64,000 nucleotides of DNA from Planctomycetia bacterium (GTDB taxonomy: Bacteria; Planctomycetota; Planctomycetia; Gemmatales; Gemmataceae): assembly GCA_005772955.1 (NCBI GenBank), contig SXID01000250.1, forward strand, positions 1 through 64,000, read 5' to 3'. Of the stretch, positions 1 to 64,000 are shown in pieces. A program made the translations under genes and the position numbers. Below the pieces are notes generated by a model that did no database searches, had not been told where the DNA came from, and saw nothing but the letters and a program-made list of their open reading frames with translations. How positions within the stretch are numbered: position 1 is the first letter of the stretch; every line of letters starts with the position of its first letter.

Positions 1-111
1 CTGACCGGCGTAGGGTGGGCGCTCGCGGAGTGGACCGCACAAGGAGACGCCGCGATTGCGATAGCGGTGGAGGGAAGTGCGACACTGCGCGTGGAGCGGG
101 CAGAAGTGTAG
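1..111 (+). CDS. 3' end of a CDS starting upstream of the window, C-terminal fragment (...LTGVGWALAEWTAQGDAAIAIAVEGSATLRVERAEV*)
   Basis: Frame 1 is open from base 1 to a TAG at 109-111; too short to assign a family. Confidence 0.4.
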   Translation: MTGVGWALAEWTAQGDAAIAIAVEGSATLRVERAEV

Positions 112-126
112 CCACAGATGAACGCA

Positions 127-185
127 GAAGACACGGATCAGACCAGAAGAATGAGGTTCATTCTTCTGGTCTGATCCGTGTCTTC
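127..185. repeat. Perfect long hairpin (28-bp stem, 3-nt loop)
   Basis: gaagacacggatcagaccagaagaatga / ggt / tcattcttctggtctgatccgtgtcttc; lies 3' of the minus-strand gene ending at 212. Confidence 0.9.
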
Positions 186-211
186 AGTGGTCGCTAGTTC
201 CGATCTCCGCC

Positions 212-1792
212 TTACGGCGGCGGGGGCGGCGTGAGCGGGGCACCGACGGCGACGTTGCTCAAGTAAGGGGCGGTTGCCTGGTTCACCTTGTCGTCGGTCA
301 CGTCGAGCCTGAACTTGTAGCCCATTCGACTAAAGAAGTCTCGGAAGTTGACGTTGTTCACGCCCTTCTGCTTTCCCTCACCGATGGCCTTCGACATCGC
401 TTCGAGGAGTTTCGTCTTCTCGTCGCGGTTCGGGTCCGTCACGGTGTTCAGCGGGAAGTACCCCTCGACGATGTACCGGGTCCGCTCGGTCACCTGCCCG
501 ACCCACGCGCGTTTCTTCATGTCGAAGTACGCATCCACCGGGATGCCCATCTTGAGAAGGTCCTTGACCACGGTCTCGATGTCGTCGGTGCCGTCGCCGT
601 TCACGTCGAAGATGCCGACGAGGGCGATGTGGTCGGCCACGCCCTTACGCCAAACCGAGTTGTAGAGCAGGTCGCCCTGAGCCACACCGTCGCGGATCGG
701 GTCGAGTTCTGACCCGGCCTGGACGCGGGCGAGCGAGAGCCGCTCATTCACTACCTCGAACACCTCGATCGATCCCTTCGGCACGAACGTTTCGACCGAC
801 TTGTACGCACCCTTGCCGTCGGGCACGCGGAGCATCCGCACGCGGGACTGCCGGCCCTTTTCCGGGAAGTCGGTCGGTAGGATCGTGAACGTGAGACCGG
901 GCCGCACGCCGACCGCGGAACCGAGGTTGATCTCGACGACGCCGTCGGTGCCCGGCACCTTCCGCAGAATCTTGCCCTGCGGTTCGTCGAAGGTAAACGT
1001 CTCGCGGTCGCCCTTGCTCGCCTCGACGACAAGTCGCTTGTTGTCGTCCTGGAGTTGCGCGACCTTTTCCTTTTCCTTGCGGAGTTCACGCTCGTAGCGG
1101 TCGCGCTCCTCCTTCACGTCGGTGATTGTCTTGTTCGCCAGCGCCTCGGCCGCCTCGTATTTCTTGGTGCGTGCATCGAAGCCGTTGACCACTGCGGCGA
1201 TCTTGTCCTGGATATCCTTCGGCAACGCATCGGTCACGGTTTTGAACTTGAGCGTCGCGTCCTTGAGTTCCGTGGCGGTCTTGGCAAGTGCCAAGATTTG
1301 CTTCTTGTAGGCATCCCGCTCGTCCTCGGCGGCCTTGTACGCCACCTCCTTGTTCTTGATCTTGGCGATCTGATCGACGAGCCCCTCAGTCGTTGGCTTG
1401 TTCGCTTTCCCAGCGGCATCGAGCTGCCAAAACTTGAGTTCGTCTGGCAGTGTCGTGGCGTCGGCCAAACCGATCTTCTTGGCCATCGCTTCGTTAATCA
1501 ATTTCACCTCGCCCGCGATCTTATCCCCGGCCTTCGACTCGGTCTCGATCACGTTCACGTCATCGTTTTGAGGAATCCCGAGGTAGATGCGGTAAACGCG
1601 GGCCAACCGCTCAGATTCTTCCTTCGACGTTCGCAGACCCGCCAGATCTTTCTCTGCTGTCTTCTTCGCGTTGACATGCGTCTCCATTTCGGAGAACGAC
1701 AGGTACCACATCACGCCGAACGCGATCGTGGTGAGTACGAAAAACACCAGCGCGAAGATCAGCGGGACACTCGTCTCTTTCGACTTAGCCAT
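212..1792 (-). CDS. Membrane-anchored coiled-coil protein, unknown function
   Basis: Start MAKSKETSVPLIFALVFFVLTTIAFGVMWYL (N-terminal TM helix) followed by a long Glu/Lys coiled coil; the ORF extension upstream of 1792 is not protein-like. Confidence 0.85.
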   Translation of the reverse strand: MAKSKETSVPLIFALVFFVLTTIAFGVMWYLSFSEMETHVNAKKTAEKDLAGLRTSKEESERLARVYRIYLGIPQNDDVNVIETESKAGDKIAGEVKLINEAMAKKIGLADATTLPDELKFWQLDAAGKANKPTTEGLVDQIAKIKNKEVAYKAAEDERDAYKKQILALAKTATELKDATLKFKTVTDALPKDIQDKIAAVVNGFDARTKKYEAAEALANKTITDVKEERDRYERELRKEKEKVAQLQDDNKRLVVEASKGDRETFTFDEPQGKILRKVPGTDGVVEINLGSAVGVRPGLTFTILPTDFPEKGRQSRVRMLRVPDGKGAYKSVETFVPKGSIEVFEVVNERLSLARVQAGSELDPIRDGVAQGDLLYNSVWRKGVADHIALVGIFDVNGDGTDDIETVVKDLLKMGIPVDAYFDMKKRAWVGQVTERTRYIVEGYFPLNTVTDPNRDEKTKLLEAMSKAIGEGKQKGVNNVNFRDFFSRMGYKFRLDVTDDKVNQATAPYLSNVAVGAPLTPPPPP

Positions 1793-2107
1793 GTGTTCCT
1801 CGTCGCGGTGAACGCGTTCGGGTGCGGGGCTAGAGGATGTGATGGCGCGCAGTGGGCCGCACCTTTCACTCTTCTTTGAGCTTAAACGGCCCGGAGGTGG
1901 AGTCAACACGAAAGAAACCGTAACGCCGCGACAGGTTAAGGGATGTACCGACCGTGCCAGTTGCGCCGCGCACCTCCCGCTCGAATGGTAACGTCCCAGG
2001 TTCAGTCTGCGTTGGAGGGAGGTATCCGATTGTGTCCAGATAACTGCCGACATCGTATCCGCTTCGCAAGAGTTAGATCCTGCACCTTTTCCTCGCGGAG
2101 ATGGGTC

Positions 2108-2674
2108 ATGCCGATCGGGATCGATAGCCGCCGGAAGAAGCCGTGGACCGTTGTGAAACTGTGGCCGGGTGCTCTTCTCGTCGATGTCACGTCGAAGGGG
2201 TCGGAGCCGTGGGTGCGGTTCAGCCCGTTCTTCCCGCATGGCGGAATCCCGATCCCGAATACGCCCAATCAGACCTCCGCGTCTGTCGAAGGACTGTGGC
2301 AAGGGTTGAAGGTGTTCGAGAAAGAAGACACCGCTCCGGCGAAATGGTCGATCACCACCATGCGGAACATCAAGCGGTCGGGGAAGAGTCGCGGAGCGGT
2401 TCGCGGTCACCGGTTCGGCGCGACGAGCGACACGCTGCTGGGCTATCGTGATGCTCGCTACCGAATCTACCTGCCCGCGTACCGCTGGGTGTTGGAGAAC
2501 AAGTTGACGCGAGAACTGGAACAACTTCGCGCAGCCGTGAAAGAGCGTCCTGTTGTGCTGCTCGACTACGAGACGAACGCGAACGTCGATGACCTGACAA
2601 GCCCGCTGTCGCACGCGGCGCTGGTGAAGCAGTACCTCGAGGACACCTGGCCCGCTCTCGCGGACGAATCCTGA
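2108..2674 (+). CDS. Conserved hypothetical protein, possibly DUF6939-like (MPIGIDSRRKK...VTSKGSEPWVRFSPFFPHGGIPIPNT)
   Basis: ORF with protein-like composition; family recalled from the motif VTSKG.EPWVRFSPF.PHGGIP, not searched. Confidence 0.75.
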   Translation: MPIGIDSRRKKPWTVVKLWPGALLVDVTSKGSEPWVRFSPFFPHGGIPIPNTPNQTSASVEGLWQGLKVFEKEDTAPAKWSITTMRNIKRSGKSRGAVRGHRFGATSDTLLGYRDARYRIYLPAYRWVLENKLTRELEQLRAAVKERPVVLLDYETNANVDDLTSPLSHAALVKQYLEDTWPALADES

Positions 2675-2686
2675 CGTCGGCTCAGG

Positions 2687-3031
2687 TCACTGTGGCTTCG
2701 CGGTCACGAGAGCAGGAACGGATAGCGGTACACGGTCCCACAGAATCCGTATCAGTTCGGGCGACAGGTACGGAAAGTCGTCAGGAATGTTGAGGCACAC
2801 AACACGCTTGCCGCGGAGCGCGTAGGAGAACGCTTTTGTGAGCTTCGCCCGGTGCGCCGGCTCCATCACGAGAATCACATCGGCCCACGCGAGTAACTCC
2901 GGTGTGACCGGGTTCTCGGCATCGGGCGCGACGCCTGCGGACTCAACCTCGAAACCGGGCACCGCGCCGAACACCGCTTCCGCGGTCGGACTGCGCAAGC
3001 AATTACGGGCGCAGACGAACAACAGCCGCAC
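2687..3031 (-). CDS. Low-molecular-weight protein-tyrosine-phosphatase-like protein
   Basis: N-terminal CX5R P-loop: MRLLFVCARNCLRSPTAEAVF; 114 aa. Confidence 0.75.
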   Translation of the reverse strand: MRLLFVCARNCLRSPTAEAVFGAVPGFEVESAGVAPDAENPVTPELLAWADVILVMEPAHRAKLTKAFSYALRGKRVVCLNIPDDFPYLSPELIRILWDRVPLSVPALVTAKPQ

Positions 3032-3146
3032 GCGAGCCTCCTGAGAGCGCGCTCTCGACAGCGTTGTTGTACGCGGTGCTGGGTTCGGAGGAGTGGCCCC
3101 TCTGGGTCCAATACTATACTGAAAAGCCCACTACCGCTGAGGGTGA

Positions 3147-3980
3147 ATGGTGATGCTCTTCCTCCTGCTAGGCACGGCACTCGCGCAACCGGCGGCCGAT
3201 GCGCCAACCTTCTCCAACGCGAAGAAGGACGACAATGGGTTTCTCGTTCACGAAGTCAAGTCGCCGTATCAAGCGGGGACCACACGGATTCGCGTGCTGC
3301 TCCCGGAGAGGTTGGAGAAGGGCAAGACCTACCCGTGCGTGTACGTGCTACCGGTCGAGGCTGGCAGTGAGAACCGCTACGGCGACGGACTGAAGGAGAT
3401 CAAGAAACTCGACCTGCACAACACACTGAAAGCGGTGTTCGTTGCGCCCACGTTCTCGCTTCTCCCTTGGTATGCCGACCACCCCACCAAGAAGGATGTG
3501 TGCCAGGAGACGTACTTCGTGAAAGTGGTCGTGCCGTTCGTGGAGAAGACGTACCCGGTGAAGACCACACCAGAAGCGAGGTTGTTGCTGGGGTTCAGCA
3601 AGTCCGGTTGGGGAGCGTACGGCCTGCTGTTGCGTCACTCAGACGTGTTCGGAAAGGCCGCGGCGTGGGACGCACCTCTGATGATGGACAAGCCCGGCAA
3701 GTACGGCAGCGGTGACATCTTCGGGACCGAGGGCAACTTCGCCGTATATCGCGTTACCAGATTGCTCGAAGACAACGCCGCGAAGTTCCAGAAGGAGACG
3801 CGTCTGATCCTGACCGGCTACGGGGGCTTTCGCGGCGAACACCAGAAGGCGCATGAGTTGATGGAGAAACTGAAGATCGCCCACGAGTACCGTGATGGCC
3901 CGCAGCGCAAGCACGACTGGCACAGCGGCTGGGTGAAGGAAGCCGCCGAGTTACTGCTGGCGCGGAGCGAGAAGCCGTGA
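3147..3980 (+). CDS. Secreted alpha/beta-hydrolase (esterase-like)
   Basis: Signal peptide; GFSKSGWGAYGLLLRHSDVFGKAAAWDAP nucleophile elbow-like motif. Confidence 0.7.
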   Translation: MVMLFLLLGTALAQPAADAPTFSNAKKDDNGFLVHEVKSPYQAGTTRIRVLLPERLEKGKTYPCVYVLPVEAGSENRYGDGLKEIKKLDLHNTLKAVFVAPTFSLLPWYADHPTKKDVCQETYFVKVVVPFVEKTYPVKTTPEARLLLGFSKSGWGAYGLLLRHSDVFGKAAAWDAPLMMDKPGKYGSGDIFGTEGNFAVYRVTRLLEDNAAKFQKETRLILTGYGGFRGEHQKAHELMEKLKIAHEYRDGPQRKHDWHSGWVKEAAELLLARSEKP

Positions 3981-4086
3981 CGCATCGCGCTCGCTGTTCC
4001 AAACATCTGGCGGGTCTCGGGGGTACGAACTGGGAGAAGACGGTACAATCGTGAGCAGCACTCCGTACCCGCACACAGGTTCGCGC

Positions 4087-7000
4087 ATGACTCGTCCTCT
4101 GGTCGCACTGTTTGGGGTTCTCTTCGTTGCTTCATGGCCCGCGTTCGCGCAGAACGACATCCCGTCTTCCGAAGTGCCCGCGGCGGTGTGGAAGTTCAGT
4201 GCGCTCGACGAAACCGGCGTGACTAAAGCGTCCGCGAAGTTCCTCGAAACCGGCCCGCGTCCGCCCAACTACCCAAGTTTCGCCGCGACCAACACTGCGA
4301 TGGCGTTCACCGCGGCGCACACGAATATCACCGTTCGCGAAGCGGACTTGCCAAAAGCGCATCTGCGGTTCGGGCTGAACGATTCGATCACGATCGAAGC
4401 ATGGGTGAAGGTCGCGGAGTTGAAGGACGGCAGTTACACATATCTGGTGGGGAAGGGCCGCAACCGCAAGCCGGGGTTCCCGGAGAAGAACCAGAATTAC
4501 GCCCTACGGCTAAAGGGCGTTAAGGGTGAGGCGTGCGTGTCCTTCCTATTCGCGAGTGCTCCCGAGAAGGACAAGCCCGCAGAGTGGCACCGGTGGACCA
4601 CGACGAAGGGCTTCACCGGGGGCGGGTGGCACCACGTCGCGCTCGTGTACACCTTCGGCAAGCCGGACAGCGTTCGAGGGTACATCGATGGCGTCTCGCA
4701 GAAAGGCGTCTGGGACGAAGGCGGTGCAACGACCCGCGCACCAGTGACCGACGCGGACGACCTTACCATCGGCACCGGTAACGGTGGCGGTGCGGGCAAC
4801 TCGTTCCGCGGCGCGCTCGATGATGTCACGATCTGGCACGCGGCGCTTTCCGACAACGTGCTTAAGAACCGTTATCAGTTCCTTCCGCCCCCGCTCGCGG
4901 TGAATCGCGCCGACTTGCCGAAAGGCGAGGTTTTGGTGCAGATTTGTGAGGAAGGATTGCCGAGTCGGAACGCGTGGCCGGAGGTTCCATCGCAGCCGAC
5001 CGAGAGCTACCGTGAAGACGCATTCGGCTTCTTCGAGGTGCCGCACAAGTACGTCGATACCGGTGTACGCGCTGACCGACCCAACCCGTTCCTTCTACGC
5101 GCCGCGGCGGTCGTGAACCTGCCCGCGGGGAAGCACCGAATCCTGCTTCGCGGGCGCGGCGCAGCCAGGCTGTACTTCGACGACAAGGTGCTGCTCTCGA
5201 CACCGTTCCCGCCGACCGACAGCAGCGGACACGGCACCATCGCGAAGACCGAAAGTTACCTGAACCTCGGACCGGACTTCAGGTTCGCGCCGCCAGGGAA
5301 CCGCGAATCGTGGATCACGTTCGAGTCGAAGGGCGGCGAACACATCGTCGTGATGGAAACGATCGTCGGTAACTACTTGGGTAACAACAAGCGCCGGCCC
5401 GAGTTGGGCGAAACCGTGGTCGCGGTGTCGCTCGCGGGTAGCGAGTCGTGGCAACTGCTCACGCCCGGTACGCGTGTGGTGCCGTACACGGACGCGGGTT
5501 GGACCGCTTACGAAGCCGAACACGCCGCTCGTCTCGACAAGGTGAACGCGATTGCACGCGAAGTGTGCCGCAAGCAACACGAGGAGTACTGGAAGACGCG
5601 ACGCGACTCCGCAACGAAGTGGCTCGATTCCACGCCCGCGCAGAGAGTGCCCGAGCGGCTCCTCCGATACCCCGCGAACAACGCGATCGATCACTTCCTC
5701 GTCGCAAAGTTGGTGGATGTCAAGGAGCAAGCCGCGGCGCCGGCGGGCGCGATTGACTTCTACAAGCAGGTGCAGCCGATCCTCGAAGCGAAGTGCTCCG
5801 GGTGCCACAGCGGCGACAAGCCGAAGGGCAAACTGCGGTTGGACGACCGCGCCGGCGCTCTCGCCGGCGGCAAGGACGATGGCCCCGCGATTACACCCGG
5901 CAAGCCCGCAACAAGCCCCCTGCTGATGCGCGTGAAGGCTGATGGCGAAGGCGTGATGCCGCCGAAAGGCGACAAACTCACCGCCACAGAAATCGCAATT
6001 CTCGAAACGTGGATCAAGGAAGGCGCACGCTGGCCCGACCTGAACGCCGAATACACAACGCTCACGCCACTCAGCGACGACCTCACGTTCCTGCGGCGTG
6101 TCACGCTCGACACCGTCGGCGTCGTGCCCACGTCAGAAGAGATCCGCCAGTTCCTCGCGGACACCGCGCCGAACAAGCGCGCGAAGGTCATCGACCGGTT
6201 GCTCGCTGATCCGCGATGGGCGGACCACTGGATGGGGTACTGGCTCGACGTGCTGGCCGAGAACCCGAACATCATCAACCCGACCCTGAACAACACGGGG
6301 CCGTTTCGGTGGTGGCTCTACGAATCGTTCCGCGACAACAAGCCGATGGACCTGTTCGTGACGGAACTGCTTCGCATGAAGGGCAGCTCTCGGTTCGGCG
6401 GTCCGGCGGGGTTCGGGGTCGCATCGCAGAACGACGTGCCGATGGCGATGAAGGGCACCGTGGTCGCGGCGGCGTTCCTCGGCGTTGAGATGAAGTGCGC
6501 CCGGTGTCACGACGCGCCGGCGCACGCATCCCTCCAGCGCGATCTGTTCGAGCTGGCCGCGATGCTTGGCGCGAAGCCGGTGAAACTGCCCGCCAGTAGT
6601 AGCGTACCGCTGGACAAGGTTCACGAAGGGGGCCGCAAGCCGCTCATCGCGGTGACGCTGAAGCCGGGCACCGAGGTCGAAGCGAAGTGGCCGTTCGCGC
6701 GATTCGCACCTGAGGCGTTGGGCAAGCAACTCGCGGAGTATCCAGAGGACGCACGCGACCGGCTCGCGGCGCTCCTTACCGCACCGCAGAACGAACGCTT
6801 CTCGCAAGTGATGACGAATCGCGTGTGGAAGCGGCTGATGGGTCGCGGCATCGTGGAACCGGCGGAAGACTGGGAGAAGGGCAAGCCGTCTCACCCGGAG
6901 TTGCTGCGCTGGCTATCGAGAGAGTTCGTTCGCGGCGGCTACGACGTGAAGCATCTGTCGCGGCTCGTTTTCAACTCACACGCGTATCAGCGCGCCGCCG

Positions 7001-7767
7001 ACCCCGCGCTGAAGGACACACCGGTGTTGTTCACGGCCCCGGCTCGGCGACGGCTTACCGCGGAGCAGATCGTCGATTCGATGTTCAGCGCGACCGGGGC
7101 ACCGTTCCGCGTCGAAGAAGCGAGCCTCGATGTGGACGGCGTGCGCGAAATGAACAGCTCGCTCACGCTCGGCAAACCGCGGCGCTCGTGGATGCTGACC
7201 TCAACCTCGAACGAACGCGACAGGCCGAGCCTGTCGCTGCCGCGCATTCAGATGGTGTGTGACGTGCTCGAAGCGTTCGGCTGGCGCAGCTCGCGTCAAG
7301 ACGCGATCACGACGCGCGCGAACCTGACGAACGTGCTTCAGCCCGCTATCCTCCAGAACGGCCCGGTCGGGTTGTGGCTCACGCGCCTCAGCGACGACCA
7401 CGCCGTCACCCAACTCGCGCTCTCCGCGAAGTCCGTCGATGAGCTTCTTGACGAAGTCTTCTTGAAGGTACTGACGCGCAAGCCATCGGAGAAGGAACGC
7501 AAGACATACGGCGAGTACCTCCGCGCCGGGTTCGACGCGCGCGTGAAGACGCCGCCGCCGAAGCCCACTGTCAAGCGACTGCCGGAACCGTACGTGTCGT
7601 GGTCGAACCACCTGCATCCAGAGGCGACGACGATCAAGATGCGCCAGGAAGAAGCCGCACGCAAAGGCGACCCGCCCACGGAGCGCCTCGACCCCGAATG
7701 GCGGTCGCGCCTGGAAGACGTGCTGTGGGCCGTGATAAACTCGTCCGAGTTCGTGTTCACGCCGTGA
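4087..7767 (+). CDS. Large secreted LamG + cytochrome c (CSGCH) + DUF1549/DUF1553 (PSCyt/PSD1) protein
   Basis: Signal peptide MTRPLVALFGVLFVASWPAFAQ; LamG-like region; CSGCHSG and CARCHD; RWADHWMGYWLDVLAENP and RVWKRLMGRGIVEP motifs. Confidence 0.92.
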   Translation: MTRPLVALFGVLFVASWPAFAQNDIPSSEVPAAVWKFSALDETGVTKASAKFLETGPRPPNYPSFAATNTAMAFTAAHTNITVREADLPKAHLRFGLNDSITIEAWVKVAELKDGSYTYLVGKGRNRKPGFPEKNQNYALRLKGVKGEACVSFLFASAPEKDKPAEWHRWTTTKGFTGGGWHHVALVYTFGKPDSVRGYIDGVSQKGVWDEGGATTRAPVTDADDLTIGTGNGGGAGNSFRGALDDVTIWHAALSDNVLKNRYQFLPPPLAVNRADLPKGEVLVQICEEGLPSRNAWPEVPSQPTESYREDAFGFFEVPHKYVDTGVRADRPNPFLLRAAAVVNLPAGKHRILLRGRGAARLYFDDKVLLSTPFPPTDSSGHGTIAKTESYLNLGPDFRFAPPGNRESWITFESKGGEHIVVMETIVGNYLGNNKRRPELGETVVAVSLAGSESWQLLTPGTRVVPYTDAGWTAYEAEHAARLDKVNAIAREVCRKQHEEYWKTRRDSATKWLDSTPAQRVPERLLRYPANNAIDHFLVAKLVDVKEQAAAPAGAIDFYKQVQPILEAKCSGCHSGDKPKGKLRLDDRAGALAGGKDDGPAITPGKPATSPLLMRVKADGEGVMPPKGDKLTATEIAILETWIKEGARWPDLNAEYTTLTPLSDDLTFLRRVTLDTVGVVPTSEEIRQFLADTAPNKRAKVIDRLLADPRWADHWMGYWLDVLAENPNIINPTLNNTGPFRWWLYESFRDNKPMDLFVTELLRMKGSSRFGGPAGFGVASQNDVPMAMKGTVVAAAFLGVEMKCARCHDAPAHASLQRDLFELAAMLGAKPVKLPASSSVPLDKVHEGGRKPLIAVTLKPGTEVEAKWPFARFAPEALGKQLAEYPEDARDRLAALLTAPQNERFSQVMTNRVWKRLMGRGIVEPAEDWEKGKPSHPELLRWLSREFVRGGYDVKHLSRLVFNSHAYQRAADPALKDTPVLFTAPARRRLTAEQIVDSMFSATGAPFRVEEASLDVDGVREMNSSLTLGKPRRSWMLTSTSNERDRPSLSLPRIQMVCDVLEAFGWRSSRQDAITTRANLTNVLQPAILQNGPVGLWLTRLSDDHAVTQLALSAKSVDELLDEVFLKVLTRKPSEKERKTYGEYLRAGFDARVKTPPPKPTVKRLPEPYVSWSNHLHPEATTIKMRQEEAARKGDPPTERLDPEWRSRLEDVLWAVINSSEFVFTP

Positions 7768-7777
7768 GGCTACGAAC

Positions 7778-8158
7778 GTGCAGAAGACTACTCCGAAGCG
7801 GACACTGGTTCTCGCCACCGCAGTCGGCGGGGTGTGCCTGCTCGCGTTCGGTTTGGTCGGTGTGCGGGAATGGTGGCTGTCGTTGTCCCCGCCTTCGCGC
7901 GAACCGGACATCTACGGCCGAGTCATCGCCGAGGGCGCGGCGGGATACTTGGTCGAGTCGCCGCACGGCGGCCGGTGTTGGTTTCGCCCGCCCGTCGGGA
8001 CGAGCATCCGAACCCGCAACGACGAGCCGGCCGCACTTGCGGTAGGTCAAACGGTGAGTGGATGGCACACTAACATTGTGAAACTCACTGACCCACCGCA
8101 AGTGGATGCCGTGTGGATCATCATCGAACCCGACGAGCCGAAGGCACAACAACCATGA
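7778..8158 (+). CDS. Hypothetical membrane-anchored protein between the DUF1553 and DUF1501 genes
   Basis: 126-aa ORF with N-terminal TM helix; overlaps the next start by 4 nt (ATGA). Confidence 0.6.
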
Positions 8159-9426
8159 ACCGACGCGACTTCCTCGCTACTTCCGCCGCGCTTGCTGCGA
8201 CCACATCAGGGGGCTTGTGCCCCCCGCTCTCCGCGGCCCCGTTGAAGGGCAAGGCGGAGGCGTGCATCTTCATCTGGCTCGGCGGCGGAATGGGGCAAGT
8301 GGATACGTTCGACCCGAAGGCGAAGGGCGTCAACAAGGGCACGCCGAAGAAAGCCGGGTCGCTCTACGACTCCATTCCCACCGCCGTGCGCGGCGTGCGG
8401 TTGTGCGAACACCTCAAGAAGACCGCCGACGTGATGGACCGCGTCACCGCGGTTCGCACCGTGAACCACAAGGTCATCGACGAACACGCGTTCGCGACGA
8501 ACCTCGTTCACACCGGGCGCGTGACGAGCGGGAACGTCGTGTACCCGTCGCTTGGCTCCATCGTCGCACACGAGCGCGGCGCCGCGGCGCAAGACGTTCC
8601 GCCGTACATCCTCATCGGCTACCCGAACGTGAGCCGCGGGCCGGGGTTCCTCGGCTCGAAGGCGGGCTTCGTGTACCTCACCGACACGAACAGCGGCCCG
8701 GCCGGGTTCACGCGAGCCGCCGACGTGGACGACAAGCGCGCTGCGGAACGCAGGAAGTTGCTCGACGCGCTCGGCAGCGGCACGACGCCCGGTTCGGCGG
8801 TCGCGGAGTACGAAGCGGCACAAGCCGAGGCGCTCCGGCTCGCGGGGCCGACGTTCCTCAAACACTTCGACCTGAAGACCGAACCCGCGAAGGTACGCGA
8901 AAGCTACGGCGGCGAGTTTGGTCAGCGGTGTCTGCTGTCGCGCCGATTGGTCGAAGCCGGTGTGCGGTTCGTCGAGGTGTCGCACAACCTGAACTTCCTC
9001 AACGGCACTGGATGGGACGTTCACAACGACGGCATCGACAAGCAACACCTGCTCATTCAGGAAATGGACACCGCTCTCTCGGGACTGATTCTCGACCTCG
9101 AATCGCGGAAGAAACTCGACACGACGCTCATCGTGATTGGTACAGAGTTCGGGCGCCCGCCGGAGTTCGATGGTGGCGGCGGCCGTGGGCACCAAGGAAC
9201 CACCTTCTCACTAGTCCTCGCGGGCGGCGGGTTGAAGCATTGCGGCGCCTATGGCGTGACCGACGACGCCGGGAAGGCGATCTTGAAGGACGGTGTGTCG
9301 ATCCCGGACTTCCACGCGACGATTCACACCGCGCTCGGCATCAACCCCACGAAAGAACTACACGACGGCCCGCGGCCCGTCCCGATCACCGATAGCGGCA
9401 AGCCGGTCCGCGCGCTATTTGGTTGA
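8155..9426 (+). CDS. DUF1501 family Tat-exported protein
   Basis: [17 protein letters not shown] Tat signal; [32 protein letters not shown]. Confidence 0.93.
8204..8232 (+). repeat. Palindromic-repeat half-copy inside the DUF1501 signal-peptide coding region
   Basis: atcagggggcttgtgccccccgctctcc matches the right arm of the 54397-54484 element (atcagggggcttacgccccccgctcacc) at 25/28 positions by eye. Confidence 0.7.
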
Positions 9427-9552
9427 CGTCGTTGTCATCGCGCTGCGCCTCGGGTTTGACTGCGCCTCTGCCACATCTTCGCTCATCCTGAGCGCGAAAC
9501 ATCCACCGTCACCGGGTACACTGTGTGTACCCCTGTTCCGGTAGGTTCTGCA

Positions 9553-10899
9553 ATGATCGAAGACCCGATTCCGCCCATTAGCAACCAGACCCCCGATCCA
9601 CGCGATCCGGCCGCGAAGGCTCGCGAGTTCCCCACCACGCCCGGCGTCTACCTCATGAAGGACGCCGCAGGTAACGTGATCTACGTCGGCAAGGCCAAGA
9701 ATCTCCGCCGTCGTGCCTCGTCGTACTTCAGCAAAGAGGCTGCGAAAGACGCCCGCATCCGCGACTGGATGCCGCTGGTCAAGGACGTGGATTTCATCGA
9801 GACGACCGACGCGATTCAGGCGGTGTTCACCGAAGCTCGGATGATCAAGGATCTGCGCCCGCGGTTCAACAAAGAACTGAAGGACGACAAGACGTTCCCG
9901 TATCTGCAAATCCGCACGCGAGAGGAGTTCCCGCGCGTTGAGATCACTCGCAAACCGCGGCGCAAAGGCGTGAGGCTTTATGGTCCGTTCACGAGCACCA
10001 AACCGCTGCGCATCGCGATGGACGTGCTTCAGAGGTTATTGCAGTTCCGCACGTGCCAACTCGACATTGCGACCGGCGAGGACCGGTGGAAGTGGTTCCG
10101 CCCGTGCCTGCTCCACAGCATCCGCCGCTGCACCGCGCCATGCAATCTTCGCGTTTCGCGACAGGACTACCGCGAGCAGATCAAGAAACTCATCTTCATC
10201 CTGGAAGGCAAGACCGCGAACCTGATTCGCCGGATGGAAAGCGAGATGGTCGCCGCGAGTGAGGCGTTGAATTTCGAGAAGGCTCGGCGGCTCCGGGACG
10301 AGATCGCGGCGATCCAGAAGCTCGACATGCGTGGCGACGCCAACAAGGACGTGCAACCGGAAGTGTTCCCGATCGACCCGAAGAAGGGGCTGCTTGGATT
10401 GCGGAAGGTACTCGGCCTGGAGAAGACGCCGCGGACCATCGAAGGCATGGACATCGCGCACCTGAGTGGGCAGGACACCGTTGCTTCACTCGTATCTTTT
10501 CTCGATGGCATTCCCTTCAAGCCAGGCTACCGGCGGTTCAAGATCAAATCGGTGCAGGGCGTGGACGACTTCGCGAGCATGCGCGAGGTGGTGACGCGGC
10601 GCTTCCGACGACTGCGAGACGAGGACGAGGTGTTCCCCGACATCCTGCTCATCGACGGCGGGAAGGGGCAGTTGAATGCGGCGATTGAAGCGTTCCAGGC
10701 GATCGGGATCACGCCGCCGTGCCTGATATCACTGGCGAAACAGGAAGAGGAAATCTTCCGCCCCGGTGAATCGGAGTCGATCAAACTGAGCCGGCACTCC
10801 GCCGCGCTGCGGTTGCTGCAGTACGTTCGCGATGAGTCGCATCGCTTCGCGCAGCACTACCACCACATGCTTCGGCGCAAGCGGTTCACAGAGGATTGA
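9553..10899 (+). CDS. uvrC: Excinuclease ABC subunit C, compact form
   Basis: GIY-YIG domain (PGVYLMKDAAGNVIYVGKAKNLRRR), UVR motif (ALNFEKARRLRDEI), RNase H-like region (IEGMDIAHLSGQDTVASLVSF, DILLIDGGKGQL); no C-terminal HhH region. Confidence 0.92.
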   Translation: MIEDPIPPISNQTPDPRDPAAKAREFPTTPGVYLMKDAAGNVIYVGKAKNLRRRASSYFSKEAAKDARIRDWMPLVKDVDFIETTDAIQAVFTEARMIKDLRPRFNKELKDDKTFPYLQIRTREEFPRVEITRKPRRKGVRLYGPFTSTKPLRIAMDVLQRLLQFRTCQLDIATGEDRWKWFRPCLLHSIRRCTAPCNLRVSRQDYREQIKKLIFILEGKTANLIRRMESEMVAASEALNFEKARRLRDEIAAIQKLDMRGDANKDVQPEVFPIDPKKGLLGLRKVLGLEKTPRTIEGMDIAHLSGQDTVASLVSFLDGIPFKPGYRRFKIKSVQGVDDFASMREVVTRRFRRLRDEDEVFPDILLIDGGKGQLNAAIEAFQAIGITPPCLISLAKQEEEIFRPGESESIKLSRHSAALRLLQYVRDESHRFAQHYHHMLRRKRFTED

Positions 10900-10907
10900 C
10901 ACAGTAC

Positions 10908-10964
10908 CAGCCCGCCGCGCAGCAAGGGCAGGTAAGCGAACCCCTTGCTTGCGCGGCGGGCTGG
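10908..10964. repeat. GC-rich palindrome
   Basis: ccagcccgccgcgcagcaaggg ... ccccttgcttgcgcggcgggctgg, between uvrC and 11035; no T-tract. Confidence 0.75.
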
Positions 10965-11034
10965 TCGGATTGTCCGCGTTCCCTATCTTGATAAGTCTTG
11001 AAACACCCGCGCAACCGTTAGTGGAGTTCGAGCG

Positions 11035-11280
11035 ATGGCCGACAAAATGTCAACCCGCATCCGGTATGACCGGATTCGCGATAAGGGTGCGATCTCGCGC
11101 ACAGTCAACGGGCACCTCAAGCGGAAGGAACGCGCCAGCCGCGACGCCCGCATGAAGAAGCTCATCAGCACCGGGAAGTACCCGTACACGCCGGCCGTTC
11201 AGAGCTGGTTGAGCGACCAACTCAACGTCCGGTTCTCGGAAGTGACCGAGGCCGCGGCGAAGGAAGTCGCGAGCAAGTAA
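11035..11280 (+). CDS. Small basic conserved hypothetical protein
   Basis: 81-aa ORF MADKMSTRIRYDRIRDKGAISRTVNGHLKRKERASRDARMKKL... Confidence 0.65.
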   Translation: MADKMSTRIRYDRIRDKGAISRTVNGHLKRKERASRDARMKKLISTGKYPYTPAVQSWLSDQLNVRFSEVTEAAAKEVASK

Positions 11281-11282
11281 GG

Positions 11283-11615
11283 TCATCCGCCGAGCCGCTC
11301 CGACGCGGCCCGCGCTTCATCCTCGCTCGATCCAATCAGCGCATCAAGCTCCGCCGGACTGAACCCCGGCGGCACCGGTTCGCCACAGTGGAAGGTTTCG
11401 GCCTTCTCGTGGCACGGCGCGCAGAGACAGATACCATTCTCGGCCACCTACCCGCCGTGCGGCATCTCGTTGCGATCTATGATGTGGCGGGCGTCGAGTT
11501 CGTCCTCCGCGCGATCCGGCGCGGACGCGAATCCGCACGCGCGACACGCGAAGCAATCACGTGCGAATACAGTGTCGCGGAATTGCTGGCGGATCTGCTT
11601 TTTCCGTTGGGGCAT
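11283..11615 (-). pseudogene. HNH endonuclease interrupted by one in-frame TAG (codon 56)
   Basis: Manual translation: MPQRKKQIRQQFRDTVFARDCFACRACGFASAPDRAEDELDARHIIDRNEMPHGG*VAENGICLCAPCHEKAETFHCGEPVPPGFSPAELDALIGSSEDEARAASERLGG*; CxxC pairs and HNH-type residues on both sides of the stop. Confidence 0.8.
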
Positions 11616-11642
11616 TGCGCACCGGGGGGAGAGCGATCGCTC

Positions 11643-12041
11643 TCAAGACTCGGCGTCGGCGTCCGGGTTCGGCTTCGCGCTCGGGGAGTGAACCGCGCAG
11701 TACGCGTGCAGTCGCGGGTAGAGTGGTATCGACAAGCCCAGAGCCACAAACGGGATCCGCAATTGCATCTTGTGCCAGCCGCGTGCTTCTCCGACTGCCG
11801 GCCGGTTGCAACGGCTACACCGCATTGCGGTTCCGTCCGGCAACATGATTGCGGACGCGCGTTGTATAGCGTTGTGTTGGGCGATCTGCGCGCGAGTTAC
11901 GCCACGGCGGTCCAATTCGCCTTCCATCAGGTCGAGCGCGGCGGGTTCCATTCCTTCGCGGTAAACCGTGACACGATCGAGCAGTTCTTCCGTTGGTGCC
12001 GTCTGGGTGTAGTGGGCGATTTCTCGGAGGGGAAACTGCAT
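11643..12041 (-). CDS. Hypothetical protein with CSRCN...C zinc-ribbon-like motif
   Basis: MQFPLREIAHYTQTAPTEELLDRVTVYREGMEPAALDLMEGELDRRGVT... Confidence 0.65.
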   Translation of the reverse strand: MQFPLREIAHYTQTAPTEELLDRVTVYREGMEPAALDLMEGELDRRGVTRAQIAQHNAIQRASAIMLPDGTAMRCSRCNRPAVGEARGWHKMQLRIPFVALGLSIPLYPRLHAYCAVHSPSAKPNPDADAES

Positions 12042-12388
12042 TTCGGCACTCCGAACAGAACCACGAGTGGGTGTATGGGGTTCACCCGCAATAGATTGTT
12101 TGCAGGAAACCCTTAGCATTTAACCGGGCCGTGACCGCCGGGAGCGGCAGTTGCGGTTCGTTCCAGCAGGATACGCCATTCCTGAAACTGTTCTCGTGGC
12201 GGGTTTGGGAACTCTGCTACTGGTGCCCGCGTCTCACCGAATGGCGGGCGGGACACGCGAAAGCGAAAAACGGTAGACCAACACCGCCGCGCTGGACTAG
12301 ACTACAGGAATTCAACGGACACAGTCTATCGCCCCGGCTTTGGTTGGGAGCGTCGTTCACGACAGTCGAACCCTCAAGGGGAACCCGG

Positions 12389-14323
12389 ATGATTCGTTCT
12401 CTGCTTCTCGCCGGCCTCACAGCTGGTCTCCTCTGGGCCGCGGCCCACACGTCGTCGGCCGCCGACGAACCGAAGACAACCGGCGGTATCACGCCGCAGA
12501 CGGCGAAAATCAACGAACTGATCGCGAAGAACTGGGAGGCCGCCGGCATCACGAAGCCAGCCGCGAAGTCCACCGATCATGAGTATATGCGGCGGGTGTT
12601 CCTCGACCTGATCGGCCGCATCCCAACTGTCGAAGAGATCGTCGACTTCGAGCAGGACAAGTCTGCGAACAAGCGCGTCAAACTCGTCCAGCGGTTGCTG
12701 AATGAGAAGAAGTACGCCCCGAAGGTTGGCGGCAAGACCGTGACCGCAGTGCCGGGTCTCGCGAAGTTCCCGATCGACTACTCGGCCGCGTACGCCCGCA
12801 ATTTCGCGGAAATCTGGTCCGTGTGGCTGCTGACACGCAGCGGCGTGGACGCGATCTACCGCGAACAACTGATGATGTGGCTCGAAGACCAACTCGATAC
12901 CAACGCTCCGTATCGCGAGTTCGTGACGGGCTTGATCACCGCGACCGGCAAAAGTAACGAGAATGGCGCGGTTCACTTCGTGTTCCGGCACCTTGGCGAT
13001 CCGATCACGGCTGACATGAAGGGCCAGAAGGTCGATCTCGAAGAGTTTGGCAAGTACGACAACGTGCCGGTCACGTCGCGCGTCACCAAGTTCTTCCTCG
13101 GCATCCAAACGCAGTGTACCCAGTGCCACGACCACCCGCAGGCGAAGGAGTGGCTCCAGGCCGACTTCTGGGGCGTGAATGCGTTCTTCCGACAGACCGA
13201 GAAGGTCGGCACGCAGAACACCATGCAGAAGAAGGCCGCGACGGTGAACTACGTCGAACTGAGGGAGATGCCGAACTGGAACAAGAAAGGCATGGTGCTG
13301 TTCGAGCGCCGCGACGGGCAGCGTAAGGCTTCGTTCCCGGTGATGCTCAAGGACATCGCGCAGGCCGAAAAGGGCGAGAAGTCCGCGAAGAACCTGATCT
13401 CCACCCCGGCGACGAACAAGACCCGGCGCCAGATGCTCTCCGATTGGGTACTCCAGCACGACAACTTTGAGCGTGCGTACGTGAACCGCATGTGGGGCCA
13501 CTTGTTCGGTCGCGGGCTTCAGAAGGATTCGACCGTTGACGACTTCAAGAGCGACAACGAAGTGGTTCACCCTGAACTGCTCGCGTACCTGGGCGAACAG
13601 TTCAAGCAATACAACCACGACACGAAGAAGCTCCTCGAATGGCTTTGCACCAGCGACGTGTACCAACTGAGCCACGTGGCGGGCACGACGAAGGTCGGCA
13701 AGAAGTCGCAGACCGACTCGGAGTTCGACCCGTACTTCGCCCGGATGCCGCTGAAGGCGATGTCTCCCGAAGTGCTGTTCGATTCGCTGTCACTCGCGAC
13801 CCGTGCCGAATCCCGTCTCAGCGCGGATGGCTACAAGACCCTCAAGGCCCAGTGGACTGGCCGTCTCGTTCGCAACTTCGGTGACGATGAGGGCAACGAG
13901 CTGAGCTTCAACGGCACCGTGGTTCAGGCGCTGTTGCTGATGAACGGCAAGGATCTGAACGACCAGGTCGGCACCGCGAAAGACAAGGGCGTCGTCTCCG
14001 AGGTCGTGAAGAAGCACAAGGGGAACCCGTTTGGCATCTACGACGAACTGTTCATGATGACCGTGAGCCGGCACCCGTCGAAGGAAGAGTTGACCAGACT
14101 CGAACAGGTGCGTACCGGGCGGGCGACCATCAACCTCGGCACACCGTCCACCGGTTCCAGCGGCCCGCCCCCGAAGGGCAAGGGACCGAACCCGAAGGGG
14201 CCGGTCGCCCCGCCCGCGGGTGGCATCACGGTCGTCCCCGGCGCGATGCCAGACGACGTGACTTTCTACCAGGACGTGTTCTGGGCACTGCTCAACACGA
14301 ACGAGTTCATGCTGAACCACTAA
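12389..14323 (+). CDS. DUF1549/DUF1553 domain protein
   Basis: Signal peptide MIRSLLLAGLTAGLLWAAAHTSSAADE; QCTQCHDHPQAKEW; YVNRMWGHLFGRGL. Confidence 0.9.
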   Translation: MIRSLLLAGLTAGLLWAAAHTSSAADEPKTTGGITPQTAKINELIAKNWEAAGITKPAAKSTDHEYMRRVFLDLIGRIPTVEEIVDFEQDKSANKRVKLVQRLLNEKKYAPKVGGKTVTAVPGLAKFPIDYSAAYARNFAEIWSVWLLTRSGVDAIYREQLMMWLEDQLDTNAPYREFVTGLITATGKSNENGAVHFVFRHLGDPITADMKGQKVDLEEFGKYDNVPVTSRVTKFFLGIQTQCTQCHDHPQAKEWLQADFWGVNAFFRQTEKVGTQNTMQKKAATVNYVELREMPNWNKKGMVLFERRDGQRKASFPVMLKDIAQAEKGEKSAKNLISTPATNKTRRQMLSDWVLQHDNFERAYVNRMWGHLFGRGLQKDSTVDDFKSDNEVVHPELLAYLGEQFKQYNHDTKKLLEWLCTSDVYQLSHVAGTTKVGKKSQTDSEFDPYFARMPLKAMSPEVLFDSLSLATRAESRLSADGYKTLKAQWTGRLVRNFGDDEGNELSFNGTVVQALLLMNGKDLNDQVGTAKDKGVVSEVVKKHKGNPFGIYDELFMMTVSRHPSKEELTRLEQVRTGRATINLGTPSTGSSGPPPKGKGPNPKGPVAPPAGGITVVPGAMPDDVTFYQDVFWALLNTNEFMLNH

Positions 14324-14349
14324 CGATCGTTCAGTGTGAGTTTGGTACA

Positions 14350-14411
14350 GCATCGGCCCCGGCGGGGCCGTGCTTCTCGCAAGGGAAGCACGGCGCCGCC
14401 GGGGCCGACGC
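14350..14411. repeat. GC-rich long palindrome
   Basis: gcatcggccccggcggggccgtgctt ctcgcaaggg aagcacggcgccgccggggccgacgc. Confidence 0.85.
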
Positions 14412-14482
14412 TATACAGAGCCTTGTTGTGCAGGCGTCTCGCGTGCTGACGCGCCGCCTACACCACGTGAAAACAGGCCTCG

Positions 14483-15688
14483 TCACGGGGCCGGTTCGAC
14501 GGCCGTCGCCACCAGATACGGCTTCGAGAGTCCCGTGCGTGTGGTCGCGGTGCCGGACACATCGACACGCTTGCCGAGGTGGCGCTCCGGGTCGATCCCC
14601 TGTCCGGCAACCACGTACATCTTCACGATTCCTTGCGGCGCTTCGAGCACGTACAGCGCACGGGTTGGGCCGTCCGGCGTGAGCGTGGAGCGGCGAAGAA
14701 TCCCCGTGCCCGAGACCTGCGCGCGGTCATCGTTCGCGCCTGCGGCCGGCGGGAGCGATTCTGGGGTGCCCGGGCGCACCCCGCGATCCTCCTTTGCTGG
14801 TGGTTTCAGCAGGTTCGGCGGTGGCGGAACCTGCTTTGTCGTTCCGCCCGCGTTCCGCTTCTTCTCGCGGAGCGTGTGAATGCGGGTGTAGCACAGGTTC
14901 GCGATGTCGTGATCGCCACCGGGGCGGTTCATCTCTTCCGCGAGTTGGAAGTACAACTTCTCCGCGTCCGCGAGCCGATTCTCGCGCTCCGCGACTTCGG
15001 CCTGTGCCCAGAGCGGGTGATTCACGGCAGGCTTGCCGGAAGTCACGCCACCGGTCGCGGGTGTGATCGACGGGCCAGGAACGCTCACCAGCGGCCCACC
15101 AGCGGGCGTCGTCGAAGGACTCCCGCTCGGCGGAACCGGGTTGACGGTCTCGTTCACGCGCACTGTGAAATTGTTGTTCGCGGGCTTCTCGAACTGCACC
15201 GCGGTCTTCGGGACGTAGCGCACGTCGCCGTGTGGCGGTGTGATCGGATACCACGTCTTCCCTGCGAACGTGACCTTCGGCCCGATCACGCAGAACTGCG
15301 CGCCTTGCGGCACCTTCACGCGGCGAATGTCGAGCGGCTGCGCCAGGCCCACCTTGCCGGCTGCGACCGTGATTTCGCCATCGGTCTCGACGAACACGTT
15401 CTTCGGCGTGGGTCGTTCGGGCGCCGGGTCTTCGATGAACTGCGTGGGCACCCAGCTTAGCGACCCCTGCGGCGCGGTGATTGCGAGCCAGCCGTTGCCT
15501 TCTTCTTTTTCGACGATGACGGTTGTGCCCCGCGGTAATGATCCTGTGTCCGGGAACGTGTCGCTGGGTCCAGCGCGGAGCTTGACTTCGCTATCGATGA
15601 CGATGGCCTTGTACGCGATTGGTTCCGCCGCGCCTGTGTATGACGCGAACAGAGCCACGAACAGCCCGGCGAACGGGATTCGACGCAT
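14483..15688 (-). CDS. Secreted SH3-domain protein
   Basis: MRRIPFAGLFVALFASYTGAAEP signal; VKLRAGPSDTFPDTGSLPRGTTVIVEKEEGNGWLAI SH3b pattern. Confidence 0.8.
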   Translation of the reverse strand: MRRIPFAGLFVALFASYTGAAEPIAYKAIVIDSEVKLRAGPSDTFPDTGSLPRGTTVIVEKEEGNGWLAITAPQGSLSWVPTQFIEDPAPERPTPKNVFVETDGEITVAAGKVGLAQPLDIRRVKVPQGAQFCVIGPKVTFAGKTWYPITPPHGDVRYVPKTAVQFEKPANNNFTVRVNETVNPVPPSGSPSTTPAGGPLVSVPGPSITPATGGVTSGKPAVNHPLWAQAEVAERENRLADAEKLYFQLAEEMNRPGGDHDIANLCYTRIHTLREKKRNAGGTTKQVPPPPNLLKPPAKEDRGVRPGTPESLPPAAGANDDRAQVSGTGILRRSTLTPDGPTRALYVLEAPQGIVKMYVVAGQGIDPERHLGKRVDVSGTATTRTGLSKPYLVATAVEPAP

Positions 15689-15838
15689 TGCGTAATTCTC
15701 CGAAAACAAGCGCGATATCTGTGAGTTCCTCCACGCATACCATGCCCTCAGATAGGGTCAAGGTCGGTCAGTCTCGCGCCTCTCCCCTATTCTGTCTCCG
15801 ACGCCCTCATCTTCCCGATTACCCCAACGCGGTGCGCC

Positions 15839-16525
15839 ATGACGAACCCGACGATCGCGGACTTGGCCCGGATGTTCGACCACTCGCTGCTTCAACCGAA
15901 CCTGACGGACGCGGACCTCGTGACCGGGTGCCAACTGGCGCGCGAGTTGGGGGTCGCGTCGGTGTGCATCAAGCCTTACGGCGTGCGTCTCGCGGCGAAA
16001 CTGCTCGCGGGGAGTATGGTGCAGGCGAGTACCGTGATCGGCTTCCCGCACGGCGCGCACTTGACGGCGGTGAAGGTATTCGAGGCGGAGCGCGCAATGG
16101 ACGACGGCGCGACCGAACTCGACATGGTGGTGAACGTGGGCAAGGTGTTGAGCGGCGAGTGGAACTACGTGGCGGACGACATCGCGGCCGTGGTTCGTGC
16201 GGCACACGCGAGGGTCGCGAAGGTGAAGGTGATTTTCGAGAACGCGTACCTGAAGGAAGAGCACAAGCGCGCGTTGTGTCGCATCTGCGGCGAGGTTCGC
16301 GCCGACTGGGTGAAGACCAGCACCGGCTACGCGGAGACGGGCGCAACCGTGGAAGACCTGAAGCTAATGCGCGAGTGCAGCCCGCTGTGGGTTCAGGTCA
16401 AAGCAGCCGGCGGCGTGCGGACGTTCGAGAAGCTGATGGAAGTGCGCGCGATCGGCGTGACCCGCGTGGGCGCCACCGCGACGAAAGCGATTTTGGATGA
16501 TGCAAAGGCGAAGCTGGGTATGTGA
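15839..16525 (+). CDS. deoC: Deoxyribose-phosphate aldolase
   Basis: FDHSLLQPNLTDADL, KVIFENAYL, VKTSTGYAETGATVEDLKLM. Confidence 0.95.
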   Translation: MTNPTIADLARMFDHSLLQPNLTDADLVTGCQLARELGVASVCIKPYGVRLAAKLLAGSMVQASTVIGFPHGAHLTAVKVFEAERAMDDGATELDMVVNVGKVLSGEWNYVADDIAAVVRAAHARVAKVKVIFENAYLKEEHKRALCRICGEVRADWVKTSTGYAETGATVEDLKLMRECSPLWVQVKAAGGVRTFEKLMEVRAIGVTRVGATATKAILDDAKAKLGM

Positions 16526-16574
16526 GAGTGGCCGGGTCAGGTTCGCGTCGCTTGCCGGTGTTGGTTCCGCGCGA

Positions 16575-16745
16575 TCAGTCGCCGCGCCGCGACGAGCAGT
16601 TGTTCGCCTTCTGCTTCCCACACCCCTGCAGCAGAGTCGCACCTGCTGCCAGCGCGAGGTTGGCGACGAGTTGCCCCATGCGCCAGTCGGGAAACAAGAC
16701 TCGCGGTTCCGCGAGGGTTTTGATCAGTTCGACGTCGGTCGTCAT
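16575..16745 (-). CDS. Small conserved-looking protein (56 aa)
   Basis: Manual translation MTTDVELIKTLAEPRVLFPDWRMGQLVANLALAAGATLLQGCGKQKANNCSSRRGD*; below the size cutoff of the ORF track. Confidence 0.5.
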   Translation of the reverse strand: MTTDVELIKTLAEPRVLFPDWRMGQLVANLALAAGATLLQGCGKQKANNCSSRRGD

Positions 16746-16804
16746 GGTACAGTATCCCCCACTTTCGGGTACGAGCTGACCGGGCTCACCCGTCTGGAAG
16801 GCGG

Positions 16805-17512
16805 TTACGAGAACTCCTCCGAGTATCGGGAGTTGAGGAGTACGACAAACGCGAAGATGCTACATGATCCGCAGACTGTCAAACTGCACACGTCAACCCA
16901 CATGATACTTGCGAGCGCCCAGAGGGCGTTGATTCCAGCAAGTACCAAGCCGAGAACGTAACCCCAATATCGCCGGTGCCAGATGCCATAGCCGGCGATG
17001 AGATCAGGAACGCCGAGTAGGACGATCACGAGTGCGATAACACCCGCCACGCTGCTAATCGCCACTTGGCTGGAAGTGTCATCGGTCAATCGGGAGAGAA
17101 ACGTTCCGCCAGCAAGGATAAGAAGGGCACAGGCAAGGTTCAGACCACCGACCACGAAGTACATGATGGCGACTGCGTTCACCATCCCAGATCGCTGACG
17201 CGTTCGTCCGCGTCGCCGTCGGCGCTTCGGCACATACTCGTCTTCATCATCGTCCTCTTCTTCCGCAGGCCGTTCAGGTTCCTGAGGCCAAGTGAATACC
17301 TCCGGGGGCGCGACCGGAGTCGGCGGGGGCGGAAGTGGCGGTGGGTTACGACGAGGAGCAACTGGCGGTGGTGAAGGTGGGATCGGCGGCGGGAGGATCG
17401 CCGGGATAGGAAACGACTTGTCACACCGGGGGCATTCCATCGTCTCGCCAGCGCGGTCGTCCCCCATCGTCAAGCGGGTGTTGCAACCGGGACAGAAGAC
17501 GATGATCGCCAT
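16805..17512 (-). CDS. Zinc-ribbon, Pro-rich linker, multi-TM membrane protein
   Basis: MAIIVFCPGCNTRLTMGDDRAGETMECPRCDKSFPIP then hydrophobic helices. Confidence 0.85.
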   Translation of the reverse strand: MAIIVFCPGCNTRLTMGDDRAGETMECPRCDKSFPIPAILPPPIPPSPPPVAPRRNPPPLPPPPTPVAPPEVFTWPQEPERPAEEEDDDEDEYVPKRRRRRGRTRQRSGMVNAVAIMYFVVGGLNLACALLILAGGTFLSRLTDDTSSQVAISSVAGVIALVIVLLGVPDLIAGYGIWHRRYWGYVLGLVLAGINALWALASIMWVDVCSLTVCGSCSIFAFVVLLNSRYSEEFS

Positions 17513-17575
17513 ATGACCACTTTCTTCATTCGGACAACTGTCATAGGCAGAAGTTAACCCACTGGCGCAATCTCG

Positions 17576-18823
17576 TCAACCAACATCTAATTGGAGATTC
17601 AACCGCACGGCGTTCAGTGCCAACTTCGCGGTGCGGCTCATGATCTCGTAGCGCGTGCCGATCCAGCCCCAACGAACCACCTCGCAACCGCCCGCGTGCG
17701 CGAGACCCACATACGCGGTGCCGACCGGGTTCTCGTCGGTGCCGCCCCCCGGACCCGCGAAGCCGGTCGTCGAGACGCCGAGGTCGGTGCCGAACTTCGC
17801 ACGAACGCCTTCGGCCATCGCACGCGCCACCGGTTCGCTGACCGCGCCGTACTGTTCCAGAAGGGCAGGGGGTACGCCGAGTTCGCGAGCCTTCACTTCG
17901 TCGGTGTACGTCACCACGCCGCCGCGGAAGAAGTCACTCGCGCCCGGCACCAGGCACACGCGATGCGCCACCAACCCACCCGTGAGACTTTCCGCGGTCG
18001 CTAGCGTTTTGCGCTTCTCGTGCATCAACCGCACTACCACGTCTTGAAGCTCTTCCTCTTCAGTGCCGAACACCATCTCCGCGAGCCGTTCGCGGATGAT
18101 CGCTTCGATGGGGGCGATTTGTGTCAGTGCCTCCGCGAGCGTCGGTGCGTGCGCCAGGATGCGGAGCGAAATCACCGCGTCGCCCACGGTGATGCCCACT
18201 TCAGGAACGTGCCCCCGGCGCGTGAGGTCAAGCAGTTTCGCTTCGACCATCGACTCGCCCGTACCGAATGTGTTGATCTTCCGCTGAATGAACACGCCGC
18301 CGGCCACGCCCATCGCGAGCAGACGCGGTTGCACCTGTTCCGTGAACATGCGGAACATCTCAGACGGCACGCCTGGCATCGCGATGACGATTGCTTTGCC
18401 GACGTTCGCCCACACGCCGGGAGCGGTGCCGCACACGTTGAAGATTGGTTCCGCGCCCACCGGCAGCAACGCTTGCACGTGGTTGCGGTCCGGCATCACG
18501 CGACCGCGTTTCGCGAACATGTCCGCGATGTGCGCCAGTGATGCCGCGTGTTCGACCAATTCCACGCCCGCGACGGCCGCGATCACTTCGCGCGTGAGGT
18601 CGTCTTGCGTCGGCCCGAGTCCGCCCGTGCTGATGACGAGGTCGGCGCGCTCGGTCGCGATCTTGAAGCAGCTAACGTTGTCCGCGAAGTCGTCCGCGAC
18701 GGTGGTGTGGAACGCGACCGGGATGCCGATCTCCGCGAGCCGGCGGCTGAGCCACTGACAGTTGGTGTCGAGGTTCTGGCCACTTGTGATTTCGCTTCCA
18801 ATGGAGACGATCTCGACCTTCAT
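17576..18823 (-). CDS. cinA: Competence/damage-inducible protein CinA
   Basis: [79 protein letters not shown]. Confidence 0.95.
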
Positions 18824-18883
18824 GTGAATCTCCGCGAAGTGGCCTTGCCCGATTATTGGCGTCACGGTATGGCGGGCGGCACT

Positions 18884-20719
18884 ATGAAAACAACCTATTA
18901 CCTCGTCACCGCGGCGGCTGTCGCAGCGGCTGCACTGGTCGTACACGCGCAGCTCCCGAACCTGGACACGCCACCGCTGCCGCCGAAGACGGTTCACGCG
19001 TCGCCCGCCGTGCCCCGGCTCGCGCTGCCGCCGGTCAGCAGCCCGCCGGATGAGCCGCTCGTGATGCCCGGCTTGCCCGCAGTCCCGCCGGTGAAGTCTG
19101 GGGTGCCCACGCTTCCATCGGTCGCGCCCGTGTCGGGAGCCGAACCTTCGGTCCCGTCGGTTACGGGGGTGCCGCTGCCGTTGCCCTTGCTCCCGGCTCC
19201 CACAGCGCCGCTCGTGTACACCGGTCCTGGGCCGGTTGTGTCGGGACCGCCCACTGAGCCACTGATCCCGCCCGTGGCACTCCCGTTGCCCACGCCCAAA
19301 CCGGTTCTTCTCCCGCCGTCTGCGCCGGTGCCTGCATCGATGCCGGTGCTTGAACCACCCGTGCAGCCGGTCCCGGCGCCCAGTGCGAATGACCCCCTCG
19401 AAGCCGGTGGCAAGTATGTCGTACTGAAGGACGACAAGGTTCTTGAAGGGTCTGTGACGTTACGCGGCGATGTCGTCGTCGTGCGGCACGGATCGCTCGA
19501 CCGGCCGTTCACGAAGAGTCAGGTGCAGTTCGTAGCGGGGAGCAAGGACGAGGTGTACCGGTTCATGCTCGCGAAGGTGCCCGCGACGGACGCCGCCGCC
19601 CGGCTCAAGGTCGCCCGATGGTGCATGTTCAGCGGGATGCGGGAACAGGCGCTCTTCGAGGCGCGAGAAGTTCAGAAACTCGACCCGCGTAACGCGGATG
19701 CCACGGCACTCGCGAGGTCCCTGGAGTTGTCATTGCAACAGTTCCCGCCTGCGAACGCGCCGAAGATGAGCGCGCCCCAGACACCCACGTTCCCCGCCGA
19801 ATTGCGGACCGTGCTGCCGCCCGTTACGCCTGTGCCAGTCGAACCGGAACTGGACGTGACGCCCGAAGCCGCGAACCTGTTTGCGGTGCGTGTGCAGCCG
19901 TTCCTCGCGAACCAGTGTGTCGAATGTCACGTGAAGTTTGACACTGGGAAGTTCAAACTGGCCCTCGTCGCACCGGGCGAATCTGGGCACCAGGCCACGC
20001 GGGCGAACCTCCGTGCGGTCGCGGCACAACTCCTCAAGGACGAGCCGGTGTCTAGCCCGTTCCTCGTGAAGGCACTCACCGCGCACGGCGGGCAGAAGGT
20101 GCCGGCGGTTGCGTCGCGTCAGGCAGTTGTGTACCAGACGCTCGAAGCGTGGACCGCGCTGGCTGTCGGCACGCCGATCATGGCCATGCCCGCGGTTCCG
20201 CCGCCGCCGATGCCGGTTCCCCTGGCGCCGGTCATCCCACCTGCACCAGTGTTCGTGCCCACGTTGCCGTCGGTGGTGCCGGTCGTTGACCCCGTGTTGC
20301 CGCCAGTTGTGGAGATGCTCCCGCGAACGCCCACGCTGCCGAGCGTCCCGCCACCGGCATTTCCACCAGCCGTAGATCCGGCTCTGCCGCCGGTGAATCC
20401 CGTCCCGCCGGTCAACACCGCGCCGCCAGTGCTGTTGCCGATCCCGGCGACATCGACTCCGCCCGCGTCTCCAGTTGTCCCCGTGATCCCGCCGGCCGAT
20501 CCGCTGCTCCCGGTGATGCCGCCCGCTATTGTGCCGTTGCCTAAGCCGGTCGTGCCGCCGATCCCGCCCGCGAGTGCACAGACGCCATTCCCGCTGTCCC
20601 CGGTTCAGCCCGCGAGCGGCACGCAGTTCGGTACGACACTTCCGCCGAAGCCGCCTGTGAGCGGTCCGATCGGTGGCGACGAGTTCGACCCTGCCGGCTT
20701 CAATCAACCGCGCAAGTAG
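18884..20719 (+). CDS. Proline/valine-rich secreted protein with a CVECH cytochrome-like motif
   Basis: Signal [23 protein letters not shown]; long PPV repeats flanking [20 protein letters not shown]. Confidence 0.75.
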
Positions 20720-20770
20720 GTTGTGGTAGAGGGGGCGTTGCGACGAGGCCCGACGGCGCAACCTAGAAAC

Positions 20771-21385
20771 TCAGAGTGCAGCGAAGTTGCGGAGTAGCCG
20801 CAACCCAACGCGTTGGCTCTTTTCCGGGTGGAATTGCGTGGCGTACACGTTGTCCTTCCACACCACCGCACAGAATGGCGTGGGGTAGTCGGCTTGCGCC
20901 GCGACTATTCCGGCAACGGTCGGTTGTGCGAAGTACGAGTGCACGAAGTACACCGCGGGGTCAACCGGTAGCCCCGCGAACAGTGGACACGCGGGCTGCG
21001 GGAAGCGGAGCGTGTTCCAGCCCATGTGCGGCACCTTCAATCGCGGCACCTCCGGGAACCGCACCACGTCTCCACCGAACACGCCCAACCCGGTGTGCGT
21101 ACCGTCTTCGTGACTGCGGTCGAAAAGCAACTGCATCCCCAGACAGATACCGAGGAACGGCTTGCCGCTCTCGATGTACCGGCGCAAGGCGTCGTCAAGT
21201 CCGGTCTCGCGTAGGCGCTCAATCGCGTCGCGGAATGCCCCGACGCCAGGCAGTACGACCTTCGCGGCGGCGGCAACTCGCTTCGGGTCGTTCGTGATCG
21301 CTGCGGAATGGCCGACCTGCTCGAACGCCTTCTGGACGCTCCGCAGGTTCGCCATCCCGTAATCCACGATCACCGTTTCGGACAT
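20771..21385 (-). CDS. hisH: Imidazole glycerol phosphate synthase subunit HisH
   Basis: IVDYGMANLRSVQKAFE; FLGICLGMQLLFDRS; ATQFHPEKSQ. Confidence 0.97.
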   Translation of the reverse strand: MSETVIVDYGMANLRSVQKAFEQVGHSAAITNDPKRVAAAAKVVLPGVGAFRDAIERLRETGLDDALRRYIESGKPFLGICLGMQLLFDRSHEDGTHTGLGVFGGDVVRFPEVPRLKVPHMGWNTLRFPQPACPLFAGLPVDPAVYFVHSYFAQPTVAGIVAAQADYPTPFCAVVWKDNVYATQFHPEKSQRVGLRLLRNFAAL

Positions 21386-21404
21386 GACCAACGACCTTGA
21401 AGAG

Positions 21405-22574
21405 TTATTTTGCCGTGGTCGGTGCCGTCTCGGCTGGGCGGCGCATGAACAGCGCGAGCGCGAGGATCCCCAAACCCATAAACGCGACCAGTATCAACAT
21501 CGTGGTCGTGTCGAAAAACGGGAACTGCAATCGCCGGCCGAGCCACGGCCACGCGAACCATGTGATCAAGACGCCGATCGCGAGTCCGGGACCGAACGGC
21601 AGTTCGCGCGGCTGCGCCGGGCCGGATACCGGCGTGCCGGTTGGAGTAGATGGCGTCGGCGCGCCTTTGCCAGCGAGCAACCGGCCCGTCAGGATCAGCA
21701 CCAACGCCGCGACCGATCCGACAAACAGCGAGACAACCGGGATCTGCCAGCCAAGGAACGCCCCGGCCATCATGAGAAGGTCGGCGTCGCCCAGACCCAG
21801 CGCCTCACGGCCGAACCCGGTTTCAAAGAACCACTTCGTCGCGCGTACGACGATCGACCCCACGAGCGCGCCAATCACACTGTTGAGCAGACCGAGTTTG
21901 ATGCTACCAGCCGGTGCAAAGTTAAGCGTCGGTCCCCAGAACGGCCACGGTTGTACGCCGGTCGGGATCTTGCCGACCGTTTCTTCGAGGAACCACGGAA
22001 GGCCGGCCGGAATCGCGTTTACGGCGTTCGCCGGCTGCGGCCACGGCCAAGGCATCAGCGCGCCACCAATCACGCCCACGACCATCACCGCATAGGTGAT
22101 CTGCGCCGGGATGATGCGGTGTTCGGCGTCTATCGCGGCGGCGGCGATCAGCCCACAGAGCAGGATCGCATGGTAGCCGAACAGAGCCCAGCACCTCAGC
22201 GGAGGGTACGCTTCGTCGGGACCGAGGTAGTTGTACTTCATCCCCGGAATGCCGTGCCAGTTGAACACCACCTCCGCGAGGAACAACGTGAGGAACGCGA
22301 CCCCTGTGCCGACTTCAACCCACAGGTATCGCGCGGAGAACGGGACGCCGCACGCACGGCACCTGCCGCGGAGCCGGAGATAGCCCAGGATCGGGACGTT
22401 GTCGGTGAATCGGATGTGTTGGTAGCAAGCGAAGCACCGCGACGAGGGCCAGATCAGGCTCTTCTCGTAGGGCAGGCGCGCAATGACGACGTTGAGGAAC
22501 GAGCCGATCATCAGCCCGAGGCCGAATATCGTCACGCACCAGAAGATAATTGGGAAGTGGAACCACCATTCCAT
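21405..22574 (-). CDS. Prepilin peptidase (A24 family)
   Basis: GSFLNVVIARLP; CFACYQHIRFTDNVPILGYLRLRGRCRACG; ALGLGDADLLMMAGAFLG. Confidence 0.92.
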   Translation of the reverse strand: MEWWFHFPIIFWCVTIFGLGLMIGSFLNVVIARLPYEKSLIWPSSRCFACYQHIRFTDNVPILGYLRLRGRCRACGVPFSARYLWVEVGTGVAFLTLFLAEVVFNWHGIPGMKYNYLGPDEAYPPLRCWALFGYHAILLCGLIAAAAIDAEHRIIPAQITYAVMVVGVIGGALMPWPWPQPANAVNAIPAGLPWFLEETVGKIPTGVQPWPFWGPTLNFAPAGSIKLGLLNSVIGALVGSIVVRATKWFFETGFGREALGLGDADLLMMAGAFLGWQIPVVSLFVGSVAALVLILTGRLLAGKGAPTPSTPTGTPVSGPAQPRELPFGPGLAIGVLITWFAWPWLGRRLQFPFFDTTTMLILVAFMGLGILALALFMRRPAETAPTTAK

Positions 22575-23086
22575 GACGTGAGGATAGCATCGACCACCCC
22601 CTCCGGCGACAGAGTATCACTCGCGACTGCGAAATCCGCGACTGCGTGGTACACCATCTCGCGCGCCGCAATCAGCGCGCGGACTTCTCCTTCGCCCCCT
22701 GTGGAAGTGAGGTTCGGTCGGCGCGCCTGGGTCGTTGGGTCTGTCTGAAGGCGCTCCCACACCGTTTCGGGCGATGCGGTCAGCCACACAACGAATCCGT
22801 TCGCTTTCAGGGCGGCACAGTTGGATTCGCGCATGACAGCACCGCCACCTGTCGCGACGACACACTTCGACCGTGCGCACAGTTCGACGAGAGCTGCCGC
22901 TTCGCGGTCGCGGAAACTGGCTTCGCCCTCGGTCGCGAAAATGTCCTTGATCGATCGCCCCGCGACGACTTCGATGAGATCGTCTACGTCCGCGAACGGC
23001 CAGCCGAGCCGCTGCGCGAGGAGCCGCCCGACGGTCGTCTTCCCTGTGCAGCGGTAGCCGACGAGAATGATGTTCCGGTGCGTCAC
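22532..23086 (-). CDS. aroK: Shikimate kinase (GTG start)
   Basis: NIILVGYRCTGKTTVGRLLAQRLGWPFADVDD; ATGGGAVMR; 4-nt overlap with the upstream aroDE stop. Confidence 0.93.
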   Translation of the reverse strand: MTHRNIILVGYRCTGKTTVGRLLAQRLGWPFADVDDLIEVVAGRSIKDIFATEGEASFRDREAAALVELCARSKCVVATGGGAVMRESNCAALKANGFVVWLTASPETVWERLQTDPTTQARRPNLTSTGGEGEVRALIAAREMVYHAVADFAVASDTLSPEGVVDAILTSWNGGSTSQLSSGA

Positions 23087-24654
23087 TCCTCGGCACCCTC
23101 GTTCGCCGCGGGGTTCTCCTTCCGCCCTCCGTCGTCGTCGAATGCTTTCGTCAGTGGGGAGAGCGCCTTCCGCATGATGAGCCGCATCACGTCCGTGTCG
23201 GGGGTCAGGCCAGTGAACATTTCGATCTGCCGCGCGGCCTGGCGCACGAACATCTCCACACCCGTAATCGTGTCGCACCCACGAACGCGCGCCTCGCGGA
23301 TCAGGAGCGTCGTTTCTGGTGTGTAGATCGTGTCGAAGACCGTCGTGCCTGGCTTCAGGATGCTGAAGTGACACGGCGCCTCGTCCACGTTCGGATGCAT
23401 CCCCACAGGCGTGCAGTTGATGAGCACGTCGAACGAGACGTTATGCCGTGCGTGCCAGTCCACGGCCTTACATTTTACTTCTTCGGCGAGCTTCTGAGCA
23501 CGCTCATGGGTCCGGGACGCGATGGTGATCTGAGCGCTTTCGCGGTGCAACGCGTAAGCCACTGATCGCGCTACCCCGCCGGCGCCGAGGATGAGAACCG
23601 ACATCTGAGCCAACTGCGGGACGGGGCCGTCCTGTGCCTGCACTGCGAAGAACGCTTTGAGCGTATCGGTGGATGCTGCAAAATCGGTGTTGGCCGCGGA
23701 GAATTTTTTCTCGTCGATGCGTATGAGCGTGTTGGCCGCGGCCGTTGCTTGCACGTTCGGCTCGACCTCGCGCGCGATGCTCGCGGCAACTTCCTTGTGC
23801 GGGATTGTGACGCTGTATCCGCGGACAGGGATCTGGTCATACGCTTCGAGTGACTGCGGCAGTTGGCCCCGCGGCACCCTGAACGGTAGGTAAAGGGCGT
23901 TCACACCGAGTTTTCTGTACATCTGGTTGTGCAGCAGCGGGCTGAGACTGTGCCCAACCGGATCACCGAGGACGCCGAAGATTTGCGTGGTGGCGTTGAT
24001 GTGCTGAACCGGATACGTGGTGCGGAAGTCGTCAAGGCTCGGTAGCCCCGGCGCAATGCCGCGTTCCTTGTTGAACGCTGCGTAGATCCAGGGTGCGCCG
24101 AACTTGAGTGAGAGGAATCGCGTCGGCATCCCGATGTCGCCCATGCAGAACGCGACTGTCGGCTTCGGCGCGGTGCGCTGGATGTGCAGCACGCGGGCCA
24201 CGTCGTTGGCCGACTGAGCAGTGACAGCGATCTTGTAAACATCCGCGTCCTGCTTGAGCATGTTCGCGTAGATGTCTTCGAGATCCTTGGGCGTCTGGGC
24301 CGTGTTGTGGTAACTGACGATGCGCTTGACCTGGCCGAAACGCGGGACCGTGTGCGCGATGTCCGCTTCTAGATCAACCCAGTCGAACGTGCCGGACACG
24401 ATCGCCTGGCGCAGGATCATCATTCGCTCTTGTTCGGTGCCGGTGTACCGGCCTCCATCAGCAGGCCGTCGCAACGTGGCGACCCAAGGACACTGCTTGA
24501 GGGGTGCGAGGCGCTTGAAGTCCACAGCCTTCGCGAGGAAGTCGAGACGCAGTTCGATGAACTTCGCGCCGCGTTTCACGGCCTCTTGAACCTCCGCCAC
24601 CATCATCTTGTGGCGGGTCCGGCCGATCACGACGAGTACCCGATCCGACAACAT
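23083..24654 (-). CDS. aroDE: Fused type I 3-dehydroquinate dehydratase / shikimate dehydrogenase
   Basis: N-terminal AroD (FIELRLDFL, KIAVTAQSANDV, FCMGDIGMPTR); C-terminal AroE (GDPVGHSLSPLLHN, GYSVTIPHKE, GAGGVARSVAYAL). Confidence 0.95.
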   Translation of the reverse strand: MLSDRVLVVIGRTRHKMMVAEVQEAVKRGAKFIELRLDFLAKAVDFKRLAPLKQCPWVATLRRPADGGRYTGTEQERMMILRQAIVSGTFDWVDLEADIAHTVPRFGQVKRIVSYHNTAQTPKDLEDIYANMLKQDADVYKIAVTAQSANDVARVLHIQRTAPKPTVAFCMGDIGMPTRFLSLKFGAPWIYAAFNKERGIAPGLPSLDDFRTTYPVQHINATTQIFGVLGDPVGHSLSPLLHNQMYRKLGVNALYLPFRVPRGQLPQSLEAYDQIPVRGYSVTIPHKEVAASIAREVEPNVQATAAANTLIRIDEKKFSAANTDFAASTDTLKAFFAVQAQDGPVPQLAQMSVLILGAGGVARSVAYALHRESAQITIASRTHERAQKLAEEVKCKAVDWHARHNVSFDVLINCTPVGMHPNVDEAPCHFSILKPGTTVFDTIYTPETTLLIREARVRGCDTITGVEMFVRQAARQIEMFTGLTPDTDVMRLIMRKALSPLTKAFDDDGGRKENPAANEGAEE

Positions 24655-24747
24655 AACGACCCCTTCGGGGGAACGCTCAAAGCTGAAGTCACATTACCCA
24701 AACAACAAGTTACAACCAATTCTTGCCCCGTGTGAGTGCGAACAGCC

Positions 24748-24783
24748 CAAAAAAAGCAAAACCCAGACCGCGTGGTCTGGGTT
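24748..24783 (-). terminator. Rho-independent terminator downstream of rpmG
   Basis: Minus strand AACCCAGACCACGCGGTCTGGGTT followed by TTGCTTTTTTT. Confidence 0.75.
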
Positions 24784-24841
24784 CTTCGGGGTCGTCTTGG
24801 TTGAGATTTCTCCATTGGGATTTGGAGTATCCCACCGTGTG

Positions 24842-25012
24842 TTAGACCTTGCTGGCTTCCTTGTAAATGACGTGTTTGCGCACGATCGGGTCGAACTTGC
24901 GGAGCGATATCCGCTCCTTCGTGTTGTTGCGATTCTTCTGGGTGAAGTAGCAGTGATCGCTCGCTTCGCTCTTCAGTTTGATCGTGCTACGCGCTTCTTT
25001 CGACTTCGCCAT
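24842..25012 (-). CDS. rpmG: 50S ribosomal protein L33
   Basis: MAKSKEARSTIKLKSEASDHCYFTQKNRNNTKERISLRKFDPIVRKHVIYKEASKV. Confidence 0.95.
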   Translation of the reverse strand: MAKSKEARSTIKLKSEASDHCYFTQKNRNNTKERISLRKFDPIVRKHVIYKEASKV

Positions 25013-25366
25013 GTTTCGACCCTCAAGGGGTTGGGTGCGTGATCCGGCCACAGCCGGGTTAGATAGGAATGATAGCACTTCGCGGACGGATCGTGGAGGG
25101 GGGTTTTGGAACCAGGGTTGCGTTCTGCCTGCTGTACCTCCATCGCCCCCCTAACCTCTATCCCGCGGTGGTGGGCAAAGGACGGGACGCTCATCGCCGG
25201 GACGGCGCGGCTCGTATGCGTTGATCCGACCGACGCGGGGAGGGGTACACGCCTTTGTGTTGCAGCACGTTCTCATCGACGCGCCCGATGTGGTGCTGAT
25301 CCCGGCGTCGATCGTGAACTCACTCCCAGTACGCTGCAAGCGCGACGCTACTCCACTCTTCTTCCG

Positions 25367-26797
25367 TTATTTTTGGCCCTCCGGTTTCTTCCTCCGCTTG
25401 CGGAGTTCTTCGAGGCGCGCCTTGATCTTCGCCTCGTGGCCGCGGTCGGTGGGCTGATAATACTCCGCGTCCGTCGGTATGTACTCCTGATCCACCCAGC
25501 CGCCCTCAAAGTCGTGGGCGTACTTGTAACCCACGCCGTGGCCCAACACCTCCTTCGCCCCGCGATAGCTCTTGTCGCGCAGGTGCAGCGGCACCGGGAG
25601 CGTCCGGCCCTCCTTCACGTCTTTCGCTGCGGCTTCGCCCGCCATGTAGCTCGCGTTCGACTTCTGCGCTGTCGCGAGGTACGTTACCGCGTGCGCGAGG
25701 TTGATGCGACACTCAGGCAAGCCGACCTTCTCCACCGCGTCCCACGCCGCGTTGGCGAGCACCAGGCCGAACGGGTCCGCGTTACCCACGTCCTCTGATG
25801 CAAAGATCACCAATCGCCGCGCGACGAATCGCGGGTCTTCGCCACCTTCCAACATGCGCGCCATCCAGTAGAGCGCCGCGTCCGGGTCGCTTCCGCGAAG
25901 GCTCTTGATGAAAGCGCTCGCGGTGTCGTAGTGCGTGTCGCCGGTCGGGTCGAACTCGATCACTTTCCGCTGGATGCTGTCTTGCGCGAGTTGTAGGTCG
26001 AAGAGGACGCGAGAAGAACCTACCTCCCCAACCCCCTTCCCTGCAGCGAGGGGGGTTGGGGAGGTGGGTCTTGCGTTCTCCGGCGCGAACGCCGACTTCA
26101 CGCCGATCTCCACCGCTGTGAGAGCGCGGCGGGCGTCGCCGTCGCACGCTTCCACCAGGAACGCGAGCGCGTCGTCGGTGACCGTCACGTTCTGGTTGCC
26201 GAGGCCGCGGTCCTTGTCCGACAACGCTCGCGTGATTAGCGTGCGGCAGTCGTCGCGACTTAGCGGCTGGAATTGGAAGATCTGACTCCGCGACAGCAGC
26301 GGAGTGCTGATCGCAAAGAACGGGTTCTGCGTGGTCGCGCCGATCAGGATCACCACGCCGTCTTCCACGTCTGGCAAAAGCACGTCTTGTTGCGCCCGAT
26401 TGAAGCGATGGATTTCGTCGATGAACAGGATCGTGCGTTCACCGAGTTCTTCGAGATGCCCGCGGGCTTCGGTGAGCAGTTCGCGCACCTCCTTGATACC
26501 GGCTGCGACCGCGTTCAGTGGCTTGAAACGGCTCTCTGTGTGGTTCGCGATGACGTGCGCAAGAGCGGTTTTGCCGCACCCCGGTGGGCCGTAGAATAGT
26601 AGCGAGTTCAGGCGGTCTGCTAACAGCATTCGGCGGAGCAACTTGCCCGGACCAAGGAAGTGGGATTGCCCGACGTACTCGTCGAGCGTCCGCGGACGCA
26701 TTCGCGCGGCGAGCGGGCGCGCCTTCAGACGGTTCTCTTCGCGCAGGTCGTTGAACAGATCCATGAGCGGAGCCTCGGGGTGAGGGACTCCGCTCAT
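25367..26797 (-). CDS. rarA: Replication-associated recombination protein A (AAA ATPase)
   Basis: YGPPGCGKTALAHVIA; FIDEIHRFNRAQQD; SLRGSDPDAALYWMARMLEGGEDPRFVARRLVIFASEDVGNADP. Confidence 0.95.
   Translation of the reverse strand: MSGVPHPEAPLMDLFNDLREENRLKARPLAARMRPRTLDEYVGQSHFLGPGKLLRRMLLADRLNSLLFYGPPGCGKTALAHVIANHTESRFKPLNAVAAGIKEVRELLTEARGHLEELGERTILFIDEIHRFNRAQQDVLLPDVEDGVVILIGATTQNPFFAISTPLLSRSQIFQFQPLSRDDCRTLITRALSDKDRGLGNQNVTVTDDALAFLVEACDGDARRALTAVEIGVKSAFAPENARPTSPTPLAAGKGVGEVGSSRVLFDLQLAQDSIQRKVIEFDPTGDTHYDTASAFIKSLRGSDPDAALYWMARMLEGGEDPRFVARRLVIFASEDVGNADPFGLVLANAAWDAVEKVGLPECRINLAHAVTYLATAQKSNASYMAGEAAAKDVKEGRTLPVPLHLRDKSYRGAKEVLGHGVGYKYAHDFEGGWVDQEYIPTDAEYYQPTDRGHEAKIKARLEELRKRRKKPEGQK
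26018..26069. repeat. Palindromic element inserted in frame inside rarA
   Basis: acctacctccccaaccccctt ccctgcagcg aggggggttggggaggtgggt; encodes PTSPTPLAAGKGVGEVG within RarA. Confidence 0.85.
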
Positions 26798-26798
26798 G

Positions 26799-27014
26799 CT
26801 AACTTGAAGAGCGTGAACGCGACAGGTGAGGTGACACGCCGCGCGGATCAGCTCGATTCTTCGGTGGGTTCAACACGACGATCTCGACCGACATGACCCA
26901 GAGTGTGTCGCTCTCGCCGCCGGCAATGTTCTCGGTGACGAGCCACACTTCCACCTCGACCTCTCTGGAAGGGCGGGGGAAAACCACTATACGCTGTCTT
27001 CCACTGGTCGACAC
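26799..27014 (-). CDS. Small hypothetical protein, start uncertain
   Basis: VFPRPSREVEVEVWLVTENIAGGESDTLWVMSVEIVVLNPP has plausible beta-strand composition. Confidence 0.35.
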   Translation of the reverse strand: MSTSGRQRIVVFPRPSREVEVEVWLVTENIAGGESDTLWVMSVEIVVLNPPKNRADPRGVSPHLSRSRSSS

Positions 27015-27044
27015 TCGGCGCGAACCTCGTGTCGGTGGATCACT

Positions 27045-28070
27045 CTACCCGCCCGACGCGGGGCGAGGGGGGGGTGGGCCGATGGAAGACGGCGACGGAG
27101 TTGTAGCGCGGTACATCCCGGACCCACGATTGGGCGGGTCGGGAACGATCTTGATTCGACCGCCCTCCGCGTCCACGTGTTCGACGTGCAACTTCAGTGA
27201 CTTCATGATCGCAGACATGAAGTCGCAACAGTTTGCAAACCGGTTCTGCGGGACCACGGCCAGCGCTCGCATCAGCGGGGCACGTTCTGGTTCCGTGACG
27301 CCGCTCAGGTCGGCGAGAGGTCGTAACGACGATCGCGGAACGTCATTCACCGGTGGCGGGAACGGGCAACCTCCCGTGCGGACCACGTAATACGTCACCG
27401 CGAGGCTGAACTGGTCGGACCAGTCGGTGATGGTGCCGAGGAACACTTCCGGGGCCGCGTACTCGCGCGTGCCCTGCTTTGAACATGGGGTGCTGGGGCC
27501 GAACGTCGGGGACGCGAGGCCGGGGTCGGTGAGTTTAGCCGTGTCACCGAACAGCAGGATGTTGTTGGGCTTCACATCGCCGTGCTGGAACCCAACGTGC
27601 CTTCCGTCGCGAACGTGCCGCCGTGCGTTGAGGAAGTCCAGCGCTTGAGCGATCTGCCACAGGTACAGGCACACTGTGGCCGGTTCGAGTTCCTGACCGA
27701 GGTCGTCGCGGTAGAGTTGCATCAGGTCGAAGAGCGTTGCCTCAGCAAGTTCCATGTTGACGACGAGGTAACCGGGGACGGACCAGACGCCGTACGTCTT
27801 GACGATGTTGGGGTGTTCCAGGGATTGGAACGAATGCACCGAGCGCAATTCGCGGGCTGTGGTGTTGGTGTTCGAGGTGGGCATGAACTTGAGCGCGACT
27901 GGCGGTCCGATGGGCGATTCCGCTTCCCAGACCTCCGCAAAACCGCCGCGCCCGCGGACGCACCGGAGTCGGTAACCGGGAGAGGGTTCCGCGCCGACCG
28001 AGAACGCGAACGCTCCGGGTGTGGTCGAACGGAGATTGGGCGGGACTGTCAACACCGCATCCCCTATCAA
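27045..28070 (-). CDS. Serine/threonine protein kinase with DPG in place of DFG
   Basis: GRGGFAEVWEAESPIGPPVALKF; FQHGDVKPNNILLFGDTAKLTDPGLASP; YAAPEVF. Confidence 0.9.
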   Translation of the reverse strand: MIGDAVLTVPPNLRSTTPGAFAFSVGAEPSPGYRLRCVRGRGGFAEVWEAESPIGPPVALKFMPTSNTNTTARELRSVHSFQSLEHPNIVKTYGVWSVPGYLVVNMELAEATLFDLMQLYRDDLGQELEPATVCLYLWQIAQALDFLNARRHVRDGRHVGFQHGDVKPNNILLFGDTAKLTDPGLASPTFGPSTPCSKQGTREYAAPEVFLGTITDWSDQFSLAVTYYVVRTGGCPFPPPVNDVPRSSLRPLADLSGVTEPERAPLMRALAVVPQNRFANCCDFMSAIMKSLKLHVEHVDAEGGRIKIVPDPPNRGSGMYRATTPSPSSIGPPPPRPASGG

Positions 28071-28216
28071 GTGGAGCCAAACACGCGCGGTTCGTCCGCA
28101 GCGAGAGCAGACGTAAGCAGTTCAGCCGTACTGTAGCACACGAAAAAAGCGAGTCCGGCGGCACGAACCGGTTTCGCTGAGATCGGGCGAAATTTTTCCC
28201 GTGTGGCACGACTGGG

Positions 28217-28717
28217 TCACACTTCGGTGAGGACCGTGCTGTAACGCCAACTCACGGGTTTCCCGTCGTGATAAGGCATGACCCCGTGGAACTGCGGCGC
28301 GGCGGGATCGAACACGAGCGGTAGGAAGAACCGGTCGCCGTCCCAGAGCGGAAGTGTCGCGACGCGCTCGATCTCGATCCACTCCAGCGCGCCCTCTGCG
28401 TTCGCGGAAAACGGTGTGCCAGAGAACCAGTTCACGCGGAAGATGAACCCAAACCAGTCCTCGCCGTGCTTGCCGAAGCCAGGCCACGAGATCGTGCCAG
28501 CCAACCGGATCGCGTCGCACTCGATCCCGGCTTCCTCGCGTATCTCGCGTTTCAACCCCGCGACGATGTCTTCGCCCGGTTCGAGCTTCCCGCCGAGACC
28601 GTTGTACTTGCCGAGGTGCGCGTCATCCGGGCGCACATTCCGGTGAATCATCAATACGCGCCGGCCGTCCGGCGAGAAGACGTAACCGAGCGTAGCTAGA
28701 ATTGGTGTGTAGGGCAT
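28217..28717 (-). CDS. NUDIX hydrolase, MutT-like
   Basis: GLGGKLEPGEDIVAGLKREIREEAGI Nudix box. Confidence 0.92.
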   Translation of the reverse strand: MPYTPILATLGYVFSPDGRRVLMIHRNVRPDDAHLGKYNGLGGKLEPGEDIVAGLKREIREEAGIECDAIRLAGTISWPGFGKHGEDWFGFIFRVNWFSGTPFSANAEGALEWIEIERVATLPLWDGDRFFLPLVFDPAAPQFHGVMPYHDGKPVSWRYSTVLTEV

Positions 28718-28720
28718 TTT

Positions 28721-28835
28721 TTGAAGAGAAGGGAGAGAGGGAGAAGGGGTGAAAGGGAGACAATACAAAAGCACCTTGGATCTGTCCTCTCTCCCGTTCC
28801 CCCTCTCTCCCCTTCACCCCTTTTCTTCTTCCTCC
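28721..28835. repeat. AG/CT-rich imperfect inverted repeat
   Basis: gaagagaagggagagagggagaaggggtgaaaggg ... ccctctctccccttcaccccttttcttcttcc. Confidence 0.65.
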
Positions 28836-29086
28836 GCAGGCAAGCCCGCGACTACGGCGCGAACCTGTTTCAGGTCTTCGTCCGTCACTCCCTCGCGGCG
28901 TGGGTAGCGGCGTTCAAGGGCGTCGAGGAGCGTTTCCCACATGTCACGCGATGGTTGGGGAACGGCCTGCCAGTTGTCATAACGCCGAAACCGGGTTTTG
29001 AAGGTCCACTTCCGCGCGAATCTTTCCGCACGGACGGATCGCTTCTTCCCGGTGGTCGGGTCTCCGTCGGTCCACTCGATTTCCAT
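28814..29086 (-). CDS. Conserved hypothetical protein (90 aa)
   Basis: MEIEWTDGDPTTGKKRSVRAERFARKWTFKTRFRRYDNWQ...; C-terminus AEEEEKG* encoded by the repeat arm. Confidence 0.6.
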   Translation of the reverse strand: MEIEWTDGDPTTGKKRSVRAERFARKWTFKTRFRRYDNWQAVPQPSRDMWETLLDALERRYPRREGVTDEDLKQVRAVVAGLPAEEEEKG

Positions 29087-29187
29087 ATTGGCGCACGCGC
29101 AGAGTTTGGGTGTACAATTCCAGGATACTCGACGATGCCCTATGTCGGGGAGTCCGGTTACTGTTCTGTGTCGCGGGGTCGGGAAAA

Positions 29188-30093
29188 ATGCTGCTGTTCG
29201 AGGATCACAGGGACGAGACGACCGCGGTGGTTCACAAGGCGGTCGTGTACGCGATATCGTTCGCGCCGGACGGCTCGATGCTCGCAACCGGCGCCGGCGA
29301 CGGCTCGGTGTTCGTGCGCGACGCGAACGGCCACGTGGCGTCACTGCTCGAACGCGGGCCAAAGGTAATGCCGGTCCATGCCCTCGGTTACCTACCAAGC
29401 GGATCGGGTCTTGTGGTCGGCGGAGCATTCGGGTGGATGAGTTACAGGCAAGACGGGAACGAGTGGCGGGAGTTCGGGCCAAAGTCGTCGCTACCAGTCA
29501 CATCGCTCGCGGTTCTCGACGACCGCATTGTGGCGATAGGCACCGGCGACAAAACAAAAGCCAGCGGCGGCACCTTTGAACTCTGGGACGTGATCAACGA
29601 TCGGATGTTGAAGCCCTCCTTCTCAGAACCCAACGGCGTCCGTGCGATCGCCGCATGTCCGAAGAAGAAACTTGTCGCGTGGGCGACCGGTCATCGCAAG
29701 GTTCGAGTCTGGGACATCACTTCGCCCAAGCCCATCGACTTCCCACAAAAACACGACTGCCCCGCAATTGCTCTCAGTTCTGACGGTTCCATGCTCGCGG
29801 TCGCGGGCGACTGGAACGCGACAATCTACGACCTCAAAACGAAACGCGAGCGCGCGGTGTTGAAGGGCCACAAGGGTCAGATCAAGTCGGTGGCTTTCGC
29901 TCCAGACGGATTAACGGTAGCGACGGGCGGCTTCGACTTCACGGTGCGGTTGTGGGACGTGGCAACGGGCAAGGAGCGTGCGAACTACAAGTGGGACATC
30001 GGCGTGGTGTTCTGCGTGACCTACGCCCCGGACGGCTTCCGGCTGGCCGCGGGCAGTGACCTCGGTCGCGTCGTGGTCTGGGACGCGGAGTAG
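29188..30093 (+). CDS. WD40 repeat protein
   Basis: Repeated VYAISFAPDGSMLATGAGDGSVFVRDA / IKSVAFAPDGLTVATGGFDFTVRLWDV. Confidence 0.9.
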   Translation: MLLFEDHRDETTAVVHKAVVYAISFAPDGSMLATGAGDGSVFVRDANGHVASLLERGPKVMPVHALGYLPSGSGLVVGGAFGWMSYRQDGNEWREFGPKSSLPVTSLAVLDDRIVAIGTGDKTKASGGTFELWDVINDRMLKPSFSEPNGVRAIAACPKKKLVAWATGHRKVRVWDITSPKPIDFPQKHDCPAIALSSDGSMLAVAGDWNATIYDLKTKRERAVLKGHKGQIKSVAFAPDGLTVATGGFDFTVRLWDVATGKERANYKWDIGVVFCVTYAPDGFRLAAGSDLGRVVVWDAE

Positions 30094-30148
30094 GAGCGGG
30101 TGGTTACGCGGCACGAGTACCCAGTTCGTTGCGTCCAGAGTTACGAAC

Positions 30149-31039
30149 ATGAATCTGGTTCCAGACCCAGACGAACGCGGGCGTGAATGTTGGCAGCCGC
30201 CACAGGGATTCCACCTCGCCATTGTCCTCGTTGGGGTTATCAACCTCCTACTCCACTTCCTTGGCGTGACCGAAACGCCCCTCTGCCTCAGCCTGTTCGT
30301 TTTGCTCGTTACCTGCCTTGTGCTTGCACACCTGCTCCCTTGGTACCATTCCCTTCAGAAACAGCGAAACGTCTGCCCCGCTTGCCGCCTGGCGCACGCT
30401 CTCCAGCGCAAACGGCGTGTGCTGGACCGAAAGAAGTGCTTCGGATTAGTTGTGAGACAGTCGAACTCAAGTTACAAAGGCGGCACTGGGTCCACCGCTT
30501 GGGAAGAGCGTGTGCCGGTTATCCAAACGGTGTACCAACGCACAACGCGCTGTCGTTTTTGCGATGCGAAATGGTCAGCAAAAGAGGTAGAAGAAGTTGA
30601 AGACTTCGATCCAGACGAACCGCTGCATGCAAGCCCGCAACCAGCGGTTCGGCTCAACGAAAGGCGCACGAAGCGCGGGGGATGGGATTCGCACCCACGG
30701 CTTCGGGGGATTAGCCCGACGAGTTGTCTGCTACTCCACCCCCGCCGAGCTTCATTAGCCGCGGATTCGGAATGTGATCCGACCCTTCGTCAGGTCGTAC
30801 GGGGAGATTTCCACCTTCACCCGGTCGCCGGGGATGATGCGGATGTAGTGCTTGCGCATCTTGCCGCCGATGTGTGCAATGACCTCGCCGCCGATGTCGA
30901 GTTGGACACGGAACGTGGTGTTCGCGAGGGACTGCATGACGCGACCCTCGACCTCGATCGCTTCTTCCTTGGCTTTTTGCATGTGCTGGACGTGCCTCTG
31001 TTGATTGTGGGCGAAAGGAAACACTCACGATCGGGTTAA
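30149..31039 (+). CDS. Membrane protein with two zinc-ribbon-like motifs; ORF has no stop before the antisense tRNA-like element and infA
   Basis: [40 protein letters not shown]...CPACR...CRFCDAKW; protein-like to about 30660, then reads antisense to 30674-30982. Confidence 0.5.
30674..30745 (-). tRNA. tRNA-like cloverleaf, non-canonical (nominal anticodon AAT), 9 nt downstream of infA
   Basis: GCGGGGG TG GAGT AGCAGACA ACTC G TCGGG CTAATCC CCCGA AGCC GTGGG TGCGAAT CCCAT CCCCCGC G; acceptor 7/7, D 4/4, anticodon 5/5, T 5/5 (one G-T); T8, A14, T33, R57, A58 present; G19->A, T55->G, C37, no encoded CCA. Confidence 0.6.
30755..30982 (-). CDS. infA: Translation initiation factor IF-1
   Basis: [75 protein letters not shown]. 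Confidence 0.97.
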
Positions 31040-31154
31040 GCCCAGCCGTGAGTACATATTGTTTAAGAATAACCTCAAACCGACGGGCTTGCGAGGGCAA
31101 ACCCCTGCGGAAAAGTGAAATCCGCTTTCCGCCGCGAACACGGTCGCTCCCCTG

Positions 31155-32063
31155 CTACCGCTTCACATTGTTCAGATGCTCCAGCGCCAACAACAGGGCC
31201 TGCGTGCCCTTGCGGCCATAACCCTGCGCACGAACGGCTTCGTACAACTGCTTCGCCAGGCCCAACCCCGGCAGCGCGATGTTCATCTTCTCGGCTTCGG
31301 CCAGTGCGATGCCCATGTCCTTGATGAAGTGTTCGACGTAGAAGCCCGGCTCGAAGTTGCGGGCCATCATGCGTGGCCCCAGAACTTCCAGCGCCTTGCT
31401 ACCGGCGGCGCCGACGCTCACGCTCTTGAACACGGTTTCGAGATCGAGACCGGCCTTGTAGCCGTACAGCAGCCCTTCGCACAACGCGATCATGTTCGAC
31501 GAGATGAGGATCTGGTTCACCATCTTCGTGTGCTGACCGGCACCCGGCGCGCCCTGGTGAATGATCGTCTTGCCCATGCACTCGAACACAGGTTGCACGG
31601 CTGCGACCACGTCCTTGTCGCCGCCAATCATGATGGACAGCGCCGCGTTCTTCGCGCCCACGTCGCCGCCGCTCACCGGTGCGTCCAGGGAAGCGACGCC
31701 TTTCGCTTTCGCGGCCTCGTAAATCTCCTTCGCCAGCGAAGGCTCGCTGGTCGTCATGTCCACCAGCACGACGCCCGCCTTTGCGCCCGCGAGCGCGCCA
31801 TCGGCTCCGAGGAACACTTCACGCACGTCCTTCGGGAACCCCACGATCGCGAACACGATGTCGGCTTGCTCCGCCACTTCTTTTGGAGTGCTCGCGAGGC
31901 GAGCGCCCGCTTCGACCAGCGGTTGCGCTTTGTCCGCCGATCGGTTGTAGACGGTCGCGGAGAAGCCCTTCGTCAGGATGTGCTGGCACATCCAACGGCC
32001 CATGACGCCGGTGCCGATCCAGCCGATACGGGTTTTTCCAGGTAGCGCGAGTGGGATTTGCAT
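31155..32063 (-). CDS. NAD-binding beta-hydroxyacid dehydrogenase (2-hydroxy-3-oxopropionate reductase / 3-hydroxyisobutyrate dehydrogenase family)
   Basis: [56 protein letters not shown]. Confidence 0.93.
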
Positions 32064-32133
32064 TGCGAGGAACTCGTGAAGGAACTAAGGTTACCGCTGC
32101 GGTTGATTTGTACCAGCCGCACCTCCTCTCGGC

Positions 32134-32931
32134 TTGGTCATCGTGCCTGATTCGCTCATCCCGAAACTCGACGCCCCGATTGTTCTTGTTCACGGTCTGT
32201 GTGGGTACGACCGTATTGTCGCGTTCGGTCGGACGCTCAAGGACTACTTCCCCGGGATCCGCGAGAAACTGGAAGCGTCAGGGAATCGCGTTTTAGTGCC
32301 GCGTCTAAGTTGCACGCGCGGCGTTGAAGCACAGGCTGGCGAACTGAAGCGGTTCATCCTGAGGCGCGTACCAACCGGCCCGGTACACCTCATTGGGCAC
32401 AGCCTGGGCGGCCTTGACTCGCGATTCATGATCAGCAAACTCGACATGGCGGATCGGGTGCGGTCCCTGACCACCGTGGGAACCCCGCATCGCGGCAGCC
32501 CCGTCGCGGACTGGGGCGTGCGCCGGTTCGGGCGGCTGGTCGCGCCGTTCTTCCAGGCGCTCGGCATCTCCTATCAGGCGTTTGTCGATCTCACCAGCGC
32601 GGTGTGCCGACGGTTCAACGAGACGGTGCCGGACGTGCCCGGCGTGCGGTATTTCTCCGTGGCGGGCGTGTGCGAAATTCAGTGGGTCGGTTCGGAGTGG
32701 CGGTTCCCGCACGGGATCGTGAGCCGAGCGGAGGGGCCAAACGACGGGGTTGTATCGGTCGCTTCGGCCACGTGGGGCGAACACACCGATGTGTGGAGTG
32801 GCGACCATCTCAATCTGGTGAACTGGCCCAACCGGCATGCGCGGAAATGCGGCCTGTGGGACTCACTCGCCCCGGATTACGGGCGCATCGTGCGCCGGAT
32901 CGCTGAGTCGTCCCGGTGGGACGACCGCTAA
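32134..32931 (+). CDS. Triacylglycerol lipase-like alpha/beta hydrolase
   Basis: PIVLVHGLCGYDRI; VHLIGHSLGGLDSRFMISKL; GTPHRGSPVADWG. Confidence 0.88.
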   Translation: MVIVPDSLIPKLDAPIVLVHGLCGYDRIVAFGRTLKDYFPGIREKLEASGNRVLVPRLSCTRGVEAQAGELKRFILRRVPTGPVHLIGHSLGGLDSRFMISKLDMADRVRSLTTVGTPHRGSPVADWGVRRFGRLVAPFFQALGISYQAFVDLTSAVCRRFNETVPDVPGVRYFSVAGVCEIQWVGSEWRFPHGIVSRAEGPNDGVVSVASATWGEHTDVWSGDHLNLVNWPNRHARKCGLWDSLAPDYGRIVRRIAESSRWDDR

Positions 32932-33109
32932 ACTTTGCCTGGCTCATTCCTCGCGCCGACGCGCTGCGAACGCCTCAGTTGCGCCAACAGGCGCCCAGTC
33001 GTGACTTCACTTCTCCGCGCCGCAAGTTTCTTGATGGTCGGCGCACGGAACGCTCCGATGGACGAATAGCCGCCATGGAAAGCGGCGTCCCCTCTTGGAA
33101 AGGTTCCCA

Positions 33110-33520
33110 ATGCGTCACCTACTCATCGCGGCACTTGGCGTGTTCGCCGTCTCGGGTGCGGCTTCCGCGCAACAACCTCAGTCCCGCCCGGTGCCACAGT
33201 ACCCGGCCGTCGCGCCGGGGACTACGCTGCAACCGGTCTCGGGCACGACAGTGATTCGCGGCACCGCCGGCTGCAACAACTGCGCCCCAGCCGTCGGGCC
33301 GGTGGTCCGCGGTGGGTTCACCATGTCCGCCGTGACCGGCGGCAATTGTCTGCTCGGTAATCCGTGCCAGAACGGGTGTGGCAGCGTGCGAAGCGACCTC
33401 GGGTTCCACTTCGGGTCGTGCAAGCAGTTCTTCGCGCCCTGCGGCCCGACCCCACTCGCGGCCCCGTGGGGCAAGGGCTTTGGTTGCCCGCGTGCCTACG
33501 ATAGCTACGCGAATCATTAA
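33110..33520 (+). CDS. Secreted Cys/Gly-rich small protein
   Basis: Signal MRHLLIAALGVFAVSGAASAQQ; CNNC, CLLGNPCQNGC motifs. Confidence 0.7.
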   Translation: MRHLLIAALGVFAVSGAASAQQPQSRPVPQYPAVAPGTTLQPVSGTTVIRGTAGCNNCAPAVGPVVRGGFTMSAVTGGNCLLGNPCQNGCGSVRSDLGFHFGSCKQFFAPCGPTPLAAPWGKGFGCPRAYDSYANH

Positions 33521-33583
33521 ACCGCTGCTCCAAGCGGGGTCGCGGCACACTTCCGCCCTCTGTTGCCTGTTTGTGCGCCGCTG

Positions 33584-34402
33584 CTATTTCCGCACCCGGT
33601 TCCACCAGCGCCCGACTCGCTCGCCAAGCCACCACCTCGGCTTGCACTGTGGGCCGTAGGTCAGGCCGAATTTTTTCATCGCGGTGTGGGTGATGCCAGA
33701 TACCACCTCACCAGGGTTGTCGGACACGATCAGTTGATCCAGGTCTTCCGGGTTGATTGTCTTCTCGTTCGCCATGAGTCGCAGTTGGGCGAGCAGTGGA
33801 CGCCAGTAATCGACGCCCATCAACGCGACCGGGAAGCCGTCGAGTTTCCCGGTCTGGATGAGCGTCGCGACCTCGAACAACTCGTCGAGCGTACCGAACC
33901 CGCCAGGCATAACCACAAACGCGTAACTGTATTTCACGAGCATCAACTTGCGGACGAAGAAGTGCTCGAAGTCGATCCATGAATCGACGTAAGGGTTTGG
34001 CTTCTGCTCCATTGGCAGTACGATGTTGCAGCCGATGGACCGGCCGCCCACGTCCTTCGCGCCGCGGTTCGCGGCTTCCATGATGCCGGGACCGCCGCCG
34101 GTCATCACGGTGAACCCTGACTCGGCGAGATACTTTCCGACCTCGCGGGCCATCCCGTAATAGCGGTGGTTCTCGTCGAAGCGCGCGGACCCGAACACGG
34201 TCACGCACGGGCCGATGAAGTGCAGTTTGCGGAAGCCGTACACCAGCTCGCGGAAGATTTTCACCGCCTGCCACAACTCGAACTTGCGAGGTTGCGGTCC
34301 CTGAAGGAATTTCTTCGCCGCGGGCGCAGCCTCCCCGGACTTTCGCTGCCACTCGCCGGAAAGTGTTGCTACCTCACTCGTTTCAATCAATCGATCAGCC
34401 AT
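33584..34402 (-). CDS. LOG/TIGR00730-like Rossmann-fold protein
   Basis: VTVFGSARFDENHRYYGMAREVGKYLAESGFTVMTGGGPGIMEAANRGAKD; MPGGFGTLDELFEV. Confidence 0.93.
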   Translation of the reverse strand: MADRLIETSEVATLSGEWQRKSGEAAPAAKKFLQGPQPRKFELWQAVKIFRELVYGFRKLHFIGPCVTVFGSARFDENHRYYGMAREVGKYLAESGFTVMTGGGPGIMEAANRGAKDVGGRSIGCNIVLPMEQKPNPYVDSWIDFEHFFVRKLMLVKYSYAFVVMPGGFGTLDELFEVATLIQTGKLDGFPVALMGVDYWRPLLAQLRLMANEKTINPEDLDQLIVSDNPGEVVSGITHTAMKKFGLTYGPQCKPRWWLGERVGRWWNRVRK

Positions 34403-34450
34403 CTTGGGCTACTCCAACGGCGAGCCAGGACACTTGCCCGCCAATTACTA

Positions 34451-35275
34451 TTATTCGCGTCGGATGCCCGCAACTTGCATCAAATCGGCTGTCGATTGGT
34501 ACGCTTCCGTTACCCACGCGACGATTTTTTCAGGCTCGGGCGAATACTCCAGTTCGATGCTGATAGCGCCCTTGATCCCCAGCGCGGCGATCTCCTTGAG
34601 GTAAGGCACGAAGTCCACCACTCCGCGACCCGGCGGCAAATCGCCATGAACCTTCCCGTCGCAATCGCTGATGTGGACATGGATCGCCTTGCCCTTCAAG
34701 GCGCGTAGCTCCTCCGGCTTCGTCCCTGCGAGGCACAGGTGCGAAATGTCTATGTTCGCACTCACGGCGGGATGGTTCACGGCGTCGATGAACCGTACCA
34801 TGTTCGGCACGTCGTTGAGCAGCGACAGTTTGAATGGCTCTAACTCAAGCGCGATTTCGAGTCCGAGTTGCGCAGCGTAATCGCCGAGCGTTTTCAAGTG
34901 TGCGACACCGGACTTCCACTGCTCTGCGGGCGGGATGACTTGCCGCTCCCAGATGTATTCGCCGAGAACCAGCAGCAGATTCTTCGCTCCTAACTCGTAG
35001 CAGAAGTCGAGGTACGCGCGGCACCGGTCCATGTGAAACCGCTGTACGCTGGGGTTGAAGTCGATCAGCCCAACCGCGACGCACGCGACGCTCACGATCG
35101 GCAGTCCGACCCGCTCGCACTCGGTGCGGATCAGTTTCCGCTCGCGCGCGCAGGTGTCGAGTGGGTCCGCGAATATGTCGATGGTGTCGAATCCGATGGC
35201 CTTCGTCTGGTGGATTCCGAAGGCGGTGCCTTTGCCCGCTTGCGCCCAGGCTGAGTTGATAAGTCCGAGTTTCAT
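34451..35275 (-). CDS. Sugar phosphate isomerase/epimerase (xylose isomerase-like TIM barrel)
   Basis: MKLGLINSAWAQAGKGTAFGIHQTKAIGFDTIDIFADP...VSANIDISHLCLAG...SIELEYSPEPEKIVAWV. Confidence 0.85.
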   Translation of the reverse strand: MKLGLINSAWAQAGKGTAFGIHQTKAIGFDTIDIFADPLDTCARERKLIRTECERVGLPIVSVACVAVGLIDFNPSVQRFHMDRCRAYLDFCYELGAKNLLLVLGEYIWERQVIPPAEQWKSGVAHLKTLGDYAAQLGLEIALELEPFKLSLLNDVPNMVRFIDAVNHPAVSANIDISHLCLAGTKPEELRALKGKAIHVHISDCDGKVHGDLPPGRGVVDFVPYLKEIAALGIKGAISIELEYSPEPEKIVAWVTEAYQSTADLMQVAGIRRE

Positions 35276-35395
35276 GGTCTTTGGTGTTTCGTGTTTGGTG
35301 TTTGGTGAATGTTGTGGTCGCTTACGCTCCCAACTCACCCACAGACTAAACACCAAACACCAAACACCAAACACCAAACACCAAACACCAGACAC
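35276..35395. repeat. Inverted-repeat element with tandem heptamer (AAACACC)6
   Basis: ctttggtgtttcgtgtttggtgtttggtg ... aaacacc x6 at 35348-35389; upstream of the minus-strand isomerase start at 35275. Confidence 0.85.
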
Positions 35396-35464
35396 TGGCC
35401 CAACCGATCTCCAATGGTACGTTGACAAAACCGCCCCGCGCACCGGGGTTCACACGGGTCGTGA

Positions 35465-36343
35465 TTGATGCTTGAACACCTCAGTACCGCTGGTTACCAC
35501 TACCTCGGCGTGTTCACCGCCCTGATCGCCTCGGCGACGGTTGTCCCGGTGCCGGAGGAGTTGCCGGTCATCACGGCCGGAATCATGGTTGGGCACTCGG
35601 ACACGGAGTTCACCGGCGACCAGCGAGACGACCTGAGGAGGTTGCGATGGTGGATCATGTTGCCAGTACTGATGGCCGGTGTAGTGATTGGCGACGGCGC
35701 ACTCTACACGATCGGCCGGTTGTGGGGGCGCCGATTGCTCAACCTGAAATGGGTGCAGCGTCGGGTCATCACCCCGGAGAAACGCGACCAGATCGAGAAG
35801 AACTTCCACGACCGCGGAATCATGATCCTCTTGGGTGCCCGCTTGCTGCCGGGCATCCGAGGTCCGATTTTCATCATGGCCGGGGTACTCCGGGTTCCAC
35901 TCGGCCGCTTCATGCTTGCGGACGCGATCTACGCCATTCCGCTCGTCAACATTCTGTTCTGGCTGTCGTATTTCCTCACCGATCAGGTGCTGTTGATCTT
36001 CAATAAGATCAATGAGTTCAAGCCGCTCGTGATTGTCGCGATCTTGTCTGGAATCGCGGGCGCGATGATCCACCGGTACATCTTCACGAGACGTGTCTCG
36101 ACGGGTGAGCCGCCGCACGTGCCGGACATCATCGCGAAGCCCGCGGTCGCGATGGGACACGCGGTTGAGAAGGCGGTCGAGATGGCGGTGGACACGGTCA
36201 CCGGCCGGCACCACGACAGACCGCACGAAGCGCCACCCTCCGACGTCGAGGCCAACCAGGGGTTCGGCATCCGCACGCAGGAGCCAAGCGCGAATGGCAC
36301 CGTGGAACAAGGAAGCGAGAAGAAACCCGACGAGAAGACGTGA
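35465..36343 (+). CDS. DedA family membrane protein
   Basis: ATVVPVPEELPVITAGIMVG; GDGALYTIGRLWG; LLGARLLPGIRGPIFIMAGVLRVPLGRFMLAD. Confidence 0.9.
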   Translation: MMLEHLSTAGYHYLGVFTALIASATVVPVPEELPVITAGIMVGHSDTEFTGDQRDDLRRLRWWIMLPVLMAGVVIGDGALYTIGRLWGRRLLNLKWVQRRVITPEKRDQIEKNFHDRGIMILLGARLLPGIRGPIFIMAGVLRVPLGRFMLADAIYAIPLVNILFWLSYFLTDQVLLIFNKINEFKPLVIVAILSGIAGAMIHRYIFTRRVSTGEPPHVPDIIAKPAVAMGHAVEKAVEMAVDTVTGRHHDRPHEAPPSDVEANQGFGIRTQEPSANGTVEQGSEKKPDEKT

Positions 36344-36437
36344 AGGTAGGCGACTCGCTCCGCGAGTCGCGCCTTCGCGCGTGTTGCAGGCACCCGTCGC
36401 GTCCAGCGAGTCACTCGCGGAGCGAGTGACCTACCTT
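36343..36437. repeat. Long palindromic element between convergent genes
   Basis: aaggtaggcgactcgctccgcgagtcgc ... gcgagtcactcgcggagcgagtgacctacctt. Confidence 0.88.
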
Positions 36438-37831
36438 GAAAGCGTGCCGTTGGTTTGCAATCGCGTCAGATAGGTGTGCCAGTCCTTCTCGAACGCACCG
36501 AGTTCTTTCCCCACCAGTGCCGTGAACGCCTGTTTCGGATCGCCACCGCCGTTGACCGCGACCAGATACTTGTTGAACTCCTTCGTGCCGATCAATCGGC
36601 GGTCGAACGTCAGGTAATGCGCCAGTGCCCAGCACGTCAGGTAAGCACGGTCGGATGCGGCCTTCTGATCCGCGTGCGAGGCGAGGAATGCGTCACGCCC
36701 GGTCGTGAGTAGATCGCCAAGCGGCACGAGCGGCCCGCCGTTCTTCCCCTTCAGCCAGTCCTTCGCGCGAAACAACCGTTCCTTGTCGGGGTGGTCGGCG
36801 CGCAGTTCACCCGCTTCCACTACAGCGGTCTCGAAGACCTGCGCCAGCCCCTCGTTGAGCCACCTGGGAAGTTCGCCCGTTCCCTCGCCGGCGCGTACCG
36901 CGTCGGGCTTCAGTGGCGGGTAGACGAACGTCGCGACGTACGCGTGAAACGACTCGTGGTAGAGCAGCGCGAATAGAAACTTGCCGGTCGAGTCGTCGAA
37001 CTTGACGCCGTTGTTCACGTCGGCGAGGTAGACCCGCTTCCGCTCAGCCGTGACTGTCTTCAGGTGGCGCGTCAGTTCGTCGCCCTTGTACAACTTGCGC
37101 ACGTTCTCCTCGTAGCGATCCAGACCCACGAGTTGCTGCCCGTGGTGAACGCGGGCCGATTGCAGTTCTGTGCCAAGCCGCTTCAGGTCGCTGCCGCAGA
37201 GTACGCGGTTGTTGGTCGCGTCGTATACTGCGGGATTCAACAGCTTCGCACCGTTGAGCAGTGCGCGGTATTCCTCCGGTTCGGTCGCGAGCAGGATCTT
37301 TGTCTGGCGCGCACCCTTGGCGGTGGGCGGGAGGAATCGCGCGAACGCTGTGTAGATTTGTTCCAGGCGCACGCCCGAGCGCCGCGTGAGTTCCTCGGTG
37401 CCGGTGCTTACGAGGCTGAAGTAGTCGGAGTCGTACATCTTCGCGCCGCCCGGCTTTCCGGGCCAGTCCGTGGGAACCAGTTCCAGTGACTCCATCCGCT
37501 TTCGTTCTCCTTCGCCGTTCGGGTCGAGTTCGGCGAGTTTCTCTTTCAGGGTTGCGCGATCCTTGTCGGAGAGCTTCTTCACGTTCGCGATTTCGGACTT
37601 GCTCAGGAAACTCGTGAGCGTGACCGTGGGGCGGCCAGGCGGGCGTGACACCGACCGGAACTCGACGCCGTCTGGCAGTTCGTGAAGTATCAGCCCCTGG
37701 AACTTCGCGCCGTTGGTTAACGTGATCTCGTCGAACGGCCAATTTGACAGCCCGACCGGAGGCGTGGCCGGCTGCGCGCCCGCGACGGCGCACGCGAAAA
37801 CAAACAGCGGAACCAGAATAACGAAGCGCAT
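36431..37831 (-). CDS. DUF1570-like secreted putative metallopeptidase
   Basis: Signal MRFVILVPLFVFACAVAGAQP; LLYHESFHAYVATF (HExxH) and LPRWLNEGLAQVFE. Confidence 0.8.
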   Translation of the reverse strand: MRFVILVPLFVFACAVAGAQPATPPVGLSNWPFDEITLTNGAKFQGLILHELPDGVEFRSVSRPPGRPTVTLTSFLSKSEIANVKKLSDKDRATLKEKLAELDPNGEGERKRMESLELVPTDWPGKPGGAKMYDSDYFSLVSTGTEELTRRSGVRLEQIYTAFARFLPPTAKGARQTKILLATEPEEYRALLNGAKLLNPAVYDATNNRVLCGSDLKRLGTELQSARVHHGQQLVGLDRYEENVRKLYKGDELTRHLKTVTAERKRVYLADVNNGVKFDDSTGKFLFALLYHESFHAYVATFVYPPLKPDAVRAGEGTGELPRWLNEGLAQVFETAVVEAGELRADHPDKERLFRAKDWLKGKNGGPLVPLGDLLTTGRDAFLASHADQKAASDRAYLTCWALAHYLTFDRRLIGTKEFNKYLVAVNGGGDPKQAFTALVGKELGAFEKDWHTYLTRLQTNGTLSR

Positions 37832-37947
37832 GGATGGTCCGGCGTGTGAGGTGTGTGTTACCCATTGTGCGTCGGAGACGGTAGGATTGAAAGGGCGAAC
37901 AACCCACAGCGTAGCCGCGACGCGCAGCGGAGCGCGGGAGAAGGACA

Positions 37948-38595
37948 ATGGCAGCATCGGATCTGGTTGTTGCGTTCACAGGCGCAAGCGGATCGCCCTA
38001 CGGGTTGCGGCTGGTGGAAGTGCTGCTCCGTGCCGGGCATAACGTACACTTGACCATCAGCACGGCCGCAGTCGAAGTGCTCGAAGCCGAAGCCGGGCGC
38101 ACGGTGCAACTCGGCGCGGATGCGTTCAACCCAACCGCGCTGTTCGGCCCGCGCGCGATTGATGTTACACGTCTCCATTACCACCATTTCCGCGATTTCC
38201 GGGCAGGCATCGCGAGCGGTTCCTTCCTCACTGGTGGGATGGTGATCTGCCCGTGCAGTCTCGGCACACTCGCGGCGGTTGCGCACGGCATCTCCGAGAA
38301 TCTGATCCACCGTGCCGCGGAGGTTCACCTCAAAGAGCGGCGGAGGTTGGTACTGGTGCCGCGTGAGACGCCGCTTGGCCTGATCGCACTCAAGAACATG
38401 GTCGCGGTGACAGAGGCCGGAGCGGTGGTACTCCCCGCGATGCCGGCGTTCTACACCCGACCGCAAAGCCTCGCGGACATGGTCGATTTCGTGGTCGGAC
38501 GCATCTGCGATCAGCTCGGGGTCGAACATGGATTGGTGCGGCGATGGGGTGAAGAACCTCCCCCGCTCCTTGAAGGGGAGTGGGGGACGCGATAG
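37948..38595 (+). CDS. ubiX: Flavin prenyltransferase UbiX
   Basis: VVAFTGASGSPYGLRLVEVLL; ICPCSLGTLAAVAHGISENLIHRAAEVHLKERRRLVLVPRETPL. Confidence 0.93.
   Translation: MAASDLVVAFTGASGSPYGLRLVEVLLRAGHNVHLTISTAAVEVLEAEAGRTVQLGADAFNPTALFGPRAIDVTRLHYHHFRDFRAGIASGSFLTGGMVICPCSLGTLAAVAHGISENLIHRAAEVHLKERRRLVLVPRETPLGLIALKNMVAVTEAGAVVLPAMPAFYTRPQSLADMVDFVVGRICDQLGVEHGLVRRWGEEPPPLLEGEWGTR
38556..38587. repeat. Short palindrome forming the C-terminal codons of ubiX
   Basis: acctcccccgctcc ttgaa ggggagtgggggac; codes EEPPPLLEGEWGTR*. Confidence 0.65.
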
Positions 38596-39816
38596 TTACA
38601 CCCCCGCGGCTTGCCCTGCTATGCGTGCCACTTCCTCGGGCAGTGGGGTGCGCTTGTAGCGGTACACCCCGTTGCCGAATTGAACTTCGGACTCCTCATC
38701 TGCTCGCATCTGCTCCGACACGCACAGCACGAACTTGCCCGGTGCGCCCTTCGCAAGGTTCTTGTAGTGCGTCTCGATGTCGCCTTTCCGCCAGAATCCG
38801 AACACCTCGACATACACTTCCTTCCCGGTCTTCACATGTGTCAGTTTGAAGTCGGGAACCCACGTGCTTGTGGGCAGCAGAATCGGGTGCGGGTCGGTGT
38901 CCAGAATCCAAGCTTTCACCTTCGTGGCGAACGTGTCCGCGAACATCTGCAACTCTGGCGGTGTGTACACGCCGAAGTCCGGAGTATGCGATTTCAGGCC
39001 GTCCAGGCCGGAGAGTTGAAACGTCTTCTCCTTGCGCTCCGCGCCCCAGCGGATGTTCGCGCGCAAGTCGAATGCTTTGCAGTGCAAGAGCGTCGGCAGG
39101 AACATCGCGAGTTGTAGTCCGTACTTGTTCGTGGACGAGAACAGCGAGAGCGGGCCGTCGAGCGTGAGTTTGTAGCTGTTGCCCGGCGTTTCCTGAATTG
39201 TGCAGATGAGGCGGTGAAACTTCACCGCCCGGAAGAGTTGCCGGAATCGCGCCGGGGTTTCGGCGTACACGCGAAGTTCCATCAGCGTGCAGCGAAGCAG
39301 TATCGACTGCACGAGCGCCACGTTGTAACGGTTGAGAAGTTGCGTCGCGGTGATGTCATCGAACGTGATGACTCGCTGTTCGTCCTTCAGGTCAGCGAAC
39401 AGACTGCGTTCCATCTGCCCCGGCGTGACTGCGAGGGACAGTTGTTCCGCGACCTCCTTCATGACGGAGGCGCGGTCGAACGGTTGCATCGCGTTCGCGG
39501 CTTCAGCGCGTGTGGTCGCCGCAGCCTTGAAGACGGCTTCGCGCAGCTGTTCCGGCGGGTGATCGGCGGAGACCTCGAACTCGCAGCGATCTTCGAGGAG
39601 CTTCGCGAGACCCGCGGGAAGCAAGCCGCGCGGCCCTTCGGGGATAAGATCAGCGAACTCTTCCTCGATCTCACCGCGAGTGCGTCCCGGCGAGCCGCGG
39701 TACGCGAGCAACAGTTGCTCCGCGAGCGCGACGAGGCTCTCGTCGTTGGGTTCGACGTAGAGCGGAACGAGTTTGTTCTTCGCGTGCCGCACGCGAACCA
39801 TCTTGCCTGTTAGCAT
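38596..39816 (-). CDS. DUF790 / Bax1-type nuclease (XPB partner)
   Basis: MLTGKMVRVRHAKNKLVPLYVEP; QLLNRYNVALVQSILLRCTLMEL; VPDFKLTHVKTGKEVYVEVFGFWRKGDIETHYKNL (PD-(D/E)xK-like). Confidence 0.85.
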   Translation of the reverse strand: MLTGKMVRVRHAKNKLVPLYVEPNDESLVALAEQLLLAYRGSPGRTRGEIEEEFADLIPEGPRGLLPAGLAKLLEDRCEFEVSADHPPEQLREAVFKAAATTRAEAANAMQPFDRASVMKEVAEQLSLAVTPGQMERSLFADLKDEQRVITFDDITATQLLNRYNVALVQSILLRCTLMELRVYAETPARFRQLFRAVKFHRLICTIQETPGNSYKLTLDGPLSLFSSTNKYGLQLAMFLPTLLHCKAFDLRANIRWGAERKEKTFQLSGLDGLKSHTPDFGVYTPPELQMFADTFATKVKAWILDTDPHPILLPTSTWVPDFKLTHVKTGKEVYVEVFGFWRKGDIETHYKNLAKGAPGKFVLCVSEQMRADEESEVQFGNGVYRYKRTPLPEEVARIAGQAAGV

Positions 39817-39837
39817 TTTGGGAAGCGATGAGGGAGG

Positions 39838-39906
39838 GAGGATGAAGGATGAGTAAAGGACCAAGACACGAAGCACGCCTTCTGTCTTGCTTCATCCTTC
39901 ATCCTC
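39838..39906. repeat. Palindromic element between the XPB and DUF790 genes
   Basis: gaggatgaaggatga ... ttcatccttcatcctc. Confidence 0.8.
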
Positions 39907-39922
39907 AATTCTTCAACCTTGG

Positions 39923-41305
39923 TTATTGGAATGCCCGGTGTTGCCGCCTTCGGTCGCTCACGAACTCTTCCGCGGTGTTCTTCGCGATCACTTCGTAGAG
40001 GATTGCTTGCTTTTCGCCGTACTTACGCAGGATGCGCCCGAGACGCTGCACGTTCTCGGTTGCGCTGCCGGTGCCGGAGAGCACGATACCCACGCTCGCT
40101 GCGGGCACATCAACACCTTCGTTGAGTACCTGACAGGTCACCACCGCATTGAACGCGCCCGAGTGGAAGTTGCTGAGGATCGCTTTACGCTCTTTCGGTT
40201 TGGTTTGGTTGGTCATCGCGGGAATGAGGTAGCGGCGGGCGACCTCGTACACGGTCGCGTTGTCCGCTGTGAAGATCAAGACGCGGTCGTTCGCATGCCG
40301 CACCAGGAGGTCTTCAAGCGCCTTGAACTTGCCGCTTGCGGCCTGGATGATCCGCTTTTGCTCGCGGAACGCGCGCATCGCCTTCCAGCCTTCGGGCGTC
40401 TTGCTGGCCTCGTACAGGAAGCGCCGGAAGCCGTCCATTCCGTTCATATTGATACCGCGATCGGCCGCGAACTTCTTGTACTCCTCGCGACAGTTGCGGT
40501 AGGTCTCTTCTTCGCTCGTTGTGAGTTCGACGAAGATGCGGCGCGTCTCGTATGGCGCGAGGTGGTCGCTCGCGTCACTGATGTCGAGCCGGTAGGAGAT
40601 CGGGCCGATGAGTTGCGGGAGCAACTGCTCGGCGCCGTCGGCGCGTTCGGGCGTGGCCGTCAGCCCGATGCGGAACGGCGCGAGGCTCGCGTTTGCGGCC
40701 TCGCTGAACGTTGCCCCGGGCAAGTGGTGACACTCGTCGAAGATCACCAGCCCGTAGCGGTTCGCCCAGCGTTCGAGGTGGATGTACGCCGAGTCGTAGG
40801 TGGTCACCGTGAGCGGCTTGTAGTTGAACTCGCCCGCGCCTACCATCCCCACTTCGACACCGAAGGACTGTTCCAGTTCACGCGCCCACTGCACCATCAG
40901 GTCGATCTTCGGTGTAACGACAATCGTAGGCCTGCTCACCTTCTCGATGCACAGGAACGCTGTGAACGTCTTGCCGGTGCCGGTCGGCATCACGATCACG
41001 CCGCGGCGCCCGTCCTTCATCCACGCGTTGACCGCCTCAGTCTGGTAGTCGCGCGCGGCACGCTCGGAGTTGAGCTTCCACCCCGCAGGTTCGTTCGCCC
41101 ACCCGCGAGCGGTGTCTTCGTAAGGGATCTTCTCGCGGATGAGTTGTTCCACGATGGAACGGTAGTGCCGACCCTGGGCGCGGTGCGCGCTGGTTCGCGG
41201 GTCGAACACCACCCCGGGCAGTTCGCCGAAGATGAACCCGTTCGGACCACCGGTCACCGTTACGGTTCCGCGGTCGTAACCCAGGAGGACAGGGGATTCG
41301 CTCAT
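39923..41305 (-). CDS. XPB/SSL2-type superfamily 2 DNA helicase
   Basis: RDYQTEAVNAWMKDGRRGVIVMPTGTGKTFTA; VIFDECHHLPG; GLTATPERADGAEQLL; GSATENVQRLGRILRKYGEKQAILYEVI. Confidence 0.9.
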   Translation of the reverse strand: MSESPVLLGYDRGTVTVTGGPNGFIFGELPGVVFDPRTSAHRAQGRHYRSIVEQLIREKIPYEDTARGWANEPAGWKLNSERAARDYQTEAVNAWMKDGRRGVIVMPTGTGKTFTAFLCIEKVSRPTIVVTPKIDLMVQWARELEQSFGVEVGMVGAGEFNYKPLTVTTYDSAYIHLERWANRYGLVIFDECHHLPGATFSEAANASLAPFRIGLTATPERADGAEQLLPQLIGPISYRLDISDASDHLAPYETRRIFVELTTSEEETYRNCREEYKKFAADRGINMNGMDGFRRFLYEASKTPEGWKAMRAFREQKRIIQAASGKFKALEDLLVRHANDRVLIFTADNATVYEVARRYLIPAMTNQTKPKERKAILSNFHSGAFNAVVTCQVLNEGVDVPAASVGIVLSGTGSATENVQRLGRILRKYGEKQAILYEVIAKNTAEEFVSDRRRQHRAFQ

Positions 41306-41457
41306 GCCGTGGATTATGACGCGGTGAACCTCCGTTGCCTAGCGCAGCCGGGCGCGTTGGGAAAGGTTCAGAAGAAGCGAAGCCGGCATCTTGACACATT
41401 CGACTCCGAGAGCGAACGTAACAGTACCTCACTTCACCTCGCCCTCGGAGCCACATC

Positions 41458-41862
41458 ATGTCTCCTCTCGCACTTCACGCGAACACGGCGTCCGACCTGA
41501 TGAACCCCGCGCCCGTTTCGCTGGTCGATACCGCGACGGTCGCGGAAGCGACCGCGTTCCTCACGGACCGGGGTTTCGGCGCAGCGGTGGTTATCAACCC
41601 CGGTGGGCACTCGGTCGGCGTCGTCTCGAAGACGGACCTCCTCCACCACGCCCGTCACCACGGCGGCACCCACCCAGCCGACATCACACCTGTGACTAGC
41701 GTGATGACGCCCGCAGTGTACACAATCCGCGTTGAGGCTCCCGCCCGGTCGGTAGTGGAGCAACTGCTCGAACTCAGCGTCCACCACCTGTTTGTGGTGG
41801 ACCCAAGCGGGGTCGTTGTAGGGGTCATCAGCCCTGTCGACGTGCTGAGGAAGTTGCGATGA
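41458..41862 (+). CDS. CBS domain pair protein
   Basis: ASDLMNPAPVSLVDTATVAEATAFLTDRGFGAAVVI; VMTPAVYTIRVEAPARSVVEQLLELSVHHLFVVDPSGVVVGVISPVDVL. Confidence 0.88.
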   Translation: MSPLALHANTASDLMNPAPVSLVDTATVAEATAFLTDRGFGAAVVINPGGHSVGVVSKTDLLHHARHHGGTHPADITPVTSVMTPAVYTIRVEAPARSVVEQLLELSVHHLFVVDPSGVVVGVISPVDVLRKLR

Positions 41863-41883
41863 TACCCGCGGTTGAAGACTCAC

Positions 41884-42042
41884 TTAGGGGAGATACGACG
41901 CCAAGTAGAAGACCAGAGCGATGCAGATCACGCCCAGGAACATCACAAGCCACGCCTGGAACATCCACGTGTACACGCGGCGGTATGGCGGTGCCGTCTC
42001 GGCAGTTTCTGGCGCAGTTTGCGGCTTCAGGGGCTGACTCAT
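41884..42042 (-). CDS. Small single-pass membrane protein (52 aa)
   Basis: Manual translation MSQPLKPQTAPETAETAPPYRRVYTWMFQAWLVMFLGVICIALVFYLASYLP*. Confidence 0.55.
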   Translation of the reverse strand: MSQPLKPQTAPETAETAPPYRRVYTWMFQAWLVMFLGVICIALVFYLASYLP

Positions 42043-42255
42043 TGAGTTCTCCGCAATCGATGAACACCACCTACCATCGGCTCTTTAACGCACTTGTTCC
42101 AGTCCGTGTTTGCTCGGGGTGGGTGGCCGACGGACGGACCAGGCCGATTTGTCGCTCCAGACCGGACATTCGTGAGCTACAATTGAAAAATCTGACCAGT
42201 CGGCACTCACGCCGGCCCTTTGACCTCGGCGACGCCTACTTCGGACGCGCGCGGA

Positions 42256-43773
42256 ATGCAACTGGATTCGACCGAAGAACTGGTGCAGACTCTCCGGGCC
42301 AGCGGGTTGTTCACCCCTGAACAGTTCTTGGTCGTGGCCCGCGACTTATCCACGTTCGGTGGCGACCTGAAACGGGGAATTCGGCACCTCCTCAAACGCG
42401 AACACGTCACCCACTACCAGCTCGGCAAGGTACTTCGCGGCAAGTCCGCAGAGTTGATCGTCGGTCCCTACATAGTACTCGACAAACTCGGAGAGGGTGG
42501 GATGGGGAAGGTGTTCCGGGCGTGGCACTCGCGCCGCGAGCGACTCGTGGCGCTGAAGGTGGTCCGTCCGTCGCAGGTGTCCAACCCGGTCGTTCGCGGT
42601 CGGTACGCACGCGAGGTGGAAGTCACCGGCAAACTGAATCACCCTAACATCGTTCGCGTGGAAGACGCGGGCGAGGCCAACGGGACGTTCTACCTCGCGA
42701 TGGAGTTTGTGGACGGTATCGACCTCGCGCGGATGATGCGAGACTACCGGCGGCTGGCAATTATTGAGGCATGCGAGTACACGCGTCAGGCCGCACTTGG
42801 GTTACAGCACGCCCACGAAGTTGGTATCGTCCACCGAGACGTGAAGCCGAGCAACATTGTGGTGGCTGGCGAGCGGCACCTGCCGCAGGCTACCGGACCG
42901 TCGCTGGTGAAGATCCTCGACCTCGGCTTGGCCCGCGCGATCGGCCCAGACGACATGCTCGTGCCCGGCCTGACCCGCGACCACAACGTCGTTGGCACGC
43001 CTGACTACATGGCCCCGGAGCAGGCCAAGCATTCAAAGTCGGTTGGCGCGCACGCTGACCTCTATTCGTTGGGCTGCACGCTGTACTTCTTGCTGACCGG
43101 GCAGACGCCGTTCCCGACCGGGAACGCGATCGAGAAGTTGATGGCGCATCAACACGAACAGCCCTCGCCACTCCAGGCGCTGCGGCCCGAAGTGCCGGCT
43201 GCGGTCGCCGAACTCGTGGCCCGGCTGATGGCCAAGAAGCCCTACGACCGGTTCGCAACCGCCGCCGAACTGGCCGTGGCGCTGGAACCTCACGCTCGCT
43301 ACCCCGACGGGTCCGTAAAGGTGCCCCTCGCACGAGACCGTGGCCGCGACACCGCGCCGCCCAGCGAGACCGTTCCCCCGGGTAGGACAGTCTCGGCTGA
43401 CGACAACGGATTGTCCATCGGGCCCGGACCGTTCCTAATCATCCCTCCGGTACCGGTGCCCGTGCCGCAACGGGTCGCCCCTTCCTACGACACGCCCCGC
43501 CCGCCTGGCCTGGAGGAAGCGTTCCCGGTCATCGAGCCAGGCACCGAGCACGCGTCCACGAAGCGGCATCCGCCTCCGCGACGTACTTCCCCACGGCCCG
43601 CGCCCGTCACGAGCCACGAACCGCACGCACTGAAGTGGGGGCTGATCGTGGTCGCGGTCGCGATTCTGGTGGCGCTTGGTGTATGGGCCGTGACGCTCGT
43701 ACTGGCCCCGGCGCCGACACAACCGGACCCGGACACCCGGACGAAGCCACCGGTCGCGACCACACCGTCCTGA
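42256..43773 (+). CDS. PknB-like serine/threonine protein kinase
   Basis: LGEGGMGKVFRAWHSRRERLVALKVVRPS; GIVHRDVKPSNIVV; ILDLGLARAI; C-terminal TM helix. Confidence 0.93.
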   Translation: MQLDSTEELVQTLRASGLFTPEQFLVVARDLSTFGGDLKRGIRHLLKREHVTHYQLGKVLRGKSAELIVGPYIVLDKLGEGGMGKVFRAWHSRRERLVALKVVRPSQVSNPVVRGRYAREVEVTGKLNHPNIVRVEDAGEANGTFYLAMEFVDGIDLARMMRDYRRLAIIEACEYTRQAALGLQHAHEVGIVHRDVKPSNIVVAGERHLPQATGPSLVKILDLGLARAIGPDDMLVPGLTRDHNVVGTPDYMAPEQAKHSKSVGAHADLYSLGCTLYFLLTGQTPFPTGNAIEKLMAHQHEQPSPLQALRPEVPAAVAELVARLMAKKPYDRFATAAELAVALEPHARYPDGSVKVPLARDRGRDTAPPSETVPPGRTVSADDNGLSIGPGPFLIIPPVPVPVPQRVAPSYDTPRPPGLEEAFPVIEPGTEHASTKRHPPPRRTSPRPAPVTSHEPHALKWGLIVVAVAILVALGVWAVTLVLAPAPTQPDPDTRTKPPVATTPS

Positions 43774-44014
43774 CAGGGGTCGGGATCGTCCCCGCGGTCA
43801 ATACCGGGCGACTCCAGACGCTCACTGACTCGGTCCCATGGCACCGGCCTCGTCGTGGCCTACCCGTCAGCGTATTTCCGAGACAAGGCTCCGCAGTTCA
43901 AGAAGGGCGGCGGACTGGGCAAGTTGTCGCAGTTCGCGGGCCGGTTCCAGACCGACACCGAGTTGAGCCTCCCTCAGTCCGGTTGCACTTTGACGCGGCA
44001 CTCATACCCGCGGC

Positions 44015-46351
44015 CTACTTCGTGCCTTGAATCGTGAGGAACACCGAACCGACCACCGTCTTGCCGTCGGAAGACTTCAGGTTGTAGCCCACCTGCATCT
44101 GCATCACTGGTTTGAGCGATTCGAATGTGATTTCAAGCGTGCGTCCGTCGGCCAGCAGCTTCGCGCTGCGAACGGGCACCTCGTCCTGACCTTCCGCATT
44201 CGCGTCTGACACCTTCCAGCGCTTCGAGCCGTAGTCCCCACTCCACCGGTAGTTCCACCACGCGCACCGGTAGTTCTCGACCGGCGCGACCGCTTTCGGG
44301 TCGAGCGCGCTGCTGAAGGTGAGGCGGATCGTGTTGCCTTTCACTTCCATCGCGGTTGGTACTTCGAGTGGCTTGCCCGTGTAGCGCACGCGCTGGAGAC
44401 AGCCGTCGGCCTGCGCTGCGGTCTGCCAGCCGTTCAGACCGCAGACGTAGAGGTGGGCGTCCGCGCCGAATCGCCCGCGACATACTCCCGAGAGAAACTG
44501 CACGTTTAGCGCCGCGACTCCGCCCTGCACGCCGCCGTTGGGCAACGCCTGGCGGAGGAGCACGAAGGGTCGGCAGCGACCGTAGGAGAAGTGCAGTGGC
44601 AGCCCCGCGAGTGGGCCGAACGTCTTGTCCGGCAACCACACCTGACCGCCGGCGGAGTTGTCCACTTCACGTGGCAGCCAACACAGCGGCGGGTCGAACG
44701 TGGTTGGCGGTGTGGTGCGGTGGTGACCGCGCATGTCGCCGTAGAAGCCACCTTTCTTGTACTCGTCGATACGCGTTGCCGGCATCCAGTTGCCTTCCTG
44801 GTCGGCCCCCGTGAGGATGCCCGTAGGCGACATGCCCATACCAATCGGGTGCCGAAACCCGGTCGAGAACACTTCGGACTTCTTCCCGTCCTTGCTGACT
44901 TTCAAGAGACACCCACCGGTTGGCGTGTCGGTGTCGCCGGTCTTGAAGAAGTAGAAGTTGCCCTCGGGGTCGGTTTCAAGACTGGTGTCGTAGGAGTGTT
45001 CGCCGCCGCCGCAGTGCCAGTCGTTGTTCACGCACTCGTAGAAGTCTGCCTCGCCATCGTTGTTGAGGTCGTGCAGACGCGTGAGTTGCCCGCGTTCGAG
45101 GACGATCACCTTGCCGTCAACCACTTTCAATCCGAGTGCGTGGTAGAGGCCGGTGGCGTAGCGTTGCCAGGAGCACGTGGTGGCTTTCTCGTCCACGGTA
45201 ACGAGCCACACGTCGCCGTGACAGGTGCAGACCGCAATGCGCCGGTCTGGAAGGAAGTCGAGACCAGTGCAGAAGAACAGCGCGCCGAAGCGGTTCTTGT
45301 AAGGGATCGTGAGCGTGTCGAGCGCGAACGGCCCGCTCTCGGCCCCGCGTTCGAGTTTGGTGACGATTGGTGCCCCCCACCGCTTCGGGCCGGCTTTCGT
45401 GAGCGCACCCAGGTCAGCCGGGTCCGGGAGTTTCGCGAGCGCCGCGATCAGCTTCTCTGTGTCCTTCGCTGCCACCTCAGCGACGCCAACCATCAGATGC
45501 GCCGGCTTTTCGCTCGGTCCGACGACGATGTTCACCGCGGTACCCACGTTCAGCCCGGCTTCGCCCGCGTGGCGGACCCACGCGAGCCGCACCCGCGCAC
45601 CAGTGCCCGAGGTGACAACCGAGAGTCCCTTCACATCGAATGTGGTCGAGTTCCCGCCGACGAGATCACAGAGGAAGCGGCTCGCCTCCGCGGTGCCGGG
45701 CGTGAGCGTGAGTGTTGACGTGATCAACCGGTAGCCGCCGATCGTGATGACATCGGGGCTTTCCAGAACCGCGCGCGTTCCCACGGTGTACTCGAGGATG
45801 ACGCGGTCGCCGTGAACGTGCAGTCCCTTGTATTGTGCCCACTCGCGCGGGATTGGAGACGTGATTCGCTTGATGCGAGCATCCCACTGTCCGCGAGGGT
45901 CGGCCCAGCCCGCAGCAACAGGCGCCGCGGTAGATAGCGTTCCTCTTGGTGTGGGCGTGTTCAGCAGCCCGAACCGGCGGTCGCTGTGGTTCAGGAATCC
46001 GCCGGTCCAGGTCGCGCTGAGTCGCATCGTGTTGCGGTCGAAGACGGCCGCTGCGTCACTCTTCTCGCCGAGCTTGACGACGAGCGCCTTGTAGACCGTT
46101 TCGTTCCCCTTATCGAATGGGTAGCGCATCGTGCAACCGAGAAACGGCCCGGTGTTCATCTCGCGGAACCGTGCGTCGGTCCAGTCCTTGTCGGTCATTT
46201 TCTCCCACGGCTCGGCTTTGCCGGTCGCGGGTCGCGGGGTCCAATCGGCGAGCGCCGGGTCGATCGCGGGCGGGACCGCTCGCGGTGCGGGGGCGACCGG
46301 TAACTCGGTGGCGGGCGTGGCGAGCAGCAGGGCGAGTAGCGAAGGAATCAT
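44015..46351 (-). CDS. Large secreted protein, DUF6797/beta-propeller-like
   Basis: Signal peptide; WEKMTDKDWTDARFREMNTGPFLGCTMRYP; FSTGFRHPIGMGMSPTGILTGADQEGNWMPATRI; DLNNDGEADFYECVNND. Confidence 0.8.
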   Translation of the reverse strand: MIPSLLALLLATPATELPVAPAPRAVPPAIDPALADWTPRPATGKAEPWEKMTDKDWTDARFREMNTGPFLGCTMRYPFDKGNETVYKALVVKLGEKSDAAAVFDRNTMRLSATWTGGFLNHSDRRFGLLNTPTPRGTLSTAAPVAAGWADPRGQWDARIKRITSPIPREWAQYKGLHVHGDRVILEYTVGTRAVLESPDVITIGGYRLITSTLTLTPGTAEASRFLCDLVGGNSTTFDVKGLSVVTSGTGARVRLAWVRHAGEAGLNVGTAVNIVVGPSEKPAHLMVGVAEVAAKDTEKLIAALAKLPDPADLGALTKAGPKRWGAPIVTKLERGAESGPFALDTLTIPYKNRFGALFFCTGLDFLPDRRIAVCTCHGDVWLVTVDEKATTCSWQRYATGLYHALGLKVVDGKVIVLERGQLTRLHDLNNDGEADFYECVNNDWHCGGGEHSYDTSLETDPEGNFYFFKTGDTDTPTGGCLLKVSKDGKKSEVFSTGFRHPIGMGMSPTGILTGADQEGNWMPATRIDEYKKGGFYGDMRGHHRTTPPTTFDPPLCWLPREVDNSAGGQVWLPDKTFGPLAGLPLHFSYGRCRPFVLLRQALPNGGVQGGVAALNVQFLSGVCRGRFGADAHLYVCGLNGWQTAAQADGCLQRVRYTGKPLEVPTAMEVKGNTIRLTFSSALDPKAVAPVENYRCAWWNYRWSGDYGSKRWKVSDANAEGQDEVPVRSAKLLADGRTLEITFESLKPVMQMQVGYNLKSSDGKTVVGSVFLTIQGTK

Positions 46352-46703
46352 CCGTCACCAGTGGAGCGTGGGGTGATGTGGCGTCGACACGCGGGGGGGG
46401 GCAGTTTACGCCATCTTCGACAGGCGGGCGAGCGCGGCCTGTGTGTTGCGAGCAACACGAGGCAATCGCACCACCGCAGGTGCACCACCTGCGACAAGGA
46501 CGCACTGATTATCCGCGAACGCAGGAGGGGAATGGAGAGCAATTCGCGGGGCGGTAATACGTCGTTACATTCGGGCGAGAAAGGAATTTGGTCGCTTCTT
46601 GCACCTACCGTAGCCGATAGGTATAGTATCTCCAACCGGTGGGGTTGTGGCGCTCGTGTCGGGTGTCAGCGCTACCGGAGGCACAGAACAAAGGGTTCCT
46701 CTC

Positions 46704-47048
46704 ATGCTGCGCGCCGCATTAGCGATCGCACTCGGATTCGCCGTGATCACGTTGGCTGGGACGTCGTTCTCGGCCAATGCCCAAGACAAGAAGGACGAAG
46801 TCAAGAAGCTCGAAGGCAAGCTGACTTGCACCAAGTGCGCTCTCAGCGAAACCGACAAGTGCGGCAACGCCCTGGTCGTGAAGGAAGGCGACAAGAAGGT
46901 CACGTACTACCTGAACGACAAGGGCGGCAAGGAAGCCTACCACGGCAAGTGCTGCAAGGCCGACGTGGACGCGACCGTGTCCGGCAAGATCACCGAGAAG
47001 GATAAGAAGAAGTTCATCAACGAGGCGAAGGTCGAACTCAAGAAGTAA
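46704..47048 (+). CDS. Small secreted Lys/Cys-rich protein (DUF6370-like)
   Basis: Signal MLRAALAIALGFAVITLAGTSFSANAQ; KLTCTKCALSETDKCGNALVVKEGDKKVTYYL...CC. Confidence 0.75.
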   Translation: MLRAALAIALGFAVITLAGTSFSANAQDKKDEVKKLEGKLTCTKCALSETDKCGNALVVKEGDKKVTYYLNDKGGKEAYHGKCCKADVDATVSGKITEKDKKKFINEAKVELKK

Positions 47049-47076
47049 GGTTGGCGGATGATCCCACAACACGCGA

Positions 47077-47103
47077 CGCCACCCGCGAGGGTGGCGTTTT
47101 GCG
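47077..47103 (+). terminator. Rho-independent terminator
   Basis: cgccaccc gcga gggtggcg ttttgcg, 29 nt after the CDS ending at 47048. Confidence 0.8.
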
Positions 47104-47188
47104 TTGGTGAACTGCGAAGGTGCGAGCGGCTTGTTTCGACTTCACGCCCCCCATGGCGTACCATAACGGTGCCAACAGGAGGACGTGC

Positions 47189-48124
47189 ATGAAGATCATT
47201 CTCGCCAACCCGCGTGGGTTCTGCGCCGGTGTCAACATGGCAATCGAAGCGCTGGAGACGGCACTCCTGCACTACGGCGTCCCGCTGTACGTGTATCACG
47301 AGATCGTTCACAACCGACCGATCGTCGAGAAGTTCCAGAAACTTGGTGTTGTGTTCGTGGACAACATCTCCGAGGTACCGACGGGCGGAACGGTAATGTT
47401 CAGCGCGCACGGCATTTCGCCGGAGGTCCGCCAGCACTCCCAGCAACGAAACCTGCGAGCTATCGACGCGACGTGTCCGCTCGTGACGAAGGTTCACAAG
47501 GAGGCGATCAAGTTCGCGAAGGAGGGCTACACGATCGTGCTGATCGGCCACGAGGGGCACGACGAGGTAATTGGTACGATGGGCGAAGCCCCCGCGAACA
47601 TGCTGCTGGTCGAGCATGCGGCCGACGTGGATGCGATGACGCTCCCGGCCGACACGAAACTCGCGTTCCTTACGCAGACGACTCTGAGCGTGGACGAAGC
47701 AAAATCGGTGATCGACGTTCTGAAGCGGAAGTATCCGCAGATTGTCGGTCCGGGGAAGGACGACATCTGTTATGCGACGCAGAACCGGCAGGACGCGGTG
47801 AAGCAACTCGTTGCCGAGGCGAGTGTAGTTCTGGTTCTCGGCAGTCAGAACAGCTCGAACAGTCAACGGTTGGCGGAACTCGCGCGTACCAGCGGTAAGA
47901 CCGCGTACCTGATCGACCGCGTTTCGGAGTTGAAGGACGAGTGGTTTGCGTCCGCAGACGCTGTACTGGTTACGGCGGGCGCGAGCGCGCCGGAGGAACA
48001 CGTTCAGGACTGCATCGAGTACCTCCGGACGAAGTTCGGCGCGACGGTGGAGACTCGCACGGTGCGCGAAGAAGACGTGAGTTTCCCGCTGCCGCGCGAA
48101 CTTCGCGTCCTCTCCAACGCGTAG
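47189..48124 (+). CDS. ispH: 4-hydroxy-3-methylbut-2-enyl diphosphate reductase
   Basis: [30 protein letters not shown]-type motif; [33 protein letters not shown]. Confidence 0.97.
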
Positions 48125-48131
48125 GCGCACA

Positions 48132-49253
48132 ATGTTAACCTCCCCCACCGACCCCGCGCTTGGACTGAACTACCGGCCGACACTCCCGCGGCGCGGAGAT
48201 TGGCGCATCGGCTGCCTCGGTGCCGGCTTCATCATGCGCGACTGCCACCTTGTCGCTTACCGTCACGCCGGGTTCAACCCAGTTGCGATTGCATCACGGA
48301 ACTTGGCGATCGCTCGCGAAACCGCACAGCGGCACCACATTCCTACCGTTCACGATACTGTCGACGCGCTGCTCGCAGATACCAGGATCGAGATACTCGA
48401 TGTCGCGGTGCCGCCGGACTCGCAGCCAGAATTGATCCGCCGCGCCGTGGCAATGGGAAAGGGACGGCTTCGCGGTATCCTCGCGCAGAAACCGCTTGCT
48501 ATGTCGTTCACCGTGGCCCGCGAACTCGTTAAGGTTTGCGCGGACGCTGGCATCGTACTCGCGGTGAACCAGAACATGCGGTTCGATCAGAGCGTGCGTG
48601 CCGCGAAAGACATTCTCAATCGCGGGTGGTTAGGCGAAGTTGTGCTGGCGACCATTGACATGCGGGCCGTGCCACACTGGATGCCGTGGGCCGAATCGCT
48701 GCCGTCGCTGTCCACGTTCGTGATGAGCATTCACCACCTCGACACCTTCCGCTACTGGCTCGGCACACCGCACCGAGTGCTAGCTTCAACGCGACCCGAT
48801 CCGCGAACACGGTTCCCGCACCGCGACGGTATCAACCTGTACATCCTCGAATATGAGAGCGGTGCGCGGGCGTCGTCGTGGGATGACGTGTGGAGCGGTC
48901 CATGTAAGGAGGGCATCGAGGGCGACATCGGCATCAGATGGAGGATCGAAGGCACGGCGGGTTTGATGCAAGGCACCATCGGCTGGCCGAAGTACCCGGC
49001 ACGAACGCCGAGCACGCTGGAGTACAGTACGCGCGAATCGAATGGGTGGCAGCGGCCAAAGTGGGATGAAGCGTGGTTCCCGGATGCGTTCGTAGGGACG
49101 ATGGCGCAGTTGCTTGTCGCGGTGGAGCAGGACACGGAACCGGAGATCGGCGGGCGTGATAACCTCGAAACCATCGCGCTGTGCGAAGCCGTCTTCAGTG
49201 CAGCTACGGAACACCGGGTCGTGCGCATCAGTGATGTCCTGAGGACCGCATGA
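48132..49253 (+). CDS. Gfo/Idh/MocA family oxidoreductase
   Basis: [50 protein letters not shown]. Confidence 0.9.
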
Positions 49254-50074
49254 CGCCTGATTTACGCATTCAGCAAGCGGTTGCGGTCACCAACGTACGT
49301 GGCGTTCGCGTCGTCGCGCAGACCGACGACTTCGACGCACCGGAGGCGGAGCGGATCGCGGTGTTGTTCGGCACGCGGCCAGATGGTGTCGCGTGCTCGC
49401 TGGCTGACTTTGCGTGCCCATTTGGGAATCGGCACGTCGCGGTGGTGCGTGTCGAGGACCGACCCGCGGGCGCGCTTGGGTTTCGGTTTCTCGTGCTGTC
49501 TCGCGAACTGTACAAGCATCTCGGTGACCCGTTTGCGATAAATGATCGCTACTCACCCGACTGGAACGCCACCGGGCGGCTCGCGGATCTCGCCTGGCCG
49601 ATGGCGGTGCTGCCGGAACGCACACTCGAACAACTCGATGTGATTCTGAAGACCGGCGACACGCAACTCTTGCTCGGTTCCGTGCAGGCGCTCGTGGACG
49701 GCAATCGCGTGCTGCTAAAACGCGACACCCCGGCTCAGTTCGTACGCGATCTGTGGCAACTGCTTCCGGACCGCACCCGATGCGAGCTGTGGCCGGCGAC
49801 GTTCGCATTTTCGGACGAACTCGGATTCCACGCTGCCGTTGGCCCGACACTCCCGACCTCGCGTCACGGCGTGCAGGAACTGGTCGAAGAGGCGATCCGA
49901 GATTACCCGCAGAGCAGTTACGAGTTGAGTCTGCAAGTCGCGATCGAGTCCGGCGACCGCGTCGGCTTGCGCAAGCTCCTCGCGCGGCGGTCCGCGGACG
50001 ACACGATTCGGTTGGGGTTGTACATTCTCGCCTTCGCGCTGATCGCGGCTGCGGTGTTGAAGTTCGTGTTCTGA
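49250..50074 (+). CDS. Hypothetical protein with C-terminal TM anchor
   Basis: 4-nt overlap with the preceding gene; C-terminal [20 protein letters not shown]. Confidence 0.75.
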
Positions 50075-50081
50075 CCATAGT

Positions 50082-50100
50082 CATCACGCTCCGCGTGATG
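50082..50100. repeat. Short perfect hairpin with cgctccgcg core
   Basis: catcacgc tcc gcgtgatg. Confidence 0.6.
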
Positions 50101-50198
50101 TCCCCGTGTCGCAGTGGTTGTTTCGGGTGGAACGCAAACTCGATGCGATTGGTCAGCGGACAGCACGCGGAGTGTGAGGACTACGATCTGGAGTTGCC

Positions 50199-50789
50199 AT
50201 GCCCCTCGACGAAAAGGTACTCGTAATCCCCACCGAACGGTTCCGGGCCGCCGGGTACTTCCACGGGATGCGCACCGCGGACGACACGTTCCGCGCCGCG
50301 ATTCTCGATTCAACTGCGTTTGAGTTCCGCCCACGTTACGAGGTGGAAACCGACCCGTCATTCAAGCAACTCATTCCGTATATCGTGCTGAGGTGTGGCG
50401 ATCTACTGTTTCACTACCGGCGCGGGTCGGCGGGTACCGAGAAACGCCTCGAAGCGTTGCGATCGATCGGCATCGGCGGGCACATCAGCGAGGCTGATGC
50501 CGCGGGCGGCGATGATCCCTACCAGACCGGCATGTTGCGTGAGTTGACGGAAGAAGTGGAACTCGGCTGTGCGTTCCGCGAGCGGTGTGTCGGGTTCATC
50601 AACGACGACCGCACTCCGGTGGGAAGCGTTCACCTCGGTGTGGTCCACGTCTTCGAGTTGGAATCGCCCCTGGCGCGTTCGCGCGAAGACGCGCTCGCGG
50701 ACGCAGGCTTCGCACCAATATCTGAATTGCGCCGCCTTGCAGAGCAGTTCGAGACGTGGTCGCAATTCGCTCTGGAATCGCTCTCTTAG
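50199..50789 (+). CDS. NUDIX-like phosphohydrolase
   Basis: SIGIGGHISEADAAGGDDPYQTGMLRELTEEVEL resembles a Nudix box. Confidence 0.7.
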   Translation: MPLDEKVLVIPTERFRAAGYFHGMRTADDTFRAAILDSTAFEFRPRYEVETDPSFKQLIPYIVLRCGDLLFHYRRGSAGTEKRLEALRSIGIGGHISEADAAGGDDPYQTGMLRELTEEVELGCAFRERCVGFINDDRTPVGSVHLGVVHVFELESPLARSREDALADAGFAPISELRRLAEQFETWSQFALESLS

Positions 50790-50807
50790 GACACGGCCGT
50801 GGCTGTC

Positions 50808-51476
50808 CTATCTCGCGACCACTAACTTCTGCTTGCTCGGTAGCACCAACTCCCATCCCCGCTGGGTGCGTTCGATCGTGAGCGGCTTGTACTCTGACGC
50901 AACCGGGGCAGCATGCACCACCACATCACCCGGCCAGAACTGCCCCGCGACCGTGTCCTGCGGAAGAGCCGCGGCGTTGAGCAACTCGGGGAGGCCGTCG
51001 GTGTGTGCGGAAGCCGGGAGCAGCACTCCCTTCGCGTCAACGGCTCGCTTGCCGCCGGGCTGCGGCACCGCCATGACCGGCTTGCGAAACGTCAGCGCCA
51101 CCGTCACCACGTTCGTCGGTTCCACGGTAACTGCATCCACGCTCGCGACCCACGGGTGCAGCACGAACGCAGCGGTTAGCTTTTTCTCCAGGTCGGGGTC
51201 GAGTGATTGGAATGTCGTTTCGAGGTTCGCTAAATAGCGCACCTCGGCGAGAAAGATTTCACGCGAAGTGTTAGGTGGGGCTACGCACTGGATATCCACG
51301 AACCGTACTGCGTAGCGGTCGCGCGGCCCGATGTTGCGGCGGGCCTCGTCGCCCACGTGTGACAGACCGAACAGCACCAGCCCCGCGAAGCCAAGCGTCA
51401 GCACAGCCACGACGATGGGTCGTGCGGCACGCTTTCGCGGTGCGGGCGGCGGGTCAGGATTCTTGGCACGCTTCAC
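50808..51476 (-). CDS. FtsQ/POTRA-like cell-division-type protein
   Basis: Basic Pro-rich N-terminus, one TM helix, then LEKKLTAAFVLHPWVASVDAVTVEPTNVVTVALTFRKPVMAV; 4-nt overlap with murB. Confidence 0.6.
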   Translation of the reverse strand: MKRAKNPDPPPAPRKRAARPIVVAVLTLGFAGLVLFGLSHVGDEARRNIGPRDRYAVRFVDIQCVAPPNTSREIFLAEVRYLANLETTFQSLDPDLEKKLTAAFVLHPWVASVDAVTVEPTNVVTVALTFRKPVMAVPQPGGKRAVDAKGVLLPASAHTDGLPELLNAAALPQDTVAGQFWPGDVVVHAAPVASEYKPLTIERTQRGWELVLPSKQKLVVAR

Positions 51477-52351
51477 CAGACGTGTAACTCCCGTTCGAGC
51501 GAAACGCCGGTCCGCTCCTTCACCTTCGCACGAACGGTTTCGGCGAGTTGCAGGATGTCGCGTGCCGTCGTGCCGGGGTGCGCGACCGCGTAGTTCGAGT
51601 TCCGCTCACTCAGTTCCGCGCCGCCGGCACGCGACTTCGTCATCTGCGCGCGGTCGATGAGTGACGCAGCGGTGTTGCCCGGCGGGTTGCGGAACAGCCT
51701 GACCGCTGCCTGGAAGCTAAGTGGTTCGGCTGCTTTCCGCTGAATCCACGTTTTCAACAGTCGGTTCATGACTGTGGGCGGCGGCTCGCTCTCCAGTTCA
51801 AACTCGACGGATAGAATCACTGGCTCGTCGATGTCACTCTGGTGTTCCGTGAATGTGAGTTCGTCGCGCCCACGTACCTGAACATTCCCCGTGTCGGTCA
51901 GCACGGTCACGTTGCGCACGGTCTGGCAAATCTCGCCGCTGCGGTCGCCAACGTTGCACCGCACGCTGCCGCCGACCGTACCGCGAATGCCGACCAGCGT
52001 CTCTAACCCGCCGAGACCGTTTTTCACGGTGAACGCGATCAGGTCGAATAGTTGCGCGCCACCGCCTGCTGTGACGCGCTTGCCCTCACGACGGAGAAAC
52101 GTGAACGGTTCGGCGGTGAGGCGGATCACGGCGCCTGGAACGGGATCGTCCTTGATGAGGAGGTTGAACCCGCCGCCGAGCATGCGCACGGAGACTTTGT
52201 CGCGTTGGCACGCGTTCACAACTGCGTTGAGCTCATCAACGCTGCGTGGCTGCACAACGAACTCAGCCGGGCCGCCGATCTTCAGGTGCGTGAACGGCGC
52301 GAGCGGCTGGTTCCGCTTGGTGATGTCGGGGAACTGTTCAGCGAGGGACAT
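51473..52351 (-). CDS. murB: UDP-N-acetylmuramate dehydrogenase
   Basis: APFTHLKIGGPAEFVVQP; GGGFNLLI; LETLVGIRGTVGGSVRCNVG; FRNPPGNTAASLIDRAQMTKSRAGGAELSERNSNYAV. Confidence 0.93.
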   Translation of the reverse strand: MSLAEQFPDITKRNQPLAPFTHLKIGGPAEFVVQPRSVDELNAVVNACQRDKVSVRMLGGGFNLLIKDDPVPGAVIRLTAEPFTFLRREGKRVTAGGGAQLFDLIAFTVKNGLGGLETLVGIRGTVGGSVRCNVGDRSGEICQTVRNVTVLTDTGNVQVRGRDELTFTEHQSDIDEPVILSVEFELESEPPPTVMNRLLKTWIQRKAAEPLSFQAAVRLFRNPPGNTAASLIDRAQMTKSRAGGAELSERNSNYAVAHPGTTARDILQLAETVRAKVKERTGVSLERELHVW

Positions 52352-52373
52352 TCGCGGCCTCCTTCGCGGTATT

Positions 52374-52428
52374 GTAGGACAGGCTTCCAGCCTGTCATTG
52401 CTTGGTCAGGATGGAAGCCAGATCCTAC
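52374..52428. repeat. Imperfect palindromic element
   Basis: gtaggacaggcttccagcctgtc ... caggatggaagccagatcctac; the right arm contains the stop codon of the 52425-53657 gene. Confidence 0.75.
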
Positions 52429-53657
52429 TTCCCGATGCACCACAGGTGCTTCGCTCCGCGAATGAAGATATCACCGTTGGAGAACGCGGGGGAGGCGAAC
52501 ACCGGCTCGCCAAGCGGGTTCTTCGCGAGAATCTCGAACTCCTCGCCCGCCTTGAGAACGTAGGTAACGCCTTCGTCGGACGTGAGGTAGATACGCCCGT
52601 CGGCCGCGACCGCCGATGCGTGATGCTTCTTCGCACTCAGTCGCTCCTTCCAGAACATCTTCCCGGTCTTCACGTCCCAACAACTCGCGACGCCCGCGTC
52701 ATCGACAAGGAACAGTTTGCCACCGTGCGCGACGGGGGAAGGGACGTAGCCGCCGTCGCCTTTCTTCGACCAGAGGATGTGCGACTTGGTCACGTTCCCG
52801 GCTCCGCCCGGCTTGATCGCCATGACCCAGTGAACCGGGAATCCTGCGGTCAGCAGCAGCACGCCGTCGTGCATCACCATGCTCGAAACGAACTGCTCCG
52901 TCGGGCCGTCGATGATCCAGTTCTGCTTGCCGGTATCCGGGTCGTAGCTCGCGACACACTTGCTTCCGGTCATCACCAGTTGCTTCTTGCCGTCGACCTC
53001 CACCACAACCGGCGGGCAGTATGACCGCAACTTGTTTGGACGGTCCGTGCGCCATTTCTCTTCACCGGTCTTCTTGTCGAACGCGACGATGTACGCGGAC
53101 TGACCCTTCGGCGCGTCCTGATCGCCGTTCACGATGACCAGATCCTTGTATAGCATTGGCGGGCTACAGAACCCGTGGACCGAGTGGAACTCGCCGGGGT
53201 TCTTCGACCAGAGGAGTTTGCCATCGAAGTCGTAGCAGTAGACTCGCATCTGCGGCTTGTCGAGGAACGTGATGTAGACGTGCTCACCATCGGTCGCGGG
53301 AGTGGAACTGGCGTACGTGTTTTCGCCGTGCTTCTTCTCCAGGTCTGAAACGACTGAGGTTTTTTCCCACAGGAGTTTGCCGGTGACGCGGTCCACGCAG
53401 TACAGCACGCGGGTCTTCTCGGCCTCCACGCACCCGGCGACGAACACTTTGCCCTTGCTCACCACAGGCGAGGAGTGCCCGGTCCCGGGTAGTTCTAGTT
53501 TCCACTTCACGTTGTCCGTTGCGGACCACTTGAGCGAAAACCCCTTGTCAGTGACGGTGCCGTCGGCGCGTGGGCCACGCCAGCCGGGCCAGTCCTCCGC
53601 GGTCGCAAGGCCAGTGACGCAAATGAGTGCGAGTGCGGCGAAAGCTTTCGAATACAT
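52425..53657 (-). CDS. PQQ-like beta-propeller (BamB-like) secreted protein
   Basis: Signal MYSKAFAALALICVTGLATA; DWPGWRGPRADGTVTDKGFSLKWSATDNVKWKLELPGTGHSSPVV. Confidence 0.9.
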   Translation of the reverse strand: MYSKAFAALALICVTGLATAEDWPGWRGPRADGTVTDKGFSLKWSATDNVKWKLELPGTGHSSPVVSKGKVFVAGCVEAEKTRVLYCVDRVTGKLLWEKTSVVSDLEKKHGENTYASSTPATDGEHVYITFLDKPQMRVYCYDFDGKLLWSKNPGEFHSVHGFCSPPMLYKDLVIVNGDQDAPKGQSAYIVAFDKKTGEEKWRTDRPNKLRSYCPPVVVEVDGKKQLVMTGSKCVASYDPDTGKQNWIIDGPTEQFVSSMVMHDGVLLLTAGFPVHWVMAIKPGGAGNVTKSHILWSKKGDGGYVPSPVAHGGKLFLVDDAGVASCWDVKTGKMFWKERLSAKKHHASAVAADGRIYLTSDEGVTYVLKAGEEFEILAKNPLGEPVFASPAFSNGDIFIRGAKHLWCIGK

Positions 53658-53852
53658 GGGCCGTTCTCCTGGCGGGTGTGATGTGGTAAAATGGTGGGGC
53701 CGCGTTGCGACCGGGTTTGGTGGGAGAGATAGATTCCATCATACGGAACGCCGCGAGGGAACGAAAATCCACGTTCTCACGTCGAACCGGTACCAGAATC
53801 TCGTTGTAGTGTGGAACAAGTCATTCGAGTCGCGTCCTCGCGGGAGCTAATC

Positions 53853-54383
53853 ATGGGTTCAACTCGGTTTGTTAAGGCGATGTGTGCTGTGGTGCTGTTC
53901 AACGGCTCTCTCTACCTGTCACTCAAGGAAGAGGCGATCGCGGGCGAGAAGGACGACCTCGCGAAGAAGTACACGGAAGACCTTCGCAAGAGCAAGGATG
54001 CGAAGGTGCGCGTCACCGCCCTGCAGGAACTGGGAAGTCTCGCGCAGATCAAGAAATCGCTGGCGAAGGACGCGCTGCCGGACATCTACAAGGCGCTCGA
54101 GGACAAGGACGCGGGTGTGCGGGCTGCCGCCGCGGAAACGCTGGGCAAGGCCGACGAGCCCTACGAGAAGGCTGGCAGTGTGCTTGTGAAGTTGCTCAAG
54201 GATGACAAGGAAGAAGGCGTGAAGATTGGGGCCGCGAAGGGTCTGGCCGCGATGGGCACAAGCGCCAAGGACTCGCTGCCGGCTCTTCGTGAGATTCAGA
54301 AGGCGAACGCGGGCGACAAGAAGAGCAAACTCGGCGCGGCCGTGAAGACCGCCATCACCTCGATCAGCGGCGCGAAGAAGTAA
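53853..54383 (+). CDS. HEAT-repeat protein with signal peptide
   Basis: DAKVRVTALQELGSLAQ; KALEDKDAGVRAAAAETLGKA. Confidence 0.8.
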   Translation: MGSTRFVKAMCAVVLFNGSLYLSLKEEAIAGEKDDLAKKYTEDLRKSKDAKVRVTALQELGSLAQIKKSLAKDALPDIYKALEDKDAGVRAAAAETLGKADEPYEKAGSVLVKLLKDDKEEGVKIGAAKGLAAMGTSAKDSLPALREIQKANAGDKKSKLGAAVKTAITSISGAKK

Positions 54384-54396
54384 CGCGCGCGAAATT

Positions 54397-54484
54397 GGTG
54401 AGTGGGGGGCGTAAGCCCTCTGATAACTTTCCCAACTCGAACGGACTGGGGAGCTGATCAGGGGGCTTACGCCCCCCGCTCACC
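54397..54484. repeat. Long palindromic element
   Basis: ggtgagtggggggcgtaagccctctgat ... atcagggggcttacgccccccgctcacc. Confidence 0.9.
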
Positions 54485-54516
54485 TACAAACAGTGGCACC
54501 CCGGAGAGGTTTCGAC

Positions 54517-55857
54517 ATGCCACCGCTCGACCGCCGCACGTTCCTTGCTTCCACCAGCGCGTTCATCGCAGGTGGCTCAACACCCTCGCTCGCCAGGGGT
54601 GCCGATTCGCCACGCGCCAAGCCACCGAAGCGCGCGAGGCCGGCCGCGAAGAAGCTCGCGGTGGTGTGTTCCACCTACCACTACCTTTCGCACGCGTACC
54701 ACATCGCGGGGCGGTATCTCGACGGCTACATGAAGGGGGACGAACACCATTTCCCGGAGTTCGGCATCGCGAGCGCTTACGTCGAGCAAGTGAAAGCGAA
54801 CGACCTGAGCCGCGAACTCGCGAAGGAGCACAGTTTCCGGCTCTCGGAAGCGATCGACGACGCGCTCACGCTCGGCACCGGCAAGCTCGCGGTGGACGGC
54901 GTGATGCTCATCTGCGAACACGGCGACTACAAGTACAACGAGAAGGGCCAGAAACTCTACCCGCGACACGACTACTTCAAGGCGATCACTGCGGTGTTCG
55001 AGAAGTCCGGGAAGACCGTGCCGGTGTTCTGCGACAAGCACCTCAGTTACGATCGCGCGAAAGCCGCGGACATGGTCGCGACCGCGAAGAAGATGAAGTT
55101 CCCGCTCATGGCAGGGTCGTCGCTGCCGGTCACCTGGCGCCGCCCGGAACTGGAATTCAAGCGCGGCACGAAGATCACGGAAGCACTCATCGCGTCACGT
55201 GGCGAACTGGAGATTTACGGCATCCACGCGCTCGAAGCGCTTCAGTGCATGGTCGAACGCCGCTTTGCGGGCGCGGACCCGAAGCCCGCGCCTCAGAGCG
55301 TCAAAGCCGTTACGTGTTTGCAGGGCGACGCGGTGTGGAAGGCCGGTGACGACGGGTTGTGGTCGTGGGACTTGCTCGAACACGCACTCGGGCGCAGCAC
55401 CTCGCGCAACACGGGCGACATCCGCGCGAACTGCAAACGCTTCCCGCGACCGACGACCTGGGGCAATTTCGTGAAGGGTCCGATCGCGTTCCTCGTTGAG
55501 TACGCCGACGGGCTGAAGGCGACCGTCTTGCAACTCGACGGGCACGTCGCGGACGAGACGTTCGCGTGTCGCGTGGAGGGCGAGAAGAAGCCGTCGTCGT
55601 GCCTGTTCTGGCTCCCGCCGCCTCCCGGAGCGGCGTTCCTCGAAGCGCTCGCCTCACACACGGAGACGTTCTTCGCGACGGGCAAACCACCGTACCCGGC
55701 GGAGCGCACGCAACTCACCGGGGGCATCCTCGACTACGCGCTCGAATCACGCACGAAAGAGTCGAAGCGTCTCGAAACCCCGGACCTGGACATCAGGTAC
55801 GACCCGCCTGCTGATAGCGGCTTCATGCGCGGCGACTACGCGAAGCCGGTCAAGTGA
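54517..55857 (+). CDS. Tat-exported hypothetical protein
   Basis: MPPLDRRTFLASTSAFIAGGS Tat motif; KLAVVCSTYHYLSHAYHIAGRYLDGY. Confidence 0.8.
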   Translation: MPPLDRRTFLASTSAFIAGGSTPSLARGADSPRAKPPKRARPAAKKLAVVCSTYHYLSHAYHIAGRYLDGYMKGDEHHFPEFGIASAYVEQVKANDLSRELAKEHSFRLSEAIDDALTLGTGKLAVDGVMLICEHGDYKYNEKGQKLYPRHDYFKAITAVFEKSGKTVPVFCDKHLSYDRAKAADMVATAKKMKFPLMAGSSLPVTWRRPELEFKRGTKITEALIASRGELEIYGIHALEALQCMVERRFAGADPKPAPQSVKAVTCLQGDAVWKAGDDGLWSWDLLEHALGRSTSRNTGDIRANCKRFPRPTTWGNFVKGPIAFLVEYADGLKATVLQLDGHVADETFACRVEGEKKPSSCLFWLPPPPGAAFLEALASHTETFFATGKPPYPAERTQLTGGILDYALESRTKESKRLETPDLDIRYDPPADSGFMRGDYAKPVK

Positions 55858-55865
55858 CGACCGAC

Positions 55866-55917
55866 GTGCCGCTTGCGGCTTCGCGAGTTCAGTTGCTCGC
55901 GATGCCGCAAGCGGCAC
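55866..55917. repeat. Long palindrome
   Basis: gtgccgcttgcggcttcgcgag ttcagttg ctcgcgatgccgcaagcggcac. Confidence 0.88.
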
Positions 55918-56019
55918 AGTGTTGGATGAAACTCCCGTGAACCGTTGACGCACTATGCGCCACGGCATAGCATGGATTTTTCGTTTCTCTAGCCGTTGCT
56001 CGAATTTGGACTGTCGCGG

Positions 56020-56907
56020 ATGGCCGACCCGATCCTCACCGCCGAAGCGTTCGCAGCAGCCGTCGATCGGCTCGTCGCGCAGCGCGGACGGCCAGTGGTG
56101 GTGAAACTCGGCGGCAGCGCGATGGAAGACCCCATCGCGACCGATGCCTGTCTCCGCTCTGTCGCCACTCTCAATCAACTCCGCGTGCCGGTCGTTCTCG
56201 TTCACGGCGGCGGTAAGCCCATCGACCGCGCGATGGCCGCAGCCGGAATCACGCCGCGAAAGGTCGCCGGTCGCCGCTACACCGATGATGCCACGCTTGA
56301 AATAGTGGTGAGGGTGTTGAAGGACGAGATTAACGCGAGCCTCGTTGCGAAGCTCCGCGCGCTCGGGGTGGAGGCGTTCGCGGCGAGTGACGCTCTTGCC
56401 GGTGAGCGACTGACGCTGTCCGATACCAACGACCAACCCATTGACCTCGGGCACGTGGGGACGGTGAGTTGGGTGGATAGCGACCTCCTCCGCGGCGCGT
56501 TCGGCGAAGAGGTTAACTTCACCGTGCCAGGTACGCTCCCCGTTATTCCTTCGATCGCGGTTTTCAACGACGACAAGTGGTGGCTGAACGTGAATGCGGA
56601 CACCGCTGCGTCCGCGGTTGCGGGCGCGCTGAAGGCCGACAAGGTCATCTTCCTCACCGATACGCCCGGAGTGCTACGCGACCCCGCGAACCCCGTGTCA
56701 CTCATCCCTTCTCTGACCGAACGGGAAGCACGTGACCTGATCACCAGCGGCGTCATTGATGGCGGCATGGTGCCGAAAGTCGAAGCGTGCTTCGAAGCGC
56801 TTGAAGCCGGCGCGAAAACTGCCCTCATCCTTGATGGTCGAGTGCCGTTCTCCCTGCTGGACGTGTTCCTCCACGATACGTTCAAAGGCACCGTAATCCG
56901 GCGCTGA
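56020..56907 (+). CDS. argB: Acetylglutamate kinase
   Basis: VVVKLGGSAMED; VLVHGGGKPIDRAM; NVNADTAASAVAGALKADKVIFLTDTPGVL. Confidence 0.95.
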   Translation: MADPILTAEAFAAAVDRLVAQRGRPVVVKLGGSAMEDPIATDACLRSVATLNQLRVPVVLVHGGGKPIDRAMAAAGITPRKVAGRRYTDDATLEIVVRVLKDEINASLVAKLRALGVEAFAASDALAGERLTLSDTNDQPIDLGHVGTVSWVDSDLLRGAFGEEVNFTVPGTLPVIPSIAVFNDDKWWLNVNADTAASAVAGALKADKVIFLTDTPGVLRDPANPVSLIPSLTEREARDLITSGVIDGGMVPKVEACFEALEAGAKTALILDGRVPFSLLDVFLHDTFKGTVIRR

Positions 56908-56972
56908 ACGCCGCGCTCCCCCTCGGGGGGTGGCTACGCGATACATCCCTCACCCCCAGTCCCAAGCCTGAA

Positions 56973-58181
56973 ATGACGACAACCGAGTTACTGTCAAGCG
57001 AGCAGATTATCGCCTTGGCGAAGAAGCACCTCACCGCGAACTACACCCGCTACCCGGTGGCGCTGGTGCGCGGCAGCAACTCGTGGGTCTGGGACGCGGA
57101 AGGCAACAGGTATCTCGACTTCTTCCCCGGCTGGGGCTGCGGAATTCTGGGCCACTGCCCGCCGCGCGTCGTGCAAGCGGTTCAGGAACAGGTCGCGACG
57201 CTTATTCACGTGCCGAACACGTGGTACACCGAACCGCAGACGTTGCTTGGTCAGGCGCTCGGCGACCGCACCGACTTCGGTGGTCTGTCGTTCTTCTGCA
57301 ACAGCGGCACTGAGGCCAACGAGGCCGCGATCAAGTTGGCGCGCCTCAACGGGAAGTCGAAGAACAGGTACAAGATCGTCACGCTGACGGGGAGCTTTCA
57401 CGGGCGCACGATGGGCTCGCTGACCGCGACCGCGCAACCGAAGTATCACGTTGGCGTCGAGCCGATGCTGCCGGGGTTCAACTATGCTCACTTTGGTGAT
57501 CTCGAGAGCGTAGCGAAAGCGGTCGATGGCGAAACTTGCGCGATCATGCTCGAACCGATCCAGGGTGAAGGCGGCGTGAACCTCGCCCCGCCGGGCTTCC
57601 TGGAAGGGCTGCGCGAACTGTGCGACAAGCACGGCTTGCTGCTCATCCTTGACGAGGTGCAAACCGGGATGGGCCGCACGGGGAAGTGGTATGCCTATCA
57701 GCACTGGAACATCAAGCCTGACATCCTGACGCTGGCGAAGGCGCTCGCGGGCGGAGTAGCGATGGGCGCGCTGGTGGCACGCCCGGAAGTGGCCGAAAAG
57801 CTGAAACCCGGCACACACGCGGCGACGTTCGGCGGCAACCCGCTCGCGGCCCGCGCCGCACTTGCCACCATCGAGACCATTGAGCAAGACGGACTGCTGG
57901 AACGGGCCGTTCAGATCGGCGCGCGATTCCAAACGCGGTTTCTGGGGTTAAAGGAGAAATGCCCGCTGATCGCAGGCGTTCGCGTGAAGGGCGCGATGAT
58001 CGGCGTGGAACTGAGTGTCGAGGGCGCCGCGGTGGTGCAGGGTTGCTTGGAGAAGGGGTTGCTCATCAACTGCACGCACCAGACCGTTTTGCGGTTGCTC
58101 CCGGCACTCACGCTGTCCGACGAGCAGATCGAGGATGGCTGCGACATCATCGCCGACGTGTTGTTGAACCTGAAGACGTGA
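56973..58181 (+). CDS. argD: Acetylornithine aminotransferase
   Basis: FFCNSGTEANEAAIKLARL; GSFHGRTMGSLTATAQ; ILDEVQTGMGRTGKW; TLAKALAGGVAMGA. Confidence 0.96.
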   Translation: MTTTELLSSEQIIALAKKHLTANYTRYPVALVRGSNSWVWDAEGNRYLDFFPGWGCGILGHCPPRVVQAVQEQVATLIHVPNTWYTEPQTLLGQALGDRTDFGGLSFFCNSGTEANEAAIKLARLNGKSKNRYKIVTLTGSFHGRTMGSLTATAQPKYHVGVEPMLPGFNYAHFGDLESVAKAVDGETCAIMLEPIQGEGGVNLAPPGFLEGLRELCDKHGLLLILDEVQTGMGRTGKWYAYQHWNIKPDILTLAKALAGGVAMGALVARPEVAEKLKPGTHAATFGGNPLAARAALATIETIEQDGLLERAVQIGARFQTRFLGLKEKCPLIAGVRVKGAMIGVELSVEGAAVVQGCLEKGLLINCTHQTVLRLLPALTLSDEQIEDGCDIIADVLLNLKT

Positions 58182-58196
58182 ACCCTTTCCCGTGAC

Positions 58197-58274
58197 GAGT
58201 AACGATTGACGAGTGTCGAGCAAGCGTGTTCGCTTCTTTCCACTCGCTGCTCGTCACTTGTCAATCGTTACTGA
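58197..58274. repeat. Intercistronic inverted repeat between argD and argF
   Basis: agtaacgattgacgagtg (58199-58216) / cacttgtcaatcgttact (58255-58272). Confidence 0.8.
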
Positions 58275-58279
58275 GAGAC

Positions 58280-59191
58280 ATGAAACACTTCCTGAACCTC
58301 ATCGACCTTACGGCCGACGAGTTGAAACTGTTGCTCACCGAGGCGGCGCGGCTCAAGGACGCTCACGCGCGGCGCATCCCGTCGCAGAGCTTGAACCGCC
58401 GCGTGGTCGGCCTGATCTTCGAGAAGCCATCGCTCCGCACGCGAGTGAGCTTCGAGGCTGGCGTCGCGCAACTCGGCGGCACGAGCCTTTACCTTCCCGC
58501 CAACGAGGTCGGGTTGGGATGGCGCGAGAGCCTCGCGGACTTCTCGCGCACGATCTCCCAATACCTGGACGCGCTTGTGCTCCGCGTTTTCCGGCACGAG
58601 ACGCTTGACGGGATCGCGAAGGTGAGCGGCATCCCGATCATCAACGGGCTGTCGGACTGGTCGCACCCGTGTCAGGGGCTTGCCGACGTGCTGACCGTAC
58701 AGGAACTGTTCGGTTCCGTGAGCGGGCGCACGATCGCGTTCGTCGGCGACGGCAACAACGTCGCTCGCTCGCTCGCGGTCGGGTGCGGCAAACTCGGCAT
58801 GCGGTTCGTGCTCGCGTGCCCGCCAGGGTACGGCTTCGACGACAAGTTCAAGTCGGAGTACATCGCGCGTGTGTCGCCCGACTTCCCAAAGGAAGTACAC
58901 GACCCGTTCGCGGCGGTGAAGGGCGCGGACGTGATTTACACCGACGTGTGGACGAGCATGGGCCAGGAAGCTGAGCGCGAAGAGCGCCTGAAGCGGTTTG
59001 CCCCGTTCCAGGTGAACGCGCAGTTGCTCTCGAAGGCGTCTCGAGAGTGCAAGGTGTTGCACTGTCTCCCGGCCCACCGCGGCGAGGAGATCACCGACGA
59101 CGTGATGGACGGCGCCGCGTGCGCCGCGTTCCAGCAAGCCGGCAACCGCATGCACGCCCAGAAAGCCGTGCTGGAGTGGCTGCTTCGCTGA
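58280..59191 (+). CDS. argF: Ornithine carbamoyltransferase
   Basis: FEKPSLRTRVSFEAGVAQLGG; LSDWSHPCQGLADVLTV; VLHCLPAHRGEEITDDVMDG. Confidence 0.96.
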   Translation: MKHFLNLIDLTADELKLLLTEAARLKDAHARRIPSQSLNRRVVGLIFEKPSLRTRVSFEAGVAQLGGTSLYLPANEVGLGWRESLADFSRTISQYLDALVLRVFRHETLDGIAKVSGIPIINGLSDWSHPCQGLADVLTVQELFGSVSGRTIAFVGDGNNVARSLAVGCGKLGMRFVLACPPGYGFDDKFKSEYIARVSPDFPKEVHDPFAAVKGADVIYTDVWTSMGQEAEREERLKRFAPFQVNAQLLSKASRECKVLHCLPAHRGEEITDDVMDGAACAAFQQAGNRMHAQKAVLEWLLR

Positions 59192-59195
59192 AGAT

Positions 59196-59274
59196 AATTC
59201 GAAATTCGAAGCACGAAATTCGAAACGATGCGGGGAGTTGCTTCTTACAAATGGAGTGCTTTGAATTTCGAATT
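59196..59274. repeat. AT-rich palindromic element between argF and rph
   Basis: aattcgaaattcgaagcac / gtgctttgaatttcgaatt (18/19 complementary). Confidence 0.88.
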
Positions 59275-59285
59275 TGGAGTCCGAG

Positions 59286-60020
59286 ATGCCCCGTCCCAAG
59301 GACCGTTCCCTTTCGGCACTCCGCCCTCTCACCTTCACGCGAGCGTACACCGGCAGCGCGCCGGGGTCGGTCCTCGTGAAGATGGGCCGCACCACCGTAC
59401 TCTGCACATGCTGTGTCGATCCGAAGGTGCCTGACTTCTTGGTCGGGAAGGGGAAGGGCTGGCTCACCGCGGAGTACGGCATGTTGCCCGGCTCCACGCA
59501 CTCGCGAAAGCCACGCGACAAGGCTGGTAAGATCGACGGCCGCGGTGTTGAGATTCAGCGACTCATCGGGCGCAGCCTGCGGGCCGTCGTGAACCTCGAC
59601 AAGCTCGGCGAGCGCACGCTCTGGATCGACTGCGACGTACTCGAGGCCGACGGCGGCACTCGCACCGCGAGCATCACGGGCGCGTTTGTCGCGGCCGTTG
59701 ACGCGGTCAACTCCATCAAGGGGCTGCTCACCGTTCCCGTGTCAGAGGTGCTGACGGACAGTGTCGCGGCCGTGAGCGTTGGTCTTGTGGATGGCGAAGA
59801 GCGGCTCGATCTGGAATACGTCGAGGACCGCGACGCGGACGTGGACATGAATCTCGTGATGACGGGGAGCGGCAAGATTATCGAAGTGCAAGCCGGGGGC
59901 GAAGAGGCCACGTTTCCGCGCAAGCAACTCGACGCGTTGGTCGATCTGGGCGAAGCCGGGATTCGCGCGATTACTCTGGCGCAGAAGGCGGTGCTGGGTA
60001 CAGCGTGGCCGTTCTCCTAA
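59286..60020 (+). CDS. rph: Ribonuclease PH
   Basis: [59 protein letters not shown]. Confidence 0.96.
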
Positions 60021-60814
60021 CGGCCAACCGCGTACATCAACTGCCCTTCGACGACCACCGCGTATTCCGGCTCCGGCAGCGAGTCCGCGGGCGAGAGACT
60101 CACGGCCCGCACGTCGTGGAGACGCTTCACGCCATCCTGGAACGCGGGCAGTTCCAGCGCCGGGAACCGCACGCAGACCGCGTGGAACAACTCCGGCAAC
60201 AGACACTCGCCGGTTGCACCGGACTCGGTCCGCCGGTCGAGGTACTCCAGCGCTTCAATCGCCCACGGCACCATGCGACCAACCGATTTCGCGACACCGG
60301 GACCGCGTGTCTCGGCGCGGCGCAGCGCGTCTTCGCAACGCTTTGCAAGATCATCGAGCCGGGCGAGCATCGCGGACGCACGCTCCTCGAAGTTTGCAGA
60401 GAGCGCCGAGAGTTCGGCCTTCGCCTCTGCCATGAACGCGGGCACGCCCGACCGTGTTGTTTGCAACACGTCCTTCAATTCGCGCAGGATCGAGCGAGGT
60501 GAATCGTGTTCGTGGATGTAACCCACTGCCTTCGGTGTCGCGCAGACCCATTCCGTGAAGATCTTGCCCTTGGCTTCGGTACGAACCGTTTCGAGTAGTC
60601 CGTCGCGGATTGCAAGAAGCGCCGCCTCGGACGCAACGCCGGCACGCGACGGGAACAGACCCGGCAACTTGCCCGACTGGAACAGCCGGTGTTCGCCTGC
60701 GGTGTGCAGTGCGGTCTTGAGCGCTTCGAGAAGGTACTCGTTGCGCCGTGGGGCGTGGACGGCGACGAAGCCGCCTGGTGCGTGCGATTCGGGGGTTGAG
60801 TTGGGGCCATCCAT
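60017..60814 (-). CDS. Conserved hypothetical protein
   Basis: 265-aa ORF, protein-like composition; 4-nt convergent overlap with rph. Confidence 0.65.
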
Positions 60815-60903
60815 GGCGGGATCCGTGGCTCTTGGACTGAACCGGCCGTAATGTAACCATGTCCGTGCTGATTTGGGAAGCCCATTGTCTTGAGGCGGGT
60901 ACG

Positions 60904-62001
60904 ATGTCCACGACCGTCACGCGCGAATGCCTCGGCGACCGACCACGAATCCTCAGCGGGGTGCAGCCATCGGGCAAGTTGCACCTCGGCAACTACTTCG
61001 GCGCGATCAAGCAGCACATCGAGCGCCAGGATTCGGGCGAGTGCTTCTACTTCATCGCGGACTATCACGCGCTCACATCGTTGCGCGAGGCCGAAGAGAA
61101 AGAAGCCGGACTCGCGGCGAAGAACAAAGCGATGGTCGCGAGGTCAGCACGGCAGATTCTCGCGGACAACGTGCGCGACGTGGCACTCGATTACCTCGCC
61201 CTCGGTCTTGACCCCGCGAAGTGCAGTTTCTTCCGCCAGTCGGACGTGCCGGAGGTGTGCGAACTCGCGTGGATCTTCTCAACTGTTTGCGGAATGGGTC
61301 TGCTCGAACGTGCCCACTCGTACAAGGACAAGGTCGATCGGGGTATAACGCCGAGCGTCGGGTTGTTCACGTATCCCGTCCTCATGGCCGCGGACATCCT
61401 CATTTACCGCTCGCACCTCGTTCCGGTGGGGCGCGATCAGGAACAGCACCTCGAAATGACACGCAATATCGCAGGGTCGTTCAACCACGCGTACGGCGAA
61501 ATCTTCCCAATCCCGGATGCGACGTACACGGAAGCCGCGGTTGTTCCGGGAACTGACGGGCAGAAGATGAGCAAGAGTTACGGCAACACGATCGAAATCT
61601 TCGCGGAAGGAAAGACGCTCAAGTCCGCAGTGATGGGCGTTGTTACCGATTCGACGCCGGTGGACGAGCCAAAGAGCCCAGACAAGTGCAATGCGTTCGC
61701 GCTGTACAAACTGTTCGCGACCGCCGCCGAGCAAGCGGAGATGGCCGACCTGTATCGCAACCCGATGAAGGGCGCGGAAACGCGCGGTCGGGCGTTCGGC
61801 TACGGCGATGCGAAGACGCTGCTACTCGCGAAGATCGAAGCGTGTTTCGCGGCGGCGCGCGAACGACGCAAGCAACTCGCGCGCGACCCCGGTTATGTCG
61901 AAGAAGCTCTGGCGGCGGGTGCGAAGCGGGCGCGGGCCGCGGCGCAGATCACTCTTCAACTGGTGCGTCACGCGGTCGGCATTCACGCGCGGCCGGTCTG
62001 A
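60904..62001 (+). CDS. trpS: Tryptophanyl-tRNA synthetase
   Basis: SGVQPSGKLHLGNYFGAIKQ (HIGH region); GTDGQKMSKSYGNTI (KMSKS). Confidence 0.96.
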   Translation: MSTTVTRECLGDRPRILSGVQPSGKLHLGNYFGAIKQHIERQDSGECFYFIADYHALTSLREAEEKEAGLAAKNKAMVARSARQILADNVRDVALDYLALGLDPAKCSFFRQSDVPEVCELAWIFSTVCGMGLLERAHSYKDKVDRGITPSVGLFTYPVLMAADILIYRSHLVPVGRDQEQHLEMTRNIAGSFNHAYGEIFPIPDATYTEAAVVPGTDGQKMSKSYGNTIEIFAEGKTLKSAVMGVVTDSTPVDEPKSPDKCNAFALYKLFATAAEQAEMADLYRNPMKGAETRGRAFGYGDAKTLLLAKIEACFAAARERRKQLARDPGYVEEALAAGAKRARAAAQITLQLVRHAVGIHARPV

Positions 62002-62201
62002 CCCGCGTTCTGCTCACATCTCAAATTCGTTCCGATTCCCAGCCGTGGTTTTCAGCCGGACGATCAATTCGTGGACCCGCGCGCCCCGTCCGGCGCCGAC
62101 AGCGAACATGACCTAGCCTTTGATGTGGCAATGCGCCTGGATCCCGACCAAGTCAGGCGTCTGCCTTCGCACTCCACCCGACTCACCGCGAGGGTGCCGC
62201 T

Positions 62202-64000
62202 GTGGCCGTCGCCTGTCCGTATTGCAATCACAAACTGATCCTGAAGTCCGCGAAGCTAGGCCGCTATCGGCCCAAGTGCCCGGCCTGCGCGAAGTCGTTC
62301 CTGCTGTTAGTGCCTGGCGAAACTGGTTGCGAGTGCCAGGTGCGGCCCCTTCCCAACCAAACGCAGGTCGGCCATCCAGCCGCGGCCGCCCTCGCGGTTT
62401 CGTCCGGTGGGTGTGGTGACTCGGGCACGCCGGCGGGCGAGGCGTCCAACTCGCACTTGTTCGGCGTTGCACGAATGAGCCATGACACCAACGAACTGAA
62501 CGCGACGCGGCACCCCGGCGACCCGGAACCGGAAGAACCGGCCATCGCGCCGAATACCGTGGTTCGCGGGTACGCCATCGAGCGCGAACTTGGGCGCGGC
62601 GGCATGGGCCAGGTGTACCTCGCGACCCAACTCTCGCTCGACCGTTCGGTCGCGCTGAAGGTGATGAGCAAGCGCTGGGCGACTGACCCGGTGTTCGTCG
62701 CGCGATTCACACGAGAAGCGTTTGCCTCCGCACAACTCTCTCACCCCAACATCGTCCAGATTCACGACATCGGAGAGGTTGATGGCACGCGATTCTTCAG
62801 CATGGAGTACGTACGCGGACGGTCGCTTTCAGAACTTGTGAAGTGGCAGGGAAAGATCGACCCGGAGATCGCTGTTGGCTACATCCTACAGGCCGCACGT
62901 GGTTTGAAACACGCGCACGATCGCGGGATGATTCACCGCGACGTGAAGCCCGACAACCTGCTCCTCGACGAGCAAGGTCTGGTGAAGGTCGCGGATCTTG
63001 GCCTCGTGAAAACCGCCTCGGTGTCACACGACGGCGACCGCTTTGGCGATGCGATCCCGCGCAGCGGACTTCACACGCTCCCGCTGGACATGACCGGGGA
63101 CCGGATCGCGCTCGGCACGCCCGCATACATGTCGCCGGAGCAGTGCCGCGACGCCGCGAGTGTTGATCACCGCGCGGACATCTACTCGCTCGGCTGCACG
63201 CTCTATGTACTCGTGACCGGGCGACGTCCGTTCGAGGGCACTATCGCCGTCGAACTGATGTCGAAGCACGCTTACGATGCGCTCGTGCCGCCGGAGCAGA
63301 TCGTGAGTCGCGTGCCGAAGGAGGTTTCCGCAGTTATCCAACGGATGATGGCGAAGGATCCCGGCGACCGCTATCAGGACATGGCGGAGGTGATTCGCAC
63401 TCTCGAAGTGTGGCTCGGTGTGTCCCACGCGGGCACATTTTCCCCACCGGAAGAACAGATCTCGCGGGTCGAAGGGTATGTGCTCCGGTTCAACACGTGT
63501 GGTTTCGCAGTGTTGCGAAGTCGCCTCATCGCGGGGTTCTTCGGCACCATCGCACTAGCGGCCGTGCTGCTCGCGTTCTTCGGAAAAATCCCGTGGGCGT
63601 TCGGGGTGTTCGGGCTGGCGCTGGAAACGACTCTCGCGTACTTCGTCCTCGACGGTATCACGCGGAAGGGTCATCTGTTCAGTTGCACGCGGCGGTTCGT
63701 CGCGGGGCTGGGCTGGAGCGACTGGGCCGTCGCCGTCGCGGGGTTCGCGATGTTCTGCGTCCTGCTCGCGCTTCTGAAAGTGCTGGGGATCTGGGTCGGC
63801 TTTGGGCTACTCGGCATCGGTCTTGCGTTCGCACTCCGCTACGGCGTAGACCGCGCGCTGGCCGAGGAACGCCGCGCCGTCCTCGACGGAGCCGAGCGGC
63901 AACTCCGGCAGATGCGCGCGAGCGGGCTAGGTGAAGAAGAGTTGCGACAGTTCGTAGTGAAGTTCGCCGGTCGCGACTGGGAGGAGTTCTTTGAGGCGCT
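62202..64000 (+). CDS. Serine/threonine protein kinase with N-terminal zinc ribbon and TM region; 3' end outside the window
   Basis: Manual translation from GTG 62202: VAVACPYCNHKLILKSAKLGRYRPKCPACAKSFLL...ELGRGGMGQVYLATQLSLDRSVALKV...MIHRDVKPDNLLLDEQGLVKVADLGLVKT; no stop before 64000, so absent from the ORF track. Confidence 0.88.
   Translation, partial: MAVACPYCNHKLILKSAKLGRYRPKCPACAKSFLLLVPGETGCECQVRPLPNQTQVGHPAAAALAVSSGGCGDSGTPAGEASNSHLFGVARMSHDTNELNATRHPGDPEPEEPAIAPNTVVRGYAIERELGRGGMGQVYLATQLSLDRSVALKVMSKRWATDPVFVARFTREAFASAQLSHPNIVQIHDIGEVDGTRFFSMEYVRGRSLSELVKWQGKIDPEIAVGYILQAARGLKHAHDRGMIHRDVKPDNLLLDEQGLVKVADLGLVKTASVSHDGDRFGDAIPRSGLHTLPLDMTGDRIALGTPAYMSPEQCRDAASVDHRADIYSLGCTLYVLVTGRRPFEGTIAVELMSKHAYDALVPPEQIVSRVPKEVSAVIQRMMAKDPGDRYQDMAEVIRTLEVWLGVSHAGTFSPPEEQISRVEGYVLRFNTCGFAVLRSRLIAGFFGTIALAAVLLAFFGKIPWAFGVFGLALETTLAYFVLDGITRKGHLFSCTRRFVAGLGWSDWAVAVAGFAMFCVLLALLKVLGIWVGFGLLGIGLAFALRYGVDRALAEERRAVLDGAERQLRQMRASGLGEEELRQFVVKFAGRDWEEFFEA

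Follow-up and report, generated by a model that had tools for sequence, protein, structure and literature searches.

Results

A palindrome within rarA

The window, by which we mean the whole 64,000-nt stretch of planctomycete DNA analysed here, contains a rarA/mgsA gene that carries a long palindrome inside its coding region. The features concerned are as follows.

25367-26797, minus strand: rarA/mgsA, 476 aa in one open frame, with Pfam matches to MgsA_C (9.7e-69), AAA_assoc_2 and AAA; a relative of PDB entry 3pvs
26013-26074, no strand assigned: element of repeat family A including its 5-nt outer ends; the consensus ends are GAAGA...TCTTC, and the right end has diverged in the rarA copy
26018-26043, plus strand: left arm of the palindrome (inverted repeat I13), 88% complementary to the right arm, with no gap between the arms
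26044-26069, plus strand: right arm of the palindrome (inverted repeat I13)

A preliminary description had placed a palindrome with a stem of about 20 bp at 26018-26069, in frame within rarA, and this was confirmed in an otherwise intact gene: the sequence is as quoted there, the 476-codon frame is open, and the two arms are each 26 nt long, with 88% complementarity and zero spacer. The palindrome does occupy that span, but the conserved element is 5 nt longer on each side; matches in the rest of the genome begin at 26013, and the bounds 26013-26074 follow from the 110 ends of other copies, at which conservation reaches background 6 nt outside the motif ACCT. As DNA the palindrome folds with a z-score of -6.5, and as RNA with -5.5; none of 200 shuffled sequences folds equally well, and the RNA hairpin amounts to -46.8 kcal/mol. 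The palindrome scores 17; at a score of at least 16, a 463-kb sample of the genome holds 80 palindromes of many kinds, compared with none in a first-order Markov control.

The insert encodes approximately residues 243-262 of RarA (RPTSPTPLAAGKGVGEVGSS), and the peptide specific to it, by predicted translation, is PTSPTPLAAGKGVGEVG. Alignment to 3pvs and other RarA proteins shows that the insert opens up the loop that follows the last lid helix. The preliminary description had seen an inter-domain boundary here; the loop lies inside AAA_assoc_2 (201-301) and not exactly at the border of the C-terminal domain. In the AlphaFold model of RarA (mean pLDDT 86), residues 242-262 are predicted as coil with pLDDT mostly below 50, including 246-250 and 252-260. 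This coil lies between a strand that starts at residue 264 and a helix whose last residue is 236; a short turn follows the helix at 239-241. The insert therefore occupies a predicted disordered loop, in agreement with the surface linker suggested beforehand.

A repeat family of the genus

Exact 14-mers of the rarA palindrome occur nowhere else in the genome, and the palindrome could on that strict search have been taken as unique; this was rejected when an alignment search found many diverged copies. In its own genome (5.93 Mb, 278 contigs), this search returned 78 DNA matches to the repeat, which we call family A, and a pattern for its 5' half gave 143 matches genome-wide, a number that counts some sites more than once through overlapping readings, with none for the reversed pattern. 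The palindrome family is thus present at many other places in the genome, as the preliminary reading required, and often in frame. The element counts given below cover part of the genome, namely the 463-kb sample and 40 stretches around family A matches.

In the family A unit, a C-rich/G-rich hairpin, CCCCCCTCCCTGAAGGGAGGGGGG, comes after GAAGAACCTACCCCCC(C)AA; a close variant carries CCTCTCCCC, and a variant named A2 has the sequence CCTCTCCCCCCAACCCCCTCCCCTAAGAAGGGAGGGGG. Head-to-head pairs of such units, separated by a variable spacer of 5-80 nt, make up most copies; in rarA the copy has collapsed to one hairpin. At the 110 ends, conservation stops 5 nt beyond ACCT, with a weak preference for G further out. 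Target duplications of 3-8 nt were sought in 55 dimers, and at no offset did as many as three of them have one. Two pairs of dimers at unrelated loci have spacers that are 94% identical over 49 and 69 nt, and these shared spacers suggest that the dimer may move as a unit. A miniature element of a DDE transposase was considered and rejected, since inverted ends are present but the target-site duplication is absent from the 55 dimers.

Of the 19 genomes in the genus, 14 contain family A, and the 22 genomes searched outside the genus gave no copy; within this set the family is confined to one planctomycete genus. Its mobility is inferred from presence and absence, from copy number and from the spacers held in common.

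In-frame copies inside genes

The listing of family A comprised 76 elements, two of which were listed twice through overlapping loci, leaving 74 unique ones. According to a codon-usage model, on which the in-frame calls rest for genes without a Pfam test, 29 of these 74 lie in frame between coding flanks. Besides rarA, nine genes with in-frame copies (long frames of the 463-kb sample) were tested against Pfam, and eight received support: acyltransferase/AMP-binding, polyprenyl synthase, amine oxidase, tRNA nucleotidyltransferase, type III PKS, sulfatase/BNR, FAD-oxidase and glycosyltransferase genes. In the tested genes the insert often falls between two domains, and a palindrome of family C occupies a similar linker in a second FAD-oxidase. 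Translated family A inserts are predicted to contain 19% Pro and 17% Gly.

Among the out-of-frame elements with co-directional coding flanks, 17 of 19 unique ones lie between genes, the stop codon of the upstream gene preceding the element core by 2-14 nt. The idea that out-of-frame elements mark broken genes was therefore rejected for 19 of 21 listed elements (17 of 19 unique), these being located just after a stop codon; the remaining two are possible gene breaks, and at most two. Frame is thus kept by 29 of 31 intragenic elements, against an expectation of one third (P about 3e-12), as purifying selection on working genes predicts.

The intragenic share is 10/16 for family A, a count that includes the rarA copy, assigned to the family by hand after a crude family filter had missed it, versus 2/63 for other palindrome families. 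Mere tolerance does not account for this excess. Avoidance of stop codons as the cause of the intragenic location was not supported either: family A offers 2.83 open frames, compared with 2.74 predicted from its composition.

Two further coding loci may be recorded here. A FAD-oxidase/Fer4 gene (L183:12876-16079, plus strand) carries palindromes in frame at two places, 13480-13616 and 15240-15290, and the two differ in type. At L278:657-792, an in-frame family A dimer directly precedes VAFVGDGITDAPALA, which by eye resembles the P domain of a metal P-type ATPase.

Several palindrome families in one loop

RarA was found in 16 of the 19 genomes of the genus, and in 13 of these 16 a palindrome occupies the same loop. 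The palindromes belong to at least three unrelated families, together with two further sequences. Family A is present in this loop in six genomes (G000, G001, G005, G007, G009 and G012), family B (GAGCCGCGACCGTCAGGGAGCG) in two (G003 and G014) and family D (GGCGAGCGGGGGGCGTAAGCCCCC) in three (G008, G015 and G018); both B and D also occur elsewhere among the loci searched. G004, with a C-like sequence, and G006 carry other palindromic inserts, of which no second copy was present among the loci searched, and neither is counted as a proven repeat family. The loop is empty in G002 and G013, and in G016 it holds only GGGGGGGCGGTTCTTC, which resembles a footprint of family A. Alignment showed the inserted stretch to be absent from RarA outside the genus. 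The alignment proposed in the preliminary description thus came out in favour of its reading, the segment being missing from RarA outside the genus as well as from three congeners.

The reading frame is kept in 10 of the 11 inserts that could be judged, each of the ten forming a single open frame; in G005 and G018, rarA is split between contigs at the insert. The exception is G009 (L058), in which G runs of altered length within the family A insert put the two halves of the gene, both well conserved, in two frames; this break may be real or may be a sequencing error. The G012 insert holds several nested palindromes. On a tree of RarA built without the inserts, which is weakly resolved, the insert states require nine changes. 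Because families A, B and D are too different, a single origin is excluded, and these inserts, as compared by sequence, cannot descend from one insertion.

Two of the other family A hosts, tRNA nucleotidyltransferase and type III PKS, were compared among congeners, having been chosen because both carry family A in this genome. The linker of the former and the junction of the N and C domains of the latter likewise contain different inserts, or none, in different congeners.

Separately, three genomes, all at least 97% complete (G010, G011 and G017), gave no RarA match below E 1e-60, and some members of the genus may thus manage without rarA or have replaced it.

RAYT-type transposase genes

The genome under study contains eight Y1_Tnp (RAYT-type) genes. 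Five palindrome families flank one Y1 gene each, in the usual layout of RAYT-REP pairs: family F (GTAGTCATCACGCTCCGCGTGATG) at L035, family Bq (GTAGCCGCGACCCGAAGGGG) at L037, family C at L038, family G at L039 and family B at L040. At least five RAYT-REP pairs are thus present in one genome. Family A flanked a Y1 gene at none of the 36 Y1 loci examined across the genus, and G007, which is rich in family A, gave no Y1 match at the threshold used.

Discussion

We consider it probable that the rarA palindrome is a genus-specific, non-autonomous REPIN-like repeat that is mobilised in trans and survives in frame in disordered linkers. Family A copies would have spread by single-strand transposition of the HUH/Y1 type, with the activity supplied in trans, a route that fits both the hairpin dimers and the absence of target duplications. 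Most insertions into genes would then have been lost, and the survivors would be frame-keeping inserts in disordered, solvent-exposed linkers, where, we propose, they can persist because they are read as Pro/Gly-rich, linker-like peptides. The loop of RarA between the last lid helix and the next strand would be especially permissive, so that unrelated palindrome families could land there in different species.

REP and REPIN sequences with their RAYT (TnpA-REP) transposases, which form the GTAG super-family, are described as short palindromes that occur as inverted dimers, often just past stop codons, and as lacking target duplication (PMC3733652, PMC8266576). Family A resembles them in its short units, often inverted pairs, in its many copies, some of which lie close behind stop codons or within genes, and in the absence of target-site duplication (55 dimers), and palindrome families flanking RAYT genes do exist in this genome. 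It differs in having no RAYT partner at the 36 Y1 loci, in carrying GTAG on the outer, 3' side of the hairpin instead of the 5' side, with GAGAGG replacing GTAG in A2, and in lying in frame within genes far more often than the other palindrome families here.

The preliminary description had called the insert RPE-like, after the palindromic elements of Rickettsia (RPE-1 and others), which are reported in frame and tolerated in many unrelated genes, with several families per genome (PMC10969869, PMC3733652). As an analogy this is apt, and it should imply no membership of a named RPE family: family A is also a repeated palindrome in frame in several unrelated genes (29 copies), and orthologues with an empty site exist (G002, G013 and all RarA outside the genus, with the footprint in G016). 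The present elements, however, belong to another phylum, consist for the most part of paired hairpin units separated by a variable spacer, and unlike the Rickettsia elements they include unrelated families that recur in one linker across species.

REPs inside genes are also reported from several species, in many cases in genes for replication or repair; in one case, that of recB, Xanthomonas campestris and X. oryzae have different REPs at about the same site (PMC3733652). That case and ours have in common that different REPs use one coding site repeatedly, but recB involves one gene in two species, whereas here at least three families occupy one rarA loop in a comparison of 16 genomes, with at least two further genes. 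Palindromes in the mitochondrial genes of Nematomorpha are long inverted repeats within coding sequences; judging by the abstract, and unlike the elements reported here, they are not described as dispersed repeat families inserted at homologous linkers (PMC6649704). In the literature searched on Gemmata, on planctomycete REPINs and on REPINs within genes, PMC3733652 was the only directly relevant report, and its main text mentions neither RarA nor Gemmata. Intragenic REPs as a kind are therefore already known from published work; what is new is the in-frame copy number of one family and the reuse of the same loops by unrelated families throughout a genus.

One flexible loop of the DNA-repair protein RarA, like similar loops in other proteins, seems to be rewritten again and again by small, mobile-looking pieces of DNA. 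The loops of RarA, tRNA nucleotidyltransferase and type III PKS, with and without inserts, provide a species-by-species record of palindromic DNA entering proteins, through which the old question raised by the Rickettsia elements, namely whether such inserts are merely tolerated or change the protein, becomes testable by comparison of orthologues. They also supply native examples of sites at which folded proteins accept extra residues.

A somewhat unlikely, though still credible, alternative is that turnover is directed by the hairpins themselves, an existing palindrome, extruded or formed on the lagging strand, being the preferred target, so that a colonised linker attracts a further hit and exchanges its insert for one of another family. 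The differing inserts between species in the loops of RarA, the CCA-transferase and type III PKS are consistent with such turnover, as are the nested palindromes of the G012 insert and a family J palindrome found in the spacers of three family A elements, against 0.04 expected, although two of the three are copies of each other and the events number about two. Simple structural permissiveness explains the same pattern, the nesting events are few, and no junction proves insertion into an older hairpin. The nested arrangements hint, as a lead only, that hairpins might attract further palindromes. We would give slightly less credence still to the broader scenario in which hairpins are landing sites, a colonised linker is a lasting hot spot where successive selfish palindromes displace each other and go on rewriting one loop of housekeeping proteins, and family A is specialised for living inside proteins.

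Retention of the insert for a function is improbable. The peptide or the mRNA hairpin might tune RarA, for example its oligomerisation or translation rate, with different palindromes filling the same role, and both the frequency of inserts at this loop (13/16 congeners) and their frame conservation (10/11) would agree with this; but the inserts are unrelated in sequence and length between species, three species have none, the frame is broken in G009, and unrelated proteins carry the same elements.

Mitochondrial byp elements and T4 gene 60 are precedents for the removal of an inserted stretch from the product by ribosome bypass or RNA processing. The strong RNA hairpin and the conservation of both halves of G009 rarA despite the frame break within its insert would suit such removal, which we nevertheless regard as very improbable, given that skipping would make the conservation of frame elsewhere unnecessary and that the differences in G009 fall within G runs, where sequencing error is a possible cause. 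An ordinary lineage-specific, low-complexity linker, self-complementary by chance and containing no element, can practically be dismissed, for although Pro/Gly-rich linkers are common, it is the DNA and not just the peptide that matches other copies, whether these are read in different frames or follow a stop codon, non-coding copies have the same DNA ends, and the Markov control contained no palindromes.

Other palindromes in the window

Apart from the insert in rarA, the window contains a palindrome of family D at 54397-54484 (GGTGAGTGGGGGGCGTAAGCCC...), the family also present in rarA of G008, G015 and G018. At 36343-36437 lies a family G palindrome, AAGGTAGGCGACTCGCTCCGCGAGT, as beside the Y1 gene at L039, and at 35275-35395 there is an array, both tandem and inverted, of TTTGGTGTTTGGTG / CACCAAACACCAAA units.
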